From Acidimicrobiales bacterium (lineage in GTDB: Bacteria; Actinomycetota; Acidimicrobiia; Acidimicrobiales; SHLQ01), in assembly GCA_020629635.1 (NCBI GenBank), contig JAHDCX010000001.1, forward strand, positions 387,043-451,042: a stretch of 64,000 bases of DNA. Reading direction: 5' to 3'. The position numbers and the translations under genes were made by a program. The notes beneath the pieces were generated by a model that had not been told where the DNA came from, searched no databases, and saw only the letters and a list, made by a program, of their open reading frames with translations. Below are positions 1 through 64,000 of the stretch, in pieces. The number at the start of each line of letters is the position of its first letter. Position 1 is the stretch's first letter.

Positions 1-1
1 G

Positions 2-253
2 GCAAGCGACCTACGGGTTGCGGATGCCGCCGCCAGGGCGGGGTTTAAGCTTGTCCCAGGAAGCGAGACGATGTGCCGCCTCCGCATGCGATCCGCGTCT
101 CGACGAGGTGACGGCAGCGGGGTCGAAGAGGCGTATGCGGCGGCGACCCAAGCGGCCCTAAGGAGTGGCCTTTGGACCGACGTCGAGGCCGAGACTGCAG
201 CGATGTGGGAGGAGTTGGGCCCAGGTCGGGGGCCCGAGGCTGCGTCGCCATAG
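2..253 (+). CDS. Possible C-terminal part of an unknown protein
   Basis: An open frame enters from the left edge and stops at a TAG at 251-253. The translation (ASDLRVADAAARAGFKLV at its start, EAYAAATQAALRSGLW later) is alanine-rich and has amphipathic-helix spacing like real protein. No family is recognised. It runs the same way as the methyltransferase, 52 bases downstream. It could be chance in high-GC DNA. Confidence 0.3.
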   Translation, partial: ASDLRVADAAARAGFKLVPGSETMCRLRMRSASRRGDGSGVEEAYAAATQAALRSGLWTDVEAETAAMWEELGPGRGPEAASP

Positions 254-305
254 ATCGTTGCAGCCGATCAATGGTCCGGACGACGTGGTTGGCTAGTCTC
301 GGTAG

Positions 306-1340
306 ATGGCTGTAACGGTGTCGCTGTTCTCGGGATGCGGGGGATTGGACCTGGGCGCGGAGTCGGCGGGGGCGGAGGTTCAGGCCGCTCTCGAGATTGA
401 CGACGATGCTGCCGACTCCCTCGAGAAGAACTTCCGTCACCTTGCTGGTCCCGTCGTGCGGCAAGACATCCTGGAGGTTGCAACAGATCATCTGTTGGCT
501 CCTCTTCGCTCCGACCCGGATCTGCTGATCGGCGGTCCGCCGTGTACCCCGTTCTCAAAGAGCGGCATGTGGCTCGAGTGGAAGCGGGATGGTCTCGACC
601 CCGACGCATCTCTGCTTGATGAGTACGTGAGGATCCTCCGCGAGGCACAGCCGAGGGCGTTCATCCTGGAGAATGTCCGAGCGCTGACTTTCAACAACAA
701 GCAGTCGCGGCCCTCGTTCGAACGCCTCCTTCGAGGGATCAGGAAGGCTGGCTACGACTGCCGATTCGACGTCCTGAATGCTGCGGACTTTGGTGTGCCG
801 CAAAACAGGCAGAGGCTCTTCGTCGTCGGTTCACGGAGAGGTACCCCCGTCCCGGAGCTGCCTTTGCCCACGCACTTTGGGATGGTCGAGCGCTCGCATT
901 CGGGCGGTGGTGACACTCCTCACACCACAGCGGGAGAAGCACTTCGGCGTGTTCGGAGCGAGCCCGAGAGCGGTGAGCTGATGACGGGGAAGTGGGCCGA
1001 CCTGCTCCCTGGCATTCCGCCCGGCAACAACTACCTCTGGTACACGGAACGCGGCGGTGGCGATCCATTGTTCAAGTGGCGTTCGCGGTACTGGAACTTC
1101 CTCTTGAAACTCTCTCCGGAGGCGCCCTCACCGACAATTCAAGCGCAGCCCGGCCCAAACGTGGGTCCCTTTCATTGGGAGAATCGGAGACTGAGAGTGC
1201 CTGAGGTGAAGGCTCTGTTTGGCTTCCCGCCGTCCTTCGAGATCTGCGGCACTCGACGGGCAGCGCAAGCTCAGTTGGGTAACTCAGTGCCGCCGCCGCT
1301 CGCAGCGGCCGTCACTGCCTCAGTTCTTCAAAGTCTCTAG
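306..1340 (+). CDS. C5 cytosine-specific DNA methyltransferase
   Basis: Transfers a methyl group from S-adenosylmethionine to carbon 5 of cytosine in a specific DNA site. The 344-residue protein has the family motifs in order: FSGCGG (residues 8-13, motif I), GGPPC with catalytic Cys80 (motif IV), ENV (122-124, motif VI), QNRQR (166-170, motif VIII), a target-recognition region of about 100 residues, and LGNSVP (324-329, motif X). Nothing is missing, so it should be active. It lies beside an unknown partner gene and faces a Z1-helicase/ParB/nuclease operon, so it is probably the self-protecting modification enzyme of a restriction system. The target site cannot be read from the sequence. Confidence 0.95.
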   Translation: MAVTVSLFSGCGGLDLGAESAGAEVQAALEIDDDAADSLEKNFRHLAGPVVRQDILEVATDHLLAPLRSDPDLLIGGPPCTPFSKSGMWLEWKRDGLDPDASLLDEYVRILREAQPRAFILENVRALTFNNKQSRPSFERLLRGIRKAGYDCRFDVLNAADFGVPQNRQRLFVVGSRRGTPVPELPLPTHFGMVERSHSGGGDTPHTTAGEALRRVRSEPESGELMTGKWADLLPGIPPGNNYLWYTERGGGDPLFKWRSRYWNFLLKLSPEAPSPTIQAQPGPNVGPFHWENRRLRVPEVKALFGFPPSFEICGTRRAAQAQLGNSVPPPLAAAVTASVLQSL

Positions 1341-1347
1341 GGACACC

Positions 1348-2463
1348 TTGTCTAGGGCGCGACTCGCTGCAGACCTGGCCGCGAGAACGCCCGCGCTCGC
1401 CCTGTCAGATCGAGGGAGCGGTTGGCCGGCGCTGTTCGTGGCGAACATTGACGGACGGCCTGTCGAGTTGGCTGCGTTCCTGGGTCCGATCGGCCTCAGC
1501 CATCGCAATCGAGACGACGATGAGCGGCGTTTTCAGAATCCGGGGAAGGATCGGCCGATAGCACTTCCCGAAGGGCTGCGGCCCCTGCTCTTCGGCATTT
1601 GGACAGAGGATCTCGGCGACGAATTGCCGGAGCCAGTGATCAGCGTCGCCGATGTACATCGACGAGTCGGCCGCTCGACACGCTTCTCTGTCTTCACCCC
1701 CCTCGATACCTTGAGAGAAGCGCTCTCCTGCGGGTGGGCGGAGACCCGCTCCGAGACCGGTGAACGGCTGATCTGTTTCAGGCTGGAGCACCTGCAGGAA
1801 TTCCTAGAAGTCCACTGTGGAGTGGAGGGAGAACAATCCTCCGGACTGGTGAGTGCTATCGATCGCGAGCTCATCAGCGCTGGACTCACCGCTGATGAGG
1901 CCCTCGCCAAGCTTCGCAGATACCGGTCGTTGGAGGACGCCGCCTCTCACCTCGGACTAGCCGCAGGGGTGCTTCATGCGATCTACGAGCAGAGTGGCAG
2001 GCCCTTCCTTCTGATGCGTGGGATTCCGCGGACCAGTGCTGCTGAGTTGGTGCAGTCCCTGTCCTACCTGCAGCGGGCGGCTGATGAGCTCGGCGTGGAG
2101 TCGCTCTCGGCGAGTAGGTACGACGCGTTCGCTCGCAACCAACAGCTGACGATTGAAGAGTGGCCCCGGAGCAGCAAGCTGAAGCGCCTGCATGGAGGTT
2201 GGAGTGAGGCTTGCGACGCCGCTGGGATTGACCCGCCCGAAAGTGCCTCGGCCGCTCGGATCCCATCGCAGCAGTGTCGGATATTCCTCGACCGATACGT
2301 AGGGAGCTGTCTTGCGGAATGGGAACAGCCGACCCGGAGTCACTACCTCCTATGGCGTTCGGAAAATGGCGGGCCCTCGATCGCACAGATCGAGCGTCAG
2401 CTGGGTCCCTTCGATGAGCAGCTCGTTCAGGCTCTCCACAGAGCCGACGCCGCAAGTGCCTAG
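1348..2463 (+). CDS. Unknown methyltransferase partner with HNH-associated-type repeat
   Basis: The start is uncertain: a TTG at 1348 just after the methyltransferase stop is preceded by AGGGA, while the frame also runs open back to 1219 inside that gene. The roughly 370-residue product has an N-terminal half containing GLSHRNRDDDERRFQNPGK, a polar motif cluster I cannot assign. The C-terminal half has segments like the HNH-associated (homing endonuclease) repeat, with the spacing EEWPRSSKLKRLHGGWSEA then CDAAGI. Position directly behind a C5 methyltransferase suggests a cognate restriction enzyme or specificity protein. No nuclease active site was recognised, so that role is inference. It ends 4 bases into the convergent nuclease gene. 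Confidence 0.6.
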   Translation: MSRARLAADLAARTPALALSDRGSGWPALFVANIDGRPVELAAFLGPIGLSHRNRDDDERRFQNPGKDRPIALPEGLRPLLFGIWTEDLGDELPEPVISVADVHRRVGRSTRFSVFTPLDTLREALSCGWAETRSETGERLICFRLEHLQEFLEVHCGVEGEQSSGLVSAIDRELISAGLTADEALAKLRRYRSLEDAASHLGLAAGVLHAIYEQSGRPFLLMRGIPRTSAAELVQSLSYLQRAADELGVESLSASRYDAFARNQQLTIEEWPRSSKLKRLHGGWSEACDAAGIDPPESASAARIPSQQCRIFLDRYVGSCLAEWEQPTRSHYLLWRSENGGPSIAQIERQLGPFDEQLVQALHRADAASA

Positions 2464-3329
2464 GCGGCGGGCGTCCGGACAGCGAGGAGTCCGATCAGGT
2501 CGTCAAGCGCTCGCTTGAACTCCTGAGACCCCACTGCCTGCTGGACAATCGCCTGACGGTCGAGAAGCAGGAAGCCGCGGTTCCGAAGGCCGTCGGCTGT
2601 CGGTGTACGTCTCGGAAGTTGGTACGGAACGAGCAGCGCAACCGTCGGCGTGTGTGGAAATCGAATCCACGTTGCCCAGAGTGACGTATCGATGTCGCGA
2701 GCTTTGGTTTCAATGTCGCGCGAGATGGTGCACTGGCCGAGTCGCACGTCTGCGGTGGAACCATCAGCCAGTCGGTTCCAGGCAACGATGTCGACGCCAC
2801 CATCCTGCCTCTCGGGCGGTCGGTAGCCGTCTCCCTCCGCCAAGGTGAGCCGCTTGGCTAGCCAGGTGACCGCGATTGGGAAGGATTTGGGTCGCCCGGC
2901 GCGTGTGGGCCAACCGAAGTGGAGTGCTTGGCCAGACGATCCCCATGTGCTGCGGAGGACCTCTGAAGAGATCTCTTCGAACGCGGTGGCGAGAGAGGAG
3001 AGGTCCTTGGCCGACAGTCTGTCGTGCGCGACCGTGCTCAAGGCCGCGAGAGCCTCGTAGAGCAAGCTGTGCTGACTCGACCGGTGCACGAGTCGCCGCC
3101 GCACGATGTTGAAGGGGTACGCAGCCTCCAACAATGAGCTGCGACGTCTCATTACGCCGATCGCGCCGGCGATCGCATCCTGTGCGAGATGGGTTCCGTG
3201 GTGTTCGAGTGCATGGGCGACGGACGTCTCGGTAATGACGGAGAGTTCAAGCGCATGGGCGTGCACCTCGATCCAGTCCGCTATGTCGATGAAACCGTTC
3301 GACAGGGGCTGTTCGATCTTGTCCACCAT
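2460..3329 (-). CDS. PD-(D/E)XK-like nuclease
   Basis: A 289-residue protein, last gene of a leftward three-gene operon; its ATG lies one base past the ParB-like gene's TGA. The centre resembles a PD-(D/E)XK nuclease core: DGGVDIVAW (Asp180) followed about 18 residues later by LGQCTIS (Gln199). The usual lysine is absent at the expected place and may have moved to a helix lysine such as Lys209. The N-terminal 150 residues are helical with no known domain. With the Z1 helicase and methyltransferase it probably supplies DNA cleavage. The fold call rests on this motif pair alone. Confidence 0.7.
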   Translation of the reverse strand: MVDKIEQPLSNGFIDIADWIEVHAHALELSVITETSVAHALEHHGTHLAQDAIAGAIGVMRRRSSLLEAAYPFNIVRRRLVHRSSQHSLLYEALAALSTVAHDRLSAKDLSSLATAFEEISSEVLRSTWGSSGQALHFGWPTRAGRPKSFPIAVTWLAKRLTLAEGDGYRPPERQDGGVDIVAWNRLADGSTADVRLGQCTISRDIETKARDIDTSLWATWIRFPHTPTVALLVPYQLPRRTPTADGLRNRGFLLLDRQAIVQQAVGSQEFKRALDDLIGLLAVRTPAA

Positions 3330-3330
3330 T

Positions 3331-4407
3331 TCAGCTCGCAGGCGAGTCGAGGCCGTTCAATAGTTCTCCAATCGCCTCTGCCAACTCTTCTGCCTTTGCT
3401 TGCACCTCCGGGTGATCTGCCACCTCAGAGAGGTCGAGAGATCGAACGATCGATGTCGCCTTCGCGATCTCCTTCATCACGATCTCGGATGGGTCGTACT
3501 CGGAGACATCGACATCCTGCTGGGCTTGATCCAGCGACGCGCCGTCGCGAAGGGCCGCCAGCCCGACTGGGTTTCCAACGACCTTGGCGAGGGTCGTGAT
3601 CTGCCGGCTGTCGGTCACGACCGGCTCGGCTTCGCTGGTGCCGAACACCCATTCGAACACTTCTGCGACGTTCTCGGCATCCTTGTCTTCGAACGGACTT
3701 GCGCCCTCTGCAACCTTCTTCTTCACGCCGATGTGATCGCGAATCGCCTGCTTTCCGAGCATGACCGTCACGAGGCTGTAGCTCTCGATCGCCTGAGATA
3801 CGTCGACGCCGTCGCCTGCGGCTTCCTCGAATACCGAGAAATCCCGGAAGGTGGTCCTGACCCACGCTTCGGTTTGTCCCGTGAGGATGGCTACCTCGTC
3901 GAACGTCTTTCCTTGGTCCCGAACGAGGTGAGTAACGAATGCGGCTTGTCGATGGGGCTCCCACGGCTTTATCCCAGAGATGTGGCGGTAGCCGAGAGCT
4001 GGCGTGGCGTCCTCTCGCGATTGGACGATCACGCACGGGAGGGAGGAAGGAACGTTGTCGCCTGCCTGAAGAGCGACCTCCGCCCACTGCTCATGATCTT
4101 CGAACTCTGCTCGAACCTCGGGGCGAGCTAGACCAATCACCGCTGTGAGGCGGCGGTTGCCTTCGACGACAACGAATTGTTCTGCCTCTGGGACGACAAC
4201 GAGCGCCTCCCAGGGGTAGAAGCCGAACGAGGCGATCGAACGCGCAACGTCGAGCGCCTCGAAGATCTCGGCCATCTCGATAGCGAGCTCCGCCTGATCC
4301 ATGTTTGTGGGGGACTCGGCTGACAAGCGCGGGTTCAGCGGGTCGAGCAGAAGTTGATCGAGCGGAATCGGTTCGGCGACTAGTTCCCCGAGTGCAGGCG
4401 AGTTCAT
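3331..4407 (-). CDS. ParB/Srx-fold domain protein
   Basis: The N-terminus (IPLDQLLLDPLNPRL, then EGNRRLTAVIGL) matches the ParB/sulfiredoxin N-terminal domain, with the ENRR-type nucleotide-binding motif as GNRR. A ParB-like KorB helix-turn-helix region follows (TFDEVAILTGQTEAWVRTTF). The C-terminal half (to residue 358) is acidic. The family includes CTP-dependent DNA clamps and some nucleases. Its ATG overlaps the stop of the Z1 gene and its stop almost touches the nuclease start, so all three are probably made together. A partitioning role is unlikely because no ParA is present; a DNA-loading or nuclease role in defence is inferred. Confidence 0.82.
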   Translation of the reverse strand: MNSPALGELVAEPIPLDQLLLDPLNPRLSAESPTNMDQAELAIEMAEIFEALDVARSIASFGFYPWEALVVVPEAEQFVVVEGNRRLTAVIGLARPEVRAEFEDHEQWAEVALQAGDNVPSSLPCVIVQSREDATPALGYRHISGIKPWEPHRQAAFVTHLVRDQGKTFDEVAILTGQTEAWVRTTFRDFSVFEEAAGDGVDVSQAIESYSLVTVMLGKQAIRDHIGVKKKVAEGASPFEDKDAENVAEVFEWVFGTSEAEPVVTDSRQITTLAKVVGNPVGLAALRDGASLDQAQQDVDVSEYDPSEIVMKEIAKATSIVRSLDLSEVADHPEVQAKAEELAEAIGELLNGLDSPAS

Positions 4408-6515
4408 CGGCGGCGGACCTCCTTGGTAACTGGAAACTCGTCCCCGACGCGGAGCGCGAGTGCGAAAAGGCTCTTGTCGGGGTCGTGTGGGTGCTGAAGA
4501 TGGTGGACTTGAAGGTGGCTCGCAGACTCCAGAAGCTCTCTGTCGCCGGGGTACGAAGCGCCCGAACTGTCAGGTGCCTTGTCTCGGCCCTGCATGAGAT
4601 TGGAGAACCCGACCGAGGCGATCCACTTTCGTCTTCGAGGGGTGCCCGGTTCGGTGCCTTCGAGAAGAACCATGGGCAAGTCGACGTGGAGTTCCGCGAC
4701 GACTCTGTTGAGGTAGTCCATGAGGCCGTTCCGTCTCCACTGGGCTGGCCCAGCCCCGTCGAACCTCGAAACAAGCTTCACGACATCCCGGAGTTCGATC
4801 GGGTGCAAGGTGCGGTGGGCGAGCCGGCCGTAGTCTTGATGCGGGGCCTCGAGCAGCCCGGTCGCCTCTACGAGTCCCCGGTTGTGGGCGATGTCAGCGG
4901 CATCGATCGAGGGATGACTAGCGATACTCCACCCGCCGTGCTTCGTAGCCTCGATCCACGGCGCTACCGACTTTCGCGTTGGACGGACTCCGTCGCTGAG
5001 CAGGAATCCGGCTCGCGCCGGCCAGTCGGCCATATCGCGGTTGGCGGCTGTCCACGCCTTGAGTTCGGTCCGCAACAGCTCGTCTGTTAAGACGCTCGAT
5101 GCGAAGCCGTCGATTGTCTCCTGCGTCGCGAAGAAGCGGCAATAGGGCATGTACTCCGATCGGTACCCGAAAGCTCGTGCCCGCTGAACCAGCGTGTCCA
5201 GCTGGGGAGAGTGGCGCCTCGACATGTAGGTCACCGTTAGGCCTTCGACGGTGAATCCGCGATCCAACTTGTTGCCTCCGACGAGGACGTGCACGGGGCT
5301 CATGGCCCAGTCGACCTTGTCAGCTGCGGCCTTGCCGTTGACGACCGACACCTCAGCGAGCTTGAGCACTCGATGGAGGGATGTGGCGAACGTGTCATGA
5401 TCGGGTTGCCTGATCGCGCCCTCGGATGAGTCAACTAGGTCGCGCACGGCGCCTTCGATGTCCGGTGGGAGCGTGCCGTGCTCGAGATCGGCCCTCCAGC
5501 TGCGAAGCGAGCGCGAGATAAGCGTCGCTGTGCGATCGTGCACGGCGATCCGGCTCGTGGGGTGGACGAGCATCGAGACTGGCGCTTGATCATCGTCAGC
5601 CGATAGGAGAATCGCTGCGCCGGAAACGAAGCTGGCTAGCGCGGTGCGGAGCCCATGCGGAAGGACTCGGGGAGGGTTCTTTGGCGTCTCGCTCGCCGGA
5701 ATTCGTCGAACAACCATGCCAGCGTGGTCGATGAAGAACGATCGTGCGCCGGTGTAGCCATGACCAGGTGTGAGCATGACGACGAACTCGGGTGCCATGC
5801 TGTCTTCTGGGTCGAGAAGTAGGGGTGCGTACGGAGTCGCTGTGAACTGCAGGTACAAACGCTTTGGCCCCAGCGTTTCGCACAGGCGATTCAACTCGCG
5901 GTAGGTAGCACTCTCGGCCTCAGTCGCCACCATGGTGTTGAGCGACGCTTGGTCAGCCTCGTCGTCCAGAACAAGGACGCGGCGCTCACCGAGGTTGAGC
6001 TGCGAAAAGACCGTAGCCAGTGTCGCAACTCGCCTCGAGTTCTTGAGCACGGTGATGAGGAGCGTTCTGTCACTCGAAATTGCGTCCTGGATCTTCTGTG
6101 CCGACCCTAGACGGAGATCAGATGCGTCAAGGTGGACCCAGGCGTAGTCGCTCGTAAGAGCGTTGCCCATCCCAAGCCCGTCTTTCAGACGCGCCGTGTT
6201 TTGACCCAGGAGAAGGTTCGTCGAGCCGAGAACTGCGACGATCACCGAGTAGCCCGAGTCGGCAGCGAGAGCGCAGAGGGCCGTCATCGCTGTCGTCTTG
6301 CCAGACTGGATATGGCCCAGGCACAGCCCGGTTCGGGCCCCAACAGTAGTGTCCGTGGGACCGCGCCGGATCGCTTCGTCGAGCACCGAATAGAGCGCAA
6401 GTCGCTCGTTGTCCGAGATCGGAGTGTCGCTGGAGGAGAGACGATCGTCGAACTTCAACAGCTGATCGGCGCCCGGCGCGACTCTGCGTATTTCATCGTG
6501 AAGCGAAGCGTTCAC
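4404..6515 (-). CDS. Z1 domain-containing ATPase/helicase
   Basis: A 703-residue superfamily-II-type ATPase. Walker A is GHIQSGKTT (residues 67-75), Walker B is DDEAD (184-188), and TATPYA (225-230) corresponds to the SAT-type motif III. The hallmark Z1 region is GGNKLDRGFTVEGLTVTYMS (412-431), followed by an arginine-rich QRARAFGYR motif near 442-450. Z1 proteins are known from bacterial operons with C5 methyltransferases, MutL/MORC-type ATPases and restriction nucleases. Here it is the first gene of a leftward operon with ParB-like and nuclease proteins, facing the methyltransferase. No GHKL ATPase is seen nearby. It probably moves on or opens DNA for cleavage of unmodified DNA. Confidence 0.92.
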   Translation of the reverse strand: MNASLHDEIRRVAPGADQLLKFDDRLSSSDTPISDNERLALYSVLDEAIRRGPTDTTVGARTGLCLGHIQSGKTTAMTALCALAADSGYSVIVAVLGSTNLLLGQNTARLKDGLGMGNALTSDYAWVHLDASDLRLGSAQKIQDAISSDRTLLITVLKNSRRVATLATVFSQLNLGERRVLVLDDEADQASLNTMVATEAESATYRELNRLCETLGPKRLYLQFTATPYAPLLLDPEDSMAPEFVVMLTPGHGYTGARSFFIDHAGMVVRRIPASETPKNPPRVLPHGLRTALASFVSGAAILLSADDDQAPVSMLVHPTSRIAVHDRTATLISRSLRSWRADLEHGTLPPDIEGAVRDLVDSSEGAIRQPDHDTFATSLHRVLKLAEVSVVNGKAAADKVDWAMSPVHVLVGGNKLDRGFTVEGLTVTYMSRRHSPQLDTLVQRARAFGYRSEYMPYCRFFATQETIDGFASSVLTDELLRTELKAWTAANRDMADWPARAGFLLSDGVRPTRKSVAPWIEATKHGGWSIASHPSIDAADIAHNRGLVEATGLLEAPHQDYGRLAHRTLHPIELRDVVKLVSRFDGAGPAQWRRNGLMDYLNRVVAELHVDLPMVLLEGTEPGTPRRRKWIASVGFSNLMQGRDKAPDSSGASYPGDRELLESASHLQVHHLQHPHDPDKSLFALALRVGDEFPVTKEVRRR

Positions 6516-6602
6516 GCGAGCGGAGAACCAATGAGTCGGTATTCGGTCACCGAAACAGAGTAGATCGAGAGCGGTCGACTGAGCGGCTTCTCTCTTCGGA
6601 TC

Positions 6603-6914
6603 TCAGTTGCGGTCGAACGCGACAAAGTCGACGTCGCGTGCGGTCACGAGGAAGCGGGTTCGTTTCTCGCCGGTGGTGGGGTCGGCCCATTGCTTCTGGG
6701 TGAGGCGGCCGCTGACGAGGACGTGGCGTCCCTTAGCGAGATGCTGGTGGCAGGTGCCGGCGAGGCGTCCCCAGGTGTCGACGTCGATCCAGAGTCGCCC
6801 GGACTTCGAACCTGATCGGCCCGAGGTGATTCTGAAGCTGGTGACGACGCTGCCGTTGGCCTCCTTGCGGACGGGATCTTCGACAAGTCGGCCGGCGATG
6901 GTGATGTGGTTCAC
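6603..6914 (-). CDS. ssb: Single-stranded DNA-binding protein (short)
   Basis: An OB-fold SSB of 103 residues beginning VNHITIAGRLVEDPV and containing FRITSG and HVLVSGRLTQKQW, typical of bacterial SSBs. It lacks the usual acidic C-terminal tail (it ends FVAFDRN), so it may not recruit SSB-binding partners. The start is a GTG at 6914, supported by a strong AAGGAGG ribosome site and by a GTGA overlap with the stop of the upstream gene; the frame stays open further upstream but that part is antisense noise. It probably protects transferred single strands during conjugation. Confidence 0.9.
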   Translation of the reverse strand: MNHITIAGRLVEDPVRKEANGSVVTSFRITSGRSGSKSGRLWIDVDTWGRLAGTCHQHLAKGRHVLVSGRLTQKQWADPTTGEKRTRFLVTARDVDFVAFDRN

Positions 6915-7354
6915 GAGGCCTCCTTCGGGCCGTGGCTCTCGAAACCCGGGAGTTGGAGTTGGCGTGTGTCGGCTCGCTGGCGGTTCCGACGCTGTCGGGC
7001 TCGTGGACGCCACCGTCGAGCGGCTGGAGGCATCGGCTTCACCGACGTGATCCGGCGAAGTCGCTCGATCGCGGAAGCGGCGCTCGCCCGAGTCGCTCCC
7101 TTTGCCCCCGAAGCGATCAGCGCGATGTCGCTGCCGAGCTGGCCTGGTGGCCGTGGCCCGGTGTCGAGTTCGTGGAGTGCAGCATCGAGCGCGCCGGGTT
7201 CGGGCCGGTCGCCGCTCGCCAGGCCGTCGTAGATCTCGACGACTTTGCGGGCGCGTTGGCTGATGTCGGCGAGGTCGATGACGACGCCGGTGTCTTGTTC
7301 CAGGTCTTCGTCCATGCACTCACGAGGGACCGGGGTCGCGTGAGTTCGCGACAT
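6911..7354 (-). CDS. Hypothetical protein upstream of ssb
   Basis: A 147-residue basic protein of no recognised family. Its N-terminal part (MDEDLEQDTGVVIDLADISQ) is acidic and helical, its middle alanine-rich, and its tail is Arg/Gln-rich, ending LQLPGFESHGPKEAS. It overlaps the SSB start by GTGA, which supports translation. A second possible start is the ATG at 7315. It diverges from the T4SS operon and may be a small accessory or regulatory protein of the conjugative element. Confidence 0.6.
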   Translation of the reverse strand: MSRTHATPVPRECMDEDLEQDTGVVIDLADISQRARKVVEIYDGLASGDRPEPGALDAALHELDTGPRPPGQLGSDIALIASGAKGATRASAASAIERLRRITSVKPMPPAARRWRPRARQRRNRQRADTRQLQLPGFESHGPKEAS

Positions 7355-7434
7355 CTCGCGGGCGGTGTCGCGCCGTTGGCGAGCGGGCGTCCCTGGTGGT
7401 GGCCGTGAGCATTCGCAGATCGAAGGAGGCGCTC

Positions 7435-7728
7435 ATGGGAACGTGGAGACTCGGACTGGGCCAGGTGCTGGCTCAGGTGGACGCGACGCCGGACAACGGC
7501 TTCCCCGGAGCGGATCTCGCCCAGGATGTCCTGAACTGGCTTATGTGGCTGGGACTCGCCGGCTCCTTGGCCTCGCTACTGGTGGGCGGCGCCGTGTGGG
7601 GTCTGTCGCAGGTGACCGGCAACTCGATCCAGGGCGGCCGGGGCCGGGTGTTCGCCCTCGGCGGCGCTGCGGGAGCGATCGTCACCGGCCTCGCCCCGAC
7701 CATCGTCAACGAACTGTCGGGGCTGTGA
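7435..7728 (+). CDS. Small T4SS membrane protein (pilin/VirB2-like)
   Basis: First gene of the rightward T4SS operon, 97 residues. The ATG at 7435 follows AAGGAGG, which favours it over the earlier in-frame start at 7396. The protein has two hydrophobic segments (LNWLMWLGLAGSLASLLVGG and VFALGGAAGAIVTGLA) separated by a short charged loop, the layout of VirB2/TrbC-type subunits. Its stop overlaps the next start by ATGA. The family call rests on size, topology and position. Confidence 0.65.
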   Translation: MGTWRLGLGQVLAQVDATPDNGFPGADLAQDVLNWLMWLGLAGSLASLLVGGAVWGLSQVTGNSIQGGRGRVFALGGAAGAIVTGLAPTIVNELSGL

Positions 7729-8405
7729 TGAGTAAGCGTCTTCGCCGAGCCTTCCCGGCTCTCGGCGTTGTGGTCGCAGGGCTCGTCGCGGGTGGCGTGC
7801 TGCTCGGAGGCGGGGAAGCCTCGGAGGGAACGCGTCAGGTATCGGCGCCAGATGCACCGAGTGCAGTTGTCGCCACGTCTCGATTGGTCGGCGAGCCGAG
7901 CGGGCAGGAGGGACCCGCGGCCACCGCGGCTGAAGCCATGGAGCGGCCCGAGGTCGCAGCGGTCAGGTTCCTGGAGCTCACCCAGGACGTCGTCCGGTTG
8001 GCCCCGGAGGAGGGCGCTCGGGCGCAGCGCGCGATCGCTTCTTCGGCCTCCGCCGACCGTCTCTCACAGGAGGTCTTCGAGACGCTGACTGGGTTGGCCA
8101 ACGACGTCCCCGGTGGCGTGATCGTCCAGATTGCTCCGCTCGGTGTGCGTTCGGTCGAGACCAGCGCTGGGTGGGACGTGTCGATCTGGTACGTCGAGGT
8201 CGTCGTCTACGGGAACGAGCTCGCCGTCGAGCAGTGGCGAACGGCGACGTACTCGCTTGTTGATGAGGACGGTGAGTGGCGGATGGACGCGCTCGTCTCG
8301 ACCGATGGCCCGGTCCCGACACGCCCCGCCGCTGCGGTGGCGTGGTCGACCCCGGCGTTCATCGCCGGTATCGCCGGGTTCGATGACGAGGTGCTTCAGC
8401 CGTGA
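7728..8405 (+). CDS. Membrane-anchored T4SS protein (VirB8/TcpC-like)
   Basis: A 225-residue protein starting at the ATG that overlaps the preceding stop. One N-terminal membrane helix (LGVVVAGLVAGGVLLGG) is followed by an extracellular domain with GWDVSIWYVEVVVYGNE and WRTATYSLVDEDGEWRMDAL, a strand pattern like the NTF2-like fold of VirB8/TcpC conjugation proteins. Such proteins form part of the channel's periplasmic or wall-facing assembly. It overlaps the VirB6-like gene by GTGA. The fold is inferred from pattern and context. Confidence 0.65.
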   Translation: MSKRLRRAFPALGVVVAGLVAGGVLLGGGEASEGTRQVSAPDAPSAVVATSRLVGEPSGQEGPAATAAEAMERPEVAAVRFLELTQDVVRLAPEEGARAQRAIASSASADRLSQEVFETLTGLANDVPGGVIVQIAPLGVRSVETSAGWDVSIWYVEVVVYGNELAVEQWRTATYSLVDEDGEWRMDALVSTDGPVPTRPAAAVAWSTPAFIAGIAGFDDEVLQP

Positions 8406-9667
8406 TCTTCGCCATCGATCTCAACCCGGTCGACGACGTCATCGACGGAGTCGGCGGACTGATCGGCGGTGCCGCCGAAGCTGCCGGTGAAGCCGTGCTC
8501 GAGCTCATCGTGCAGTTCGTGTTCGGGCTCATCGCCGACGCCGTCGCAGCCGTGACGGGAGCCATCGTCTCTGCGATGGACTCGACTACCGCCGTCGATC
8601 TCAACGGCGGCTTCTTTCCAGCCCTCACCCCGATCCGTCAAACCGTGCTCGGCATGTCCATGACCCTGGTGCTGGCGCTGTTCTTCGCCTCGATCATCCG
8701 CTCGCTCGCCGCCGGCGAACCCGGAGCGATCATTCGCTCGGCACTGGTTGACGTGCCGTCGGCGATGTTGCTGATGGTCCTGTCGGTGACCGTTGCGTGG
8801 ATTCTGGTTCGCATCGTCGACGAGGCCTCGCTCGCTGTGACCGGCGATGTCGGCGCAGCCATGGGGGAGTTCACGGCGTCACTCGTGCTCGTCGAGGCAC
8901 TGACCGGCGCCGGGCTGCTGGGCATCATCTTCGGCCTGTTGTTCGTGATCGGAGCGATCCTCGTGTGGCTCCAGCTGATGGTTCGGGCGGCGTTGATCTA
9001 CATCCTGATCGTGCTCGCCCCGCTTGGCTTCGCCACTCGGGCCCATCCCGGTACTCGCCAGATCGCTCGCCGCACGACCGAGATGGGCATCGCGCTGATC
9101 CTGTCGAAGTTCGGCGTCGCCGTGGCCTTCGGTGTCGGTGCGACGGCGATCGAGTCGAGCAACGGTGTCGTCGAGGGCGACGGTGTCGATCTCACCGGGA
9201 TGATGGCTGGCGTTGCCGTGATGCTGCTGGCGGCGTTCATGCCGTGGTTGATCTGGAAGGTCTTCCCGCTGGTGGAAGCCGCAACTGCCGCCTCGGGAGT
9301 TGAGCGTTCTCCGGTGAAGGCCGCTGTGAGCGCGGCGTCGCTCGGGGTTGCGGCTGGTGTCGGGGTCTCGAAGCTCGCCGGTGGCGGTGCTGCAGCGGGA
9401 GGTGGCTCAACGGGAGGTGGCTTGGCATCGACGATCCCGTCCGCTCCACCGGCCGTGGCCTCTGGCGCCACGGGCGCCGAAGGAGGCGGTCGGCCTTCTG
9501 GGAGCGGTGGTGGCGGAAGTCCTGGGCGGCAGAGTGGGTCGACTGGCTCCGGCGGGGTCGATGCCGTGCCGGTGTCGGGCGGTGGCGTTCCGACGGTGAC
9601 GCTGCCGACCGAACCGTCGAAGCCTGAGCCGAAACCGTTGGGTGCTGACCGAGGCGAGCAGGCATGA
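8402..9667 (+). CDS. Polytopic T4SS channel protein (VirB6/TrbL-like)
   Basis: A 421-residue protein with a GTG start inside the previous stop. It has about six membrane helices (for example LGMSMTLVLALFFASII and LLGIIFGLLFVIGAILVWL) and a central RAALIYILIVLAPLGFATRA segment typical of TrbL/VirB6 proteins. After residue 310 it becomes a low-complexity Gly/Ser/Pro tail, probably cytoplasmic or wall-spanning. It lies between the VirB8-like and SCO6880-like genes and probably forms the inner-membrane channel for DNA transfer. Confidence 0.75.
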   Translation: MIFAIDLNPVDDVIDGVGGLIGGAAEAAGEAVLELIVQFVFGLIADAVAAVTGAIVSAMDSTTAVDLNGGFFPALTPIRQTVLGMSMTLVLALFFASIIRSLAAGEPGAIIRSALVDVPSAMLLMVLSVTVAWILVRIVDEASLAVTGDVGAAMGEFTASLVLVEALTGAGLLGIIFGLLFVIGAILVWLQLMVRAALIYILIVLAPLGFATRAHPGTRQIARRTTEMGIALILSKFGVAVAFGVGATAIESSNGVVEGDGVDLTGMMAGVAVMLLAAFMPWLIWKVFPLVEAATAASGVERSPVKAAVSAASLGVAAGVGVSKLAGGGAAAGGGSTGGGLASTIPSAPPAVASGATGAEGGGRPSGSGGGGSPGRQSGSTGSGGVDAVPVSGGGVPTVTLPTEPSKPEPKPLGADRGEQA

Positions 9668-11163
9668 CGAGCTATTCGGCCAAGCAGTATCGGCTGTCGC
9701 CCGTCGACGGCACGGGCTGGATGTTCGGACTGTCCTTAGTGCAGCTGCTCACGGTCGCCCTCGGTGTTGCGGTCGGGACCCTCGTGATGGTCACCGTCAA
9801 CGTCCTCGCTGGTTGCGCCGTGATGGCACTCTTGGTCAGCCTCGGCGCAGCACGAATCGGCGGAACCTCGCTGTTGGAGTCGATCCCGCTAGGTCTCAGA
9901 TTCGCCCGCTCACGAGTCGGAACGGAGGCGGTCTGGTTTCAGCCCGTCCCGTTGCTCGGAGGCGACGCTGACGAACCCGCTCCGCCTGCGCTCGCTGGGC
10001 AGGAGCTCCTCGTCGTCGACGCGGCTCAAGTCGGCTTCGGCGCGCCCGGCACCCAGGTGGCCGTGTCGCACGATCGAGAGGGCGACCTCGTTGCTGCATC
10101 GATCCGAGTGTCGGGCCGCCAGTTCGGTCTACTCGAGCGAGCCGAACAGGACTGGCTGATCGAGGCGTGGGGCAATGCGATCGGTTCGTTCGTGAGCGAG
10201 CGCAATCCGGTAGTGAGTGTCCGCTGGTCGCAGTGGGCTGCTCCGGCCGGGCTTGATGAGCATCGCAACTGGGTCGGCGAGCATCTTGCTGGTGAACCGT
10301 TGACCGAGGTGCGGGCTGCCTACGAAGCCTTGCTGCGGGAGGCCGGAAGCCAAGCGACTCGACATGAAGTGCTGGTGACGGTCACGGTGGCCATCGGGAA
10401 GGTGCGCCGTCGACGAAGTGAAACCGATCGTGTGTCCAACGCGGCCGAGTCGTTGCTCGGCGAGATGCGCCTCTTCGCTCAACGCCTCGAAGGAGCCGGG
10501 CTCGTTGTGTCCGGAGTCTTGAGCCCGTCGGAGTGGGCGCGGGCGATGCGCCTTCGGCTCGACCCGTCGTCTCGGCTCGTCCTTGATGGGCGCCTTCGTA
10601 GTCTCGGCGACACGGCGGGGGCAGCGAACCCGGCGAGCGCTGGCCCGAGCGTGGCTGTCACAGAGTGGAACGCATGGCACACGGACGGCTCGTGGCATCG
10701 AGCGCTACTCGTCACCGAGTGGCCCCGGATCGACGTCGAAGCGACCTGGTTGTCCGACCTTATGCTCTACGCCGGCAGCGTCCGCACGATGGCTGTCATC
10801 CTCGAACCCGTTGCGCGTTCGAAGAGCCAGCGCTCGATCGTCCGTGACGCAGCCAAGATTGAGTCCGATGCAGCGCATCGAGCCGAGAAGGGCTTCCGGG
10901 TCGGAGCGAAGCATCGGCGGGCCAAGCAGGCCGTCGAGGAACGAGAGGAGGAGCTCGTCGCCGGCTACGGCGAGTTCGTGTACGCCGGCCTGTTGTGCGT
11001 GACGGCGCCGACGCTCCAGGAACTCGACGAGGCGACCGACGAAGTCGCTCAGGTCGCCGCGTCGCTCGGCGTCGAGGTGCGCCCGCTTCACGGTCGTCAC
11101 GACCTCGCGCTGGTGGCAACGCTCCCGGTGGCTCGCGGCGTTGTTCCGAAGGAGTGGGTGTGA
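9664..11163 (+). CDS. SCO6880-like T4SS protein (PrgI/VirB4-N-terminal-like)
   Basis: A 499-residue protein with two N-terminal membrane helices (VQLLTVALGVAVGTLVMV and NVLAGCAVMALLVSLGAA), as in the PrgI-like start of SCO6880-family proteins from actinobacterial plasmids. A long soluble region follows that resembles the ATPase-poor N-terminal half of VirB4 proteins. No Walker motif is present. The next gene carries the ATPase, so the two together may replace one full-length VirB4. It overlaps both neighbours by 4 bases. Confidence 0.8.
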   Translation: MTSYSAKQYRLSPVDGTGWMFGLSLVQLLTVALGVAVGTLVMVTVNVLAGCAVMALLVSLGAARIGGTSLLESIPLGLRFARSRVGTEAVWFQPVPLLGGDADEPAPPALAGQELLVVDAAQVGFGAPGTQVAVSHDREGDLVAASIRVSGRQFGLLERAEQDWLIEAWGNAIGSFVSERNPVVSVRWSQWAAPAGLDEHRNWVGEHLAGEPLTEVRAAYEALLREAGSQATRHEVLVTVTVAIGKVRRRRSETDRVSNAAESLLGEMRLFAQRLEGAGLVVSGVLSPSEWARAMRLRLDPSSRLVLDGRLRSLGDTAGAANPASAGPSVAVTEWNAWHTDGSWHRALLVTEWPRIDVEATWLSDLMLYAGSVRTMAVILEPVARSKSQRSIVRDAAKIESDAAHRAEKGFRVGAKHRRAKQAVEEREEELVAGYGEFVYAGLLCVTAPTLQELDEATDEVAQVAASLGVEVRPLHGRHDLALVATLPVARGVVPKEWV

Positions 11164-12488
11164 GCACGTCGACAGGCTCGAAGCCGAGGCTGCTTCGGCG
11201 GCGCCCCGGGCTTCGCATCCGACGCCACCGGGCAACGAACGCCCACGTGTCGGCGCTCTATCCGTTCCACTCCGGCACCGGGCTGGGTCCCAGAGGCGTG
11301 TACATCGGTGAAGACGTCTCCGCGGGTGGATCGGCGTGGTGCTATGACCCGTTCCAGCTCTACACCGACGGCGTCATCACGTCGCCGAACATCCTCGTGC
11401 TCGGCATGGTCGGGTCGGGCAAGTCCTCGGCGGTCAAGACCCTGCTGTACAGGTCGATCGGGTTGCTCGGTTCGCCGGGAGGCCGTCCTCGCTGGTGCGC
11501 GATCCTCGATCCGAAGGGCGAGTACGGCCCGCTCGCTGACGTGCTCGGCCTCACCCGGGTTCGTCTCTCGCCGGGTGGGCCGACGCGCCTGAACCCGCTC
11601 GACGCTGGCCCCCACATCGCCGATCGCGACGAGCTCCGCACGCGACGCACGCAGATGGTCGCCGCATTGGCGGCCTCGGTCCTGCACCGCGAACTCTCGC
11701 CGCTCGAGGAGGCGGCCCTCGGATGGGTGATGGAGACGATCTCCGAGGCCACTGACGCAGCACCGACGTTGACCGACGTCGTCGACCTCCTCGTCACGCC
11801 GACATCTGGAATGTGCGAACGAGCCCAAGTCGACACGCCTCGACACCTCGCCCGGGATGTGATGGACCTCCGATATGGCATCGGGAAGCTTCTCGACGGC
11901 CAGCTGCGAGGCATGTTCGATGGACCGTCGACCGTGCACCTCGACTGGTCGGGCAGGGGCGTGGTCATCGACCTCTCTGCCGTCCACCAAGACACCGCTG
12001 CCCTCACCGCAGTCATGATCGCCGCCACCGGCTGGCTCCAATCGCTGCTCGCGGCGCCAGAGTCGGCTGGCGTGCCTCGTCGAGTCCAGGTGCTCGAAGA
12101 GATCTGGGCGCTGCTCGGAAGCGAGCGAGTGGCGAAGTACTACCAGTCGTGCCAGAAGCTGGCCCGCTCTTACGGCGTCGCCAACATCTCCGTCGCCCAC
12201 CGGATCGCCGACCTGCGAGCTCAGTCAGACGACGGGACCTCGGCGGCCAAGGTCTCGATGGGCATCCTCGCCGACACCCAGACCCAGATCCTGTTCCGGC
12301 AGTCTTCCGACCAGATCCCCGAGGCCACGCAGATGCTCGGGCTCACGAGCCACGAAGCGCAGCTGCTCCCGAAGCTCGCCCGAGGCCGATCGCTGTGGCG
12401 AGTCGGCGATCACGTCGCTGTCGTCCAACACCGCATCGGCTCCGCCGAGTGGTCAATCTGCGACACCGACCAGAGGTTGAACCTGTGA
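11160..12488 (+). CDS. VirB4/TraC-like conjugation ATPase
   Basis: A 442-residue ATPase that powers T4SS assembly and transfer. The GTG at 11160 is chosen because it follows GAAGGAG and forms a GTGA overlap with the previous stop. Walker A is GMVGSGKSSAVK (about residue 81), Walker B lies in VVIDLSAV, and VQVLEEIWALL plus SVAHRIADL resemble VirB4/FtsK-like sensor regions. It is shorter than a full VirB4 because the N-terminal region seems to be carried by the upstream protein. Confidence 0.9.
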   Translation: MSTSTGSKPRLLRRRPGLRIRRHRATNAHVSALYPFHSGTGLGPRGVYIGEDVSAGGSAWCYDPFQLYTDGVITSPNILVLGMVGSGKSSAVKTLLYRSIGLLGSPGGRPRWCAILDPKGEYGPLADVLGLTRVRLSPGGPTRLNPLDAGPHIADRDELRTRRTQMVAALAASVLHRELSPLEEAALGWVMETISEATDAAPTLTDVVDLLVTPTSGMCERAQVDTPRHLARDVMDLRYGIGKLLDGQLRGMFDGPSTVHLDWSGRGVVIDLSAVHQDTAALTAVMIAATGWLQSLLAAPESAGVPRRVQVLEEIWALLGSERVAKYYQSCQKLARSYGVANISVAHRIADLRAQSDDGTSAAKVSMGILADTQTQILFRQSSDQIPEATQMLGLTSHEAQLLPKLARGRSLWRVGDHVAVVQHRIGSAEWSICDTDQRLNL

Positions 12489-12820
12489 GCGAACTCCCCG
12501 AACGACTGCCATCACGCCCGCTGCGAAACTGGTTCCTCGCATGGCACATCCACACCGGCGATGCTGCCGACGTCATCGCCAAGGGCTTCGATCTCGATCC
12601 AGCGATGGTCGCAGATCTCCTGGCTGGCGAAGTCCCGCTGATGATCCCAGCGGCAGAAGCGATCGAAATCTGCCATCGGATCGCGGCCGATCCCAGCTGC
12701 TTCTGGGGTCGCCACAGATCTCGGTTTGTCGACGACGCAATCGTGCGGGCGGTATCTGCTGATATTCCGGAGTTGCTGCTGAGGGCTCTTGGAGTGGAGT
12801 GCGGTCTCGATAGAAGCTGA
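12485..12820 (+). CDS. Small helix-turn-helix-like protein
   Basis: A 111-residue protein starting with a GTG inside the ATPase stop. Its middle (GFDLDPAMVADLLAGEVPLM) has the spacing of an XRE/HigA-type helix-turn-helix, followed by AIEICHRIAADPSCFWGRH. It is the last gene of the tightly overlapped T4SS operon and may repress it. The DNA-binding role is inferred; no toxin partner is adjacent. Confidence 0.6.
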   Translation: MSELPERLPSRPLRNWFLAWHIHTGDAADVIAKGFDLDPAMVADLLAGEVPLMIPAAEAIEICHRIAADPSCFWGRHRSRFVDDAIVRAVSADIPELLLRALGVECGLDRS

Positions 12821-12868
12821 TGATCACCGTACCCCGATGGCGACATGTGGCCCGCCTAAGTTGTTGGG

Positions 12869-13849
12869 ATGCGCATACTCACTATCTCGCTTGATCTCGG
12901 CCCTTCGGCTTCCCCAGAAGGGTTAGAGGCAGCGGTTCGTGCGGTGCGAGTGGCGACAAACGTCGGTACGTCAGCTGAACGAAATCGAGTGCGGAGAGAG
13001 GCCGAAGGGCTGATGAAGTGGCCCACCGACTCCGATCTGTCGTCAGCGCTCGAACGCTTGGCGCAGGGCAGCGAAGAGAGTGCGCAGTACCAGGCCCGAC
13101 GCCTGCTCGAGGCGCGCCAGCGACTTCGTGAAGATGCGCCGAGGTTCCCGCCTGATTTCTGGTTCGAGTACTGGTACGAATCTCAGAAAGGACGGGGCCG
13201 CGCCGCGAAGTGGCTCGAAGGCACGGGGTACGAGCGAGCACTGGCGAGCGGCCTGCCGGCTCCCTTGTTGTCGGCAGGAGCGTTCAACCTCGATGATCTC
13301 AACCCAGGGCTGTACCGGGCTTTGGTAGCCGACTACATCTCGCAGCACTTGAGTGATGAACCGATAGTCGTTCGTGAGCTCACGTATCGAAATCCGTTCG
13401 GCGAGGAGCTTGCCGCTGTCGACGCGGCAGCGGGTGCGCTCGAGAAGACGGCCGGAGTCATCGAGACGTCGGCGACGTTGGGTTCTCGTAGACGTTTGAA
13501 GAAGGTCGAGGCTGATGTCGCCGAAGCCACCCTTGATGATCAGGTTGAACGGTCAAGCATCGACGTCGAGTCCAGGCGCGAGGACCTGCGCCGCCAGCAA
13601 ATCGAGAACGAGATCGCGGAACAGGAGCTCCTCGCCAAACGGATCGCGAACGCACGAGAGATGGAGGCGTTAGGTCTTGATCGTCGGCGGAACGCTCTCA
13701 TCGACCACTTCTTCGATTCGGGTCAGCTGGATGAGGCGGAGGCAATTGCATCGCTAGACGAGGGCGACGCGAATGCACTTTTGACGTTTGCTGCCAATCA
13801 GCCGCAACTAGAGCAACGCTATGAGTCAGATGATGACCGGGGCCAGTAG
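12869..13849 (+). CDS. Coiled-coil protein of unknown function
   Basis: A 326-residue protein of no recognised family. The N-terminal 190 residues contain PPDFWFEYWYESQKGRG and an NPFGEELAAVDA segment. Residues of about 195-290 form a long charged coiled coil (VESRREDLRRQQIENEIAEQ). The C-terminal end is acidic. It follows the T4SS operon after 48 bases and overlaps the convergent GIY-YIG gene by 31 bases at the 3' ends. NPFG-then-coiled-coil proteins sometimes attach to membranes, but no membrane segment is visible. Confidence 0.65.
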   Translation: MRILTISLDLGPSASPEGLEAAVRAVRVATNVGTSAERNRVRREAEGLMKWPTDSDLSSALERLAQGSEESAQYQARRLLEARQRLREDAPRFPPDFWFEYWYESQKGRGRAAKWLEGTGYERALASGLPAPLLSAGAFNLDDLNPGLYRALVADYISQHLSDEPIVVRELTYRNPFGEELAAVDAAAGALEKTAGVIETSATLGSRRRLKKVEADVAEATLDDQVERSSIDVESRREDLRRQQIENEIAEQELLAKRIANAREMEALGLDRRRNALIDHFFDSGQLDEAEAIASLDEGDANALLTFAANQPQLEQRYESDDDRGQ

Positions 13850-14604
13850 CTGATGGGATTCTGTGCAGCGGCAGTGAACTCCACCCGGCGGCCGAACTCC
13901 CCGACCCAGGTATCGACGACGCCGTGGTCCTCGACGGCCATCGCTCCGAACGCACGCCTTCCGTCTTCTCGGGTTGTCCAGTCGCCGATTCGTAGGACGC
14001 CACGGGTGATGCCTTCGTGGACTGCAACTGCGTACTCGATGCCTCTGCGCTGAACGCTCGCCTCGCTGACCTTCCACCAAGCTCGGGTTGAGTTAAAAAG
14101 GTCGACCTGGGACATGTCGGGCCGGTAGCCGTTTCCTCGTCTCCAGACACCGGGCTCGATTTCTTCGGGGAGGTCTCGCCACTTGCTCAGGCGAATGAGC
14201 AGCGCTGGCGGCGCATCGTCTGCGACAGAGTCAGCGCCGTACCGGACGAGGTACTCCGAAAGGGTGTCGCGGCTGCCGTCGATGCCGTGGCCGGCGACCT
14301 TGTTCGTGAGGTCCGCAAGGCAGTCGATGAGCGAAGCCTCGACGAGAAGTGCTTCCGGTTCGGAGAGGCCGTGACGCACTATGTCGAGCTGCGGTTCGAC
14401 GCCGGCCTTTCGGATTTCCTGGATGCGATCAGTCTTCGCGGATGTGCTTCGGTCGCCAGCCAGGTCAGCCTCCCTGCCATGGTGCAACAGTCGTTCGCCG
14501 GTGCCCTTGCCGACGTAGAAGATCTGGTCGTTGCGGGGGTCCACGAGTACGTAGACGTAGAACGGCCCGAGTCGCTCCGTTACTTCGATGGGCAGACCGG
14601 CCAT
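13819..14604 (-). CDS. GIY-YIG nuclease (LEM-3-like)
   Basis: A 261-residue protein. The start ATG at 14604 places the GIY-YIG domain at the N-terminus: FYVYVLVDPRNDQIFYVGKG holds both the first (YVYVL) and second (FYVGKGTG) motifs, with Arg and Glu candidates downstream (GTGERLLHHG, EALLVEASLI). This arrangement resembles the LEM-3-like branch of the family. The C-terminal half (from about 140) is an unrecognised domain, possibly for target binding. GIY-YIG enzymes cut DNA by a single metal-ion mechanism. In a conjugative element it could act in repair, defence or homing. Confidence 0.85.
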   Translation of the reverse strand: MAGLPIEVTERLGPFYVYVLVDPRNDQIFYVGKGTGERLLHHGREADLAGDRSTSAKTDRIQEIRKAGVEPQLDIVRHGLSEPEALLVEASLIDCLADLTNKVAGHGIDGSRDTLSEYLVRYGADSVADDAPPALLIRLSKWRDLPEEIEPGVWRRGNGYRPDMSQVDLFNSTRAWWKVSEASVQRRGIEYAVAVHEGITRGVLRIGDWTTREDGRRAFGAMAVEDHGVVDTWVGEFGRRVEFTAAAQNPISYWPRSSSDS

Positions 14605-14669
14605 CAGTCCCAATCGGCGGTCGGCGGTCGGAGGTAAGACGGGTGAGGAAGAGGGCCGTTGGCGCCCGG

Positions 14670-14909
14670 TCAGAGTCCTGCTCGGCTGAGTTGATCGGCG
14701 TACACCGTCACGATCGTTCGGCCGTGGCGGTACTCGTCGGGGCCCCACTGGTCGATGGGGAGGCGAGCGAGCCAATGGCCGTAGGCGACGTGGTCGGCGG
14801 CGAAGCCGAGACCGTCTCGTTTGACGGCGCCGTCACAAACGGACGCGAGGTAGCGAACGGCGTCAGGAATGACCGTGTTCGGTGTCTGTGGTGAGCGTCG
14901 TCGGAACAT
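14670..14909 (-). CDS. Small hypothetical protein
   Basis: A 79-residue protein starting MFRRRSPQTPNTVIPDAVRY; the frame stays open upstream but enters the repeat array, so the ATG at 14909 is preferred. It contains GYGHWLARLPI-like and YRHGRTIVTVYADQL segments and no membrane helix. It is divergent from the HTH gene at 15085 and shares the repeat-bearing intergenic region with it. Confidence 0.5.
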   Translation of the reverse strand: MFRRRSPQTPNTVIPDAVRYLASVCDGAVKRDGLGFAADHVAYGHWLARLPIDQWGPDEYRHGRTIVTVYADQLSRAGL

Positions 14910-14948
14910 CGGGCTGAGACCTCCATTCGGTTGCCGCGAATCGTGACA

Positions 14949-15066
14949 GGGAGGTGGGACACACCGAACGGGTGGTGACCGGGAGGTGGATTTGGCCCGG
15001 AAACAGGGGAATTTCTCGATTGGGAGGTGGATCGGGAGGTGAAACGGGAGTTGGGCACGGAGGTGG
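14949..15066 (+). repeat. GGGAGGTGG iteron array with 12-bp tandem core
   Basis: Copies of GGGAGGTGG or close variants begin at 14949, 14981, 15022, 15034, 15046 (GGGAGTTGG) and 15058 (CGGAGGTGG). The last four are spaced exactly 12 bp apart. They fill the intergenic space between two divergent genes in the middle of the conjugative module, so they could be an operator, an oriT-associated binding array or a replication iteron set. Confidence 0.75.
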
Positions 15067-15084
15067 CTCCTTGACCGTTCGTCC

Positions 15085-15831
15085 ATGAACCAAACACAAC
15101 GAATTCTCGACGCCCTCGACCACGAGTGGGACCAGCTCACGGCCGGTCCTTCGACCCGCCGTCACCTTCGTCGGTGGCAGGAACGGCAGCCCAATCTGCG
15201 AGGAGCCAGGGGCCTCCTTGAGCTCCGTTCTCAGATCGAGTCGTCGTCGCTCGAAGAGTCCTCGGAGATGGTCTGGGCGCTGCTCGCGATCGCCGCTGAG
15301 GAGCATCTGGCTGATCGGCTTCTGCTGCAGGTCATCGTCCCCGGTCTCGCCGGAGAGGCACGGTGGTTGATGAGCTGGGCCCGTCGAGTCGAACCGGACC
15401 TGATCGGCAACGGCGACATCGACCAGATGCTCGCTCTGGCCGGGATCGAGGCGATCCGGCATGCCCATGGCCATCGTCGCGCCTATCCCATCTGCTCGAT
15501 CCTGCGACGCACCCACCGGCTGCTCACCAAGGAGACTCGTGAGATCGAGGCGTGGCACTCCAAGACCGTGCTCGACGAGATCGAGCCAGCGCCGACGGTG
15601 ACTTCCGACCCAGCCGCTCGACCCGGTCAGATGCTCCTCGATCTCCTCTCGGAAGCGACCGAAGCCGGCGCGGTCAGCCGCAGCGACGCGGACCTGATCT
15701 GGATGATCGACGTCGCCGGGTTCTCGAGCGCAGAGCTCGCACCGTCGCTCGGCATCGCGCCTCGGTCGGTAGCTCAGCGACGGCTCCGAGCCGAAGGCCG
15801 CCTGTCCAAGATGGTGGGAGAAGCGGCATGA
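15085..15831 (+). CDS. HTH regulator with sigma-region-4-like C-terminus
   Basis: A 248-residue, mostly helical protein. Its C-terminal part (ADLIWMIDVAGFSSAELAPS followed by GIAPRSVAQRRLRAEGRL) has the helix-turn-helix pattern of sigma-70 region 4. The central SILRRTHRLLTKETREIEAW is basic. It starts 19 bases after the 12-bp repeat array and overlaps the coupling-protein start by ATGA. It may control transfer genes through those repeats; this is inference. Confidence 0.6.
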   Translation: MNQTQRILDALDHEWDQLTAGPSTRRHLRRWQERQPNLRGARGLLELRSQIESSSLEESSEMVWALLAIAAEEHLADRLLLQVIVPGLAGEARWLMSWARRVEPDLIGNGDIDQMLALAGIEAIRHAHGHRRAYPICSILRRTHRLLTKETREIEAWHSKTVLDEIEPAPTVTSDPAARPGQMLLDLLSEATEAGAVSRSDADLIWMIDVAGFSSAELAPSLGIAPRSVAQRRLRAEGRLSKMVGEAA

Positions 15832-17873
15832 GCGAACGAACCTCATCGAAGCCGCTCGGCGGCGACGAGTTGATGATCGCCGCAGTGATTCTGATTGGCG
15901 GTCTCTCGCTCGGCATCTGGGCGGGAGCCCAGATCGCCACGTTCGCGACAAGCGGGCGCTGGCTCCCAGTGACGATCGGCGACGGGCTCTCGGCAATGCT
16001 CCGGCTCCCGGCCAACGCGTCTGCCCCAGCCATGGCGTGGTCGGCGTCCGTGCGGCGCCTCCTGCCGGGTGCGGTCGCCTACTGGACCGCCACAGTTCTC
16101 GTGATGAGTGCCGAGCTATTCGCCTTGGCATGGGCATGGGTGCGACTCAGTGCGCTGCGCGTCGGTACGCATCGAAGGGAACGACTCGGCGTGCGAGTGG
16201 GAGCTCGGTTGGCCGAGCGATCCGACATGGAGCAGCTCTTCGTCGATGGCGTCGTGCCGGGCCGGTTCATCTTCGGGAGGTTCGCCGGACGTCTGATAGC
16301 GACCGAGTACCCTGCTTCTTCGTCGGCCTCTTCGAGACGACGACGCAAGTCGGTGCGCGGGCGACGAAGCGCCGTGGCCGTGATCGGGCCGAGTCAGTCA
16401 GGCAAGACGGCAACCGTTGTGGCCGGCATCCTCGACTGGGACGGCCCGGCGATTCTGTCGTCGGTCAAGAACGATCTCTTCGACGAGACGGTCGAGCGCC
16501 GCCTCCAGCTGGGCAAGGTCTACGTCTTTGATCCGATGCGAACGATTCCGGAATTGCCTCGTGGCGTGACACGGATCGGGTGGTCGCCGCTGCATGCCGC
16601 TCGAACGGTGCCTGGAGCGATCGAGGTATCGCTCGCGCTACTCGACGCTGCACCGACCGACGGCGTGACGAACGCCAACTACTGGTCGAGTAAGGGACAG
16701 GCATTGCTGTGGCCGATCCTGTTTGCTGCCGCCCACGACTCGAACGCGACGATGGCCAACGTCGTCCGATGGCTCGCATCCCAAGACGGGAACACCGACG
16801 GCGACGCAAGCCAGCCGGGAGCTGCCGCCCCAGTGCCCGAGCAGTTCAGCGAGGTACGCGGCATCCTCGCGCAACTCGGACAGAGCACCGATCGACGAGT
16901 GGCCATTCAGGCGCGGCACGCGCTCGAACAGTTCGACGGCTTCTTCCGGCTCGACCAACGGACCCGCAGCGACATCTACTCGACGTCCCAAACGCTGGTC
17001 CAGCCGTGGGAGGACCCGAACATTTCGTTCGCTTCATCGAGCGCAGCCGGTCCGGTTGCCGACCTCAGCCTCGTGCTCTCCGGTCGGAACACGCTGTACG
17101 TGTCGACACCGCTCAAGGACGCCTCTCGCTACGCCGTCGTGTTCGGCGGATTGCTCGGCTCGCTCCTTCGGGACCAGGCGTACGACGTTGCCAACCGGTA
17201 CCGCAAGCCGCTGCCCGGGCTGCTGTGCGTGATCGACGAGGCCGGCAACACGCCGCTGCGCTGGCTGCCCGAGGTTGCCTCTACCTGTTCAGGCATCGGG
17301 GTGCAGTTGGTGACGGCGTGGCAGTCGAAGGCGCAGATCGATGCGACCTATCAGGCGCAGTCCGGTCCGATGCTCACCAACCATGCGACGAAGATCTTCT
17401 TCGCCGGGGCGTCCGACGTGGAGACGCTGCGGTACGTCACGTTCCTCGGGGGAGAGGAAGAAGTGCAGCAGCGGACGGCCAACGCCGACGCACACCTGGG
17501 CGGCTACCGGCGAGGCGTGGGCGACTCCACGATTCACCGTCCGCTACTCCCCGCCGAGGTGCTCCGCCAGGCCGAACCCGGCAACGCGATCCTGTTCCAC
17601 CAGACGCTGCCACCGGCACACATCGAGGGCCGTTTCGTCGGAACCGACGATCGGCTGACGGCACTGTCGTCCGGTCGCGCCTCGGCGCCCGATCCATGTG
17701 TCGCGGATCTGGCCATGCAGCGGGCGCTCTCTTTCGACTCCACGCCTCCGATCGAGGTGCTGGAGCATCTGGAGACCGAGCGAAGGAGCGCCGCGGTGTC
17801 GACTCCGGCGGAGGCATCTGCGCGTGTGTTTCGACTCCGTGAGCGTCGCCCCGCCCGGGGGATAGACCGCTAA
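15828..17873 (+). CDS. T4SS coupling protein (VirD4/TraG-like)
   Basis: A 681-residue ATPase that links the relaxosome to the secretion channel. Two N-terminal membrane helices (MIAAVILIGGLSLGIWAGA and AYWTATVLVMSAELFALAWA) precede the motor. Walker A is GPSQSGKTATVV (about 188), and Walker B is LLCVIDEAGNTPL. TRSDIYSTSQTLVQPW and GVQLVTAWQSKAQ are typical for TraG-type actinobacterial coupling proteins. The ATG overlaps the stop of the HTH gene. It converges on the relaxase with a 4-base overlap of stop codons. Confidence 0.92.
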   Translation: MSERTSSKPLGGDELMIAAVILIGGLSLGIWAGAQIATFATSGRWLPVTIGDGLSAMLRLPANASAPAMAWSASVRRLLPGAVAYWTATVLVMSAELFALAWAWVRLSALRVGTHRRERLGVRVGARLAERSDMEQLFVDGVVPGRFIFGRFAGRLIATEYPASSSASSRRRRKSVRGRRSAVAVIGPSQSGKTATVVAGILDWDGPAILSSVKNDLFDETVERRLQLGKVYVFDPMRTIPELPRGVTRIGWSPLHAARTVPGAIEVSLALLDAAPTDGVTNANYWSSKGQALLWPILFAAAHDSNATMANVVRWLASQDGNTDGDASQPGAAAPVPEQFSEVRGILAQLGQSTDRRVAIQARHALEQFDGFFRLDQRTRSDIYSTSQTLVQPWEDPNISFASSSAAGPVADLSLVLSGRNTLYVSTPLKDASRYAVVFGGLLGSLLRDQAYDVANRYRKPLPGLLCVIDEAGNTPLRWLPEVASTCSGIGVQLVTAWQSKAQIDATYQAQSGPMLTNHATKIFFAGASDVETLRYVTFLGGEEEVQQRTANADAHLGGYRRGVGDSTIHRPLLPAEVLRQAEPGNAILFHQTLPPAHIEGRFVGTDDRLTALSSGRASAPDPCVADLAMQRALSFDSTPPIEVLEHLETERRSAAVSTPAEASARVFRLRERRPARGIDR

Positions 17874-20800
17874 CGCTCGACTCCTGGAGCTCGGCTCTGC
17901 GATAGGCGGAGAAGGCTGTGCGCAGAGGTCCAGGCCTCGGCCTGAAGTGGATCTTGTGGTCGCCGGCCGAGTGCCAGATTGCCGTCAAGCGATCCTGCGC
18001 TCGGCTCGATTCCCAAGGTTGTGTGGCGGTACGTCTCGATTGAGCGGGCTGCTGAGGTCCACCGGTCAGAGTGATTGGCGGGTCGCTCACCGATCGTCTC
18101 GGTGACGTATCCGGATGGGGAGTCGATGGCGGACCGGATGCGCGGTGCGAGCGCCGCGTCGATGTCCTCGACTCGAGCGACCATGTCGTCCCGGTCGTGC
18201 GATCCGCCGGACCTCACGGTTCGGACGAGGCGGTCTCTCGCCTCGGCAAGTTCAGCGGTCGGGCGTTCGGTGAGGCTGGCCACTCGCGCCGTACGGAGTG
18301 CTTGACTCACGTTGGCGTGTTCCGCTCGCTGGCGATCGTTCGCCCCAACCGGTGCCCATCCCAGAAGATCGGCGTTCCACCGAGCCTCGTAGACCGCTGC
18401 TGCCTCCACCCCGGAGTCCCACCGTTTGCCAAGCGCTGGTTCGGTCGGCCGGGGTCCGAGGTGTTCCACGATTGCCGGGTCGAGCTCGGAGCGGGCGTCG
18501 AAGCGGATGCGCTGCTCGACGATCTTCTCGGCTTGAAGGGTTAGCGGATCGACTGTGGAAGCGAGTTCGGGAAGGGTCAGACGGCTGAGAGCCAGGAGAC
18601 GGTCGATGTCTGCATTGGCGACGGTGGCCAGCTCGGCGCTGTTCTGCTTGCTGAGCTGATCGGTCAGTGCCTCGATCTCGGTGCGCGGGTCTTCGATGCG
18701 GGGAAGCCGAGGGTCGGTGTCGGCGGTGTGTGGTTCGCTGCGAACGGTGTAGATCCGTGCGTCGTGGGTGCCGCGGGTGAGCCCGACATAGACGGCTTCG
18801 GTGCTCGCTGTGTCGGTGGCGACGATGCGACCGGTTCGGTATGTGTCGCCTTGGGCGGCGTGGGAGGTGACGGCGTAGGCGGGTGCGAGTCCGCCGACAA
18901 GGCCGGGGCGGAGCTCGGTGGTGAGCCATTCGTGGGGGACGGTTATCTCGCCCCGGTGTTCGAAGTTGACGATGAGGTTCTCGGTGCCGGGTTCGCCGTC
19001 GATGGCGGTGACGGTGCCCGTGGTGCCGTTGCGGATGTAGGCGGTGCGGTCGTCCTCGGGGTGCAGTTGGGGATTGGGTGCTCGGGCGATGACTTGGTCG
19101 CCGACGTGGAAGGCGGCATCACCGATTCGGATGCCCGGCCCGATGATGGTGCCATCGTGGCGGAGCAGCTGTTGGGCTCGAGCATTGAGGGCTCGGCGTT
19201 CCCGATGGTGCTCGGCGATCATCCGGGTCTGGGCGTCGGGGTTCGTGGACCGGTCGACGTACCAGTCGGCGGCGAGCTGATCGAGCAGTTCTCCGCTGCT
19301 GGCGGCAGTGACGATTCGCTGATTGGTCTCGAGCCGGGCGATGGCCTCGGCGATGCGACCGGCCCGGTAGTCGGTGTTGGCGAGACGCACGTCGGCCATC
19401 TCGGGGATGTTCTGGCGTCGGTTCTGGGTGAGGGTCGGTGTGCGGTCGGGATGTTCGGTGACGAGGTGGGCCCACATGCCTCCGGCTTCGACAGCGCCGT
19501 GCTGGGTGGGGTCGCCGATGGCTCGCATGGCGGCGCCGGCTTGGGAGACGTGGTGGACGAGCCGGGCGTGTGGGCGGTTGCCGAGGGTTGATGCTTCGTC
19601 CACGAGCACGATGGTGTTCGGCTGGAGGATCTGGCGGTCGGCGGTATCGAGGCGAGTGACGAGGCCGGCGACAGTGCGGCTGGGCACCCCGGTCGAGCGC
19701 TCGAGAACTTCTGCGGCCGTGCCGTTCACTGCGGCACCGACGACGTTGTAGCCGGCGGACTCCCATGCACGGGCGGCGACTTCGAGCGCGGCGGTCTTGC
19801 CGGACCCGGCGGGCCCGATGACGGCCTGGAAGCGGTCGCCGGAACCGCAGATCGAACGGACCATCGCAGCCTGGTCATCGCCGAGGCGGTGTCCGGTCGT
19901 TGCCTCCCAGTTCGCGATGGCGGCGTCGATCAAGTGGTCGGGGACGATCGCCGCCTCGGCCTCGTGCCCGCTCTTCCAGCCGTCGGCGATGGTGGTTTCG
20001 AGGCGGACCATGGCCGGGGTCGTGTAGGTGACGGCGTTGCGGTCGACGTGTTGGTGGTCGAGGTTGGTGAGGGGGATGGCAGCGTCGGTGTGGAGCCAGC
20101 GGTCGGCATGGAGCTCGACCTGGTCGGCGGTGAGCCGTCCGCAGGCGTGATCGACGATGGTCTGGATGACGTCGCGTCGGTCGAAGATGGCTTGCTGTTC
20201 GGTGACACCGGTCGGGCCGGAGAGGTGGCGGTCGAGGCGCTGGGTGTCGGCGTCGGTCCACGGGCGTACCGGTTCCGCCGTGACGGCTACCGCGAGCTGA
20301 TCGGGGCCGAAGCCGTGTTGGGCGAGGCGCTCGACCCATCGTTCTCGGAGTTCGTTGAGGTCGACGCTGGTCTCCTTCGAGGCTCGTGTGGCGAGCGCTG
20401 CTTTCTGGCGGGCGAGAGCGGAGTCGGTGCCGAGTTCGGCGGTGAGGTTGAGGATCTGTTCTCGGCGAGTGGACATGGCCCGGATGGCTTCCTCGGGAAC
20501 CCCGGCGACGTTGGCGATGCCTCTGCGGGTGTCGGTCCAACCGATTCCGAGCTGGTTGCAGTGGTGCTGCATCTCTGCCTCGGCGAGGTAGCCGGCAGTG
20601 GTGGCGTTGGCGAAGAGCGAGCGGCTGTCGAGCGCTCGGACCTGTCTGTCCTCGGCGCGCCCCATGTTGGCGATGACGACGTGTTCGTGGAGCTGGGGCT
20701 CGAGTTCCCGGTTGGTCGAGTGGCGGTAGGACGCGGCGATCATCTCGCCGGCTGGTCGGCGGTCGGCCTGGCGTCCGACATAGATGGCGTGGCGTTCGAG

Positions 20801-21529
20801 GTATTCGACGCCTCGGGCGACTCCGGCCTCGAAGGCGTCTTCGCAGAGTTGGCGGGTTGCGGTGTCTCCGGCCGCCCACAGGATCGAAAGGGACTTGGGC
20901 GCCGAGAAGGTGATGTCGTAAGCCATCACCACCTGGGGTTGGTTCCGGGCGGAGATGAATCGTTCGATCTCGGCTCGGGTCACCATCCAGCGGTTGCCGA
21001 CCTTCTCGGCCTCCAGATACGCCTCCTTCGGGCGAGCGGGAGGTGCCTCGCCAGGACCGGGAGGTGGTTCAGCGTCGGAGCGGGAGGTGGATTCTCGGGC
21101 GAGACGGCGCAGGTAGCTGACGTCGACACCTATGGCGTCGGCGGCGACGTCGAGCGTCATGCGCTCGTTCGGGTCGCCCGCAGGAAGGCCTCTCGGGAGG
21201 TGCTTCGCTCGTGCGGATGAGCCAGCGGCGGAGACGAGCTGTTCACCAGTGATTGGGTGCTGACCGAGAAGCGCTCGCCGGAACGTCTCTGGTCCGACGG
21301 TGCTTCCGAGGTCGGCTGTGCCGTCGCCTCGCCATCGCCCGGGCTGCTCGGGAGAGTCGGAGTAGTAGGAGCCGGGCGATGAGCTTGCGCCGAGCTGTGG
21401 TTCGGCGGCTGCCGATCCCGCCTTGGATCGAACTGACGCGTTCCCACCCTCGAGGTAGTTGACGATGTCGTTGGCGGCGTTGCGAGTGCGGTCGGGTGAA
21501 GCGCCGAGCGCCGTGACGCTCACGTGCAT
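17870..21529 (-). CDS. MobF relaxase-helicase (TrwC/TraI-like)
   Basis: A 1219-residue relaxase that nicks oriT and unwinds the transferred strand. The start MHVSVTALGAS (ATG at 21529) fits MobF N-termini; the longer open frame upstream is not used. Candidate catalytic tyrosines are Tyr55-Tyr56 before GRWRGDG. The histidine triad is H270 and H281-x-H283 (LHEHVVIANM). Between them, residues of about 124-195 carry an inserted excisionase-like HTH (AADAIGVDVSYLRRLA to WMVTRAEIERFI). The helicase part has Walker A GPAGSGKT (572-579), VLVDEAS (641-647) and a C-terminal TSHAAQG-GLTRG pair. It should be fully functional. Confidence 0.95.
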   Translation of the reverse strand: MHVSVTALGASPDRTRNAANDIVNYLEGGNASVRSKAGSAAAEPQLGASSSPGSYYSDSPEQPGRWRGDGTADLGSTVGPETFRRALLGQHPITGEQLVSAAGSSARAKHLPRGLPAGDPNERMTLDVAADAIGVDVSYLRRLARESTSRSDAEPPPGPGEAPPARPKEAYLEAEKVGNRWMVTRAEIERFISARNQPQVVMAYDITFSAPKSLSILWAAGDTATRQLCEDAFEAGVARGVEYLERHAIYVGRQADRRPAGEMIAASYRHSTNRELEPQLHEHVVIANMGRAEDRQVRALDSRSLFANATTAGYLAEAEMQHHCNQLGIGWTDTRRGIANVAGVPEEAIRAMSTRREQILNLTAELGTDSALARQKAALATRASKETSVDLNELRERWVERLAQHGFGPDQLAVAVTAEPVRPWTDADTQRLDRHLSGPTGVTEQQAIFDRRDVIQTIVDHACGRLTADQVELHADRWLHTDAAIPLTNLDHQHVDRNAVTYTTPAMVRLETTIADGWKSGHEAEAAIVPDHLIDAAIANWEATTGHRLGDDQAAMVRSICGSGDRFQAVIGPAGSGKTAALEVAARAWESAGYNVVGAAVNGTAAEVLERSTGVPSRTVAGLVTRLDTADRQILQPNTIVLVDEASTLGNRPHARLVHHVSQAGAAMRAIGDPTQHGAVEAGGMWAHLVTEHPDRTPTLTQNRRQNIPEMADVRLANTDYRAGRIAEAIARLETNQRIVTAASSGELLDQLAADWYVDRSTNPDAQTRMIAEHHRERRALNARAQQLLRHDGTIIGPGIRIGDAAFHVGDQVIARAPNPQLHPEDDRTAYIRNGTTGTVTAIDGEPGTENLIVNFEHRGEITVPHEWLTTELRPGLVGGLAPAYAVTSHAAQGDTYRTGRIVATDTASTEAVYVGLTRGTHDARIYTVRSEPHTADTDPRLPRIEDPRTEIEALTDQLSKQNSAELATVANADIDRLLALSRLTLPELASTVDPLTLQAEKIVEQRIRFDARSELDPAIVEHLGPRPTEPALGKRWDSGVEAAAVYEARWNADLLGWAPVGANDRQRAEHANVSQALRTARVASLTERPTAELAEARDRLVRTVRSGGSHDRDDMVARVEDIDAALAPRIRSAIDSPSGYVTETIGERPANHSDRWTSAARSIETYRHTTLGIEPSAGSLDGNLALGRRPQDPLQAEAWTSAHSLLRLSQSRAPGVER

Positions 21530-21784
21530 GTGGCGCCGCTGGTTGGCTTCGGAGGCATGCGGGCCCAGGGACGAGATCGAGTGTCGGGGCGCGACCGAGG
21601 TCGGCATTGCTCGGTGGCGAGTGGCAGCTCCCACAGGTGCAGGTCCGACAGGACCTGCCGTTGTGTCTCCACGTTTTCCTGAGTCGCGGGAGATGGTGGC
21701 GAGGGGGAGCGGTCTGGGCCTGAGCGCAGCTCGCCGACTCGCTGCGGGCGGGTTCCTGTCGCAGCCGGTTCCTACGGTGACGGC

Positions 21785-22357
21785 ATGGGTGAGAAGGAGA
21801 GTGAGCGGCGAAGAGATGAGCGGGTGCAGGACGAGGTACTGGGCGCGTTGCAGCGGATCCTCGACGTGTTGCACGACGTGAGTGATGGCATCCAGGAACT
21901 GAGGCGGTTGCTGATGGAGAGCTCGTCACGAGCGGGCCCGACGCCGACAGAGGCTCCCGGGCCGCTGCTGCTGTCGATCGACGGCGCAGCCGAGTTGATC
22001 GGTGTCTCATCGTCCTCGATGCGTCGGATGTGCGATGCGAGCTACGGGCCGACGACGGTTCGGATCGGTAGTCGGATCTACCTACATCGAGTCGACCTCG
22101 ATCAGTGGCTCGAGGAGGCTCGCCATCGACCGGGAGGTGAGATGTTGCGATGGAGGGACGCTCCATCGCCGGGCCGGGTTGGGTCAACGGTCCCGAAGGC
22201 GAAGCGAGCTGGTGACGAGGCCTGGTGTTCGGGGTCACACTCGGAGCCTCGGTCGGCTTCGGCGTACTCGGGTCGTGGGGTCTGTCGAGCGTGTGGCGAC
22301 GATGTGTTGATCAACCAGAGCGGACTTCCTCGCAAGCACCGTCGCTGGCGGCGGTGA
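21785..22357 (+). CDS. Excisionase/MerR-like HTH DNA-binding protein
   Basis: A 190-residue protein. A charged N-terminal coiled coil (residues 1-45) is followed by an excisionase-type winged HTH: LLSIDGAAELIGVSSSSMRR then VRIGSRIYLHRVDLDQWLE. The C-terminus has a possible zinc pair, CRACGDD, and a basic RKHRRWRR tail. It is divergent from the relaxase, so it may regulate it or bind oriT as an accessory relaxosome protein. Confidence 0.75.
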   Translation: MGEKESERRRDERVQDEVLGALQRILDVLHDVSDGIQELRRLLMESSSRAGPTPTEAPGPLLLSIDGAAELIGVSSSSMRRMCDASYGPTTVRIGSRIYLHRVDLDQWLEEARHRPGGEMLRWRDAPSPGRVGSTVPKAKRAGDEAWCSGSHSEPRSASAYSGRGVCRACGDDVLINQSGLPRKHRRWRR

Positions 22358-22367
22358 ACGCGCCCCA

Positions 22368-22396
22368 GGGCGGGCCCGGAGGTTCCGGGCCCGCCC
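22368..22396. terminator. Bidirectional hairpin between convergent genes
   Basis: A perfect 13-bp inverted repeat (GGGCGGGCCCGGA and its complement) with a 3-base loop lies between the convergent stops of the HTH gene and ssb. There is no long T-run, as is usual for actinobacterial terminators. Confidence 0.8.
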
Positions 22397-22408
22397 GCCG
22401 GCCGTGGC

Positions 22409-22753
22409 CTAGAAGGCTTCCTCGCCGGGCTTGGGCTCCTCGGTGGACTTGGTCTTGGGGCCGTCGAGGTAGCTGACCTGGTTGGCGATGACTTCGTAGC
22501 GTTCCCGGTTGTTGCCGTCGTCGTCGGTCCAGGTGTTGTGGTTGAGGCGTCCGGCGATGGCGACGAGTCGGCCTTTGGAGAGCCACTTGGCGTCGTTCTC
22601 GCCTCGGGTGCCGAAACTGACGATGGTGATGAAGTCGGCGCCGTCGGTTCCGATCCGGTCGACAGCGATGCGGTAGCGGCAGATCGGGTTGCCCTTGGGG
22701 GCGCTGAGTTCGGGATCTGCGGTGAGGCGGCCGATGAGGGTGAGCTGGTTCAT
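22409..22753 (-). CDS. ssb: Single-stranded DNA-binding protein (second copy)
   Basis: A 114-residue OB-fold SSB beginning MNQLTLIGRLTADPELSA, with FGTRGENDAKWLSKG and LVAIAGRLNHNTW. The ATG at 22753 is preceded by GAAGGAAC; the upstream in-frame ATG gives an unrelated leader. The tail (EEPKPGEEAF) is acidic with a terminal Phe, like the partner-binding tip of standard SSBs, unlike the copy at 6603. It belongs to the leftward group with the HTH and ArdC-like genes. Confidence 0.93.
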   Translation of the reverse strand: MNQLTLIGRLTADPELSAPKGNPICRYRIAVDRIGTDGADFITIVSFGTRGENDAKWLSKGRLVAIAGRLNHNTWTDDDGNNRERYEVIANQVSYLDGPKTKSTEEPKPGEEAF

Positions 22754-23296
22754 GTCTGTTGTTCCTTCGCTTGTTGGTGGTGCCCTTGGTGGGCTTGTTG
22801 GGACGGCGAAGGCCACAGGGGAAAGCGGACGGTCAAGGGCGACCGCAGGTCGAGCGAGGAGACTCCGGCGGACCTCGGAGCCGAGCGGAGACGTGTCGGA
22901 GCGTCCCCGGAGGGGCGGTGAGAATGCTGGAGCCGGAATACCGCAGTGGTCCTTGACCGGCCGCGGCCTGTGGCAGCGTGTCGGCTCGGCAAAGCACACC
23001 GGGGGCGGCCACCTGAAGCGATCGGGGCGGGAGATGAACCGGCGCTCTTGTCGGGTGCATTGTGCTGTCCGGGCTCAGTGGACCTTGGTGGCCGGAGGTG
23101 CTGCGGTCTTCGGCGGCGAATGGCTCGAGGTCGTCGGCGTCGGGTGGCACGGCTCGGCGGGTGAGCTCGAGGAGGTGACGCGCTCGGGCCTCGGAGCGGG
23201 CTCTTCGGGGACGCAGGTATCTCAGCTACGGCGTGCTGTCGACGTCGCGGCGTCGGGATGGGGCGGGGCACCGTCGGCTGGGTGAGCGGCGTCGGG
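22754..23296. other. 540-base stretch without a convincing gene
   Basis: Between ssb and the small HTH gene. All frames give Pro/Arg-rich translations typical of high-GC noise. One leftward stretch around 23060-23215 (RARSEARARHLLELTRRAV) looks briefly helical, but it lacks a start and is closed by a TAG upstream. It may be a long leader or a decayed gene. Confidence 0.5.
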
Positions 23297-23518
23297 TCAG
23301 ACGTCGTGCCAGTCGGCCCAGATGTTGAGCGGGTGGTAGCCGAGCATGACGGCGGCGTTGTCGGCTTGTTCGTCGGTGAGTCCGTTGGTGCGCCAGCGGG
23401 TGACGGTGCGTCGGGCGACGCCGATGCGGGCGGCGAGGGTGCCGATGGGTGGGTGGCCGGCGGCGGCGAGGAGCGGGTCGAGGGGCCAGCGGACTCGGGT
23501 GAGTGTCTGGTGGCTCAT
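23297..23518 (-). CDS. Small HTH protein
   Basis: A 73-residue protein with a clear helix-turn-helix, GTLAARIGVARRTVTRWRTN, followed by GLTDEQADNAAVMLGYHP and ending NIWADWHDV. It resembles small phage or plasmid DNA-binding proteins that read Trp-containing host-range or replication genes. It overlaps the upstream ArdC-like gene by ATGA, so the two are co-translated and it may autoregulate the operon. Confidence 0.75.
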   Translation of the reverse strand: MSHQTLTRVRWPLDPLLAAAGHPPIGTLAARIGVARRTVTRWRTNGLTDEQADNAAVMLGYHPLNIWADWHDV

Positions 23519-24393
23519 CGTCCGACCTCGGGGTCGGGCTGGAATGAGTGGAGGTAGTCAACGGCGGCTTGTGCTTTGGCTGCGACGGCGAAGAGTGCCT
23601 TGGGGTCGGCGTTGAGGATCTTGAGCCAGTGAGCGAGGTAGCTGGCGTGGTCGTCTCGGGGGCTGTTGGTGACGCCGAGGCTGGCGCATGCGATGGCGGC
23701 GCCGAGTTCGGCGACGAGCTCTTCGGCGGCGTAGGCGCCGTCTCCGAATCGTCCGGTGAGGTCTCGTGCGAGTCGGCTGTGGTGGCCGGTCCAGTGGGTG
23801 AGTTCGTGGCAGGTGGTGGAGTAGTAGGCCTCGGCGTCGATGAACTGTTCGGGCTCCGGGAGCTCGATGCGGTCTCGGGCGGGTTGGTAGGCGGCGTGGT
23901 TGTGGCCGAAGGTGATGTCTGCGCCGGTGTTGGAGATGAACGCCTCAGCTGCGGCGTGGCGCTCGATGACGGTGCGGGTGGGGGGAGTGGGTGCGGTCCA
24001 GCCGTCGACCTGTGCGGCGTTGAATACCGAGTAGACCCGTGGGACGAGCGTCCGCCGGTTCTCGTCGTCGCTCGCCGGGGCGGACTGGGTCTCTTTGGTC
24101 TTGGCGGGGACCCATTTGACGATGCGGGCGGAGCGTTCGCCTTTGCGGACCTGGGCGTCGAGGTCGGCCCATTGCTTGTAGGTGGCCCACCATCCGGTCG
24201 GGTGGTCGGCGTCGATGGCCTCGACGGCGAGGGTGAGGGTGTTGGCGCCTCGGTAGTGGTTGCCGGTGGCGGCGTTGCGGACGTCGAACACGCCGGGGAC
24301 GGTGTGACATGGCATGCGCCAGGTGCCGGGGCCGGTCTCGATTTGGTCGACGAGTCGGGCGGTGACCTGGGTGGCGAGGTCGGTGTAGTTCAT
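23515..24393 (-). CDS. ardC: ArdC-like antirestriction protein
   Basis: A 292-residue protein. The N-terminal ArdC-type single-strand-DNA-binding domain covers MNYTDLATQVTARLVDQIET, then RNAATGNHYRGANTLTL and WATYKQWADLDAQVRKGE. The C-terminal zincin-like peptidase domain has the zinc motif CHELTHWTGH and the downstream glutamate helix AAEELVAELGAA. ArdC proteins protect incoming conjugative DNA from host restriction in the new cell. The position in the early-type leftward operon with an SSB and an HTH protein fits that job. Confidence 0.92.
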   Translation of the reverse strand: MNYTDLATQVTARLVDQIETGPGTWRMPCHTVPGVFDVRNAATGNHYRGANTLTLAVEAIDADHPTGWWATYKQWADLDAQVRKGERSARIVKWVPAKTKETQSAPASDDENRRTLVPRVYSVFNAAQVDGWTAPTPPTRTVIERHAAAEAFISNTGADITFGHNHAAYQPARDRIELPEPEQFIDAEAYYSTTCHELTHWTGHHSRLARDLTGRFGDGAYAAEELVAELGAAIACASLGVTNSPRDDHASYLAHWLKILNADPKALFAVAAKAQAAVDYLHSFQPDPEVGR

Positions 24394-24421
24394 CGGTGAT
24401 ACCCCTGTTGGGCTTCTGCCG

Positions 24422-24446
24422 GAAGCGCAGCGCTGCGCTGCGCTTC
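24422..24446. repeat. Perfect 12-bp inverted repeat upstream of the ArdC-like gene
   Basis: GAAGCGCAGCGC, one base, then its exact complement. It lies 29 bases upstream of the ArdC-like start. It could be an operator for the small HTH protein or a hairpin ending the copper ATPase transcript. The remainder of the gap to 24727 shows no gene. Confidence 0.75.
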
Positions 24447-24727
24447 ATGGCCGCCCATCACCGCTGGCGGACCCCGGCGTCCAGCCCCACCCACGGACCG
24501 CTCACCGAACGCGATCCCTCACCGATTCATGTGGGCCCCACGGGGAGCGGGGCCATGACCGCAGCAGCCGAGCGGAGTTGGTGAAGCCCGGACACGAACG
24601 GCGGGTGGGGCTTGACGCCGGACCCCAGGTCCGGCGGCGGTAGCAGCACCAATGTGGGCCGTACGAAGGCTGTTCCCAGGTGAGCCGAGTGGGGCGATTC
24701 GTCCGCCACCGGCTTCGTTGCCGTTGA

Positions 24728-26812
24728 TCAGCTGAGCTTGAGTCGTCGGAGCGTCTGTGCGTTGGCGGCGACGACGATGGTGGAGAGGCTCATGGCGATG
24801 GCGGCGACTGCGGGTGGGATGTTCATGCCGGCGAAGGCGAGCGCGCCTGCTGCGATTGGGATGGCGAGCAGGTTGTAGCCGGTGGCCCAGATGAGGTTTT
24901 GGATCATCTTGCGGTAGGTGGCTTTTGAGAGGTCGATGGTGTTGACGACGCCTTGTGGGCTGCTGGAGGCGAGGATGACACCGGCGGATTCGATGGCGAC
25001 GTCGGTTCCGGCGCCGATGGCGAGTCCGACGTCGGCTCGGGCGAGTGCGGGGGCGTCGTTGACGCCGTCGCCGACCATGGCGACGGTGAGGCCACGGTTT
25101 TGGAGCTCGGTGACTTTGGCGTCTTTGTCGGCGGGCAGGACGTCGGCGAAGACTTCGTCGATGCCGAGTTGGCCGGCGACGTGGTTGGCGACTTGGGTGG
25201 CGTCGCCGGTGATGAGGGCGACGTGTACGCCGCGCTGGTGGAGGTCGTCGATGACGGTTGGCGATTCGGGGCGGATCTGGTCGGCGAGGGTGAGGGCACC
25301 GATCACGGTGTTGTTCTCGGTGATGTAGAGAACGGAGCTTCCGGCTTTGCGCCAGTCGTCTGCCTTGACCTGGATGGTGTCGGGTTCGGTGAGGTTGAGG
25401 TGGTCCAGGAGGGCAGGGCCGCCGACGGCGATGCGGTTGTTGTCGATCGTTCCTTGGACGCCGATGCCGGTGAGGCTGGTGATGTTCTTTGCGTCGGGGA
25501 GCGTGCCGGTGGCGGCGTCGACGATGGCTCGGGCGATGGGGTGTTCGCTTTCGGTTTCGACGGCGGCGGCGAGCCCGAGGACGTCGTCTGCGTCGCGGCC
25601 GTCGACGGCGATGTGGTCGGTGACGGCGTGGTTGCCGTGGGTGAGGGTGCCGGTTTTGTCGAAGAGGACGGCGTCGACGTTGCGCATGCGTTCGAGGGCG
25701 AGCCGGTCTTTGATGAGGATGCCGTTGCGGGCGGCGGTGGCGGTCGAGATTGAGGTGACGAGCGGGATGGCGAGTCCGAGGGCGTGGGGGCAGGCGATGA
25801 CGAGCACGGTGACGACTCGGACGACGCCCTCGGAGGGTTGTCCGGCGAAGGTCCAGGCGATGGCGGTGACGGCGGCGGCGGTGATGGCGAGGTAGAAGAG
25901 TGCGGCGGCGGCGCGGTCGGCGAGGGCTTGGGCGCGTGATTGGGACTGTTGGGCGTCGGCGACGAGTCGTTGTATGCCGGCGAGTGCGGTGTCCTCGCCA
26001 AGGGCGTCGATGGTGACGCGGACCGAGGAGTTGGTGGAGACGGTGCCGGCGATGACGGTGTCGCCGCTTGTTCGGTCGACGGGTCGGGATTCGCCGGTGA
26101 TCATGGCTTCGTCGAACGCTGCGGTGCCGTCGGTGATGGTGCCGTCTGCCGGCACACGGCCGCCGGGGCGGACCAGGACGGTGTCACCGACGCGAAGCTC
26201 GTCGATGCGGACGGTTGTGGTTTTGTCGGCGTCGACGCGTTCGGCGGTGTCGGGCAGCAGTTCGGCCAGGGCGGCGAGGGCGCCGCGGGCTTGGCCGATG
26301 GCTTTCATCTCTTGCCAGTGGCCGAGGAGCATGACGGCGATGAGGGCGGCGAGTTCCCACCAGAAGTCGAGGTCTGAGAGTCCGATGCTGGTGACGAGTG
26401 ACGCGGTGTAGGCGACGGTGATGGCCAGGGCGATGAGGAGCATCATCCCGGGTGCTCGTGATCGGATCTCGGCGATGGCTCCGGTGAGGAAGGGGCGGCC
26501 ACCCAAGAGGTAGACGACGGTGCCGAGGACCGGCGGGACCCAGGTGGTCAGGGTCTGGTCGAGGGTGTAGCCGAACCAGCTCTGGAGCTGTTCGGAGAAG
26601 ACGGCGACGGGGATGGCGAGGGCGAGGTTCCACCAGAACAGCTGTCGGAACATGTCCGGGTCGTGTCCGGCGTGTTTGTCGTGACCGCCGTGCGTGTCGT
26701 GATCGACGTGTCGATCGTCTGGTCCTCCATGAGCGCCGTGGTGGGCGCGGTGCGGCTGATGGCCATCGCCGCTTTTGACGCCCGTGTCGGTGGTGTGGTG
26801 TTCGGAGCTCAT
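24728..26812 (-). CDS. copB: Copper-transporting P-type ATPase, CopB type
   Basis: A 694-residue P1B ATPase exporting copper across the cell membrane. The first 50 residues are histidine-rich (HRAHHGAHGG, HGGHDKHAGH), replacing a classical metal-binding domain. TGES is at 239-242, the CPH metal-site motif at 341-343 (typical of CopB/P1B-3), DKTGT with the phosphorylated Asp at 385-389, and GDGVNDAPALA follows. Length and motifs are complete. It is separated from the conjugative genes by about 330 bases and followed upstream by the hydrolase gene, 27 bases away. Confidence 0.95.
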   Translation of the reverse strand: MSSEHHTTDTGVKSGDGHQPHRAHHGAHGGPDDRHVDHDTHGGHDKHAGHDPDMFRQLFWWNLALAIPVAVFSEQLQSWFGYTLDQTLTTWVPPVLGTVVYLLGGRPFLTGAIAEIRSRAPGMMLLIALAITVAYTASLVTSIGLSDLDFWWELAALIAVMLLGHWQEMKAIGQARGALAALAELLPDTAERVDADKTTTVRIDELRVGDTVLVRPGGRVPADGTITDGTAAFDEAMITGESRPVDRTSGDTVIAGTVSTNSSVRVTIDALGEDTALAGIQRLVADAQQSQSRAQALADRAAAALFYLAITAAAVTAIAWTFAGQPSEGVVRVVTVLVIACPHALGLAIPLVTSISTATAARNGILIKDRLALERMRNVDAVLFDKTGTLTHGNHAVTDHIAVDGRDADDVLGLAAAVETESEHPIARAIVDAATGTLPDAKNITSLTGIGVQGTIDNNRIAVGGPALLDHLNLTEPDTIQVKADDWRKAGSSVLYITENNTVIGALTLADQIRPESPTVIDDLHQRGVHVALITGDATQVANHVAGQLGIDEVFADVLPADKDAKVTELQNRGLTVAMVGDGVNDAPALARADVGLAIGAGTDVAIESAGVILASSSPQGVVNTIDLSKATYRKMIQNLIWATGYNLLAIPIAAGALAFAGMNIPPAVAAIAMSLSTIVVAANAQTLRRLKLS

Positions 26813-26839
26813 GACACCATCACTACACCTTCCATCCGG

Positions 26840-27790
26840 CTAGAAGGTCAAGAGGTGGTGTGTGAGACGCTCGACACAGGGATTCGGGTGGGAGAGGGGG
26901 AGGTGGTGATCGGCGCCGGCCACGACTTCGACCGAGACCACAGGGAGACCGCGAGCGAAGTCGCAGTCGCCGATCCGGTCGTCGGCGCCCCAGAGGAGCT
27001 CAACCATCGTGCCTGCCGCATCGAGTTCGGCTAGCACACCAGGCCAGGCGGTGGCGGACACGACGTCGTCGATGGCGTCGCGGTAGGCGGGCCAGGTGTG
27101 GAGTGATGCGGCACGAGAGATTGGTGTGGGGAGTTCGGGGGTGACGGTTGCGGCGATCAGTCCGGCGAGGGTGCGATGCCGGCAGTTGAGGTGGCAGGCG
27201 GCCTCGGCCCAGCGAGTGTTGGCGACGAAGGCTCGGGCCATCGGTCCGGCTGCAGCGATCGTGTCCCGGACGGCTGAGGCGTCCGGGTAGACGGGCGCGC
27301 CGAACCCAACGACGGCTCTGCACCGGTCGGGGTGTCGTGCGGCCCATCGCACGGCCAGGGCGACGCCCATGGAGTGCGCCCCTATCAGGAGTGGCCGATC
27401 GGCGAGGTCGAGGTCGTCCAGTGCAGCATCGAGGGCGTCGAGGTGATCGCCGGTGGTGAACGAGTGGCGCTGTTCATCGAGTGACCGGCCAAAGCCCAGC
27501 AGGTCGGGCACGACCAGTGTTGACGATTGGGCGAGCAAGTCGTAGGCGGCGCCGAAGATGTCGCCGGTTGCGACAAGACCGTGCAGCAGCACCACTACGG
27601 GACTGCTTGACCCTCCGGTCCTCACATGGAGCGGTCCAGCGCGCCGAGTTCCCAGCTCACTTCGCTGCCAGTTGCGTACGGCTGGTGAGCGTTGGTGGCG
27701 GAGACCCCAGCCGGCGGCGCCGACCGTGATGCTGGCACCGACAATGGTCGACGGTTTCACCGTTGTGGTGGGAGGTAGACGGCTTCCCAT
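26840..27790 (-). CDS. Alpha/beta hydrolase
   Basis: A 316-residue alpha/beta-hydrolase. The nucleophile elbow is GAHSMG, the oxyanion loop is LLHGLVATG, the acid is in WGADDRIGD and the histidine in ADHHLPLSHP. A short hydrophobic N-terminus (IVGASITVGAAGWGL) may anchor it. The start overlaps the end of the upstream BNR-repeat gene by 34 bases. The substrate is unknown; similar esterases are often carried in metal islands. Confidence 0.88.
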   Translation of the reverse strand: MGSRLPPTTTVKPSTIVGASITVGAAGWGLRHQRSPAVRNWQRSELGTRRAGPLHVRTGGSSSPVVVLLHGLVATGDIFGAAYDLLAQSSTLVVPDLLGFGRSLDEQRHSFTTGDHLDALDAALDDLDLADRPLLIGAHSMGVALAVRWAARHPDRCRAVVGFGAPVYPDASAVRDTIAAAGPMARAFVANTRWAEAACHLNCRHRTLAGLIAATVTPELPTPISRAASLHTWPAYRDAIDDVVSATAWPGVLAELDAAGTMVELLWGADDRIGDCDFARGLPVVSVEVVAGADHHLPLSHPNPCVERLTHHLLTF

Positions 27791-28617
27791 GTTGCCGCGC
27801 CGTCGGTACTGAGGTGAATAGTGCCGCCGCGGCCGGTCACCCACCAACGGCCGCCGTCGATGTGGAGCGTCTCGACCTCGCCCGGCGCAGCACCAGTGTC
27901 GGTCCACGGGCCTACGGCGTCGGGGGCGAAGTAGACCGAGCCGTCCTCGGTAGCGGCAACGAGGAGATCAGCTTCGACCCACTCGATCTCGATGGCTGGC
28001 GGTGTGTCCTCGGCCAGGCTCCAGGTGCGGGCGCCGTCGGTGCTGAGCCAGATCTGAGCGTTGTCGTCGGTTGCGACGAGCTGTTCGGGGTCATCAGGAT
28101 GTGCGGCGAGGTCTCGTGCGGCGAACGTGCCCCGGTCGGTCCATGATCCGTCGGAGCTGCGGAATCGGATGATGCCTTCGGTGTCGGCGGCGTAGAGGCC
28201 GCTGTTCGTGGGGAGGAGCGCATGGAAGTCGCTCTTGCCGAGCAGGTCCGGGTCAACGCTCCACGTCTGTCCACCGTCACTGCTCTGGGCCAGTCCGAGG
28301 TGGGGTGGAAGGCCCTCGACGCGGTATTGCTCGAGGCGGAGGTCGGGGTGTCCGCTGGCGTACAGGGTGCCGTTGTTGGAGGTCATCGACATGAGGTCGT
28401 GTTGTTCGGTTCCGACCAGCACGGCGGTGTCGGTGTCGGTGATGCGGTACAGGCCGCTGTGGCTTGCGACGAGCAGCTCTCCGTCGCCGGTCTCGACCAG
28501 GTCGTGGATGTGGCCGAGGTCGCCTGGGCCGGCGACTTGTTCGGTCGTGTCGGCTCCGCAGGCGGCGACCACGAGGGCGACGGTGAACACGGCAAGGATG
28601 CGAAGGAACAGCGACAC
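27757..28617 (-). CDS. BNR-repeat lipoprotein (F510_1955-like)
   Basis: A 286-residue exported lipoprotein. The signal peptide VSLFLRILAVFTVALVVAAC ends in a lipobox Cys. The rest is a beta-propeller with sialidase-type Asp boxes: SSDGGQTWS, STDGARTWS, STDGAATWE. It resembles the F510_1955 family, common next to copper genes; the enzyme activity is unproven. The GTG at 28617 lies about 8 bases after the -10 of a MerR-type promoter, so the message is probably leaderless. Confidence 0.8.
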   Translation of the reverse strand: MSLFLRILAVFTVALVVAACGADTTEQVAGPGDLGHIHDLVETGDGELLVASHSGLYRITDTDTAVLVGTEQHDLMSMTSNNGTLYASGHPDLRLEQYRVEGLPPHLGLAQSSDGGQTWSVDPDLLGKSDFHALLPTNSGLYAADTEGIIRFRSSDGSWTDRGTFAARDLAAHPDDPEQLVATDDNAQIWLSTDGARTWSLAEDTPPAIEIEWVEADLLVAATEDGSVYFAPDAVGPWTDTGAAPGEVETLHIDGGRWWVTGRGGTIHLSTDGAATWEAVYLPPQR

Positions 28618-28624
28618 GTTGGCC

Positions 28625-28656
28625 ACCCTACGGATTCCAGTCGAGTGGAAGGTCAA
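28625..28656 (-). promoter_or_regulatory. MerR-type promoter for the BNR lipoprotein operon
   Basis: On the minus strand: -35 TTGACC, a 20-base spacer containing the dyad TTCCA-N6-TGGAA, and -10 TAGGGT. An overlong spacer around a dyad is the signature of MerR-family activation. It drives the BNR, hydrolase and copB genes leftward. Confidence 0.8.
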
Positions 28657-28671
28657 GTAGGGTGGGATGTT

Positions 28672-29082
28672 ATGAAGATCGGGGAACTCGGTGACCGGTG
28701 CGGGGTGACGGCGAAGACGATTCGCTACTACGAATCCATCGGGCTGCTGGATGAGCCGACACGCACGGCGAGTGGGTACCGGGACTACGGCGACGACGCC
28801 GTGAAACGCCTCCGCTTCATTCGCGACGCTCAGGCAACGGGTCTGACACTGTCGGAGATTGCGTCGGTGTTGGAGCTCAAGAGCACGGGTGAGCGGTCGT
28901 GTTCGCACACGACGGCACTCATCGAACAGCACGTGGCCTCGATCGACGCACAAATGCGGCAACTCGCCGACGCTCGGCGGGAACTGACGTTGCTGGCCGA
29001 TCGGGCGAAACGGCTCGACCCGGCTTCGTGTACCGACCCGAACCGGTGCCAGGTCATCAGCGACGAACGTCACATGGCCTGA
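28672..29082 (+). CDS. MerR-family metal regulator (CueR/CupR-like)
   Basis: A 136-residue MerR regulator. The N-terminal winged HTH is MKIGELGDRCGVTAKTIRYY, a dimer helix follows, and metal-binding cysteines lie in ERSCSHTTA and CTDPNRCQVI. The ATG at 28672 fits the standard MerR start; the longer frame upstream is noise. It lies between two matching promoters, leftward (28625) and rightward (29096), and a third at 30862, all beside copper genes, so copper(I) is the likely signal. Confidence 0.92.
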   Translation: MKIGELGDRCGVTAKTIRYYESIGLLDEPTRTASGYRDYGDDAVKRLRFIRDAQATGLTLSEIASVLELKSTGERSCSHTTALIEQHVASIDAQMRQLADARRELTLLADRAKRLDPASCTDPNRCQVISDERHMA

Positions 29083-29095
29083 CGACCCGTCTCCC

Positions 29096-29127
29096 TTGAC
29101 CCTCCAGTCAACGGGAGGGTTTACGTT
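29096..29127 (+). promoter_or_regulatory. MerR-type promoter for multicopper oxidase
   Basis: -35 TTGACC, dyad ACCCTCC-N8-GGAGGGT, -10 TACGTT after a 20-base spacer. The GTG start of the oxidase at 29134 lies 7 bases after the -10, where transcription should begin. Confidence 0.78.
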
Positions 29128-29133
29128 GTTAGG

Positions 29134-30564
29134 GTGACACTTCCTCAGCGTCTGTCGGCACTCCTGATCGTTGGCGTGGTCGGCATCGCTGCCGTGCTGT
29201 TTCTCGCCGGGCGGAGTGGTCCTGGTTCGTCGACCGCACTCGCGCTCGACTCGGGGCGGACAGCTGAGGTCGACGCGTTCGCCGCCGCGTATCCGGTGTC
29301 AGTGCAAGCGTCGGGGGTGACTCGGGAGTTCAATCTCGTCGCCGCGCCGTCGAGACTTGAAGTCGCTGATGGGCTTGACGTCGAGGTGTGGTCTTACAAC
29401 GGGACGGTCCCGGGCCCGGAGCTTCGGGTTGAGCTCGGTGACACCGTGGTCGTCGCGCTCGACAATCAGCTCCCGCAGGCAACATCGATCCATTGGCACG
29501 GCGTGCGCGTCCCCAACGCCATGGACGGTGTCCCCGGAGTCAACCAGGACCCGATCGCCCCCGGGGAATCGTTCCGCTACGAGTTCACCCCCAAAGACGC
29601 CGGAACGTTCTGGTTCCACTCGCACAACAGGGGGTCCGAACAGATCGAGCGAGGCCTCTACGGCAGCATCGTCGTGGTCGACCCGAACGAACCGGTCTAT
29701 GACCACGACCTGGTGTGGATGATCGACGACTGGCTTCTCGACGGCGACGGATCGTTGAACGAGAACTTCAACGCCATGCACGACATCACCCACAACGGCC
29801 GTTGGGGCAACCTCGTCACCGTCAACGGAACCGTCGCCCCCGACGTAGCAATCCACTCAGGTGATCGAGTTCGAGTCCGGATGGTGAACGCGGCCAATGC
29901 CCGTGTCGTGGCGCCGGTGTTCGACGGTGTCACACCGGTTGGCATCGCGGTGGACGGGATGCTCGCTCGCGAACCGTTCGATGGTCAGGGTTTCGAGCTC
30001 GCTCCCGGGAATCGGCTCGACGTCGAGTTCGTCATGCCCGATGGCCCGGTGTCGGTGGCGGAGAACTTTAACGGCGAGGGCTACCAGATCGCCACACTCA
30101 CCCCGGACGAAACAGGAGCTTCGGCGGACCCGTCCGCCGGTGTCGACGCTCCCTTCAACCCGGCCCTGCCGGAATCGGCGATCTTCGCCGGGCTGGGCAT
30201 CGACCACGAATACTCACTCGACTTCACCTCTCCGATGATGATGGGGGCTGACTGGGGCTTCAACGGCCAGACGTTCGACAACACCGACACGCTCACCGTC
30301 GACGAGGGCGGCGTGTACACCTTCCGTCTCCGCAACGACTCCCAGGCGTTGCACCCGATCCACTTCCACGGACAGTTCTTCATGGTCACCGGCATCGACG
30401 GTCAGCTCGTCGACGAAGGACACCTTCGAGACACTGTTCTCGTTTACCCGGGGCAGGCCGTCGACATCGCCTTACGAGCAACCGACGCCGGTCTGTGGGC
30501 GGTGCATTGTCACATCCAAGAACACGCCGAGGCTGGCATGATGACGCTCCTCGAGGTCACCTGA
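29134..30564 (+). CDS. Multicopper oxidase (periplasmic/exported)
   Basis: A 476-residue oxidase with an N-terminal hydrophobic signal/anchor (LLIVGVVGIAAVLFLAG). Copper ligands are complete: HWHG (120-122), HSH (162-164), HPIHFHGQFF, and HCHIQEHAEAGMM near the C-terminus, giving the type 1 and trinuclear centres. Such enzymes oxidise Cu(I) to less toxic Cu(II) outside the membrane. The gene starts directly at a MerR-type promoter and its stop overlaps the next ORF. Confidence 0.93.
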   Translation: MTLPQRLSALLIVGVVGIAAVLFLAGRSGPGSSTALALDSGRTAEVDAFAAAYPVSVQASGVTREFNLVAAPSRLEVADGLDVEVWSYNGTVPGPELRVELGDTVVVALDNQLPQATSIHWHGVRVPNAMDGVPGVNQDPIAPGESFRYEFTPKDAGTFWFHSHNRGSEQIERGLYGSIVVVDPNEPVYDHDLVWMIDDWLLDGDGSLNENFNAMHDITHNGRWGNLVTVNGTVAPDVAIHSGDRVRVRMVNAANARVVAPVFDGVTPVGIAVDGMLAREPFDGQGFELAPGNRLDVEFVMPDGPVSVAENFNGEGYQIATLTPDETGASADPSAGVDAPFNPALPESAIFAGLGIDHEYSLDFTSPMMMGADWGFNGQTFDNTDTLTVDEGGVYTFRLRNDSQALHPIHFHGQFFMVTGIDGQLVDEGHLRDTVLVYPGQAVDIALRATDAGLWAVHCHIQEHAEAGMMTLLEVT

Positions 30565-30890
30565 TGACAACCGACGCAGCTGGCCTGCGAGCGAGGCTGG
30601 CAGCGGGTGCTGCGATGGTCATGTGCTGCGGGCTTGTCATAGCTGTCGCGCTCGGCCTGGTCGCGGTGAGTGGGGCATGGATGCTCGTCGGCGTCGGCGT
30701 CGCCGCCATCGCTGCCTGCCTGGGTGTTGTCGGATGGTTCGTCAGCCGGCTGGGACGGCCGTTGTGGGGTGCGTCGGGAGTGGACTCGACGACTTCAGCC
30801 GCAGGGAACGCAGAGGGAGGACTCCAGGCAACTGAGCAGCCAGACGCAAACGCGCGCCCGCCTGACCTTCCAGCTGAGTGGAAGGAATAG
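30564..30890 (+). CDS. Small membrane protein
   Basis: A 108-residue protein starting at the A of the oxidase stop codon. Two membrane helices ([20 protein letters not shown] and [20 protein letters not shown]) contain cysteines that could bind metal. The C-terminal tail ([20 protein letters not shown]) is hydrophilic and its codons overlap the copA promoter. No family is recognised, although a short two-helix protein at this place is common in mercury/copper clusters. Confidence 0.65.
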
Positions 30891-30893
30891 GGT
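30862..30893 (+). promoter_or_regulatory. MerR-type promoter for copA
   Basis: -35 CTGACC, dyad CCTTCCA-N6-TGGAAGG, -10 TAGGGT with a 20-base spacer. It lies inside the end of the preceding gene. The copA ATG is 7 bases after the -10, so the message is probably leaderless. Confidence 0.82.
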
Positions 30894-30900
30894 TGGCGGT

Positions 30901-33069
30901 ATGGCAGTTGGTAGCAGTGTGCGTACTGATCTGAACGTCGATGGCATGACGTGTGCGGCGTGTGCGAACCGGATCCAGCGTCGGCTGGACAAGGTCGACG
31001 GCGTCGAGGCCGCGCAGGTGAACTTTGCGACCGGCCGCGCCACGGTGACGCATGCGACGTCGGTCGCCGAGTCGGCGTTGGCGGCGGAGATCGAAGCCCT
31101 GGGCTATGGCGTGATCGACGACGGTGAGGATGCCGAAGCCGAACAGGCCCGTGAGGCAGATCTTCGCCGTCGCCTGATCGTCGGCGTGGTGCTTGCGGTG
31201 CCGGCGATGGTGCTGTCGATGTTCATGGGTCTGCAGTTCGACGGTTGGGAATGGGTCGTCGCCGCCCTCGCGACACCGGTGATTCTGTGGTCGGGCTGGC
31301 CGTTCCATCGCGCCGCGTGGATGAACTTGCGGCACGGCTCGACCACGATGGACACGTTGGTGTCGATGGGTTCGCTGTCGGCGCTGCTGTGGTCGACGGT
31401 TGTCCTCGTTGGTGATGTCGGCGGCGGTCACCTCTACTTCGAAACCGGCGCAGTGATCGTCTCGCTGATCTTGCTGGGCAAGTGGTTCGAACTGCGAGCC
31501 AAGCGCCGCTCAGGCGACGCGATCCGGGCGTTGGCCGATCTCGGTGCCAAGACGGCGCAGTTGGAGGACGGCCGGGAGATTCCGCTCGAAGGCCTCGCTG
31601 TCGGGATGCGGTTCGTGGTTCGTCCGGGCGAGAAGATCGCAACCGACGGTGTGGTGGTCGACGGCCGGTCGGCCGTCGACGCGTCGATGGTGACCGGCGA
31701 ACCAGTACCGGTCGAGGTCGGTCCCGGTGATAAGGTGATCGGCGCGACGATCAACGCCAACGGTTCGCTGGTGGTCGAAGCATCCCGGGTGGGTTCGGAC
31801 ACGGCGCTGGCCCAGATCATCCGCCTGGTCGACCAGGCGCAAGGCAGCCGTGCCGAGGTGCAGCGCCTCGCCGATCGCGTGTCGGCGGTCTTCGTCCCGG
31901 TCGCGATCGCCATTGCCGTGGTGACGTTGGTTGCTTGGCTGGTGCTCGATGGCGACACCGACGCGGCGTTCACGGCTGCGGTCGCGGTGTTGATCATCGC
32001 CTGCCCGTGCGCGCTCGGCTTGGCGACGCCGCTGGGGATCATGGTCGGCACCGGCCGCGGCGCGCAGCTTGGGGTGATCATCAAGGGCGGCGAGGTGCTC
32101 GAGGACACCCGAGCGATCGACGCGATCGTGGTTGACAAGACCGGCACGCTCACCGAAGCCGCCATGACTGTCACCGACGTTCATGCCCCCGGACTGGATG
32201 CGGCCGACCGCGATCGGGTCGCGGTGCTGGCGGCGTCGGCGGAGGCGAAGTCCGAGCACCCCATCGCTGCCGCCATCGCTGGCCACGTCGACGCCCTCGA
32301 AGAAGTAGACGAGTTCGAGAACCGGCCCGGGTCGGGCGTCGTCGCCGCCATCAACGACAAAGAGGTGCGCGTCGGTCGGCGAAGTCTGTTCGACCACGTG
32401 CCCGCCGACGTTGAGGCAGCTGCTGCGGCGGCGGAAGCGGCCGGCGCCACCGCCGTGCTCGCGGGCCGCGCGGGTGCGGCCGAGTTGGTGTTCGTGGTCG
32501 CCGATCGGATCAAGGACACTTCCGCTGATGCCGTTGCCGCGTTCCATCAGCAGGGCCTGTCGGTCACGATGCTGACTGGCGACAACGCCCGCACTGCAGC
32601 GTCGGTCGCCGCCTCCGTCGGTATCGGAAGCGAGCCTAGTGATGACGTGATTGCCGAGGTCTACCCCCAGGACAAGGCCGCAGTCATCAGCCGGCTCCAA
32701 GACACCGGACACCGGGTCGCGATGGTCGGCGACGGTATCAACGACGCGCCCGCCCTCGCCCAGGCCGACCTCGGCATCGCCGTCGGCACCGGCACCGACG
32801 TCGCGATCGAAGCGTCGGACCTCACCATCGTGTCCGGTGACCTGCGAGCGGTCGCGGACGCCATCGCCTTGTCGCGACGCACGCTGGCGGTCATCAAGGG
32901 AAACCTGTTCTGGGCGTTCGCCTACAACACTGCCGCCATCCCCCTCGCTGCGCTCGGCGTGCTCAACCCGATGATCGCCGCCGGCGCGATGGGCATGTCG
33001 TCACTGTTCGTCGTGACCAACTCACTGCGGCTGCGCCGGTTCGCCGGCTACCGCACCACCACCCGCTGA
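30901..33069 (+). CDS. copA: Copper-transporting P-type ATPase, CopA type
   Basis: A 722-residue P1B-1 ATPase exporting Cu(I). A heavy-metal-associated domain with GMTCAAC (Cys18, Cys21) starts the protein. The membrane metal site is CPC (368-370), the phosphorylated aspartate is Asp412 in DKTGTLTEA, and [20 protein letters not shown] completes the ATP domain. The ATG at 30901 is chosen from the MerR promoter and HMA start; the frame is open further upstream. It is followed after 12 bases by copZ. Confidence 0.97.
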
Positions 33070-33081
33070 AAAGGAACCAAG

Positions 33082-33276
33082 ATGACCGCCACCTACTCCG
33101 TGCCCGACATCAGCTGCCAACACTGCGTTGACGCCATCACCACCGAGGTCACCAAAGTCGACGGCGTCACCGACGTGACCGTCGACCTTGACACCAAGAC
33201 CGTGGCCGTCATCGGCGGCGACGAGACGGCGATCGTCGCGGCGATCGACGAAGCCGGCTACGACGTGACGCAGTAA
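33082..33276 (+). CDS. copZ: Copper chaperone CopZ
   Basis: A 64-residue single HMA domain. The metal site is ISCQHCVDA (CxxC) on loop 1, and the fold ends AIDEAGYDV, as in all Atx1-like chaperones. A GAAAAGGAACCAAG leader precedes the ATG. It probably delivers Cu(I) to the CopA HMA domain encoded just upstream. Confidence 0.95.
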   Translation: MTATYSVPDISCQHCVDAITTEVTKVDGVTDVTVDLDTKTVAVIGGDETAIVAAIDEAGYDVTQ

Positions 33277-33302
33277 CCAGCGTCGTTGTGGCCGGCCCGA
33301 AC

Positions 33303-34163
33303 CTACGAGTCCGGCGCCGAGTCTGACTGTGAGGTTCGAAGGTGTAGGGCTCGCTGGACTGCGGCCACTGCGACGAGTGTGACCGCGAGGACGAGGACCG
33401 ATGTCGGTCCGACAGCCCTCACCCAATCGACGACAGTCGATCGGATCTCTTCGCCCTGCTGGACGAGAGGATCCGACGAAAAGTCGCCTGCGTAGACGCG
33501 CAACTCCCACCGGCCGTACCAAACGGCATACGCGCCGGCGACGATCATGAGAAGGCCGCCCACACGTGAGGAATACCTCGCAAACGAGCGCAAGCCAGTG
33601 CTGATCGATCGCTGAGCGAAACTCGCCGCTACCGTCAATATCGCAACGATTGACGCCATCCCGAGCGCGTAGGCGACGTACGAAGCGATGCGTTCAGCGA
33701 TTGACCCACCGACGCCCGCGCCGGTAATCGCAAGAAACGGTCCGATGGTGCACGAGATCGAAGCGACCGCAAACGTGATGCCGTAGCTAAATACGCCGAG
33801 GAGGCCAGTTCGGCCGCTCGCGATCGATGTCTCGGGCAACGGCACCCTTAGTGTGCGACCCGCCAGAAGCCAGAGGCCCCCGACTACGAGACCCCCGCCG
33901 ATCAGGATCGTGACCCATGGAAGGTGCTCGGCAAGATTCGAGGCAACTTGATCCAGTACGAGCCCGACGGCGGTGAAGACCAGTGCGAATGCTGCGGCCA
34001 TCGTGATCGAGACTCGCGCAGCACCGAGGATTCTCGCCGCCCAGGATGCTGAGGTGTCTCCGGCAACGAAGGCGCCGATGTAGGTCGGGAGGAGTGCGAA
34101 TCCGCAGGGGTTGAAGGCTGCGATCATTCCGGCGGTGAATGCGAGTGCGATCGCAGGAGACAT
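33303..34163 (-). CDS. CcdA/DsbD-like thiol-disulfide membrane protein
   Basis: A 286-residue membrane protein with six to seven helices. The two redox cysteines sit in helices at AAFNPCGFALLPTYIGAF and VASISCTIGPFLAITGAG, the CcdA pattern. It moves reducing power from cytoplasmic thioredoxin to the outside. The ATG at 34163 overlaps the upstream cytochrome stop (TGATG). Likely clients are the cytochrome c in the same operon and the candidate selenocysteine thioredoxin at 39043. Confidence 0.9.
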   Translation of the reverse strand: MSPAIALAFTAGMIAAFNPCGFALLPTYIGAFVAGDTSASWAARILGAARVSITMAAAFALVFTAVGLVLDQVASNLAEHLPWVTILIGGGLVVGGLWLLAGRTLRVPLPETSIASGRTGLLGVFSYGITFAVASISCTIGPFLAITGAGVGGSIAERIASYVAYALGMASIVAILTVAASFAQRSISTGLRSFARYSSRVGGLLMIVAGAYAVWYGRWELRVYAGDFSSDPLVQQGEEIRSTVVDWVRAVGPTSVLVLAVTLVAVAAVQRALHLRTSQSDSAPDS

Positions 34164-34546
34164 CAGCGTTCGAACCCAAGCTGTTGTTGTTGGGTTCGGA
34201 TGTAGTTGATGACGAGTTCGATTTGTTGGTCGGTGATGTCTTCGACGATGGGCATGTTGCCGTACGCCCAGTGGTGTTGCGCAACGCCGTTGCGGATGGC
34301 GTTGCGGTAGGTGTCGTCGTTGTGGTGGTTCGGTTCGTAGACGATGGAGAGCTGCGACGGCCCTTTCGCTGTGCCCCGAAGGTCCTCGCCGTGGCAGGAC
34401 GCACATCGAAGTGCGTACACGGTGGCGCCGTCGGCGCTGGCCGGGATCGGCTCGGGAGGTGCTGTCGCCTCGTCACCGCTTCCGCACGCAGCGAGAGTTG
34501 CGGCAAGGCCGAGTGTGGCGAGGAGGGTGGTGAGGCGTCGTTTCAT
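34163..34546 (-). CDS. Cytochrome c lipoprotein
   Basis: A 127-residue exported cytochrome c. The signal peptide ends in LAAC, a lipobox. The haem site is CASCHGEDLRG and the axial Met is probably in YGNMPIVEDITDQQIELVI. It overlaps the CopC-CopD start/stop and the CcdA-like start, forming one operon. It may take electrons from or give them to copper oxidation. Confidence 0.92.
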   Translation of the reverse strand: MKRRLTTLLATLGLAATLAACGSGDEATAPPEPIPASADGATVYALRCASCHGEDLRGTAKGPSQLSIVYEPNHHNDDTYRNAIRNGVAQHHWAYGNMPIVEDITDQQIELVINYIRTQQQQLGFER

Positions 34547-36168
34547 GTGGCGGAGGCGGCGATAAGGAATGCGGTGACGATTGCGACGGACAGGAGGGCT
34601 GCTGCTTCGAGTGTGACGATTGTTCGGAACCGGTCGATGGTGGGTTGGTGGTTGGGGTTGCGGTCGAGGGCGGGCACGACGATGCGATGGTTGTACGCGC
34701 CGCCCGCCGCAGCAATGGCGACGAGTCCGACTTTCAGAGCGAGCAGGCGGCCCCAGGGGGTGGACCAGATGTCTGAGATGGAGTCGAGGATGATCGCGGA
34801 GAGGCCGACGCCGGCAAGTCCGGCAGCGACGAGTGCGATCGTCGCGATGACCGAGAATCGCATTGCCAGTTGGAGCGCTTGCGTGGGGCGACCGCTGCTG
34901 CTGCGGCGGTGGATCGTGAACGCGAGCATGGCGACCCCGCCGGCCCAGATGGACGCAGTCGTGACATGAATCGCGTTCGCGATTGCGTGAAGGACAAGCG
35001 GTCCTTCCGCGGCCGTGTGACCATCGAAGATGAAGGAGACTGCGACGAGACCGACGCCGGCAAGTGAGCCGAGTGCCAGGCGATGGTCCCACACGGCGTC
35101 GTCTGCGTAGACGAAGGGTTCGTCGGGTGCCCGGTCGCGTGGTGGAGGAGCGTGGTTGCCGCCCCCGACAGTCGCAAGCTGGCGTGCGGCCACGATGGGA
35201 TCGCCGCTCGCCGAGGCCGCCGCAGTGTGCATGGCGGTCTTGGTTGCGCTCAGGGCGCTTCCGATGATGCGGAGACCCACCGCAAGTCCCGCGGAAGACC
35301 AGAGTGCGTCTCGGAGGTCACTAGGTGATGCGAGCCCAGACCATCCGCTGGCGAGAATGGCCGTCATCGACGCAGCTTCCGCAAGCGCTGCGGCGAGAAC
35401 GATCACGCTCCCGCGACGGACCCAGTAGAGCACGGCGCGCACGTCGGTAGCATCGCCTCGAAGACCGAACGCGGCGAACGAGGCGGCGCCGATTACCAAG
35501 ACCGCACCGAGGATGTTCAGGACCCGGGCAGCTGACGCAACTGTGGCCGCAGCGACCGGACCGACGTCGGTGGGATCGAGGAAGGATTCGAGATCGACGG
35601 GTGCGGTTGCACTCGCTGCTGTTGTCGTCTCTTCCGCTCCGACCGAATCGGATGCCTCACCCGCTGCGGCTGCTGACGGTTCGTTTGTGTTGGCGTCATC
35701 GTCGACGCCGGCTTCTGCGGCTTCCGGCGTCGCTCGCTCTGGTTGCACGACACCAGTCTCCGGCTCCGAGTCATCCGGCTGCTCGGGCGCAGGTGGAGCG
35801 TCGACGGTAAAGCTGAAGCTTCCGTCGATTGGGTGGGCGTCGGGAGCGGCGACCATCCACCGAACCCCAACCACCCCTCCGACGAGCGGTTCGTCGAAGC
35901 TGAGCGTCCATGTGAGGTTGTCAGAACTCGTCACCTTGTTGGGCTCGCGAAGCGTTCCGGCCGGATCGAGAATCACGAAACCCTCGCCAGCTGGTGTCGC
36001 TTCACCGGAGAACCTCAGCACGATCTCGCTGACCGGAGCATCGATGACGTCTCCATCGGCCGGCGTCGAGGACTCGAAACCGGTGTGTGCGCCGGCCGGC
36101 CTCGCACTCAGTGCGATCGCGAGTGTTGCAATCAGAAGGGCGGAAAGGCTCAGTCTCGTGGTTCGCAT
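34543..36168 (-). CDS. copCD: CopC-CopD fusion copper protein
   Basis: A protein of about 541 residues. The signal peptide ends ARPAGA, and the mature N-terminus HTGFESSTPADG carries the CopC N-terminal His ligand, with DAHPIDGSFSFTV later. A Ser/Ala/Glu-rich linker (120-205) leads to a CopD membrane domain of about eight helices, including ILGAVLVIGAASFAAFGL and HVTTASIWAGGVAML. Such fusions import or bind copper. The ATG at 36168, 8 bases after TTGGAG, is preferred to GTG 36177. A BlaI/CopY-type operator sits at 36185. Confidence 0.93.
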   Translation of the reverse strand: MRTTRLSLSALLIATLAIALSARPAGAHTGFESSTPADGDVIDAPVSEIVLRFSGEATPAGEGFVILDPAGTLREPNKVTSSDNLTWTLSFDEPLVGGVVGVRWMVAAPDAHPIDGSFSFTVDAPPAPEQPDDSEPETGVVQPERATPEAAEAGVDDDANTNEPSAAAAGEASDSVGAEETTTAASATAPVDLESFLDPTDVGPVAAATVASAARVLNILGAVLVIGAASFAAFGLRGDATDVRAVLYWVRRGSVIVLAAALAEAASMTAILASGWSGLASPSDLRDALWSSAGLAVGLRIIGSALSATKTAMHTAAASASGDPIVAARQLATVGGGNHAPPPRDRAPDEPFVYADDAVWDHRLALGSLAGVGLVAVSFIFDGHTAAEGPLVLHAIANAIHVTTASIWAGGVAMLAFTIHRRSSSGRPTQALQLAMRFSVIATIALVAAGLAGVGLSAIILDSISDIWSTPWGRLLALKVGLVAIAAAGGAYNHRIVVPALDRNPNHQPTIDRFRTIVTLEAAALLSVAIVTAFLIAASAT

Positions 36169-36184
36169 GTGCACCACTCCAATC

Positions 36185-36201
36185 TACTACGACAAGTAGT
36201 A
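36185..36201. promoter_or_regulatory. BlaI/CopY-type operator upstream of copCD
   Basis: A perfect inverted repeat TACTAC-GACAA-GTAGTA lies 17 bases upstream of the copCD start. The same half sites occur at 39553 in front of the operon holding the BlaI-like regulator, so that regulator probably controls both. Confidence 0.8.
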
Positions 36202-36285
36202 CATCGGGAGTCAGGGCGGAGATGTGAGGGGATGGAACGTGTTGCGCCGATACTCAGGGTTGCTGGCGTGGTCAGATCGTCTTCA

Positions 36286-37737
36286 TCAGGACGATGCGAG
36301 CTCCGAGGCGACCTCGTAGAGCATGGCCATGCCGTATTCGGCATGCAGCTGAATGTGGCAGTGGAGCAGCCACGTGCCCTCGTCGAATGGAGCGACGACG
36401 ATTTCGATCGTCTCGAACGCAGTCATCAGCACGGTGTCGCGGTAGTGGCCTTCGGTAACGCGTTCGTCGTTGCGGCTGACGAGTTGGAAGAACTGGCCGT
36501 GGAGATGGATCGGATGCATCTGGCCGCTCTCGTTGACGATGCGAATCTTCTGCAGCTCGCCACGTGTCGCCGTGAGCGTCTCAGCGTCCGGCCAGACCCT
36601 GCCGTTGAGCTTCCAGAGGAACTCGCCGAACTCCTCGGTTTCGAGCATCCGGTCCTGTTCTTCGCGGCTCGCTTCGGCGAACTCGCTGAAGAATGAGATG
36701 GTCACATTGTGGTCGGCTGGGTCGTCGGCTGCGCTCGACCAGTCCGGGACCTCGCCCACCGGCGCGGTGAAGCCGGGTGTTCCGACGGGGTCTCCGGTGA
36801 CGGAGATGCGCGCGAGTTCCAGCGGGTCGCTCCGGCCAAGGAGGTCGCCGACTATGAACTCGCCTTCGGCATCGGAGGGGATCGTGATGTCGACGTCCAT
36901 GCGGTTCCCGGGGGCGAGCGTGATGTCGGTCGGCGGGAAGTTCTCGGCGACCGGTAGGCCGTCCATGGCGATCACGAGCGGGTCGAGTGCGCCGAAGTTG
37001 GGCTTGATGGGGCGGCCGTTTGCGGTGTTGACGATGCGGATGCGGATTCGTTCGCCCGGTGCGGCCGCGAGGCGCGTCTGCGTCGACCCGTTGATGGTGA
37101 AGAGTCCTCCCCAGCGCCCGGAGTGGTGGATGTCGTTCAGGGAGTCGAAGTCGGGATCGAGCATGCCGGAGTCGTCGACGCGCCAGTCGTCGACGAGCCA
37201 GACGGCGTCGATCGGGTAGTCGGGCTCGGTCGGGTCTTCGACGACGATCGCGCCGTAGAGGCCACGCGCCAACTGTTCGTGGCCGCGCCGGTGTGAGTGG
37301 TACCAGTAGGTGCCGGCGTCGGGCGGCGTGAACTCGTAGACGAAGGTCTCGCCGGGGGCGACCGGTGGCTGGGTGAGGCCGGGCACCCCGTCCATGGCGT
37401 GCGGCACCCGTATGCCGTGCCAGTGGATCGAGGTCGGCTCGGGGAGGTTGTTCTTGAGCGTCACGCGGATCGTGTCGCCGTGGGTGATTCGGATCTCGGG
37501 GCCCGGGGTGGTCCCGTTGTACGTCCATAGGTCGGTCGTGGTCCCCTCGTCGAGGGAGCCGGTCGTCGGAGCTGCCACGAGTCGGACCTCGTGCACCATC
37601 CCCGTTGCAGCGACTGGTTCGATGTAGCCAGGTGCGGCCAACGTCGTGTCGCGTAGCTGCGTAAGGGCGACGACGGCGATCAACGTCGAAACCAGAACGA
37701 GGCAGACAGCGAGTGTGGACTTCGGTTTCTTCAGCAT
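36286..37737 (-). CDS. Multicopper oxidase (second)
   Basis: A 483-residue exported oxidase with an N-terminal membrane signal (LAVCLVLVSTLIAVVAL). Copper ligands HWHGIRVPHAMDG, YWYHSHRRGH, HPIHLHGQFF and HCHIQLHAEYGMAML are complete. It is similar in layout to the oxidase at 29134, but the sequences have diverged throughout, so this is not a recent duplication. It starts 46 bases after the M56 peptidase gene in the same direction and may be part of the BlaI-controlled operon. Confidence 0.93.
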   Translation of the reverse strand: MLKKPKSTLAVCLVLVSTLIAVVALTQLRDTTLAAPGYIEPVAATGMVHEVRLVAAPTTGSLDEGTTTDLWTYNGTTPGPEIRITHGDTIRVTLKNNLPEPTSIHWHGIRVPHAMDGVPGLTQPPVAPGETFVYEFTPPDAGTYWYHSHRRGHEQLARGLYGAIVVEDPTEPDYPIDAVWLVDDWRVDDSGMLDPDFDSLNDIHHSGRWGGLFTINGSTQTRLAAAPGERIRIRIVNTANGRPIKPNFGALDPLVIAMDGLPVAENFPPTDITLAPGNRMDVDITIPSDAEGEFIVGDLLGRSDPLELARISVTGDPVGTPGFTAPVGEVPDWSSAADDPADHNVTISFFSEFAEASREEQDRMLETEEFGEFLWKLNGRVWPDAETLTATRGELQKIRIVNESGQMHPIHLHGQFFQLVSRNDERVTEGHYRDTVLMTAFETIEIVVAPFDEGTWLLHCHIQLHAEYGMAMLYEVASELASS

Positions 37738-37783
37738 GAGGGCGTGCTTCCCGTTGAGCCGTAGTTCGAGCGGTGGGGTTTCG

Positions 37784-38665
37784 TCATGAAGCGCCGTTGC
37801 ATAAGTGATCGATCAGCACGCCGAAGTGATGAAGCTGCACTCCCACGGCGGTCCCGGCCGCTACGAATACTCCGACCGCAAGCGACGAGACACGCCGACC
37901 GGCCAAGCGTTCTCGGTCGGGGAACAACAACGCCTCGACCCGCCTCGGTACCGACCCACCGCCCAGGCCAGGAACCCCCAGCAGGGGTGAGCCGAGTGCC
38001 GCAGTGCCGATGGCGCGAGCCACGATGCCCCGATCGTTGACGTGCGTAGCAGCGGCCTCATCGGCGGCCCGCTCCGTTGAATGGCGAAGCTGATCGGCAA
38101 TCGCTCGTAACGACGGCAGGATCGCCACGCACAGCTCGGCGAGCAGGACGTGGCGATGGTGGCCGAAACGGAGATGGGCCCGTTCGTGGGCGAAGACCGC
38201 CCGCCGTTCGGCCGGAGTCAACGCAGAGAGGAGGCCGGTCGAGACGACGACACAGCCCGCCTTGGTAGGCACGGCGTGAGCGATCGGAGACGGATGGTCG
38301 ACGACGGCGATGCGGGCGTCGGCATCGACCGACCGGATTGCGAGCCGCCGAGCCCGCAGCACGCGGCCGACGCGCCATCCGATGATCGCAAGCGCGACGA
38401 CCGCAGCAGCACCGACGACTGGATGGATCTGATGGTGTAAGGGGATGACCCGGCACCACTCGAGTAACGAGGTCGAACGTGCTGGGCCCAGGACGAAACC
38501 GGTTGCGGTCGCGAGCACAACAAGCAGAAGGCCTGTGGCGGAGATCAGCATGGCGGCGGAGAACACCGGCAGCGCGAGGCGAGGCCGCAAGCGCCAATCG
38601 ATCCAGCCCATCGTGGAGACCAACGCAACCGCCACGAGCGTCGGAAGTACAAACTCCGCCGTCAC
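37784..38665 (-). CDS. M56-family membrane metallopeptidase (BlaR1-like)
   Basis: A 293-residue protein with membrane helices at the N-terminus and about residues 85-105. The zinc motif is HERAH (in RRAVFAHERAHLRFGHHRH), with a downstream glutamate in ERAADEAAA. M56 peptidases activate gene expression by cleaving BlaI-type repressors when a signal is sensed. Its ATG overlaps the BlaI stop. It lacks the extracellular penicillin-binding domain of BlaR1, so the signal is not a beta-lactam; copper is inferred from context. Confidence 0.9.
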   Translation of the reverse strand: MTAEFVLPTLVAVALVSTMGWIDWRLRPRLALPVFSAAMLISATGLLLVVLATATGFVLGPARSTSLLEWCRVIPLHHQIHPVVGAAAVVALAIIGWRVGRVLRARRLAIRSVDADARIAVVDHPSPIAHAVPTKAGCVVVSTGLLSALTPAERRAVFAHERAHLRFGHHRHVLLAELCVAILPSLRAIADQLRHSTERAADEAAATHVNDRGIVARAIGTAALGSPLLGVPGLGGGSVPRRVEALLFPDRERLAGRRVSSLAVGVFVAAGTAVGVQLHHFGVLIDHLCNGAS

Positions 38666-39021
38666 TGGGCGGCCTCGTCGAGGAGGCGCCGCAGCTCATC
38701 CGCCTCGGTGTTAGTCAACGTTTCGACGAACGAGCTCAACACTGCGTGGCGATCGCCGGCCGCAATGAGTTGATCATGCATCCGGTGGGCGCGATGCTTC
38801 GCTTCGGCCTCGGAGGGCCAATAGCCGAAGGCCCGTCCTCGCCGCTCCCGCTCGACCGAACCCTTCTTGTGGAGCCGGTTCAGCACGGTCATGACCGTGG
38901 TATAGGCCAGATCGGGAGCGACCGAATCATGCACCTCGCCGGGAGTCGACGGTTCGCCGACCGCCCACAGGTACTCGAGCACCGCCGCTTCGAGTTGTCC
39001 AGTTGATCGTCGTTTGGTCAT
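38662..39021 (-). CDS. BlaI/MecI/CopY-family repressor
   Basis: A 119-residue winged-helix repressor. It has the family pattern LEAAVLEYLWAVGEPSTPGE and YTTVMTVLNRLHKKGSVERE, and the helical dimer region SSFVETLTNTEADELRRLLD. It overlaps the M56 gene by ATGA and lies 21 bases from the thioredoxin-like gene. Matching TACTAC/GTAGTA operators are found at 39553 and 36185. Confidence 0.93.
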   Translation of the reverse strand: MTKRRSTGQLEAAVLEYLWAVGEPSTPGEVHDSVAPDLAYTTVMTVLNRLHKKGSVERERRGRAFGYWPSEAEAKHRAHRMHDQLIAAGDRHAVLSSFVETLTNTEADELRRLLDEAAQ

Positions 39022-39042
39022 TGCATTGCTCCTATCGGTCCG

Positions 39043-39522
39043 TCAGGAGGTGAGGTCGTCGAGGACTTCGGTGAGGCGGTCTATGCCCAGCGCGCCGACG
39101 TGATTGGTTGTCGTGCCGTCGTCGTCGATGAACACGAACGACGGCTGCGTGGTGATTTGGTAATTGGCCCACAGTGACCCGTCCTCGTCGACGGCGTGCT
39201 CGAACGCGCCAACATCGAGCGTGTCGATGAAGTCGTTGATCGCGGGGAGGTCATCCCGGCCGGCCACACCGACAAACGTGACCGTGTCGCCGTATTGCTC
39301 GTGCACCTCTGCGACCGCAGGGGCTTCTGCTCGACACGTCGGTCACCACGGCGCCCAGAACCACAGAACCGCGTCGGTGCCTTCGAGCGCGTTGAAGTCG
39401 ATCTGACCACCCGACGCGGTCTGTCCGATTAGCCCGACATCGTCGTTGGTTGTCGTGGAGGAGCAAGCCGTCGAGAGCGCCGCCAGGATCGCCAACACTA
39501 GGGTGAATCGGAGTGCTCGCAC
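39043..39522 (-). CDS. Thioredoxin-like lipoprotein, candidate selenoprotein (in-frame TGA)
   Basis: A TlpA/ResA-like exported thioredoxin, 159 codons, interrupted by one TGA at 39345-39343. Both sides are in the same frame and both match the fold: AVLWFWAPW before, PTCRAEAPAVAEVHEQYG after, giving W-U-P-T-C, so the TGA stands exactly at the first cysteine of the CxxC active site (codon 60). A cis-Pro (TTQPSFVFID) and the C-terminal helix follow normally. A GTG at 39522 gives a lipoprotein signal (LALSTAC-type, Cys20). A GGTC-loop hairpin downstream could be a SECIS. A plain stop mutation is the alternative, but it would have to hit this one codon. Confidence 0.82.
39305..39324 (-). promoter_or_regulatory. 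Possible bacterial SECIS hairpin in the thioredoxin-like gene
   Basis: Starting 18 bases after the TGA on the minus strand: stem GCC-C-CTGC, loop GGTC, then GCAG-A-GGT (one C-A mismatch, one G-T wobble). The loop begins with G and lies 26 bases after the TGA, within the known spacing of bacterial SECIS elements. Confidence 0.55.
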
Positions 39523-39552
39523 GTTCTTCAGTCTACGCCTTGTTGACGCTAG

Positions 39553-39572
39553 TACTACGTCAGGTCGTAGTA
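39553..39572. promoter_or_regulatory. BlaI/CopY-type operator of the thioredoxin-BlaI-M56 operon
   Basis: Inverted repeat TACTACG-TCAGGT-CGTAGTA, 31 bases upstream of the thioredoxin-like start. It shares half sites with 36185. It probably gives autoregulation of the BlaI-like repressor. Confidence 0.8.
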
Positions 39573-39664
39573 AGGGGCTACTCAATGGCCTCCGCAGCGT
39601 CGGAATTCCCTGAACGGCGTCGGCATGCGAAGTTGTCGCGCGCCCGATGGTTCAGCCTTGACTG

Positions 39665-39686
39665 TAGTACAGTAGATGCTGTACTA
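39665..39686. promoter_or_regulatory. Operator of the CmtR-like gene
   Basis: Perfect inverted repeat TAGTACAG-TAGATG-CTGTACTA ending 8 bases before the ATG of the ArsR-family gene. It is a typical place for autorepression. Confidence 0.75.
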
Positions 39687-39694
39687 ATTTGGTC

Positions 39695-40015
39695 ATGGAA
39701 GACGTTCGTGTCGAGCCGCTGCATCGTTTTGGGCGGGCGTTGGCTGATCCGGCGCGGTGCCGGATCTTGCTGTGTTTGTTGCACGAGCCGCATTATCCAA
39801 CTGAGCTTGCTGAGCACCTCGGTTTGACCAAGGCGAACATGTCGAACCACCTCGCCTGTCTGCGGGGCTGCGGGCTCGTGACTGCGGTGCAGGAAGGCCG
39901 GCGACAGCGCTATGAGCTGGCCGACGCACGGCTCGCACATGCGTTGGACGACCTGGCAGGCTTGGCTGCGCAGATCGGTATGGACGTTGGCGCAGTCGAG
40001 GGGGTCGCGTCATGA
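39695..40015 (+). CDS. cmtR: ArsR-family metal sensor (CmtR-like)
   Basis: A 106-residue winged-helix regulator. GRALADPARCRILLCLL, then LTKANMSNHLACLRGCGLV closely follows mycobacterial CmtR, whose recognition-helix cysteines (here CLRGC) bind Cd(II) or Pb(II). The third C-terminal cysteine of CmtR is not seen; the protein ends GVAS. It overlaps the cation transporter start by ATGA, so that damaged gene was its target. Confidence 0.9.
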   Translation: MEDVRVEPLHRFGRALADPARCRILLCLLHEPHYPTELAEHLGLTKANMSNHLACLRGCGLVTAVQEGRRQRYELADARLAHALDDLAGLAAQIGMDVGAVEGVAS

Positions 40016-40460
40016 GCGCCTCTCACGATCACCACGATCACGCCCATGGTGGGGTGTTGAGCGGCCGCCTCGGGTTCGCTGCTGCGGTCAATGTCGGGTT
40101 TGCCGTGGTTCAGGTCGTGGTGGGTTTGTACACCGGCGCGGTGGTGGTGCTGGCCGACGCAGCACATCAGGTGGTCGATGCCGTCGGTCTGCTCACCGCG
40201 CTGGTGGCGACGGGCCTGGCTCGCCGCGGGGCGACTCGGGTCATGTCGTTTGGGTGGGGCAAAGCTGATGCGCTTGGGGCCTAAAGCTCCGGGTTGTTGC
40301 TCCTTGGTTCGGTCATCTGGATTGCCTACGAAGCGATCGAACGCCTCAGAGATCCGGTCGACGTTTCGGGTGGCGCGGTGATTGCGATCGGTCTCGCTGG
40401 TATCGCGGTGAACGGCGGGAGCGTGCTCCTGTTTGGTGCCGGGGGTCATTTGGGACTGCC
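40012..40460 (+). pseudogene. Broken cation diffusion facilitator
   Basis: A CDF transporter start: histidine-rich HDHHDHAHGG, then helices with VVVLADAAHQVVDAVGL (the HxxxD-type zinc site in DAAHQVVDA) and FGWGKADALGA. A TAA at 40282-40284 interrupts it; the same frame goes on with LLLLGSVIWIAYEAIERLRD and IAVNGGSVLLFG, which are normal CDF sequence. Near 40460 homology ends in a repeated CTGCCGCT-type sequence shared with other element ends. It is therefore both nonsense-mutated and cut off; unlike the two TGA genes, TAA cannot encode selenocysteine. Confidence 0.85.
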
Positions 40461-40740
40461 GCTCGGTGCCGCTGGCTGCCGCCTGTTGCCGCTCCCTGCC
40501 GCTGGTCGCCATGAACGGAGCGGGGTGTCGGAGGGGTGTGTGTTGTTCGACGTCCTTTTCGGGTTTCGGCGTTTGCCCTGGTGAGGCTGGGTGTCGACGG
40601 TGGAGGGGTGTCGTTTGCTAATGGTTCTGCTAATGCCGGTCATTGGTCAGGGCTCGCCGCAGGTCTGTGACAAGGTGGTTTCGCTGCTGTAGCGCGATGC
40701 AACACTGACCCGATCGGGCGGTCGCTGCGCCGTTGGCGGC
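40461..40740. other. Element end with GCTAATGG repeats; no gene
   Basis: This stretch holds repeated GCCGCT units (40461-40510), an inverted copy of the tRNA-end-like motif GGTGTCGGAGGGGTGT near 40524, and TTGCTAATGG followed by TGCTAATG near 40615. The same combination occurs at 60398-60562. It looks like the remains of an integration site. Confidence 0.6.
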
Positions 40741-41127
40741 CTATTGGATGGCGTTGCAGTACGTGGTGCAGTCGGCGGGTTCGAGGTGGTCGAGCCGGTC
40801 GGTGATGGCGAGGAGTTCGGTGCGGGTGCGGTTGAGGTCGGCGAGGCGTTCTTCGACTTCGTCGAGACGGTCGGTGACGACGGCGCGGACGTGTTCGCAG
40901 GGCGGTCGGCCTTGTTCTCGGATGTCGAGGATCTCGCCGATCTGGGCGAGTTTGAGTCCGGCGGCTTGGGCGGTGCGGATGAAGGTGACTCGGGTGATGG
41001 CGTCGTTGGGGTAGTCGCGATAGCCGGCAGGGGTGCGGGCGGGTTCGGGGAGGAGGCCTTGGTCTTCGTAGAAGCGAAGGGTCTTGACGCTGACGCCGGT
41101 GGTGGTGGCGAGTTGGCCGATCTTCAT
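40741..41127 (-). CDS. MerR-family metal regulator (second)
   Basis: A 128-residue MerR protein: MKIGQLATTTGVSVKTLRFY is the HTH, followed by EDQGLLPEPARTPAGYRDYP. Metal-binding cysteines are in RPPCEHVRA and ADCTTYCNAIQ at the C-terminus. It diverges from the mercury/thioredoxin-type operon, with a MerR-type promoter at 41162 between them. The metal (mercury, cadmium or lead) cannot be fixed from sequence alone. Confidence 0.92.
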   Translation of the reverse strand: MKIGQLATTTGVSVKTLRFYEDQGLLPEPARTPAGYRDYPNDAITRVTFIRTAQAAGLKLAQIGEILDIREQGRPPCEHVRAVVTDRLDEVEERLADLNRTRTELLAITDRLDHLEPADCTTYCNAIQ

Positions 41128-41161
41128 GTAGCCGCTCCTCGACGCGTGGTGCTCTGCGGGC

Positions 41162-41193
41162 TTGACCCTCCATAGTACTGGAGGGTTTAGGGT
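41162..41193 (+). promoter_or_regulatory. MerR-type promoter of the 41.2-42.5 kb operon
   Basis: -35 TTGACC, perfect dyad ACCCTCCA-TAGTAC-TGGAGGGT, -10 TAGGGT with a 20-base spacer. A tiny GTG ORF (five codons, ending TGA) begins at 41199, where transcription should start. Confidence 0.85.
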
Positions 41194-41229
41194 CGACTGT
41201 GAGCAGGCCCGAATGAGGAGGAGTGTGGG

Positions 41230-41532
41230 GTGCGACAGGTCGAGTTGTTGTATTTCGATGACTGCCCCAATTGGCGCGACGCCGACGAGCTACTGGGTCG
41301 GCTGGCCGGTGAGGTCGAGTTCGAGTTGACCAGACGGCTGGTCACAGCGGCGGAGGAGGCCGAGGCGCTGGGGTTTCGGGGTTCGCCGTCGATCTTGGTG
41401 GACGGTGTGGATCCGTTCGCGGCAGGTGATGAGCCGGTGGGGTTGTCGTGTCGTATCTACCAGACCCCGCACGGCCCGGCCGGGTCACCGACTCTGGACC
41501 AGCTACGGGCCGTGCTGACTTGCGGGGCGTGA
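41230..41532 (+). CDS. Thioredoxin-fold protein of mercury/metal operons
   Basis: A 100-residue protein: VELLYFDDCPNWRDADELL at the N-terminus, FRGSPSILVDGVDPFAAGDE in the middle (cis-Pro thioredoxin fold), and GLSCRIYQTPHGPAGSPTLD. Databases often call this family alkylmercury lyase-like or thioredoxin-like. It has one N-terminal cysteine (CPNW) rather than CxxC. The GTG at 41230 follows AGGAGGAG. It is the first full gene after the MerR-type promoter. Confidence 0.8.
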   Translation: MRQVELLYFDDCPNWRDADELLGRLAGEVEFELTRRLVTAAEEAEALGFRGSPSILVDGVDPFAAGDEPVGLSCRIYQTPHGPAGSPTLDQLRAVLTCGA

Positions 41533-41585
41533 GGTGCCGGCGATGAGCACCGGCCTGGCGCCGACGGTGGGGGAGCTTGGAGACG

Positions 41586-41801
41586 ATGGCTGAGACCCTC
41601 CCGTCGCGGGTCGCCACCCTGGGCGCGGTCGGCCTCGGGGTCTGCTGTGTGCTGCCGCTGGTTTTGGGCAGCCTGTCGGTTGCGGCGGGAGCACTGGTTG
41701 GTAGCGGCCTGTTGATGCTCGCCGGAGTGCTCGGGATCGCGCTGCGGTGGCAACGCCGTCCTGCACGGGAGGTGGAGGAGGGCGAGGTTCGTGCCCACTG
41801 A
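41586..41801 (+). CDS. Small metal-transport membrane protein (MerT/MerF-like)
   Basis: A 71-residue protein with two helices. The first contains the paired cysteines GLGVCCVLPLVLGSL, as in MerT/MerF mercury importers. The second is GSGLLMLAGVLGIALRW, followed by a charged tail. The ATG at 41586 is preferred to the TTG at 41577 because of the GGGGGAG ribosome site. It overlaps the rhodanese gene by 11 bases. Confidence 0.75.
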   Translation: MAETLPSRVATLGAVGLGVCCVLPLVLGSLSVAAGALVGSGLLMLAGVLGIALRWQRRPAREVEEGEVRAH

Positions 41802-42459
41802 CATCGATCTCGCCGAACTCGACGGATTGTTGGCCGGTGGGGCCCAGCTGGTGGAGGTCCTCCCGGCGGTCGAGTACGACGAGGAGCATCTCCCCGAGGC
41901 GATCAACATCCCGCTCAAGACCCTCGACGAGTCGGCCGTGGGTGGGCTGGATCGGGCCCGGCCGGTGGTGGTGTATTGCTGGGACTCGCTTTGAGACATG
42001 AGCCAGCGGGCTGCGTGGCAGCTCGAACGGCTCGGATTCAGCGAGGTGTACGACTTCGTGGCCGGCAAGTCCTACTGGATCGCGAGCGCCCGTCCAACTA
42101 TCGGAACCACCGGCGAGGCCCGGGTGAGCGACCAGATGCGAACCGATCCGGTGACCGCTGGACCCGGCGAGACCGTGGCCGCAGCCCGGACCCGCCGTGA
42201 CGACGCCGTTGATGTGGTGGTGGTCAACGAGCACGACATCGTGGTTGGCGTTGCCCGTGCGGCCCGCCTCACAACCGCAGACCCCGAGGATCCCTTGGGC
42301 AAGATTATGAGCGTGGGGCCGACCACAGTCCGGCCCGACGAACCACTCGAGGCCCTGCAGGCCCGAATGAGCGCGATATCGGTGCGGTCGATCCTCGTGA
42401 CAAAACCCACCGGCGAGCTCGTCGGCGTCTACCACTCGGCCACCAGCCCGAAGCTATGA
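41791..42459 (+). CDS. Rhodanese-CBS protein, candidate selenoprotein (in-frame TGA)
   Basis: A 222-codon protein with a GTG start after GGAGG-rich sequence. The N-terminal rhodanese domain runs from LVEVLPAVEYDEEHLPEAIN to VVVYCWDSL, then TGA at 41992-41994 (codon 68), then DMSQRAAWQLERLGFSEVYD in the same frame. Related proteins have Cys at this place (YC..xCDxSxRAA), so the TGA replaces that cysteine. Two CBS repeats follow (DQMRTDPVTAGPGETVAAAR and GKIMSVGPTTVRPDE-type). The hairpin at 42007 could be the SECIS. It belongs to a MerR-controlled metal operon. A nonsense mutation is the alternative. Confidence 0.82.
42007..42025 (+). promoter_or_regulatory. Possible bacterial SECIS hairpin in the rhodanese gene
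   Basis: Stem CGGGCTGC, loop GTG, then GCAGCTCG: eight pairs including one G-T wobble. The loop begins with G and lies 20 bases after the TGA, inside the spacing range known for bacterial SECIS elements. Confidence 0.55.
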
Positions 42460-42694
42460 CCGAGCCTGATCACACCGAGATCATCGAGCTGCTGGCCAGC
42501 ACCGACAGCGACACCGCTGTGGCAGTGGCCGCGATTCAGCGCCTCGGGCTGCGCTCGCTGCTCCCGGACAGCAACTCGAGATCCACGACCTCGCCGAGCA
42601 GGCCGAGCTGACCGTGGACGAGGAACGGGCCGGTGTCGGCAGCTTGATGGCGGCGGGTCGCATCGAAGTCGACGGCGACGCCGTCGTCCCGTGA
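42456..42694 (+). pseudogene. Small frameshifted gene after the rhodanese
   Basis: An ATG overlapping the rhodanese stop starts MTEPDHTEIIELLASTDSD, but this frame stops at 42609. Another frame takes up sensible protein near 42545 (QQLEIHDLAEQAELTVDEER to AAGRIEVDGDAVVP). One frameshift of about 80 codons in total explains it, either a real lesion or a sequence error. No family is recognised. Confidence 0.45.
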
Positions 42695-42807
42695 GGGGTT
42701 CATCGAGTCGATGGCGGCGGGACCGGGGCCGGCGGGGTCTTGAACTGGCAGGCACCCGGTCTTCAGTCGGTTGGGCGAGTGTTGGGTGGTGGTGTCATCG
42801 GGCGGTT

Positions 42808-44275
42808 CTACGTGGCCGGGTCGGTCGGCGACAGCGGGGGCTTCGCGGCTGGAGGGTGGGTGGCGTGTTTGCTGATCTCGATCCACGCCGATCCAGCGAT
42901 GGCAGCGAGGGCTGAGAGCCCGACAAGGTGCGGGTCTATGGCGACGATGTGGAGTGCGTCTCGAAGGGGGCTCCACACTAGGAGGGCGGCGACGAGGGCG
43001 ATGACCGCTGCTGCCCATGTGAGCATGACGCGGTTGGTGGTGAGCCCCAGGCGTGTGAGGGGTGTGTGGTCGCTGCGCAGGTGGAAGGCGAGCATGACGT
43101 GGCCGAGCTGCCAGGTGATGAAGGCCACGGTGGGGGCCTGGTCTGGTGAGCCCAGGGCGCGGGTTGCGAGGTAGGCGCTGGTGACTGCGGCGAAGAGGCT
43201 GAGGCCGGCGGTGAGGATGCCCCTGATGAGGGTGGGGTCCAGGAATCGTCGCCGGGTGTCGATCGGATCTCGATCCATGAGGTCTGCTTCGGGGGCTTCG
43301 GCAACGAAGGCGGCTGACGCTGCCAGGTCCATGAACAGTTCCATGACGATGATCTGAATTGGGGTGAAGGGTTCGGTGAGCCCGGCGAGGGCAATGGCGA
43401 GCACGGTTGTGAGGAGCGCGACTTTCGCGGCGAGGTAGAAGCGCACGGCCTTGCGGAGGTTGGCGTGCAGGGCCCGTCCCTCTTCGATGCCGGATTCGAG
43501 GGTGGCGAAGTTGTCGTCGGCGAGCACGAGGTCGGCTGCGTCGCGGGCGATGTCGGTGCCTTGGATGCCCATCGACACGCCGACGTCTGCGGCGGCCAGG
43601 GCGGGGGCGTCGTTGATGCCGTCCCCGGTGACGGCGATGACCTCACCGCCGCCTTGCAGGGCACGAACCAGCTGGAGCTTTTGGGCCGGTGCGGCTCGGG
43701 CCACCACGCCGCCGTGCGCGAGACGATCGCGTAGGGCTGTGTCATCGAGTGCGTCGAGGTCTGTTCCGTTGATCACGGGGCTGGTGTTGATGCCGACCAC
43801 GGTCGCGATGGCTTTGGCGGTGGCGGCATGGTCTCCGGTGACCATGACGATGTCGATGCCAGCCCGCGCACACGCAGCCACCGCGGCGGGTGCTTCGGCG
43901 CGCACGGGATCGGCGAGAGCGATGAGGCCAAGCAGACAGAGATCGCGTTCGGCTTCTTCGGGGCTGGTAGGTATTGCGGACCGGGTAGCGGCGGCGACGG
44001 CGAGGACTCGGGCGCCGGTCGAACCCAGGCTCTCGGCCTCCGCGAGCAGCCGGGCCCGGGTGTCGCTGGTCATGGCCGTCTCGGTGCCGTCGGGGTCGAG
44101 GTAGCGGTCGCTGATCTCGAGTACTGCTTCGACAGCCCCCTTGACCGACACTCGGTACTGGCTGTCGACGTTGTGTACGACACAGGAGCGACGCCGATCT
44201 CGATCGAATGCGAACTCGGCCACCGGTTCGGTCGCTGCCGGTGTTGCCGCTTCGATGGCTCGGTCGATCGGGTCT
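42808..44275 (-). pseudogene. Cation P-type ATPase, C-terminal part only
   Basis: About 490 residues of a P2-type (calcium-like) ATPase. DPIDRAIEAA, the nucleotide domain with IVMVTGDHAATAKAIA and [20 protein letters not shown], and the C-terminal helices with MELFMDLAASAAFVAEAPE are present. The N-terminal actuator domain, first helices and DKTGT phosphorylation site are missing. The frame stays open to 44772 but becomes meaningless where the IS110 fragment begins on the other strand, so the gene was cut there. It cannot pump. Confidence 0.85.
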
Positions 44276-44658
44276 TGTGTGGGTTCGGGCCCAGGACCGG
44301 CGCACGAACCCTCGCCGAGATCGGTGACCCAAACCGGTTCGAGACCGGCTCCCGCCTCGCTGCCTACGCCGGACTCGCTCCGACCGACTGGAGATCCGGG
44401 CGATCCATCAACGGAGCGTTCCAACACCGTGGCGGCAACCATCGATTGAAGAACGCCATGTTCATCGCAGCGTTCGTCGCCAGCCAGTTCGACCCGTCCG
44501 CCAAGGCCTACTACCAACGCAAACGAGCCGAGGGGAAACGCCACAACGCCGCGGTCATCTGCGTCGCACGCCGCCGCTGCGACCTCATCCTGGCCATGCT
44601 CAAGAACCAGACCCCCTACGACGCCAGCCGACACCACGACATCCCGATCGCCGCTTGA
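44272..44658 (+). pseudogene. IS110-family transposase, C-terminal fragment
   Basis: About 128 residues of the IS110 C-terminal domain: GFGPRTGARTLAEIGDPNRF, LAAYAGLAPTDWRSG and HRGGNHRLKNAMFIAAF, including the domain's serine region. The N-terminal RuvC-like DEDD part is missing. Its left edge is exactly where the cation ATPase loses homology. Confidence 0.88.
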
Positions 44659-44669
44659 CAACAAGACAG

Positions 44670-44690
44670 GAACACCCCTCCGACACCACT
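44670..44690 (+). repeat. 21-bp direct repeat, left copy (tRNA-end-like)
   Basis: The 21 bases GAACACCCCTCC-GACACCACT are repeated exactly at 45967-45987, on the other side of the IS481-like element. CCTCCGACACCA resembles the acceptor end of a tRNA or tmRNA. Confidence 0.85.
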
Positions 44691-44710
44691 GTGATGTCTC
44701 AGGACATCGG

Positions 44711-44740
44711 AAACCCTCGAACCCGGGGGTTCGAGGGTTT
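44711..44740 (-). terminator. Transposase terminator hairpin
   Basis: A perfect 14-bp inverted repeat (AAACCCTCGAACCC and its complement) with a 2-base centre, ending at the transposase stop codon. It lies just inside the left IS end. Confidence 0.85.
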
Positions 44741-45916
44741 CTACGTTTTGAAGCGGGGCTGGTAGCCGACATCGGGGTTGAGGGTGAGGTGTCGGATGAG
44801 TTCGCCCGTGGTCTTGTTCACGACTCGGATGTCGAGTTCGTCGATGATGAGCACGACGGGTGTGCCTTTGAGCGGACGGCCGAGGCTGATGTGGTGCATC
44901 CGACCAGCTCGGCGGAGTGACACGGTCCCGGTTTTGTCGATTCGGTCGTGGCGTATCCGATAGTGATTTCCGGCGCCGTGGTTGCCGGGGGCGTCTTTGG
45001 GCAACCGGCGGTAGGCGACCGCTGGTGGGACCTTGCCAACCGCGGTGTGAGCACGCCGATGGTTGTAGATGTCGACGAACTCATCGATCAGGCATTGAAG
45101 ACCGGCGAGTGTTTCCGCGGGTGGCCGGGCAGCGACCCATTTCTTGAGGGTCTGTTGGAACCGTTCGACTTTCCCGGTGGTGGTCGGGTGGTTGGGTCGG
45201 GTGTGTTTGTGGGTGATGCCCAACTCGGCGAGTCGGGTCTCGAGCTGGTTTCGTCCGCCCGGGTAGCCGGCGAACCGAACGGTGTAGACGAGACCGTTGT
45301 CGGTCAGCACCGACGCTGGGAACCCATGTGTTTCGGCGGTTTGGTCGAAGGTCTCACGAACGATGTTCCCGGTGACACGGCGGTGGGCCGAGACGTGGAG
45401 GGCGTATCGGGAGTGGTCATCGAGCCAGGTGATGGTCTCGGTGTCGGTGCCGTCGGCCAGGTAGATGTGGGTGAAGTCCGACTGCCAGGTTTCGTTCGGT
45501 AGTGCGGCTTCGAACCGGACATAGCTCGACTTCGGCCGTTTCTTCGGGGCCGGCTCGACCAGCCCGGCCGCGACGAGCCGCCGCCGGATCGTGGACACCG
45601 ACACGTCGATGCCGTGGTCGGCTTCGAGGTGCCATTGGATCGTGTGAGGGCCGGCATCCAGCCCATCTGTGGTGAGCTGTTCGCGCAGGTTCACAATCAG
45701 ATCGCTCACGACATCCGCAACCCGGTTCGGTGACGAGCGCGGCCGCCTCGAACGAGGTTCGAACGCCGCCTCGCCCTCTGCCCGGTAGCGGGCCATCAGT
45801 TTCGAGACCCAACTCCGAGACACCCCGAATCGTCTCGCAGCTTCAGACTGCGAGATCCCCTCCACCGTGACCGCCGTGATGATCGCTCGAGCCTTCGACA
45901 TCACCCACGATGCCAA
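44741..45916 (-). CDS. IS481-family transposase
   Basis: A 391-residue DDE transposase. The N-terminal HTH is ISQSEAARRFGVSRSWVSKL, a second HTH region contains VSTIRRRLVAAGLV, and the catalytic core has Asp in ETWQSDFTHIY, Asp in VLTDNGLVY and Glu in TGKVERFQQTLKKW. The C-terminal beta domain (HISLGRPLKGTPVVLIID) is complete. The first codons (MASWVMSKARAII) offer a second ATG at 45901. No frameshift is present, unlike IS3-type elements. Confidence 0.95.
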   Translation of the reverse strand: MASWVMSKARAIITAVTVEGISQSEAARRFGVSRSWVSKLMARYRAEGEAAFEPRSRRPRSSPNRVADVVSDLIVNLREQLTTDGLDAGPHTIQWHLEADHGIDVSVSTIRRRLVAAGLVEPAPKKRPKSSYVRFEAALPNETWQSDFTHIYLADGTDTETITWLDDHSRYALHVSAHRRVTGNIVRETFDQTAETHGFPASVLTDNGLVYTVRFAGYPGGRNQLETRLAELGITHKHTRPNHPTTTGKVERFQQTLKKWVAARPPAETLAGLQCLIDEFVDIYNHRRAHTAVGKVPPAVAYRRLPKDAPGNHGAGNHYRIRHDRIDKTGTVSLRRAGRMHHISLGRPLKGTPVVLIIDELDIRVVNKTTGELIRHLTLNPDVGYQPRFKT

Positions 45917-45951
45917 CCCGACTGTTTCCTATGTCCTGAACAACATGTTTC

Positions 45952-47443
45952 CTATGTCCTGAACCAGAACACCCCTCCGACACCACTACAAACCCCCGGT
46001 GCGACCGAGAGTTGGGCACGCCGGTTCTCGTGGTCGTAGAGGACCTCGAGTTGAGCGGTCTCGTAGACTCTGCGCCGATCTTCAGCGGATGCGGTCGAGA
46101 GAAGCGTGATTGCCTCAGCCAGATTTTCGGCTGCTCGCCGGATCTCTGTTTTGCTCAGTCCTGTGCCGCGGGTTGTTTGGCGAAGTCGTCGTTCGACGGT
46201 CGTGCGTTCGGCGCGGGCTTGTTCGATTCGTCGGGTGAAACCGGCTAGGGATTCGGGGTCTTCGGTCAGCCCGAGGGCAGTTTCGAAGTTGGCGATGCGT
46301 TTGTCGATCTGGCGGATCTCTCGACGGGCGGCGAGTTCTTCGGTCGGGCCCGATTCCTCCAGGTTGACTCCGGTGAGGGTCTCGATGGTTTGTTCGATGT
46401 GGTCGTTGTCGAAGAGTTGGGCGAGCCATCCGTCGATGACTGGCGTGAGTTGGTCTTCACGAACCGAGAGCGATTTCGGGTGGTTGAGGCCCGGGTGCTC
46501 GTCCTTCATTCGGCACCGGTACTGGAGGTGCCCGCGAACGGTGTTCGCCGATGAGCTTCCGGCCGCAGGCGTTGCAGGTGATCATGCCTTTGAGCAGGTA
46601 GCTATTTGTCCGTTGTCTTGTCGGAGCTGATCTGCGTGTGCCCGCTGTGAAGACCGCTTGGGCGGCTTGTCATTCCTCGAGCGGGATGATGGCTTCGTGT
46701 GCTGGCTCCTTGGACCATTGCCAGTCGGCTGCAGAGTTCCAGCGTTGCTTGGTGACGTGCCCCGCGGCGACGTTGTCCACGTCGAGCAGCACTTCGTCTT
46801 TGCGTTGGCGCGCCCACACCTGAAAGCCGGTGTAGCGAGGGTTCTTCAGAATTGTTCGTACCGCGCTCTGTCCCCAGGTGCCGCGGCTTGATGAGCGGTG
46901 CCGGTTGCGTTCGGGGTCTGATGCGCTGGGTGAGAGTATGCCGTCGCCGGTAAGAGCGGAGGCGATTGCTTTGATGCCTGCGCCGCCGAGGAACTCTGTG
47001 TAGATCCGTTGGACGATAGGGGCGTATTCGGGGTGTGGTTCGAGCGTTCGAAGCCTCTTGCCGTCGAGTGCCTTGGCGGGGTTCGGGTGCGGGCCGGCGT
47101 CGGCGAGTGTGTATCCGTAGGGTGGTCGGCCGCCCTGGTATTTTCCGTCGAGGGCTACTTGGGCGTTCATTGCTGTCCGGACGCGGATCTTGATCCGGTT
47201 GCGTTCGCCCTTTCCCATGCCTCCGTAGAGGTTCATGATGAGATCGTGGGCGTCAGAGGTGGGGTCGATGGGTCCGCCGATCTCGGGGACCCAGAGTTCG
47301 ACGCCGAAGTGGACGAATACGGGGAAGGTGTCAGAGAACTGGGCGCCGTAGAAGGCACGTTGTGGTTCGCCGACGACGACTGCTTCATGTCGACGAGTCG
47401 GCATGTGACGTTCTCGGCGTGGGTGGTGTAGTTCATGGATCAT
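45952..47443 (-). pseudogene. Large serine recombinase, broken
   Basis: Two open frames form one decayed protein. The first (47443 to 46670) has GGMGKGERNRIKIRVRTAMN and GGRPPYGYTLADAGPHPNP, the recombinase domain, but lacks the N-terminal catalytic serine region. A frame change near 46670 leads into the zinc-ribbon (YLLKGMITCNACGRKL) and, after another change near 46510, the coiled coil (EIRQIDKRIANFETALGL). It was probably the integrase of an element here and can no longer act. Confidence 0.85.
45967..45987 (+). repeat. 21-bp direct repeat, right copy
   Basis: Exact copy of 44670-44690, directly after the right end of the IS481-like element. Confidence 0.85.
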
Positions 47444-47464
47444 CTCCCGTGGTTCGTGATGCGG

Positions 47465-47483
47465 ACGCAGCGCTATGCTGCGT
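47465..47483. repeat. Short inverted repeat before the recombinase
   Basis: ACGCAGC-GCTAT-GCTGCGT, between the recombinase and phosphotransferase remnants. The core resembles the inverted repeat at 24422. Confidence 0.5.
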
Positions 47484-48093
47484 TCGCTGGGAGCGATCCC
47501 GCCGAGGCGGCTCGCGGTGTCAAGCCCTGGCCTTCGACCCGGAGGGCCGGGAGATGTGGTTCTCGGCGTAGCCGGCTGGCGGCGAACGGGCTTGATGCCG
47601 AGAGCGGGCCGTCACGGCACGGTTGCATGGCCGACCAGGTTGGTCTGTCGACGCGCTGCAGTAGCACCGGCACATGGCGCCTGCTCGAGCGACGGAACGT
47701 GTAGACGCACGCGAGCCGGAACCAGACGTGGCGGCGCATGGCGGCGAAGCGCGCCTTGTGGATCGGGCGGTGCACCGCGTAGCTCTCGACCAGGTGCGCC
47801 GATCTTCGTTGTCCGACGATCGGCGCGTGACCAGCTTGGAGGGCCCGTAGCTCGAGATGAACGCCGAGGTTGGCGAGGTCGTCTTCGGCGGGTCGGCGCG
47901 CCGTGCTGTCGAGGTCGATGATGTCGATGTGACGGGGTGCGGTGATGATGTTCTTGTCGTGGAGGTCGCCGTGGCTGCACACCACAGGCGCCGAGGGCAG
48001 GGGCGGAAGCTGATCAGCTGTCGACGCAAGCTCGGACCGCAGGTGCGGCGCAACGGAAGCCGCCGAACAACGCAGGATTGCCGACCACATCAA
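47473..48093 (-). pseudogene. Aminoglycoside phosphotransferase-like fragment
   Basis: The C-terminal kinase lobe is present: VVCSHGDLHDKNIITAP (Brenner motif HGDLHDKN) and IDIIDLDSTARRPAEDDLAN (metal-binding Asp). The ATP-binding N-terminal lobe is missing upstream, where the sequence turns into a repeated element end. About 206 codons stay open, so the loss is a truncation, not a stop. It cannot be an active kinase. Confidence 0.8.
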
Positions 48094-48183
48094 CTCGAAT
48101 ACACAAACACAGGGCGAGCGACACTCAGCGCTGGGACCCAGCCCGAGGACCGGCCAGATGCTGCGCAGCGTGATTGCCAGTTG

Positions 48184-48271
48184 GCTGGATGCCGCTCAGC
48201 GCCGCTGGCTACTTCCGGGCGACACTGGATGCGTGGAGAGGGAGGTTTCTTCAAGGCCTCTCCGATACCAC
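48184..48271. repeat. Degenerate element end (att-like), copy 1
   Basis: GGATGCCGCTCAGCGCCGCT, then GGAGGTTTCTTCAAGG and CTCCGATACCAC. It is clearly related to 60468-60562. The GGAGAGG and CCTCTCC arms could pair around a T-loop-like TTCAAG. Confidence 0.65.
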
Positions 48272-48275
48272 CAGA

Positions 48276-48304
48276 TGTTTCAGGACATCGGAAACCCTCG
48301 AACC
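48276..48304. repeat. Solo IS481-like left end
   Basis: 29 bases nearly identical to the left end of the IS at 44695, with no transposase attached. It marks a lost or partial copy. Confidence 0.8.
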
Positions 48305-48349
48305 GACCGGTTCGGAGTGCCCTTCACCTATGGCGCTGGTGCTCGGCGG

Positions 48350-49165
48350 TTACGATCGAAACTCGCACGACGACTGTGGATTCGGGTACTGCAGGTCGGC
48401 TGGGTCGACGATGACGGCGTTGGTGGGAGCGGCATCGAACGGGTCGAGGCCGTCGTAGTTGGCGGTGATGGCGTAGCGGTTGCGGTGCGGGCTCGTGGAC
48501 TCGCTCTGAGCGATGGGGCTTGCATCGACGATCATGGTGGTGACTCTCCCAGTTGGATCGACCACGGCAGTGATTGTCAGGGCATCGAGCGGCTCGACGT
48601 CAGAGTTCGCGGCATCGTTGAACCGTTCAATGTCGGCGACGATGACAAGCGTGTCGGACCCTTCCTGTCGGTTGTCGTCTGCTGTCTCGACAGAGGTCGC
48701 AACAGTGAACATTTCCATGACGGTCATGTTCGGATCGGGGAGCCGGAGGCCGGTTCGGATGTGCCCAGCGAGTGTTTCGCCGAACATGTCGGTCAGCGCC
48801 TCATCGTCGTTGGTTGGCCATGGAGTGGCGAGCCACGAACCGGGTATTTCGGGGTCGGGTACGGCGATTGTGTCTTCGGTGACTGCGATGGCTGGTGCGT
48901 TCCGGCCCGGCTGGAGCCAGACGATTCCTTCCGCGACGTCGACGCTGCCAGTGATCTCGTCGATGCCTTGCAGGCAGGCGAGGTACGGTGATGGGCTGTC
49001 GGGGCGGTAGCCGAAGGTCCAGCGACTCATTGGCTCGACGGCTTCGATGCGTTGGATCACCGCGGCGGCGTCCGGGGTCACGTTCGGTCCGCCTGCACAG
49101 GCGGTGAGACCCGTTGCGAGTACGAGGACGGACGTTGCCCGAGCGGCGACCTCGCGTAGCGTCAT
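48350..49165 (-). CDS. Exported lipoprotein of unknown function
   Basis: A 271-residue lipoprotein; signal peptide with lipobox LATGLTAC. The ATG at 49165 is chosen because the signal begins there. The mature part contains VIQRIEAVEPMSRWTFGYRP and TITAVVDPTGRVTTMIVDA. No family is recognised. It is 7 bases from the haloperoxidase-like gene, in the same direction, so they are probably co-transcribed. The C-terminal end lies close to the solo IS end. Confidence 0.7.
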   Translation of the reverse strand: MTLREVAARATSVLVLATGLTACAGGPNVTPDAAAVIQRIEAVEPMSRWTFGYRPDSPSPYLACLQGIDEITGSVDVAEGIVWLQPGRNAPAIAVTEDTIAVPDPEIPGSWLATPWPTNDDEALTDMFGETLAGHIRTGLRLPDPNMTVMEMFTVATSVETADDNRQEGSDTLVIVADIERFNDAANSDVEPLDALTITAVVDPTGRVTTMIVDASPIAQSESTSPHRNRYAITANYDGLDPFDAAPTNAVIVDPADLQYPNPQSSCEFRS

Positions 49166-49172
49166 ACGTGGG

Positions 49173-50981
49173 TCAGTGTCCGAAGTAGCTGCGGGCGTGG
49201 TTGACGGCGATGATGCCGATCTCGGCACCCATGATGCGGCCATCGAGGTCGTCGGCGGGAACATGGATGCCTCCGTAGAGACGGGAGAGTCCCGCTTGGT
49301 CGGCGGCGTCGCGGTAGGTGGCCCACTGCAGCGTGACGGTTCGGGTCGGGCCGGCTTCGTGGATGAGTCCGCCGGGTTCGACAGTGTGGGTGGCGAGCCC
49401 GCCGGGGAAGTATGGGGAGCCGGTGAGTTCGGTGAGGACTTCGGCGGCGGCTCGGCTGAAGCCGGAATGTCCGCTGACGTAAGCGGCAAATGCGGGGCTG
49501 ACGAATGAGGCCCGTTGGTAGGGCATCCAGTCAGCGGCACGAATCCAGGCGACGCCACTCGTGATCGTCGTCGGATCCGCTGGTTCGCCGAGCCATCCGT
49601 AGACGGCCTGCTCCCCGATGTAGTCGGCAAGATGTTCGTGGCGCTCGCCGGGTGCGGTGCTGGATTTCGTGATGCTCTCGATGATGCCAGGTTGTTCGTT
49701 GAGGTCGCCGCGTTGACCGAGGTAGCGAATCATGGAGATTGGGCGGGCGTAGTCGTAGTGGGCTTTTGCGCCCCATACAGCGATCGCGGTGTCGTGCAGA
49801 GCGCCGTTGAGCGCAAGACCTACCTTGAGATCCCATTCGAGCCTGTCGACGGGTTCGCCGTCGATGGTGAGGTCGCCGGTGCGTTCAAGCGCGTTGCCGA
49901 CGTCGATAGCGAGCGTGTTCCAGTGGCCGGGTGGCGTTTCGGAGTCGGGGCCATCGGCCCAGTATTCGGCGATGACACGGCCGTAGTCGGCTTCAGGGAC
50001 GAGGTTCGGTTGGTAGCTCTCGCCAGTGACAGGGTTCGAGGCTCGTCCAGCGGCGTCGTAGGTCCCGAGTTCGACGTTGCCCAATGCCGCTGGTGAGATG
50101 TCGATCAACCGGTCGGACAATGGGTCGAGCCGCGCCGACAACTCGACCACTCGGCTCGCTCCAGCTACAAATGCTGCGTCATCGATCCCGAGCAGCGGCG
50201 GAGGGCCGGGATCGTACGGGAGTCCGCGTTGACTGTCCTGTTCGATCGCGAACGGTGTCACGAACCCCCAGTTCGGACCAATGAATCGCTGCTCGACCCT
50301 GCCGACGAGTTGACCGTTTTGGGTTTGCTGCCCCCGAATCGAGAGCGGTTGCCAACGATTCGGATCGACCATCTCTGTGCCAGACTCGTCAACAACCAGC
50401 GGTGCGTTGACCGACGAATACGTGAGGTCCCAGTAGCCGTTGAGTTCGAGGGAGCCGTCCTCGATCGACCCGTCGAGAATACGGTTGGCGATCTCGATGC
50501 CGAAGGCAGCTGGACTGCCGCTTCTTTCGGTCTGGCCAGCGTCGAGGCAGAGCGATGCGAGGGTCCGGTCGAACTGGCCGAGGCTCTCTATCGCTCCGGT
50601 CGAGTTGCGATAGCGCTGTGTGAGGAGTCGGTGCGCGGCGAAACTGATCGCCTCATCTCGTGCGCTCTCGGCGTCGTCACCCGTGCGGAGCTCGTCGACG
50701 AACACGCCTGAAGCTTCGGTGTCGTAGGCAGCCCAAGCATCCCACATCGCCGCCGACAGGTGGTAGAGATTCCGCGAGTGAACCGTAGGAGCGGGGAAGT
50801 CGCGCCGGATGGCATCGAGGGCCGCCTCCGTCCATATCGTGGACACGGCCTGTTCGCCCGCAACGCAACCCGAGCTTCCCTCACCGCCGCGGAAGGAAGC
50901 CAGCATGGCCACGGTCGCAGCGATCACGACAGCAGCGAGGGCGAGTCCAAGACGGCCGAATGATCCGAACACGGTTCTCAT
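49173..50981 (-). CDS. Vanadium-dependent haloperoxidase-like protein
   Basis: A 602-residue exported protein with an N-terminal membrane signal (LGLALAAVVIAATVAML). The PAP2/haloperoxidase active-site motifs are in order: KAHYDYARPISM (Lys and Arg), YVSGHSGFSRAA (SGH, acid-base His) and SRLYGGIHVPADDL (Arg and the vanadate/phosphate-bonding His). Homologues oxidise halides with peroxide or act as phosphatases; which one applies here is open. The ATG at 50981 is the last base of a TACA-N3-TGTA operator region. Confidence 0.88.
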   Translation of the reverse strand: MRTVFGSFGRLGLALAAVVIAATVAMLASFRGGEGSSGCVAGEQAVSTIWTEAALDAIRRDFPAPTVHSRNLYHLSAAMWDAWAAYDTEASGVFVDELRTGDDAESARDEAISFAAHRLLTQRYRNSTGAIESLGQFDRTLASLCLDAGQTERSGSPAAFGIEIANRILDGSIEDGSLELNGYWDLTYSSVNAPLVVDESGTEMVDPNRWQPLSIRGQQTQNGQLVGRVEQRFIGPNWGFVTPFAIEQDSQRGLPYDPGPPPLLGIDDAAFVAGASRVVELSARLDPLSDRLIDISPAALGNVELGTYDAAGRASNPVTGESYQPNLVPEADYGRVIAEYWADGPDSETPPGHWNTLAIDVGNALERTGDLTIDGEPVDRLEWDLKVGLALNGALHDTAIAVWGAKAHYDYARPISMIRYLGQRGDLNEQPGIIESITKSSTAPGERHEHLADYIGEQAVYGWLGEPADPTTITSGVAWIRAADWMPYQRASFVSPAFAAYVSGHSGFSRAAAEVLTELTGSPYFPGGLATHTVEPGGLIHEAGPTRTVTLQWATYRDAADQAGLSRLYGGIHVPADDLDGRIMGAEIGIIAVNHARSYFGH

Positions 50982-50983
50982 AG

Positions 50984-50994
50984 TACAGACTGTA
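50984..50994. promoter_or_regulatory. CopY-box-like operator between haloperoxidase and DUF305
   Basis: TACA-GAC-TGTA lies at the haloperoxidase start, shared with the divergent DUF305 gene. It resembles CopY boxes (TACA-N2-TGTA) with one extra base. TTGTACAGTCTGT on the minus strand is repeated with one change at 54153. Confidence 0.7.
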
Positions 50995-51021
50995 CAATCA
51001 AGGAGACGGAAGGAGCTGTGC

Positions 51022-51066
51022 GTGAGCAGCAGTGCAATGAGACTCAAGAACCAGCATGCCGGTTGA
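51022..51066 (+). CDS. 14-residue leader peptide before DUF305
   Basis: GTG at 51022, 7 bases after GGAAGGAG, codes VSSSAMRLKNQHAG and stops at a TGA inside the first codons of the DUF305 gene. It has the strongest ribosome site here and may serve to couple translation. Confidence 0.45.
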   Translation: MSSSAMRLKNQHAG

Positions 51067-51772
51067 CCGCATCTTGCCGCGATCGTGGTTCCAAGCATTC
51101 CTCGGGGCGGTTGCGCTCATGTTCCTCGGTGGTGCGATTCTATTCGCCGTTTCCGAGCGCACGGGCGGGCCATCGTCGACCGATCTCGGGTTCCTGCACG
51201 ACATGATCACGCATCACGAGCAGGCGATTCTCATGTCAAACGCACAGATCGTGAACGGAGACTCCGACGCGAGCCAGCTCTTCGCCCGCGAGATTCTGCA
51301 ACAACAGGCGTACGAGATCGGAATGATGCAGCGGAGGCTCGAGCAGTGGGGACAACTCCGAGACAACCGGCCCCCGGTTGCGATGGAGTGGATGGGCATG
51401 AGCTTCATGCCCCAAGAGATGCCGGGCATGGCGAGTGCCGACGAGATGCGCCTCCTTGCCGACGCAAGCGGCCCTCGCAACGACGCGTTGTTCTTCGCGC
51501 TCATGGCCGACCATCATCGCGGCGGCGTCGAGATGGCAGCTGCGGCTGCAGCCGACGCACAGGATCCCTGGGTCCGCGATCTGGCGACATCCATGGAGCG
51601 GAACCAGGCGATCGAGATCAATGAAATGGACGCCGCTCGTGCTCGGCTTGGCCTTCCCGAGTTCCCGGAAGGCTTCGAACCCGGCGAGTTCATGCGAATG
51701 GGCGAAATGGGATCGGGCGAGGCGGACATGGAGATGGGCGAAATGGACATGGGCGACGGCACCGATGGCTAG
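51056..51772 (+). CDS. DUF305 metal-binding protein (CopM-like)
   Basis: A 238-residue exported protein with an N-terminal membrane signal (AFLGAVALMFLGGAILFAV). It is two helical repeats with the DUF305 signatures FLHDMITHHEQAILMSNA and ALMADHHRGGVEMAAAA. The Met/His/Glu-rich tail (MRMGEMGSGEADMEMGEMDM) probably binds copper. The ATG lies inside the leader peptide, whose stop overlaps it. Its stop overlaps the next small membrane gene. Confidence 0.9.
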   Translation: MPVDRILPRSWFQAFLGAVALMFLGGAILFAVSERTGGPSSTDLGFLHDMITHHEQAILMSNAQIVNGDSDASQLFAREILQQQAYEIGMMQRRLEQWGQLRDNRPPVAMEWMGMSFMPQEMPGMASADEMRLLADASGPRNDALFFALMADHHRGGVEMAAAAAADAQDPWVRDLATSMERNQAIEINEMDAARARLGLPEFPEGFEPGEFMRMGEMGSGEADMEMGEMDMGDGTDG

Positions 51773-52052
51773 TGTCCCTCCCGGTCGCACTGGGCGGGTG
51801 TCTCGACGCCGACGCACTCTGCAGGTGCTCGGGATGGGGGCGATCGCAGCGCTGGCCATCTATCTCGCGACGTTGGCGACCCCTCCCGAAGGTGACGTCG
51901 CTTCCGACGGCTCTGGCACAGCGCTCGTCGCCCCCGGCGCAGTCGTTGGATTCGGGATGCTGCTGGGGTGGCTGATCGTTGGGTACGTGATGCTGGCACG
52001 CGCTCGACGTAGGCGACATGGAGAGCCGCTCGGTGCGACTGAAGAAGGATGA
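51765..52052 (+). CDS. Small membrane protein
   Basis: A 95-residue protein starting inside the DUF305 end. Two helices (LGMGAIAALAIYLATLA and GAVVGFGMLLGWLIVGYVML) with basic ends; no metal motif. It is translationally coupled to DUF305. No family is recognised. Confidence 0.65.
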   Translation: MASVPPGRTGRVSRRRRTLQVLGMGAIAALAIYLATLATPPEGDVASDGSGTALVAPGAVVGFGMLLGWLIVGYVMLARARRRRHGEPLGATEEG

Positions 52053-52099
52053 GATCACCGTCTTCCGTGTGCTGGCCAGCAGTCGGCCAGTTCGACCGG

Positions 52100-52975
52100 T
52101 CAGTGCAGTGCAGCCAAGAGCGCGCCAGCCTCGTTGATTGCGTGCATCGTCGTCAGCCCTCCGAGCAATAACACGAAAGCGAGCAATGACCACACGGCGG
52201 CGATCCGCCACCAGTGGTCGGCAGATTTGGCCGGCTGGCCGACGTCGGCGGCGCGGGCTGGTTGACACAGCGTCGTGTGTGCATCGACGAAGTCGTGGGC
52301 CGGGAGCGAATAGGTGTGGGCAGCGTCAGCGTCGGCCCATCGCTCGACAGCGTTGCGATGCGCTCGCACCACGCTGGCGACGCCGGGTAGCCAGCCCCAA
52401 AAGCGACTGTAGGTTGACAGGACGAGAAGGTGGCGGTCGTGGCGGAGCCGAAGGTGTGCCCCCTCGTGGGCCAGCACGGCACGCAGTGCGTCAGGCGTGA
52501 GTTGCTCGGTGAGGCCGCGTGAGATGACGATGTGATGGTCGCGCCCGGGAACGGCGAACGCAATCGCTGTCGCCACGTCGGCTACACGGACTTCTACGTC
52601 AGCGTCGGTGTTGCGTTCCACAGAGGCGGCGGCCCACCTCGGCAATGCCGCCTGCCTCCTCATGTTGTAGGTGCGGCGCACCGAATCGAGGCACCAGATG
52701 GAGCCGAGAGCGGCGAGGATGCCGGCTGCGGCCCATGCCCAGGGTCCGCCCGGCGAAAACTGGCTCACCGACATGCCCTGAATTTCGTCGCCGTGGCGCC
52801 ACCACATCACGAGAGGGCTCGCAGCAAGAACAGCGCCCACCCCGAGCGTTGCGATCCCGCTGGTGACCGATACGCATGTGAGCCGCACCTGGGTTGCGGG
52901 TCCAAGCGTGAGACGAGCTGCCAGAGCAGGTAGGGAAAGCAGCAAGACGCCGATGGCGACGATGGACAGGCTCAC
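52100..52975 (-). CDS. M56-family membrane metallopeptidase (second)
   Basis: A 291-residue relative of the peptidase at 37784. It has N-terminal membrane helices, AVLAHEGAHLRLRHDRH with the HEGAH zinc motif, and a C-terminal helix (WSLLAFVLLLGGLTTMHA). Its ATG overlaps the BlaI-like stop. It is the last gene of the CtaG-BlaI-M56 operon and should cleave its own repressor. Confidence 0.9.
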   Translation of the reverse strand: MSLSIVAIGVLLLSLPALAARLTLGPATQVRLTCVSVTSGIATLGVGAVLAASPLVMWWRHGDEIQGMSVSQFSPGGPWAWAAAGILAALGSIWCLDSVRRTYNMRRQAALPRWAAASVERNTDADVEVRVADVATAIAFAVPGRDHHIVISRGLTEQLTPDALRAVLAHEGAHLRLRHDRHLLVLSTYSRFWGWLPGVASVVRAHRNAVERWADADAAHTYSLPAHDFVDAHTTLCQPARAADVGQPAKSADHWWRIAAVWSLLAFVLLLGGLTTMHAINEAGALLAALH

Positions 52976-53355
52976 TGCTGCTTCAGGATGCGGCGAAGCG
53001 CTGAGGTCTCTGCGGCGGACAACTGGTCCACGAAGTGGCCAAGCGCAGCCGAAGGGTCCTTTGCTGCTGCGAACGCCTCGGTCATCGTCGCAGCGGTCTG
53101 CTCATCGCGGGTTCGGCTGGGGAGGTAGTGGTGGGCCTTCCCGACCCGCTCTCGGGTGACCAACCCCTTCTTCCAGAGCCGACGGAGGATGGTCAGCACT
53201 GTTGCATACGAGACGGGTGGCTCGATCGAAAGCGCTTCAAGCACATCACCGGGCTTGAGCGCTCGCTCGCCTTGCCACAGAACGTCGAGGACTGCGCCCT
53301 CGAGGCTTCCCATCGCTCTACGTGTCATGAGCCCCCGATTCGACCATTTCGTCAT
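52972..53355 (-). CDS. BlaI/CopY-family repressor (second)
   Basis: A 127-residue winged-helix repressor: LEGAVLDVLWQGERALKPGD and SYATVLTILRRLWKKGLVTR. The C-terminal dimer helix is shorter than at 38662. Overlaps with CtaG upstream and M56 downstream show one operon. The candidate site TTGTAC(A/T)GTCTGT lies at 50984 and 54153. Confidence 0.93.
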   Translation of the reverse strand: MTKWSNRGLMTRRAMGSLEGAVLDVLWQGERALKPGDVLEALSIEPPVSYATVLTILRRLWKKGLVTRERVGKAHHYLPSRTRDEQTAATMTEAFAAAKDPSAALGHFVDQLSAAETSALRRILKQQ

Positions 53356-54248
53356 CTTAGGTCAGCGCGGCGCGGGCTCCGTTCGCTGGACGCCCAAGAC
53401 GCAAAAACCCACAGGATGTATCCCCACAGGATCGTGCCGCCACCCAACTTCATGAGCGCACCAGCAAGCTGAAGGTCTTCGACTGGAGACAGCCCCCAGA
53501 CGCGCGGAGCTGTTGCGTACGGGGTGTAGAACGCGGTCTCGGCCCACGTCAGAAAAGAAGCCGGCACCGTGGGGACGACCGTTGCGCCGATCAGATACGC
53601 AACCTTGAGCGGCGGACGGAGTGGACGGGCGACTGGTTCGCTGCCGAGAATCGGCATCCAGAACACCAGCGCCGACAGCAGCCAGAGTGCATGCAGCCCG
53701 AAGTGCACGACCGAATTCGATGCGTACAGCTCGACGACGAACGGAAGGTGCGTTCCGACAATCACCATCTGGAACAAGGCGAGCGCAACCGGTGCCCGGG
53801 TGAGAACCCCGACAAGTGGCTGGACAGGTCGGATGATCTCGGACTGGAGCCAGCCCGGGACTCCGGTCAGGAGCAACGGTGAAGCAATGAGGGTGATCAT
53901 GAGGAACTGCACCACGTGGGCGGAGAACAAGAAGTCGTCGCCGATGCGATCCATCGGCCAGTCGACAGCGAGCCAGAGGACCGCAACTCCGAGGCCGTAG
54001 CGGACGACCTGCGAGCGCGGCGACGGGGGAGCGTTGAAGGCAATCCGAAGTCGAGTCATCGACCACCAGTAACCGCCTGCGAGGCACGCGACGAGGAGCC
54101 ACACGTCAGGCCGGGCCTCCCACACCCACGGGGACTCGACCGCCGCGAACACTTGTACTGTCTGTCTCACAATGTCAGTATGCCGCAACGTCGGCGCAAT
54201 GGAGGAAGTCGAGACGGCGGGTTCACTCTTCGATCTGGCCGTTGACAT
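53352..54248 (-). CDS. CtaG-like cytochrome oxidase assembly protein
   Basis: Up to 298 residues with seven membrane helices (for example VWLLVACLAGGYWWSMTRL and FLMITLIASPLLLTGVPGW), including SAHVVQFLMI and FVVELYASNSVVHFGLHALW, as in CtaG (Caa3) proteins that insert copper into haem-copper oxidase. The start may be the GTG at 54170, just after the operator at 54153, instead of 54248; the 26 extra residues are uncharacteristic. It is divergent from arsR. Confidence 0.9.
   Translation of the reverse strand: MSTARSKSEPAVSTSSIAPTLRHTDIVRQTVQVFAAVESPWVWEARPDVWLLVACLAGGYWWSMTRLRIAFNAPPSPRSQVVRYGLGVAVLWLAVDWPMDRIGDDFLFSAHVVQFLMITLIASPLLLTGVPGWLQSEIIRPVQPLVGVLTRAPVALALFQMVIVGTHLPFVVELYASNSVVHFGLHALWLLSALVFWMPILGSEPVARPLRPPLKVAYLIGATVVPTVPASFLTWAETAFYTPYATAPRVWGLSPVEDLQLAGALMKLGGGTILWGYILWVFASWASSERSPRRADLR
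54153..54165. promoter_or_regulatory. Possible second BlaI-like operator
   Basis: TTGTACTGTCTGT, matching the minus-strand sequence at 50984 except for one base. It lies at or before the ctaG start, in the right place for autoregulation. Confidence 0.6.
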
Positions 54249-54277
54249 GGGTGCAATTCCTCCATATCTTCACAGGT

Positions 54278-54667
54278 ATGCAGAAGTTAAATCCAGCTCG
54301 CTCTGATGCTTGCGGCGAGCGGAACGTCGATGGTGCTCGAGTCGCCGTCGTCGCTGGAGCGCTCCCCGGTACCGAGGAGGCCGTGGCGCTTGCGGAGATG
54401 TTTCGACTCTTGGGCGATCCGACACGGGTGCGAATCTTGTTTGCGTTGCTTGAGGCAGGGGAGCTGTGCGTTTGCGACCTCGCCGCTGCGGTGGAGACGT
54501 CAGAGACGAAGGTCTCCCAAGCCATGCGGTTGCTGCGAGCGGCCGGCGTGGTGCGCAATCGGCGAGATGGCCGCAACGTCTTCTACCGACTCGACGATGC
54601 TCATGTCCGTCTGGTGCTGGACCTGTCGCGTGAGCACGTTGCCCATGGCCACGAGGTCGACGCATGA
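54278..54667 (+). CDS. ArsR/SmtB-family metal sensor
   Basis: A 129-residue winged-helix repressor. LLGDPTRVRILFALLEAGEL is followed by the metal-binding ELCVCDL motif (type alpha-3 cysteines) and ETSETKVSQAMRLLRAAGVV. The C-terminal LSREHVAHGHEVDA adds histidines. The ATG at 54278 is preferred; the TTG at 54242 gives no family sequence. It overlaps DUF3703 by ATGA and probably controls the whole operon to 58889. Confidence 0.93.
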   Translation: MQKLNPARSDACGERNVDGARVAVVAGALPGTEEAVALAEMFRLLGDPTRVRILFALLEAGELCVCDLAAAVETSETKVSQAMRLLRAAGVVRNRRDGRNVFYRLDDAHVRLVLDLSREHVAHGHEVDA

Positions 54668-55053
54668 GGTGGCGAGCACCAACGTCGGTGAATCTTCGGA
54701 TCACGGAGCTGGTCGTCGACGCCCGTCGCAACGCTCGAGATGGAGAGGTCGAGGAGGCGTGGGTTCGGCTTGGTGATGCACACGTGCTGTCCCAGCCGTG
54801 GCCTGTGCCTCACGTACGAGTCCACCTCGAGATGTTGGCGTTGGGATGGCGGACCCGCGGCGCAGGAGAGGTGGGCGGACAGTTGTTCCGGCTCGCTGTC
54901 GCGGCGCCGGGGTCGCTGACGGGCCGCTACCCGGCGGGAAACTCCGGTCGGGCCGACGTCTCGGCATTCGCACCAGCGCCCATGCGTCCCGAGTTGGCAG
55001 CGCTGCTTGATTCTGCAGCGGCGGACGAGACCGGGAGGCAGGCCGGTGAGTGA
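54664..55053 (+). CDS. DUF3703 protein
   Basis: A 129-residue soluble protein. GDVEEAWVRLGDAHVLSQ-like start, then PVPHVRVHLEMLALGWRTRG and YPAGNSGRADVSAFAP match DUF3703, a family of unknown function found in metal-resistance operons. The histidines (HVLSQP, HVRVH) might bind metal. It is fully overlapped at both ends. Confidence 0.85.
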   Translation: MRWRAPTSVNLRITELVVDARRNARDGEVEEAWVRLGDAHVLSQPWPVPHVRVHLEMLALGWRTRGAGEVGGQLFRLAVAAPGSLTGRYPAGNSGRADVSAFAPAPMRPELAALLDSAAADETGRQAGE

Positions 55054-57490
55054 CACCCTTCAGCTCGACCTCGACGTCGTGCTCCCTCATGCCCAAGACG
55101 TCGATGATCGCTGTGTTGTGGATCTGGTCAACTCAGTGCAGCGTCTCGATGGCGTTGACTCGGTGCACGTCATCGTCGACGACGAGTCCGCGGGCGCTGG
55201 TTCGGCGACGCTGTGCTTGCATCTGGCTCCCGGCGCCGTCTCGATCCGGCGCCTGACCGACCGGGTGCGAGTCGCCGGAGCCACGATCGATGGCCGCTAC
55301 GGACACCTCGTGGAACGAATCGACGGTGTCGGAAACACGAGTCGGGCGAACGCGCTCACCTCCCAGCTCCGTTCGACGGATGGCGTGGTCGATGCTGCGG
55401 TGACGGTCGAAGGCGTGGTGCGGGTCGAGTACGACAAGACTGCGACCGACGATGCTGCGGTCGCCGATGCGTTGGGACGGCTTGGCCTACGCACACGCCC
55501 GGCGCCCGTCCAAGACCAGGACCACCACAATGATCACGGCTCAGGCGACGGCCACGACCACGGGCATGGCGCCAGCCGGGCCGAACTGGCCGCAGCTGGG
55601 GTGTCGCTGCTGGTGTATCTGGTAGCGCGGAGCCTGGACTGGTTCAGTGATCTCGATGGTCCGGTGACGGCGATGTATATGATTGCAGCTGTCGTGACCG
55701 GCGTTTTCGTGGCCCGCGATGCCTGGCTGTCGGTCCGGTCTCGCGTGTTCGACATCGACCAGTTGATGCTGGTCGCTGCGATCGGAGCCGCGTTCATCGG
55801 GCACTGGTCGGACTCGGCCCTGCTGTTGGTGTTGTTCTCGCTCGGTCACGCCCTCGAGGGCTACGCCATGAATCGGGCCCGCAATGCGATCGAAGCCCTC
55901 GGCGAGCTGGCACCGGCAACCGCACGCCGACGCGACGATCCCGACGTCGAGGTTCCGGTCACCCAGTTGGCGGTGGGTGATGTCGTCGTCGTGCGCCCCA
56001 ACGAACGGATCCCCGCCGACGGCGTGATCGTGGCGGGCGAGACAGCCATCGACGAATCCCCTGTGACCGGCGAATCCGTCCCCGTCGACAAGACCGCCCT
56101 CGACCACCCAGCCGATTCCAGCGCCGGCGCAGACGCCATCGCCGCTCAGCATCGGACCTTCGCCGGGACCCTCAACGGCCCGGGCGCCATCGAAGTGATG
56201 GTGCTACGGGTGGCCGCGGACTCCACGCTCGCCCGGGTGGTTCAGCTCGTCGCCGAGGCCGAGACCCAGATCTCGCCGACCCAGCGGCTCACCAAGCGCA
56301 TCGTGCGAGTGTTCGTCCCTGCTGTCTTGGCGCTCGTGGCGGTTCTCTTGGTGGTACCGCCGCTCGCAGGAGAAGCGTTCTCGGACTCCTTCGCCCGAGC
56401 CATGGCCGTCCTTGTTGCCGCCAGCCCGTGCGCGCTCGCCATCGCCACCCCCAGCGCAGTACTGGCGGCGATCGCCCGAGCCGCACGCGCCGGCATCCTC
56501 GTCAAGGGCGGGGGACCGCTCGAAGCGCTCGGCACCGTCGACGCCATCGCCTTCGACAAGACCGGCACCCTCACAGAAGGCCGCCCGCGCCTCACCGACA
56601 TCGAGCCCGCCGAACCGGACGCCGAACGCAATCTGCTTGCGGTCGCTCTTGCCGTCGAACGGCTCAGCGACCACCCCATTGCCCGGGCCATCACCTCCGG
56701 CATCGAATCACGCCTCGACGGTGAGCCGGTACCGACTGCCACCGACGTCACTGCTGTCAACGGCAAGGGCATCACGGCCACCGTCGAGGGCGAAACGGTC
56801 ACGATCGGGAACCTCGCGCTGTTCGACGGCTTCGACGTCCCACAAGGCATCCGAGCCACCCAAGACGCGCTCGAATCACGTGGTCGCACCACCATGATCG
56901 TGGCCCACGGCGCCAGATTCTTGGGAGTGCTCGGGGTCATGGACACCCCACGCGATGACGCCCGGTCCGCAATCGACTCGCTGCGCGGCCTCGGTGTCGA
57001 TCGGATCGTCATGGTGTCGGGCGACAACCAACGCGTGGCCACCGCCGTCGCAGCCCACGTCGGCATCACCGAGGCCCGCGGTGGCCTGCTGCCAGCCGAC
57101 AAGGTCGACGCCATCAATGGGCTCGCGGCCGACGGCGTCGCCATGGTCGGCGACGGAGTCAACGACGCCCCTGCACTCGCCGCCGCAAATGTCGGCATCG
57201 CCATGGGCGCCGCTGGCAGCGACGTTGCCCTCGAGACCGCCGACATCGCCCTGCTTGCCGATCGCCTCGCTGCGCTGCCAACCGCCGTCGGCCTTGCCCG
57301 CCGAGCCAGCCGCACAATCAAACAGAACCTCTACTTCAGCCTCGGTGTTGTCGCCGTCCTCATTCCTCTCACCATCGCCGGTGTCGGCATCAGCATCGCC
57401 GTGATCGCCCACGAAGGCAGCACCCTCGTAGTGGTCGCGAACGCCCTGCGCCTCCTCAACTACCGCACGGGAGAGGAGCCGCCGGCATGA
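55046..57490 (+). CDS. Heavy-metal P-type ATPase (SPC type)
   Basis: An 814-residue P1B ATPase. The GTG at 55046 overlaps DUF3703. An N-terminal region with two degenerate HMA-like folds lacks CxxC; a histidine-rich linker (HHNDHGSGDGHDHGHG) stands in for it. Membrane metal site SPC (AASPCALAIATPSAVL) is typical of P1B-4, the cobalt/iron/zinc group. DKTGTLTEG and GDGVNDAPALAAANVGIAMG are complete. Substrate: Co, Zn, Cd or Fe, not Cu(I). Confidence 0.93.
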   Translation: MSDTLQLDLDVVLPHAQDVDDRCVVDLVNSVQRLDGVDSVHVIVDDESAGAGSATLCLHLAPGAVSIRRLTDRVRVAGATIDGRYGHLVERIDGVGNTSRANALTSQLRSTDGVVDAAVTVEGVVRVEYDKTATDDAAVADALGRLGLRTRPAPVQDQDHHNDHGSGDGHDHGHGASRAELAAAGVSLLVYLVARSLDWFSDLDGPVTAMYMIAAVVTGVFVARDAWLSVRSRVFDIDQLMLVAAIGAAFIGHWSDSALLLVLFSLGHALEGYAMNRARNAIEALGELAPATARRRDDPDVEVPVTQLAVGDVVVVRPNERIPADGVIVAGETAIDESPVTGESVPVDKTALDHPADSSAGADAIAAQHRTFAGTLNGPGAIEVMVLRVAADSTLARVVQLVAEAETQISPTQRLTKRIVRVFVPAVLALVAVLLVVPPLAGEAFSDSFARAMAVLVAASPCALAIATPSAVLAAIARAARAGILVKGGGPLEALGTVDAIAFDKTGTLTEGRPRLTDIEPAEPDAERNLLAVALAVERLSDHPIARAITSGIESRLDGEPVPTATDVTAVNGKGITATVEGETVTIGNLALFDGFDVPQGIRATQDALESRGRTTMIVAHGARFLGVLGVMDTPRDDARSAIDSLRGLGVDRIVMVSGDNQRVATAVAAHVGITEARGGLLPADKVDAINGLAADGVAMVGDGVNDAPALAAANVGIAMGAAGSDVALETADIALLADRLAALPTAVGLARRASRTIKQNLYFSLGVVAVLIPLTIAGVGISIAVIAHEGSTLVVVANALRLLNYRTGEEPPA

Positions 57491-58104
57491 ACGCCGTTGC
57501 GCTCGTTCTGTTCGCGGTGTGGTTCGTTGTGGTGTTCGTTGTGCGGTCGGTCGTGCAGAAGCGCCAGACCGGCGACTCGGGCATCCGCCCGGGAGCGTTC
57601 GCCGAGGACGCCTCCGCCATCGAACAGATCGCCTACCTACTTCTCCTCGTAGCGTTCATCGGTGCCATTGCGGCACCGGTCGCAGCCATGGCCGGCCTCG
57701 ATCTGCTCACTGACAACGACGCTGTCCCGATCGGTGGGTTGGTTGTCGCCGTGGTCGGGATCGGCGTGACCTACGTGGCCCAGCTCGGTATGGGCAGCGA
57801 CTGGCGGATCGGGATCGACCGCACCGAGGTCACCGGACTCGTCACCGGCGGTCTGTTCGCATTGGTACGCAACCCAATCTTCACGGCGATGATCTTCACC
57901 GCCGTCGGCTTCGCTGCGATGGTCCCCAACGTCATTGCGGTGGTCGCAGCGATCTGTCTGTTGGTCGCGATCGAGCTCCAGGTCCGCTACGTCGAGGAAC
58001 CTCATCTGCAGCGCCTTCACGGCAGGGTCTACGACGAGTACACCGCCCGGGTCGGCCGCTTCGTTCCGATGGTCGGACGCACGAGTGGGAAGGATCTGCG
58101 GTGA
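57487..58104 (+). CDS. ICMT-family membrane methyltransferase
   Basis: A 205-residue membrane protein with five helices. TGGLFALVRNPIFTAMIFTA and VEEPHLQRLHGRVYDEYTAR are the isoprenylcysteine carboxyl methyltransferase-family core (RNP...EE..L...G..Y..Y). Bacterial members lie in metal operons and their substrate is not known. It overlaps both neighbours. Confidence 0.9.
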   Translation: MNAVALVLFAVWFVVVFVVRSVVQKRQTGDSGIRPGAFAEDASAIEQIAYLLLLVAFIGAIAAPVAAMAGLDLLTDNDAVPIGGLVVAVVGIGVTYVAQLGMGSDWRIGIDRTEVTGLVTGGLFALVRNPIFTAMIFTAVGFAAMVPNVIAVVAAICLLVAIELQVRYVEEPHLQRLHGRVYDEYTARVGRFVPMVGRTSGKDLR

Positions 58105-58889
58105 CGGTCAGCCGGTTCAACATCGAGAAGATGGACTGCACGGCCGAGGAACAACTCGTCCGCATGCGGCTGGCTCAACTCGACGGCATCGACCACGTCG
58201 GCGTCGACCTCACCTCCCGTGAGGTCACGGTCGACCACGCCGGCGACACCGCAGCTATTGCCGCTGCACTGGACAGCCTCGATCTCGGCACCCGCCACCT
58301 TGGCGACGGCGGCACCGCCATTGGCCGAATAGACCCCGGTCGTGAACGGGCCGGGCTACGGATCGCGCTCGCGATCAACGCCACGTTGTTCATTGCGGAG
58401 ATGACCTTCGGGCTCGTCAGCCGATCGATGGGCCTGATCGCCGACGGTCTCGACATGGGCGCCGACGCCTCGGTCTATGCGCTCAGCCTCGCCGCCGTCG
58501 GCTCCACCACGGCACGCAAGAACCGGCTCGCCCGCACCAGCGGCTACCTCCAACTGGGTCTCGCAGTGATCGGCGTCATCGAAGTCGTGCGCCGCGTCGT
58601 CATCGAGACCGAGCCGCCCGACACCACCACCATGATCGTCCTCGCCCTGTTCGCCTTGGCCGGCAACATCGCCACCATGATCGTGCTCCACCGGATCAAG
58701 ACCGACGAAGCCCACCTCCAAGCCAGCTGGATCTTCACCGCCAACGACATCAAGGTCAACGCCCTCGTCATCGCCTCCGCCCTCGCCGTGACGATCACCG
58801 AGTCCGCCATCCCGGACCTCGCCGCCGGCGCCATCATCTTCGCCATCGTCGCCAACGGCGCGCGCCGCATCATCCAACTCGCACATTGA
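58101..58889 (+). CDS. HMA-CDF fusion transporter
   Basis: A 262-residue protein. Residues 1-70 form an HMA-like fold with one cysteine (KMDCTAEEQLVRMRLAQL) instead of CxxC. Then come the helices of a cation diffusion facilitator (NATLFIAEMTFGLVSRS, GLIADGLDMGADASVYALS, TANDIKVNALVIASALA). The CDF metal site keeps Asp residues but lacks His. There is no C-terminal cytoplasmic domain. Such short CDFs are common in these operons. Confidence 0.85.
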   Translation: MTVSRFNIEKMDCTAEEQLVRMRLAQLDGIDHVGVDLTSREVTVDHAGDTAAIAAALDSLDLGTRHLGDGGTAIGRIDPGRERAGLRIALAINATLFIAEMTFGLVSRSMGLIADGLDMGADASVYALSLAAVGSTTARKNRLARTSGYLQLGLAVIGVIEVVRRVVIETEPPDTTTMIVLALFALAGNIATMIVLHRIKTDEAHLQASWIFTANDIKVNALVIASALAVTITESAIPDLAAGAIIFAIVANGARRIIQLAH

Positions 58890-58928
58890 TCGCTATCGAA
58901 CTCGCCGAAGACCCTGGTCGATCCGCAG

Positions 58929-59798
58929 TTAGTCGGAGGTCTCGGAGAACGAAATCTGGAGCGAAGTCTCCTCGTCGGCTCCGTTCGCAAGATCGAATTC
59001 GAGAAGTGTTGGCACGCCGTTGAAGCCGAACTCCGCGATGAGCGTGTGTTCACCGAACGATGATTCGTCGAACCGCTCTATCTCGTCCGTCCATCCTGAG
59101 ACCATGTCGAAGAGCAACTCGACGGTCCAGTCCACCTCTGAGCAGTAGGAGTTGGTCGTCGAATCAACTGAGACCGTTGCGAGGTCCCCGCCAGCGACGA
59201 CGGCGGTCCACGTGCAGCCTCGGCTCCAATAGTTCACCGACTCCACAAGCTCGAGTCGATAGTCATCGATCCCAGCGGCGGCCCAGTCTGACCGGGCAGC
59301 CGCCAGGGCGCCCTGCATTGAGTTCTCATCGTCAATGTCAGCGAACTCGATCGAGAGCGATGTTGCGTCGCCGCGAGTCGGGGTGAACGAGATGTGTTCA
59401 GGAATCCCGAGGTCGGCCCATTCCACGTGGAGCTGGCCTCGCCCGTCGCCAGCGAGGTCCTGCAACTCATGCAGCTGTTCGTGCAACGCAGGCACTGAAA
59501 CGTCACGGTCGCCGCAATCGACATCGAACAACGCGATCCAGCGAAGGTCAGCTTTGCCGTCGTGGATCTCAGTCACCCACGTGCATCCTCGGCTCGGTGA
59601 CAGTTGATCGTCCTCGGTCACTCGAACGACGTAGCTGCTTGCTGGATCGCGGCTCCATTCCGCCACGGCCTGTTGGACGGAAACAGCGCCCGAGGGAGCG
59701 GCGTCGTCATCCGCGGAGTCTTGTCCCGTGGGTGAGGCCGCGCCGAAAGAGCAACCCAACGCCAGCAATGGCACGACCCATGCCAATACGACTCTCAT
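58929..59798 (-). CDS. Lipoprotein with two DUF6174-like repeats
   Basis: A protein of about 289 residues; signal peptide with LLALGC. The two halves are similar: SYVVRVTEDDQLSPSRGCTW and DYRLELVESVNYWSRGCTWT, each followed by a central cysteine (VDCGDR, NSYCSEVDW) and an HEL/LLFDM stretch. This matches two copies of DUF6174. The ATG at 59798 gives the best signal. Function unknown. Confidence 0.72.
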   Translation of the reverse strand: MRVVLAWVVPLLALGCSFGAASPTGQDSADDDAAPSGAVSVQQAVAEWSRDPASSYVVRVTEDDQLSPSRGCTWVTEIHDGKADLRWIALFDVDCGDRDVSVPALHEQLHELQDLAGDGRGQLHVEWADLGIPEHISFTPTRGDATSLSIEFADIDDENSMQGALAAARSDWAAAGIDDYRLELVESVNYWSRGCTWTAVVAGGDLATVSVDSTTNSYCSEVDWTVELLFDMVSGWTDEIERFDESSFGEHTLIAEFGFNGVPTLLEFDLANGADEETSLQISFSETSD

Positions 59799-59934
59799 CT
59801 GGCAACGGTACAATTCGCAACATTCGACCGACCGTCAGGGTGCTGTTCGCTCTGGCCTGACGCCCCGCTCGAACCTGTTGCGCACGATGCGGTGAACCAG
59901 GCTGGCAGTCGTCGAATCGTGAGACACTGACCAG

Positions 59935-60387
59935 ATGCGGGTCAGGATCATCGGATACGACTTACCGGGTCGCCAGTTCTGCGACGCAGCAGGTGAGCCC
60001 CTCGTCGATGTCTTGGTCGGCCTCCAGATTCGCAGGGATCCCGCTCAGCTGGTCGCGGCCGACGCCGAGATCGCAAGTTGGGAGATCGATGTAGCAGTTG
60101 TCGCCGAAACCGACGGGAGTCCTGATTTCAAAGGCCCAGCGGTTCACGGGAAGCGTGGTGACCGATTCCTCTACCTCACTTGGGGCGTCGTCGACGACCA
60201 AGGCGACTTCGCCATGTTCCGGCGCGCCAAGCTCATGCTCAACCGCATCGACGCTGACATCGTGGAACTGGCCGAGAGCGCCAACCACCAACTCGTCGCC
60301 CGAGTCAGAATGACCGATGCTCAAGGAGCCCCGCGGTGTGCGAGGGTCGATCCACCCGACATCGCATGGAGCATCGACGACTCGTGA
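59935..60387 (+). CDS. DUF5990 protein
   Basis: A 150-residue protein: MRVRIIGYDLPGRQF, VGLQIRRDPAQLVAADAEIA and DFKGPAVHGKRGDRFLYLTW match DUF5990. No signal or membrane helix. Function unknown. It ends just before the repeated GCTAATGG element end. Confidence 0.85.
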   Translation: MRVRIIGYDLPGRQFCDAAGEPLVDVLVGLQIRRDPAQLVAADAEIASWEIDVAVVAETDGSPDFKGPAVHGKRGDRFLYLTWGVVDDQGDFAMFRRAKLMLNRIDADIVELAESANHQLVARVRMTDAQGAPRCARVDPPDIAWSIDDS

Positions 60388-60397
60388 CTTGGGGTGT

Positions 60398-60562
60398 CGC
60401 GTTGCTAATGGTTTGCTAATGGCATCTGGCGTCCTGGAGCGGTAGGAGGCGGTATCGAGCGGATTGCCGGGTCGCTGGCTGCCGCTCAACGCCGCTGGTT
60501 GCCGCAGGACGACGCTGAGTGCCGGGCGGGGGAGGTTTGTTCAAGTCCCCCCTCCGACACCA
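60398..60562. repeat. Element end with tRNA/tmRNA 3'-like sequence, copy 2
   Basis: TTGCTAATGGTTTGCTAATGG, then GCTGCCGCTCAACGCCGCTGG, and finally GGGGGAGGTTTGTTCAAGTC followed by CCCCCTCCGACACCAC. The last part resembles a T-arm and acceptor end. It corresponds to 40461-40640, 48184-48271 and the 21-bp repeats. Confidence 0.7.
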
Positions 60563-60575
60563 CACGAAACCCTTG

Positions 60576-60603
60576 AAATCCCTGGGCTCCTGAGCCCGGG
60601 GAT
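60576..60603 (+). terminator. Strong hairpin after the tRNA-end-like repeat
   Basis: AATCCC-T-GGGCTC-CT-GAGCCC-G-GGGATT, followed by CGCCGTTTTG. It is a normal intrinsic terminator for an RNA gene ending at 60560. Confidence 0.8.
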
Positions 60604-60693
60604 TCGCCGTTTTGTGTTGCTTGTCATCACGATGTCATCAGAAACGGTTGGTCCTCCTCTCGGGTGTCACAGCCGGGTGAGAGACTGGGGCGC

Positions 60694-60945
60694 ATGGAAT
60701 CGGTGGAGTTGTTTCGGGCATCACTCAGACCAGGGTTTCGTGAGCCGCTCGCACACGGACGGTTCGTTGGGCGGCAGCGCGAGCTGGCTCGGCTGGACGA
60801 GGTGCTCACGGAGCGCAAGTCAGCGACGGTGCTGCTCGCAGGCTTCCGAGGTGCAGGCAAGACCGCGCTTGTTGACGAGGCGATTCGGAGGGCCGGCGCA
60901 GAGACCGATCAGCTGGTCATCAGGATCGCCGTGCCATTCCCGAAG
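60694..60945 (+). pseudogene. AAA ATPase, N-terminal fragment
   Basis: The first 80 or so residues of an AAA (ATPase domain-containing) protein: FVGRQRELARLDEVLTERKS and VLLAGFRGAGKTALVDEAIR with a full Walker A. Homology stops near residue 83 (VIRIAVPFP) at the point where a leftward exported oxidase fragment ends, so the gene was cut by a deletion or recombination. Confidence 0.8.
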
Positions 60946-61178
60946 TCGTGGCTCGATGCGCCGAGCGAGAGGTCGAATCGGTGCACGCCGTCGACGATCG
61001 TTGGCTCCAGCAGATCCGGGATCATGAGCTTGTTGGTGCCGGGTTCGGTGGCTGACACGGTGTTCACAACGACGTCGTCGGCTTCGAACCCGCCTCCGCC
61101 ACATGATGCGAGGATCAGTGTGACGCAGAGGAACGCCCCGAGCAGGCGAGGCTTCGGGGCGTCAGAGCGGTGGTTCAT
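60909..61178 (-). pseudogene. Multicopper-oxidase-like N-terminal fragment
   Basis: 89 codons: lipoprotein signal (FLCVTLILASCGGGG) then LMIPDLLEPTIVDGVHRFDL and LSLGASSHDFGNG, as at the start of exported multicopper oxidases. No copper-binding motif is left; the rest is lost at the junction with the AAA fragment near 60935. Confidence 0.7.
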
Positions 61179-61319
61179 GCTTCGATTCTGGCGGTGGAAA
61201 CTGGCGACGGCATGGTCTGATCAGGTCTTCTCCCAACGCCGAAGAAGGAGCGGCGAAGCCGCTCCTTCTCCATCACTCGCAGTGTCGACGAGACGCTTTG
61301 GTTAGACGAGCCTTGTCGA

Positions 61320-62267
61320 TCACGACCCTGGAGGATCGTCGGTCCAGGCAGCCATGTAGTCGGCGTGCAGGCTCGAGCCCTGGTCCATGCCCTCGTGGTC
61401 CGAAGACAGGCGCCACTCGGAGTCGATGTCGAGGTCGAACTCGAGGTCGATCTGGAGACGCGGAATCCGATACGGGTGCGAGTCTGGGCAGTCGCCACCA
61501 TCGCTGAATGCGAGGTGGCTGATGTTGTCATCGCTGCTCAAGACGGGCTCGCCGTCGGCGTCTACTGCGAGGCAGTTGGGATAGTTGATCTCGAACTCGA
61601 TCTCTTCGGCATCGCCGTCGATCTCGAAGTCGTTGTCTTCAGCGCCGAGCACATCCGACGTCGTGAGCATCTCGAGGCCAACCGGAATGGCGTTCACATT
61701 GCGGCGGCCGCGGTAGCGGACGTCGATGTCGGTTGGTTCGACGGCGTCGCCGTTCTCGTCGAAGAGTACGGGCGTCCAGTAGGCGGCAACGTTGCCGTCA
61801 CGGCGGCCCTCACACGTCGAGTCTTCGTTGGCGAGCAACGAGTCGATGGTGCTGAAGGCGTCGGTGGACGTATTGCCCCAGAACATGTGCGCGTGGGCTG
61901 CGCCGACCTCACCAGGGAACACGATGGGATCATCGGAGTTGAAGTGCGACACTTCGCAATCGAAGTTGAAGCCTCCGCCACCGTTACCGCCGCCGTTGTT
62001 GGCGTTGCCGTTGTTGCCACGGTTTCCGCGGTTGCCTCGGCGGCGGTTCCGGCGACCGTCGTCGTCACCATCGTTGTCGTTGTCGTTGTCGTCTTGGAGG
62101 GTCTCGACGTCGTTCTCCGTGTCGCCTTCGGCGTCATCGTCGACCTGGGCGCTTGCGATGCCGCTGAAGGCGAAGACGCTCAACAGCATCGCCGCGATCA
62201 CGGCAAGGGAAACGCCAACTCGGCGAGCGTGCGGCTTCCCCTCTTCTTGGGGGGATTCGGTAGTCAT
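61320..62267 (-). CDS. DUF1996 exported protein
   Basis: A 315-residue exported protein. The signal helix is VSLAVIAAMLLSVFAFSGIA. An acidic stretch (DNDNDNDGDDDG), an Arg/Asn/Gly-rich linker and a GGGNGGGG run precede the DUF1996 domain, which has SHFNSDDPIVFPGEVGAAHA, HMFWGNTSTDAFS and CPDSHPYRIPRLQ. The in-frame ATG at 62279 is also possible. DUF1996 may be a carbohydrate-linked or metal-binding domain (His-rich), function unknown. Confidence 0.88.
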   Translation of the reverse strand: MTTESPQEEGKPHARRVGVSLAVIAAMLLSVFAFSGIASAQVDDDAEGDTENDVETLQDDNDNDNDGDDDGRRNRRRGNRGNRGNNGNANNGGGNGGGGFNFDCEVSHFNSDDPIVFPGEVGAAHAHMFWGNTSTDAFSTIDSLLANEDSTCEGRRDGNVAAYWTPVLFDENGDAVEPTDIDVRYRGRRNVNAIPVGLEMLTTSDVLGAEDNDFEIDGDAEEIEFEINYPNCLAVDADGEPVLSSDDNISHLAFSDGGDCPDSHPYRIPRLQIDLEFDLDIDSEWRLSSDHEGMDQGSSLHADYMAAWTDDPPGS

Positions 62268-62740
62268 TGCTGGTCTCATTTCTGCGCCATAGGAGGGGCG
62301 AACCGACTTGGCTCTGCGGGGCGCAATTCCGACCATACGGAGGCGAATCTGCGGTGTCAGTGCTGTTCGCGGCATCCTGAAAGGCCCTTGCCAAAGCCTT
62401 TGCAAACCGCAGCCAGACCTCTTGAAATCCGGGCAAAATCGGCTGATTTGGCGACGTTCCGACTGTCGGGATCACGCCGAAGCGCGTCGGGGGAGTGGTG
62501 ATTGAATTTCGGGATCTTCGTCGACGTGATCGCCGCCGCGCTCGTCGATCTCGCCACCGGTGAGAAAGACGCCACGCAGGCGTGAGGAGCATCTCCTTCC
62601 GCTCATGGTTTGCGCCGGTGCGGCGGGCAACGACCGATGCCGGTCACCATTGCGCTACCCCGCGCTGGGACTGGAGATCCTGAACGCTCCATTTGGTTGA
62701 GAACTCTTCGCCATCTTCGCCGCTGCGTCGACCCGTTTGG
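62268..62740. other. 470-base gap with a short gene remnant
   Basis: No complete gene. On the plus strand 62514-62584 reads VDVIAAALVDLATGEKDATQ and a stop, like the end of a lost protein. The rest has no repeats or promoters that I can identify. Confidence 0.5.
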
Positions 62741-64000
62741 TCACGAACCGGTTCGGGGTGCTGGGTGTGGTTGGGGATCGCCGATGACGACAGTGGCGAG
62801 CAGCTCGTCCGCCTTCGCTTGGAAGCTGCGGTCGTTTCGTGGGGTGCCGGCGAGGATCACCAGCGGGCCGTCGTCTCCGCCGTCGATCCACCACACCCGC
62901 CGGTGCAGCCCGAGTTCGAAGGTCGCGCCGCTGACCCCACCGTTCTCGAAGACCGTGTTGACCAAGAAGGCAACGCAGAACCCGGAACTACCGCAGACAT
63001 CGACATCCGCAACCTCGGCCTCAAAATAGAGGGCCGAGCGTCCACCGATCTCGGTTCGCTCGGGTCCGTGGGTCACCACGCCATCGACGACGGTGTCGAG
63101 CCATCCCTCGACATCGCCGAGGGGCCACGGCGTTTGGGTCTCCAACGCGGCCCAGGGTTGGGTGGGGTCGGCCAGCACTTGTGGTCGCAGAAACACCACA
63201 TCCAGGTCGCCCGGCTGCGCAGAGTCGGGTGACCCGAAAGCGGTGTGACCCGGGAGGTGGTCGAACACGATCCAGTTGTCGCCGACCGTCAGCGAGACCG
63301 GTGTGCCGGTTGTTCCCAGCTCATAGTCGCCAGGCGTGGCAGCGGTGAATTCAGCGAGACCGTCGGATGTCGACTCGGACGACGGGTCGATACCGTCGTT
63401 GGCCGCTGTCGGCGCTTCGTCGCCCGCGACGTCGAGTCGCAGGACTTCTCCACTCGGCACCAGCGAGATGGCCGCCCGGCCGGCGGTGATGTCCGCGATG
63501 CTCTGGTCGAGCGACTCGACGATCTCCGGAGTCAGGCCGTCACCCTGAGTCGAGAACACGATCCCTTCGTCGCCGACGCCGAGCCGCAGCAGCGTCCCCT
63601 TGTCGCCGCCATCGAGGATGTGCTCCACGAGTCGATATGACGCCGTGTCACCACGCTTGATGATCGACGTCAGCACATGCGGCCGCTGTGCGTCGTTGGC
63701 GTTGAACCATTGATCCTGATCCATGCCAATGGCCCAGAGATGCTGCCCGGTGACGGCGGACTGCTCGACAACCGCCTCCAACACTCCTGCGCCCGAATCC
63801 CCGGCAGCGGCGAACACCACATCGGCTCCCCGCTGGTACAGGGCGTCTGCCCGCAGTCGGCCGATGTCTGGACGGGTGAAGCCGCTGAAGTCCTCGACGC
63901 CTTCCTGGTCAACGAACGTCGTGAGTATGGCGATCCCCGAATCGACTGAGCGCACCCCCGCTTCGAAGCCTGCCCGGATCTCCTCGATCACGGGGATCTG
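62741..64000 (-). CDS. BMP-family substrate-binding protein, cut by window edge
   Basis: At least 419 codons, open to the edge at 64000. The N-terminal part (IPVIEEIRAGFEAGV, ADVVFAAAGDSGAGVLEAVV, VLTSIIKRGDTASYRLVEHI) is the basic membrane protein/PnrA family, which binds nucleosides or similar ligands for ABC transport. After about residue 215 it has an unrecognised, possibly beta-rich domain (YELGTTGTPVSLTVGDNWIV) with two cysteines (VDVCGSSGFCVAF). The fusion is unusual. The signal peptide lies outside the window. Confidence 0.8.
   Translation of the reverse strand, partial: QIPVIEEIRAGFEAGVRSVDSGIAILTTFVDQEGVEDFSGFTRPDIGRLRADALYQRGADVVFAAAGDSGAGVLEAVVEQSAVTGQHLWAIGMDQDQWFNANDAQRPHVLTSIIKRGDTASYRLVEHILDGGDKGTLLRLGVGDEGIVFSTQGDGLTPEIVESLDQSIADITAGRAAISLVPSGEVLRLDVAGDEAPTAANDGIDPSSESTSDGLAEFTAATPGDYELGTTGTPVSLTVGDNWIVFDHLPGHTAFGSPDSAQPGDLDVVFLRPQVLADPTQPWAALETQTPWPLGDVEGWLDTVVDGVVTHGPERTEIGGRSALYFEAEVADVDVCGSSGFCVAFLVNTVFENGGVSGATFELGLHRRVWWIDGGDDGPLVILAGTPRNDRSFQAKADELLATVVIGDPQPHPAPRTGS

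Follow-up and report, generated by a model that had tools for sequence, protein, structure and literature searches.

Is a TGA codon that falls on the first cysteine of a thioredoxin active site a premature stop, or is it read as an amino acid? The question is raised by a DsbE/DsbF-like (TlpA-type) thioredoxin gene on the minus strand (39043..39522) of the 64,000-nucleotide stretch of DNA analysed here (the window). The gene starts with GTG at 39522, runs for 159 codons to a terminal TGA (39045–39043), and carries an in-frame TGA at 39345–39343, at the first Cys of the CxxC motif. The frame reads ...AVLWFWAPW-TGA-PTCRAEAPAVAEV... and holds zero other stops among its 159 residues, in agreement with the earlier note on this DNA, which had described that TGA as the sole defect. 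We regard it as almost certain, on comparative sequence evidence, that this UGA would be decoded as selenocysteine (Sec) in a DsbE/DsbF-like protein, a confidence that covers the decoding and leaves the copper role of the protein to be graded separately.

With the TGA taken as a residue (U60), the protein reads MRALRFTLVLAILAALSTACSS...AVLWFWAPW-U-PTCRAEAP...ITTQPSFVFIDD...DDLTS, and UPTC replaces CPTC in what is, by sequence, a thioredoxin fold with a CxxC-type motif. The cis-Pro stretch (TQPSFVF) and the whole C-terminal half are retained 3′ of the TGA. When the TGA is read as Cys, the Pfam models AhpC-TSA, Redoxin and Thioredoxin score 52, 48, and 42 bits, respectively, all above cut-off. 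The closest solved structures, matched over residues 33–159 of the protein, are those of Mycobacterium tuberculosis DsbF (Rv1677, PDB 3IOS; 4e-32) and MPT53/DsbE (Rv2878c, PDB 1LU4; 6e-27), and these sequence matches settle the fold.

Selenocysteine machinery in the genome

The source genome comprises 4.45 Mb in 37 contigs and is 96.5% complete. The earlier note had proposed a search for selA, selB, selD and tRNA-Sec, and all four are present. The tRNA-Sec (65 bits, above the Rfam threshold; anticodon UCA by ARAGORN) shares contig C28 with SelA (NCBIfam TIGR00474, 395 bits), and SelB, which carries a C-terminal winged-helix domain, begins at the end of the same contig (TIGR00475, 301 bits against a cut-off of 242); both proteins score above their curated cut-offs. 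SelD, on contig C13 (363 bits), itself contains an in-frame TGA, within HGAG-U-GCK. Among 48 tRNA places, one of which, at a contig edge, is too short to call, tRNA-Sec has the only UCA anticodon called.

Five TGA-containing thioredoxins are encoded in this genome: the window copy and those at C32:8313, C30:18456, C15:271278, and C15:332266. The last of these (locus L187, LLWFFSPH-U-PTCRREGP) was missed by the first homologue list and caught with the SECIS model described below.

TGA at the active site of relatives

The class was searched (395 genomes) with stops read through, and the best single-TGA matches were aligned to the window protein. Codon 60 is either Cys or TGA in the relatives, which is what the alignment of homologues suggested in the earlier note was meant to distinguish. 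Position 60 is TGA and position 63 Cys in 79 of the alignments of best class matches (genes counted twice are included; the distinct UxxC sequences number 73 to 74), both positions are TGA in three, which represent two distinct genes, and ten have Cys at both. In-frame stops in these alignments are confined to one or both active-site positions. Because 79 alignments carry TGA at this codon, its presence is more than chance. A further 21 loci, 20 from the wider phylum plus the fifth copy of the source genome, all have TGA at position 60. The genes with TGA at both active-site cysteines (WFWAPW-U-PH-U-R) are L130 (G273:C36, also listed as L058) and L127 (G314:C8).

The part of the gene 3′ of the TGA is under purifying selection, with dN/dS mostly between 0.04 and 0.36 among pairs with usable dS. 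The tail after the TGA is 94–104 residues long, with one exception, the same length as in Cys homologues. Among the 64 genomes that encode a TGA thioredoxin, 61 also encode SelA, versus 198 of 331 others (Fisher p = 2e-9; genome lists compiled by hand). The three genomes without SelA are metagenome-assembled and 69–79% complete, and one of them has tRNA-Sec; in the wider phylum, tRNA-Sec scores above threshold in 17 of 20 genomes.

In the phylogenetic tree, the Sec/Cys state changes six times, and at least three of these changes are forced by well-supported branches. Cys homologues were retrieved with the peptide WFWAPWCP as search pattern, a choice biased to Cys, and the resulting set is therefore uninformative on the rate of Sec. 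At one locus (L120, G043:C154), a Cys and a Sec thioredoxin lie side by side in tandem, possibly a duplication with Sec/Cys exchange.

A SECIS hairpin downstream of the TGA

In bacterial SECIS elements, the loop lies approximately 16–37 nt from the UGA, is short, and has a G among its first two positions; the SECIS of E. coli fdhF has a GGUC-type loop. The hairpin at 39305..39324 (minus strand), GCC.CTGC-GGTC-GCAG.GGT, has this general layout, with a stem of 3+4 base pairs and a GGTC tetraloop (39316–39313) that starts 26 nt past the TGA. With the T of the TGA numbered 0, the stem pairs positions 21–23 with 38–40 and 25–28 with 33–36, around loop positions 29–32. The earlier note had located the element correctly and named it a possible SECIS, and it had suggested scoring it against a bacterial model; the covariation of the stem across relatives is decisive in its favour.

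In an alignment of 45 distinct relatives, 95.9% of cells are paired, a percentage partly inflated because a row had to carry a GGTC loop and form three or more of the four core pairs to be selected. Compensatory double changes occur in 55 cells versus 17 in shuffled alignments, and the covariation score of 0.538 falls to 0.106 or less once the 3′ strand is slid by one to three columns. The outer pair 23/38, which stands outside the selection rule, shows compensatory changes among C-G, G-C, and U-A, and RNAalifold recovers the core stem unguided. Applied to the same columns, the selection rule is satisfied by 46 of 75 TGA genes versus 5 of 94 Cys homologues. A second type of hairpin, whose loop begins approximately 16 nt beyond the codon, occurs in another 17 TGA genes, many of them with WFWAPH-U-PTC; by this simple rule, 12 of the 75 TGA genes match neither type.

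A covariance model of the first type gives the window gene 57.5 bits, the next best hit within the window being 8.5 bits. When the genome was scanned, four of the five Sec thioredoxins scored 45–57 bits and the fifth 18.8; the window gene and three other copies of this genome were part of the model, and the fifth copy is thus the only independent find. At gathering thresholds, Rfam has no matches within the window. Folding energy relative to synonymous-codon shuffles fails to tell Sec genes from Cys genes (mean z of −0.41 versus −0.36), and the single-sequence folding energy of the window hairpin is no better than that of its shuffles. This test is insensitive because the sequence is GC-rich and the pool being shuffled includes SECIS-shaped codons, so covariation was used instead.

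The second architecture (loci L146, L154, L158, L160, L164, L171, and others) belongs mostly to the WFWAPH-U-PTC clade and is often followed by another strong hairpin (TCGAGCAGTTTGCTCGA). In the genes with two TGA codons, one hairpin lies 26 nt past the first UGA and 17 nt past the second. Because this single hairpin follows both codons, one SECIS may serve two Sec residues.

Other readings of the TGA

A cysteine thioredoxin gene that is decaying, or that was wrongly sequenced, would account for the premature stop in the frame and would suit a window that is partly decayed, with a truncated cation diffusion facilitator gene at 40012–40284 and a P-type ATPase by a transposase. However, dozens of genomes have TGA at the same codon, and purifying selection past the TGA, the covarying SECIS, and the association with SelA all stand against decay; we consider this reading refuted by the conservation of the TGA across genera and give it practically no probability. 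Some bacteria decode UGA with other tRNAs, and the codon might by analogy be read as Cys by a tRNA-Cys with a UCA anticodon, or as Trp under a changed code. Yet tRNA-Cys of this genome has the anticodon GCA and tRNA-Trp CCA, no UCA tRNA other than tRNA-Sec was found, and a conserved SECIS would be superfluous under either scheme; moreover, the code is not globally changed, since TGA is the terminator in 45 of 76 TGA genes of the thioredoxin family. Decoding as another amino acid is accordingly very improbable. Finally, the gene might yield mainly a 59-residue product, with the hairpin serving as a selenium-sensing attenuator of the downstream blaI–copper genes. This would fit a gene that is first in its cluster and ends just ahead of blaI, and Sec decoding is in general inefficient, but purifying selection acts on the full-length protein in relatives and the same genes do not follow the other Sec copies examined. 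We give regulatory readthrough a small chance, although selenium-dependent polarity could operate alongside Sec insertion.

Insertion of Sec is thus the preferred reading: tRNA-Sec and SelB would decode the in-frame UGA under the direction of the hairpin that begins its loop 26 nt further on, a mechanism that the comparison of sequences supports. The Sec-thioredoxin claim of the earlier note gains support from the sel genes, the TGA/Cys homologues, and the covarying hairpin together.

Relation to known thioredoxins and selenoproteins

DsbF and DsbE of M. tuberculosis are exported single-domain thioredoxins, and the protein studied here likewise has a single domain and is probably exported. The mycobacterial proteins have Cys at the first active-site position, whereas the window protein has Sec and is encoded in a copper cluster with BlaI. 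In vitro, M. tuberculosis DsbE and DsbF behave as general oxidants, and their proposed membrane partner is a DsbD-type protein or Rv2877c (PMC3853704).

Selenoproteins with UxxC or UxxU in the AhpC-TSA, Redoxin, and thioredoxin groups have been listed before (PMC13188914, PMC9312934, PMC2398784). These lists include a Prx-like thiol:disulfide oxidoreductase (PF00578, UxxC/UxxU) and a Redoxin family selenoprotein (PF08534, UxxC) (PMC13188914), as well as the Trx-like 1 and Prx-like 1 selenoproteins of an ocean survey (PMC2398784). Compared by description only, they share domain families and the UxxC and UxxU variants with the proteins studied here. The ResA-like WAxxUGC protein of model NF041054 also places Sec in a ResA/TlpA-like thioredoxin, but its motif is UGC as opposed to UxxC, and the window protein scores 31 bits against that model's cut-off of 300. 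A scan of the window protein with NCBIfam gave no selenoprotein model above cut-off, and a full-text search of one literature collection found no papers on selenoproteins of Acidimicrobiia. The window gene is a member of a new, apparently unmodelled branch of the known UxxC Sec thioredoxin/redoxin kind and does not represent a new principle; the branch is widely distributed, and the operon is unusual.

Probable export and lipid anchoring

The N-terminus of the window protein, judged by eye, is hydrophobic and ends in STAC, which we read as a putative signal peptide (39463..39522, minus strand) ending S-T-A-C20. The lipobox is non-canonical and weak because of the Ser at −3. The putative signal peptide and the Cys after STA make the surface location suggested in the earlier note plausible and Cys20 a probable site of lipid anchoring. 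On this view the product is a thioredoxin-fold oxidoreductase of the DsbE/DsbF (TlpA-like) family of actinobacteria that would be exported and act outside the membrane, probably lipid-anchored, with Sec in place of the nucleophilic first Cys of CxxC (UPTC). Either direction, reduction or oxidation of its substrates, would be compatible with the sequence.

A copper cluster probably controlled by BlaI

The thioredoxin gene is the first of a cluster on the minus strand. Thirty nucleotides upstream of its GTG lies a perfect palindrome, TACTACG-N6-CGTAGTA (39553..39572), a probable BlaI-type operator, which is the sole mismatch-free site in the window and the sole site in the genome with up to one mismatch; a search for this operator near the other Sec copies found nothing. 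Directly 3′ of the thioredoxin gene is a gene for a BlaI/MecI-type repressor (38662..39021; Penicillinase_R, 85.5 bits), which overlaps by 4 nt the gene for a membrane zinc protease, M48/BlaR1-M56-like (37784..38665; Peptidase_M48, 43.7 bits; M56 below cut-off). Then follow, on the same strand, a multicopper oxidase (36286..37737; Cu-oxidase_3, Cu-oxidase_2, and Cu-oxidase), a CopC–CopD copper resistance fusion (34543..36177; CopC 54.6 and CopD 66.6 bits), a c-type cytochrome lipoprotein (34163..35092; Cytochrom_C, 45.3 bits), whose ORF as listed exceeds the gene, the real start being internal at MKRRLTT, and a CcdA-like membrane protein (33303..34406; DsbD_TM, 22.0 bits, below cut-off), whose true start is likewise internal, at MSPAIALAF. 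The arrangement put forward in the earlier note, a first gene with BlaI and a CcdA-like protein nearby, holds, with blaI at 39021–38662 and the CcdA-like gene approximately 5 kb downstream.

BlaI bound at the palindrome would probably repress the operon. The neighbouring genes further suggest that the CcdA-like protein probably trades electrons with the Sec thioredoxin, which in turn may set the redox state of thiols in copper-handling or other envelope proteins. A homologue of this CcdA-like protein lies within approximately 5 kb in 77 of 80 Actinomycetota loci with Cys homologues, matching the CcdA/DsbD-type partner proposed for M. tuberculosis DsbE and DsbF (PMC3853704); none was found in the flanks around Sec-bearing relatives.

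A copper role for the Sec thioredoxin, which we infer from the neighbouring genes, competes with a simpler reading that bears on this part of the explanation alone, namely that the selenoprotein is a general envelope thiol reductase or oxidase which lies in a metal-resistance island by chance. Four of the five Sec copies lie outside the cluster, and the two whose neighbourhoods were examined, on contigs C32 and C30, have no copper clusters nearby, and the mycobacterial homologues are general oxidants in vitro (PMC3853704). Against chance stand the position of the gene at the head of the cluster, preceded by a palindrome with no second copy in the genome, and the surroundings of the closest homologue elsewhere (61%, genome G257), whose neighbours are a CopA-type ATPase, a DUF305 protein, and CopC. 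We judge the absence of a specific copper role to have slightly less than an even chance. Since the C32 and C30 copies are without copper clusters, copper defence is plausible for the window copy but does not characterise the family; copper genes accompany this locus and its closest homologue and are absent near the other copies examined in the genome.

Implications

The evidence shows that this group of selenoproteins is widespread, both in Acidimicrobiia and in other parts of the phylum. Since annotation ends at the TGA, genes of this kind can easily be recorded as truncated or as pseudogenes, and a SECIS covariance model retrieves them from a genome. A more far-reaching proposal, that Acidimicrobiia hold an unrecognised multi-copy family of envelope Sec thioredoxins with two SECIS types, and that the window copy is a selenium-dependent member of a BlaI-controlled copper defence operon, is tentative and, taken as a whole, rather unlikely. 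If it were true, copper tolerance would depend on the supply of selenium. The locus makes it possible to test whether copper resistance at the cell surface is linked to that supply. Two Sec residues served by a single hairpin would most naturally be sought in the UxxU copies.

Other metal-resistance genes in the window

The window contains further metal-related genes. Between 24728 and 33069 are two more heavy-metal P-type ATPases and a second multicopper oxidase (29134–30564, plus strand), and the island therefore holds several copper systems. A P-type ATPase remnant adjoins an IS-type transposase ORF (42808–45916, the transposase at 44741–45916), which suggests that the metal-resistance island is mobile and partly decayed. 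Beside an ArsR regulator, a cation diffusion facilitator gene (40012–40584) is interrupted by TAA after 90 codons (40012–40284), with similar sequence continuing beyond, and is a decayed copy. Ahead of the divergent ArsR gene lies a second palindrome, TAGTACAG-N6-CTGTACTA (39661–39690), which is likely that gene's operator.
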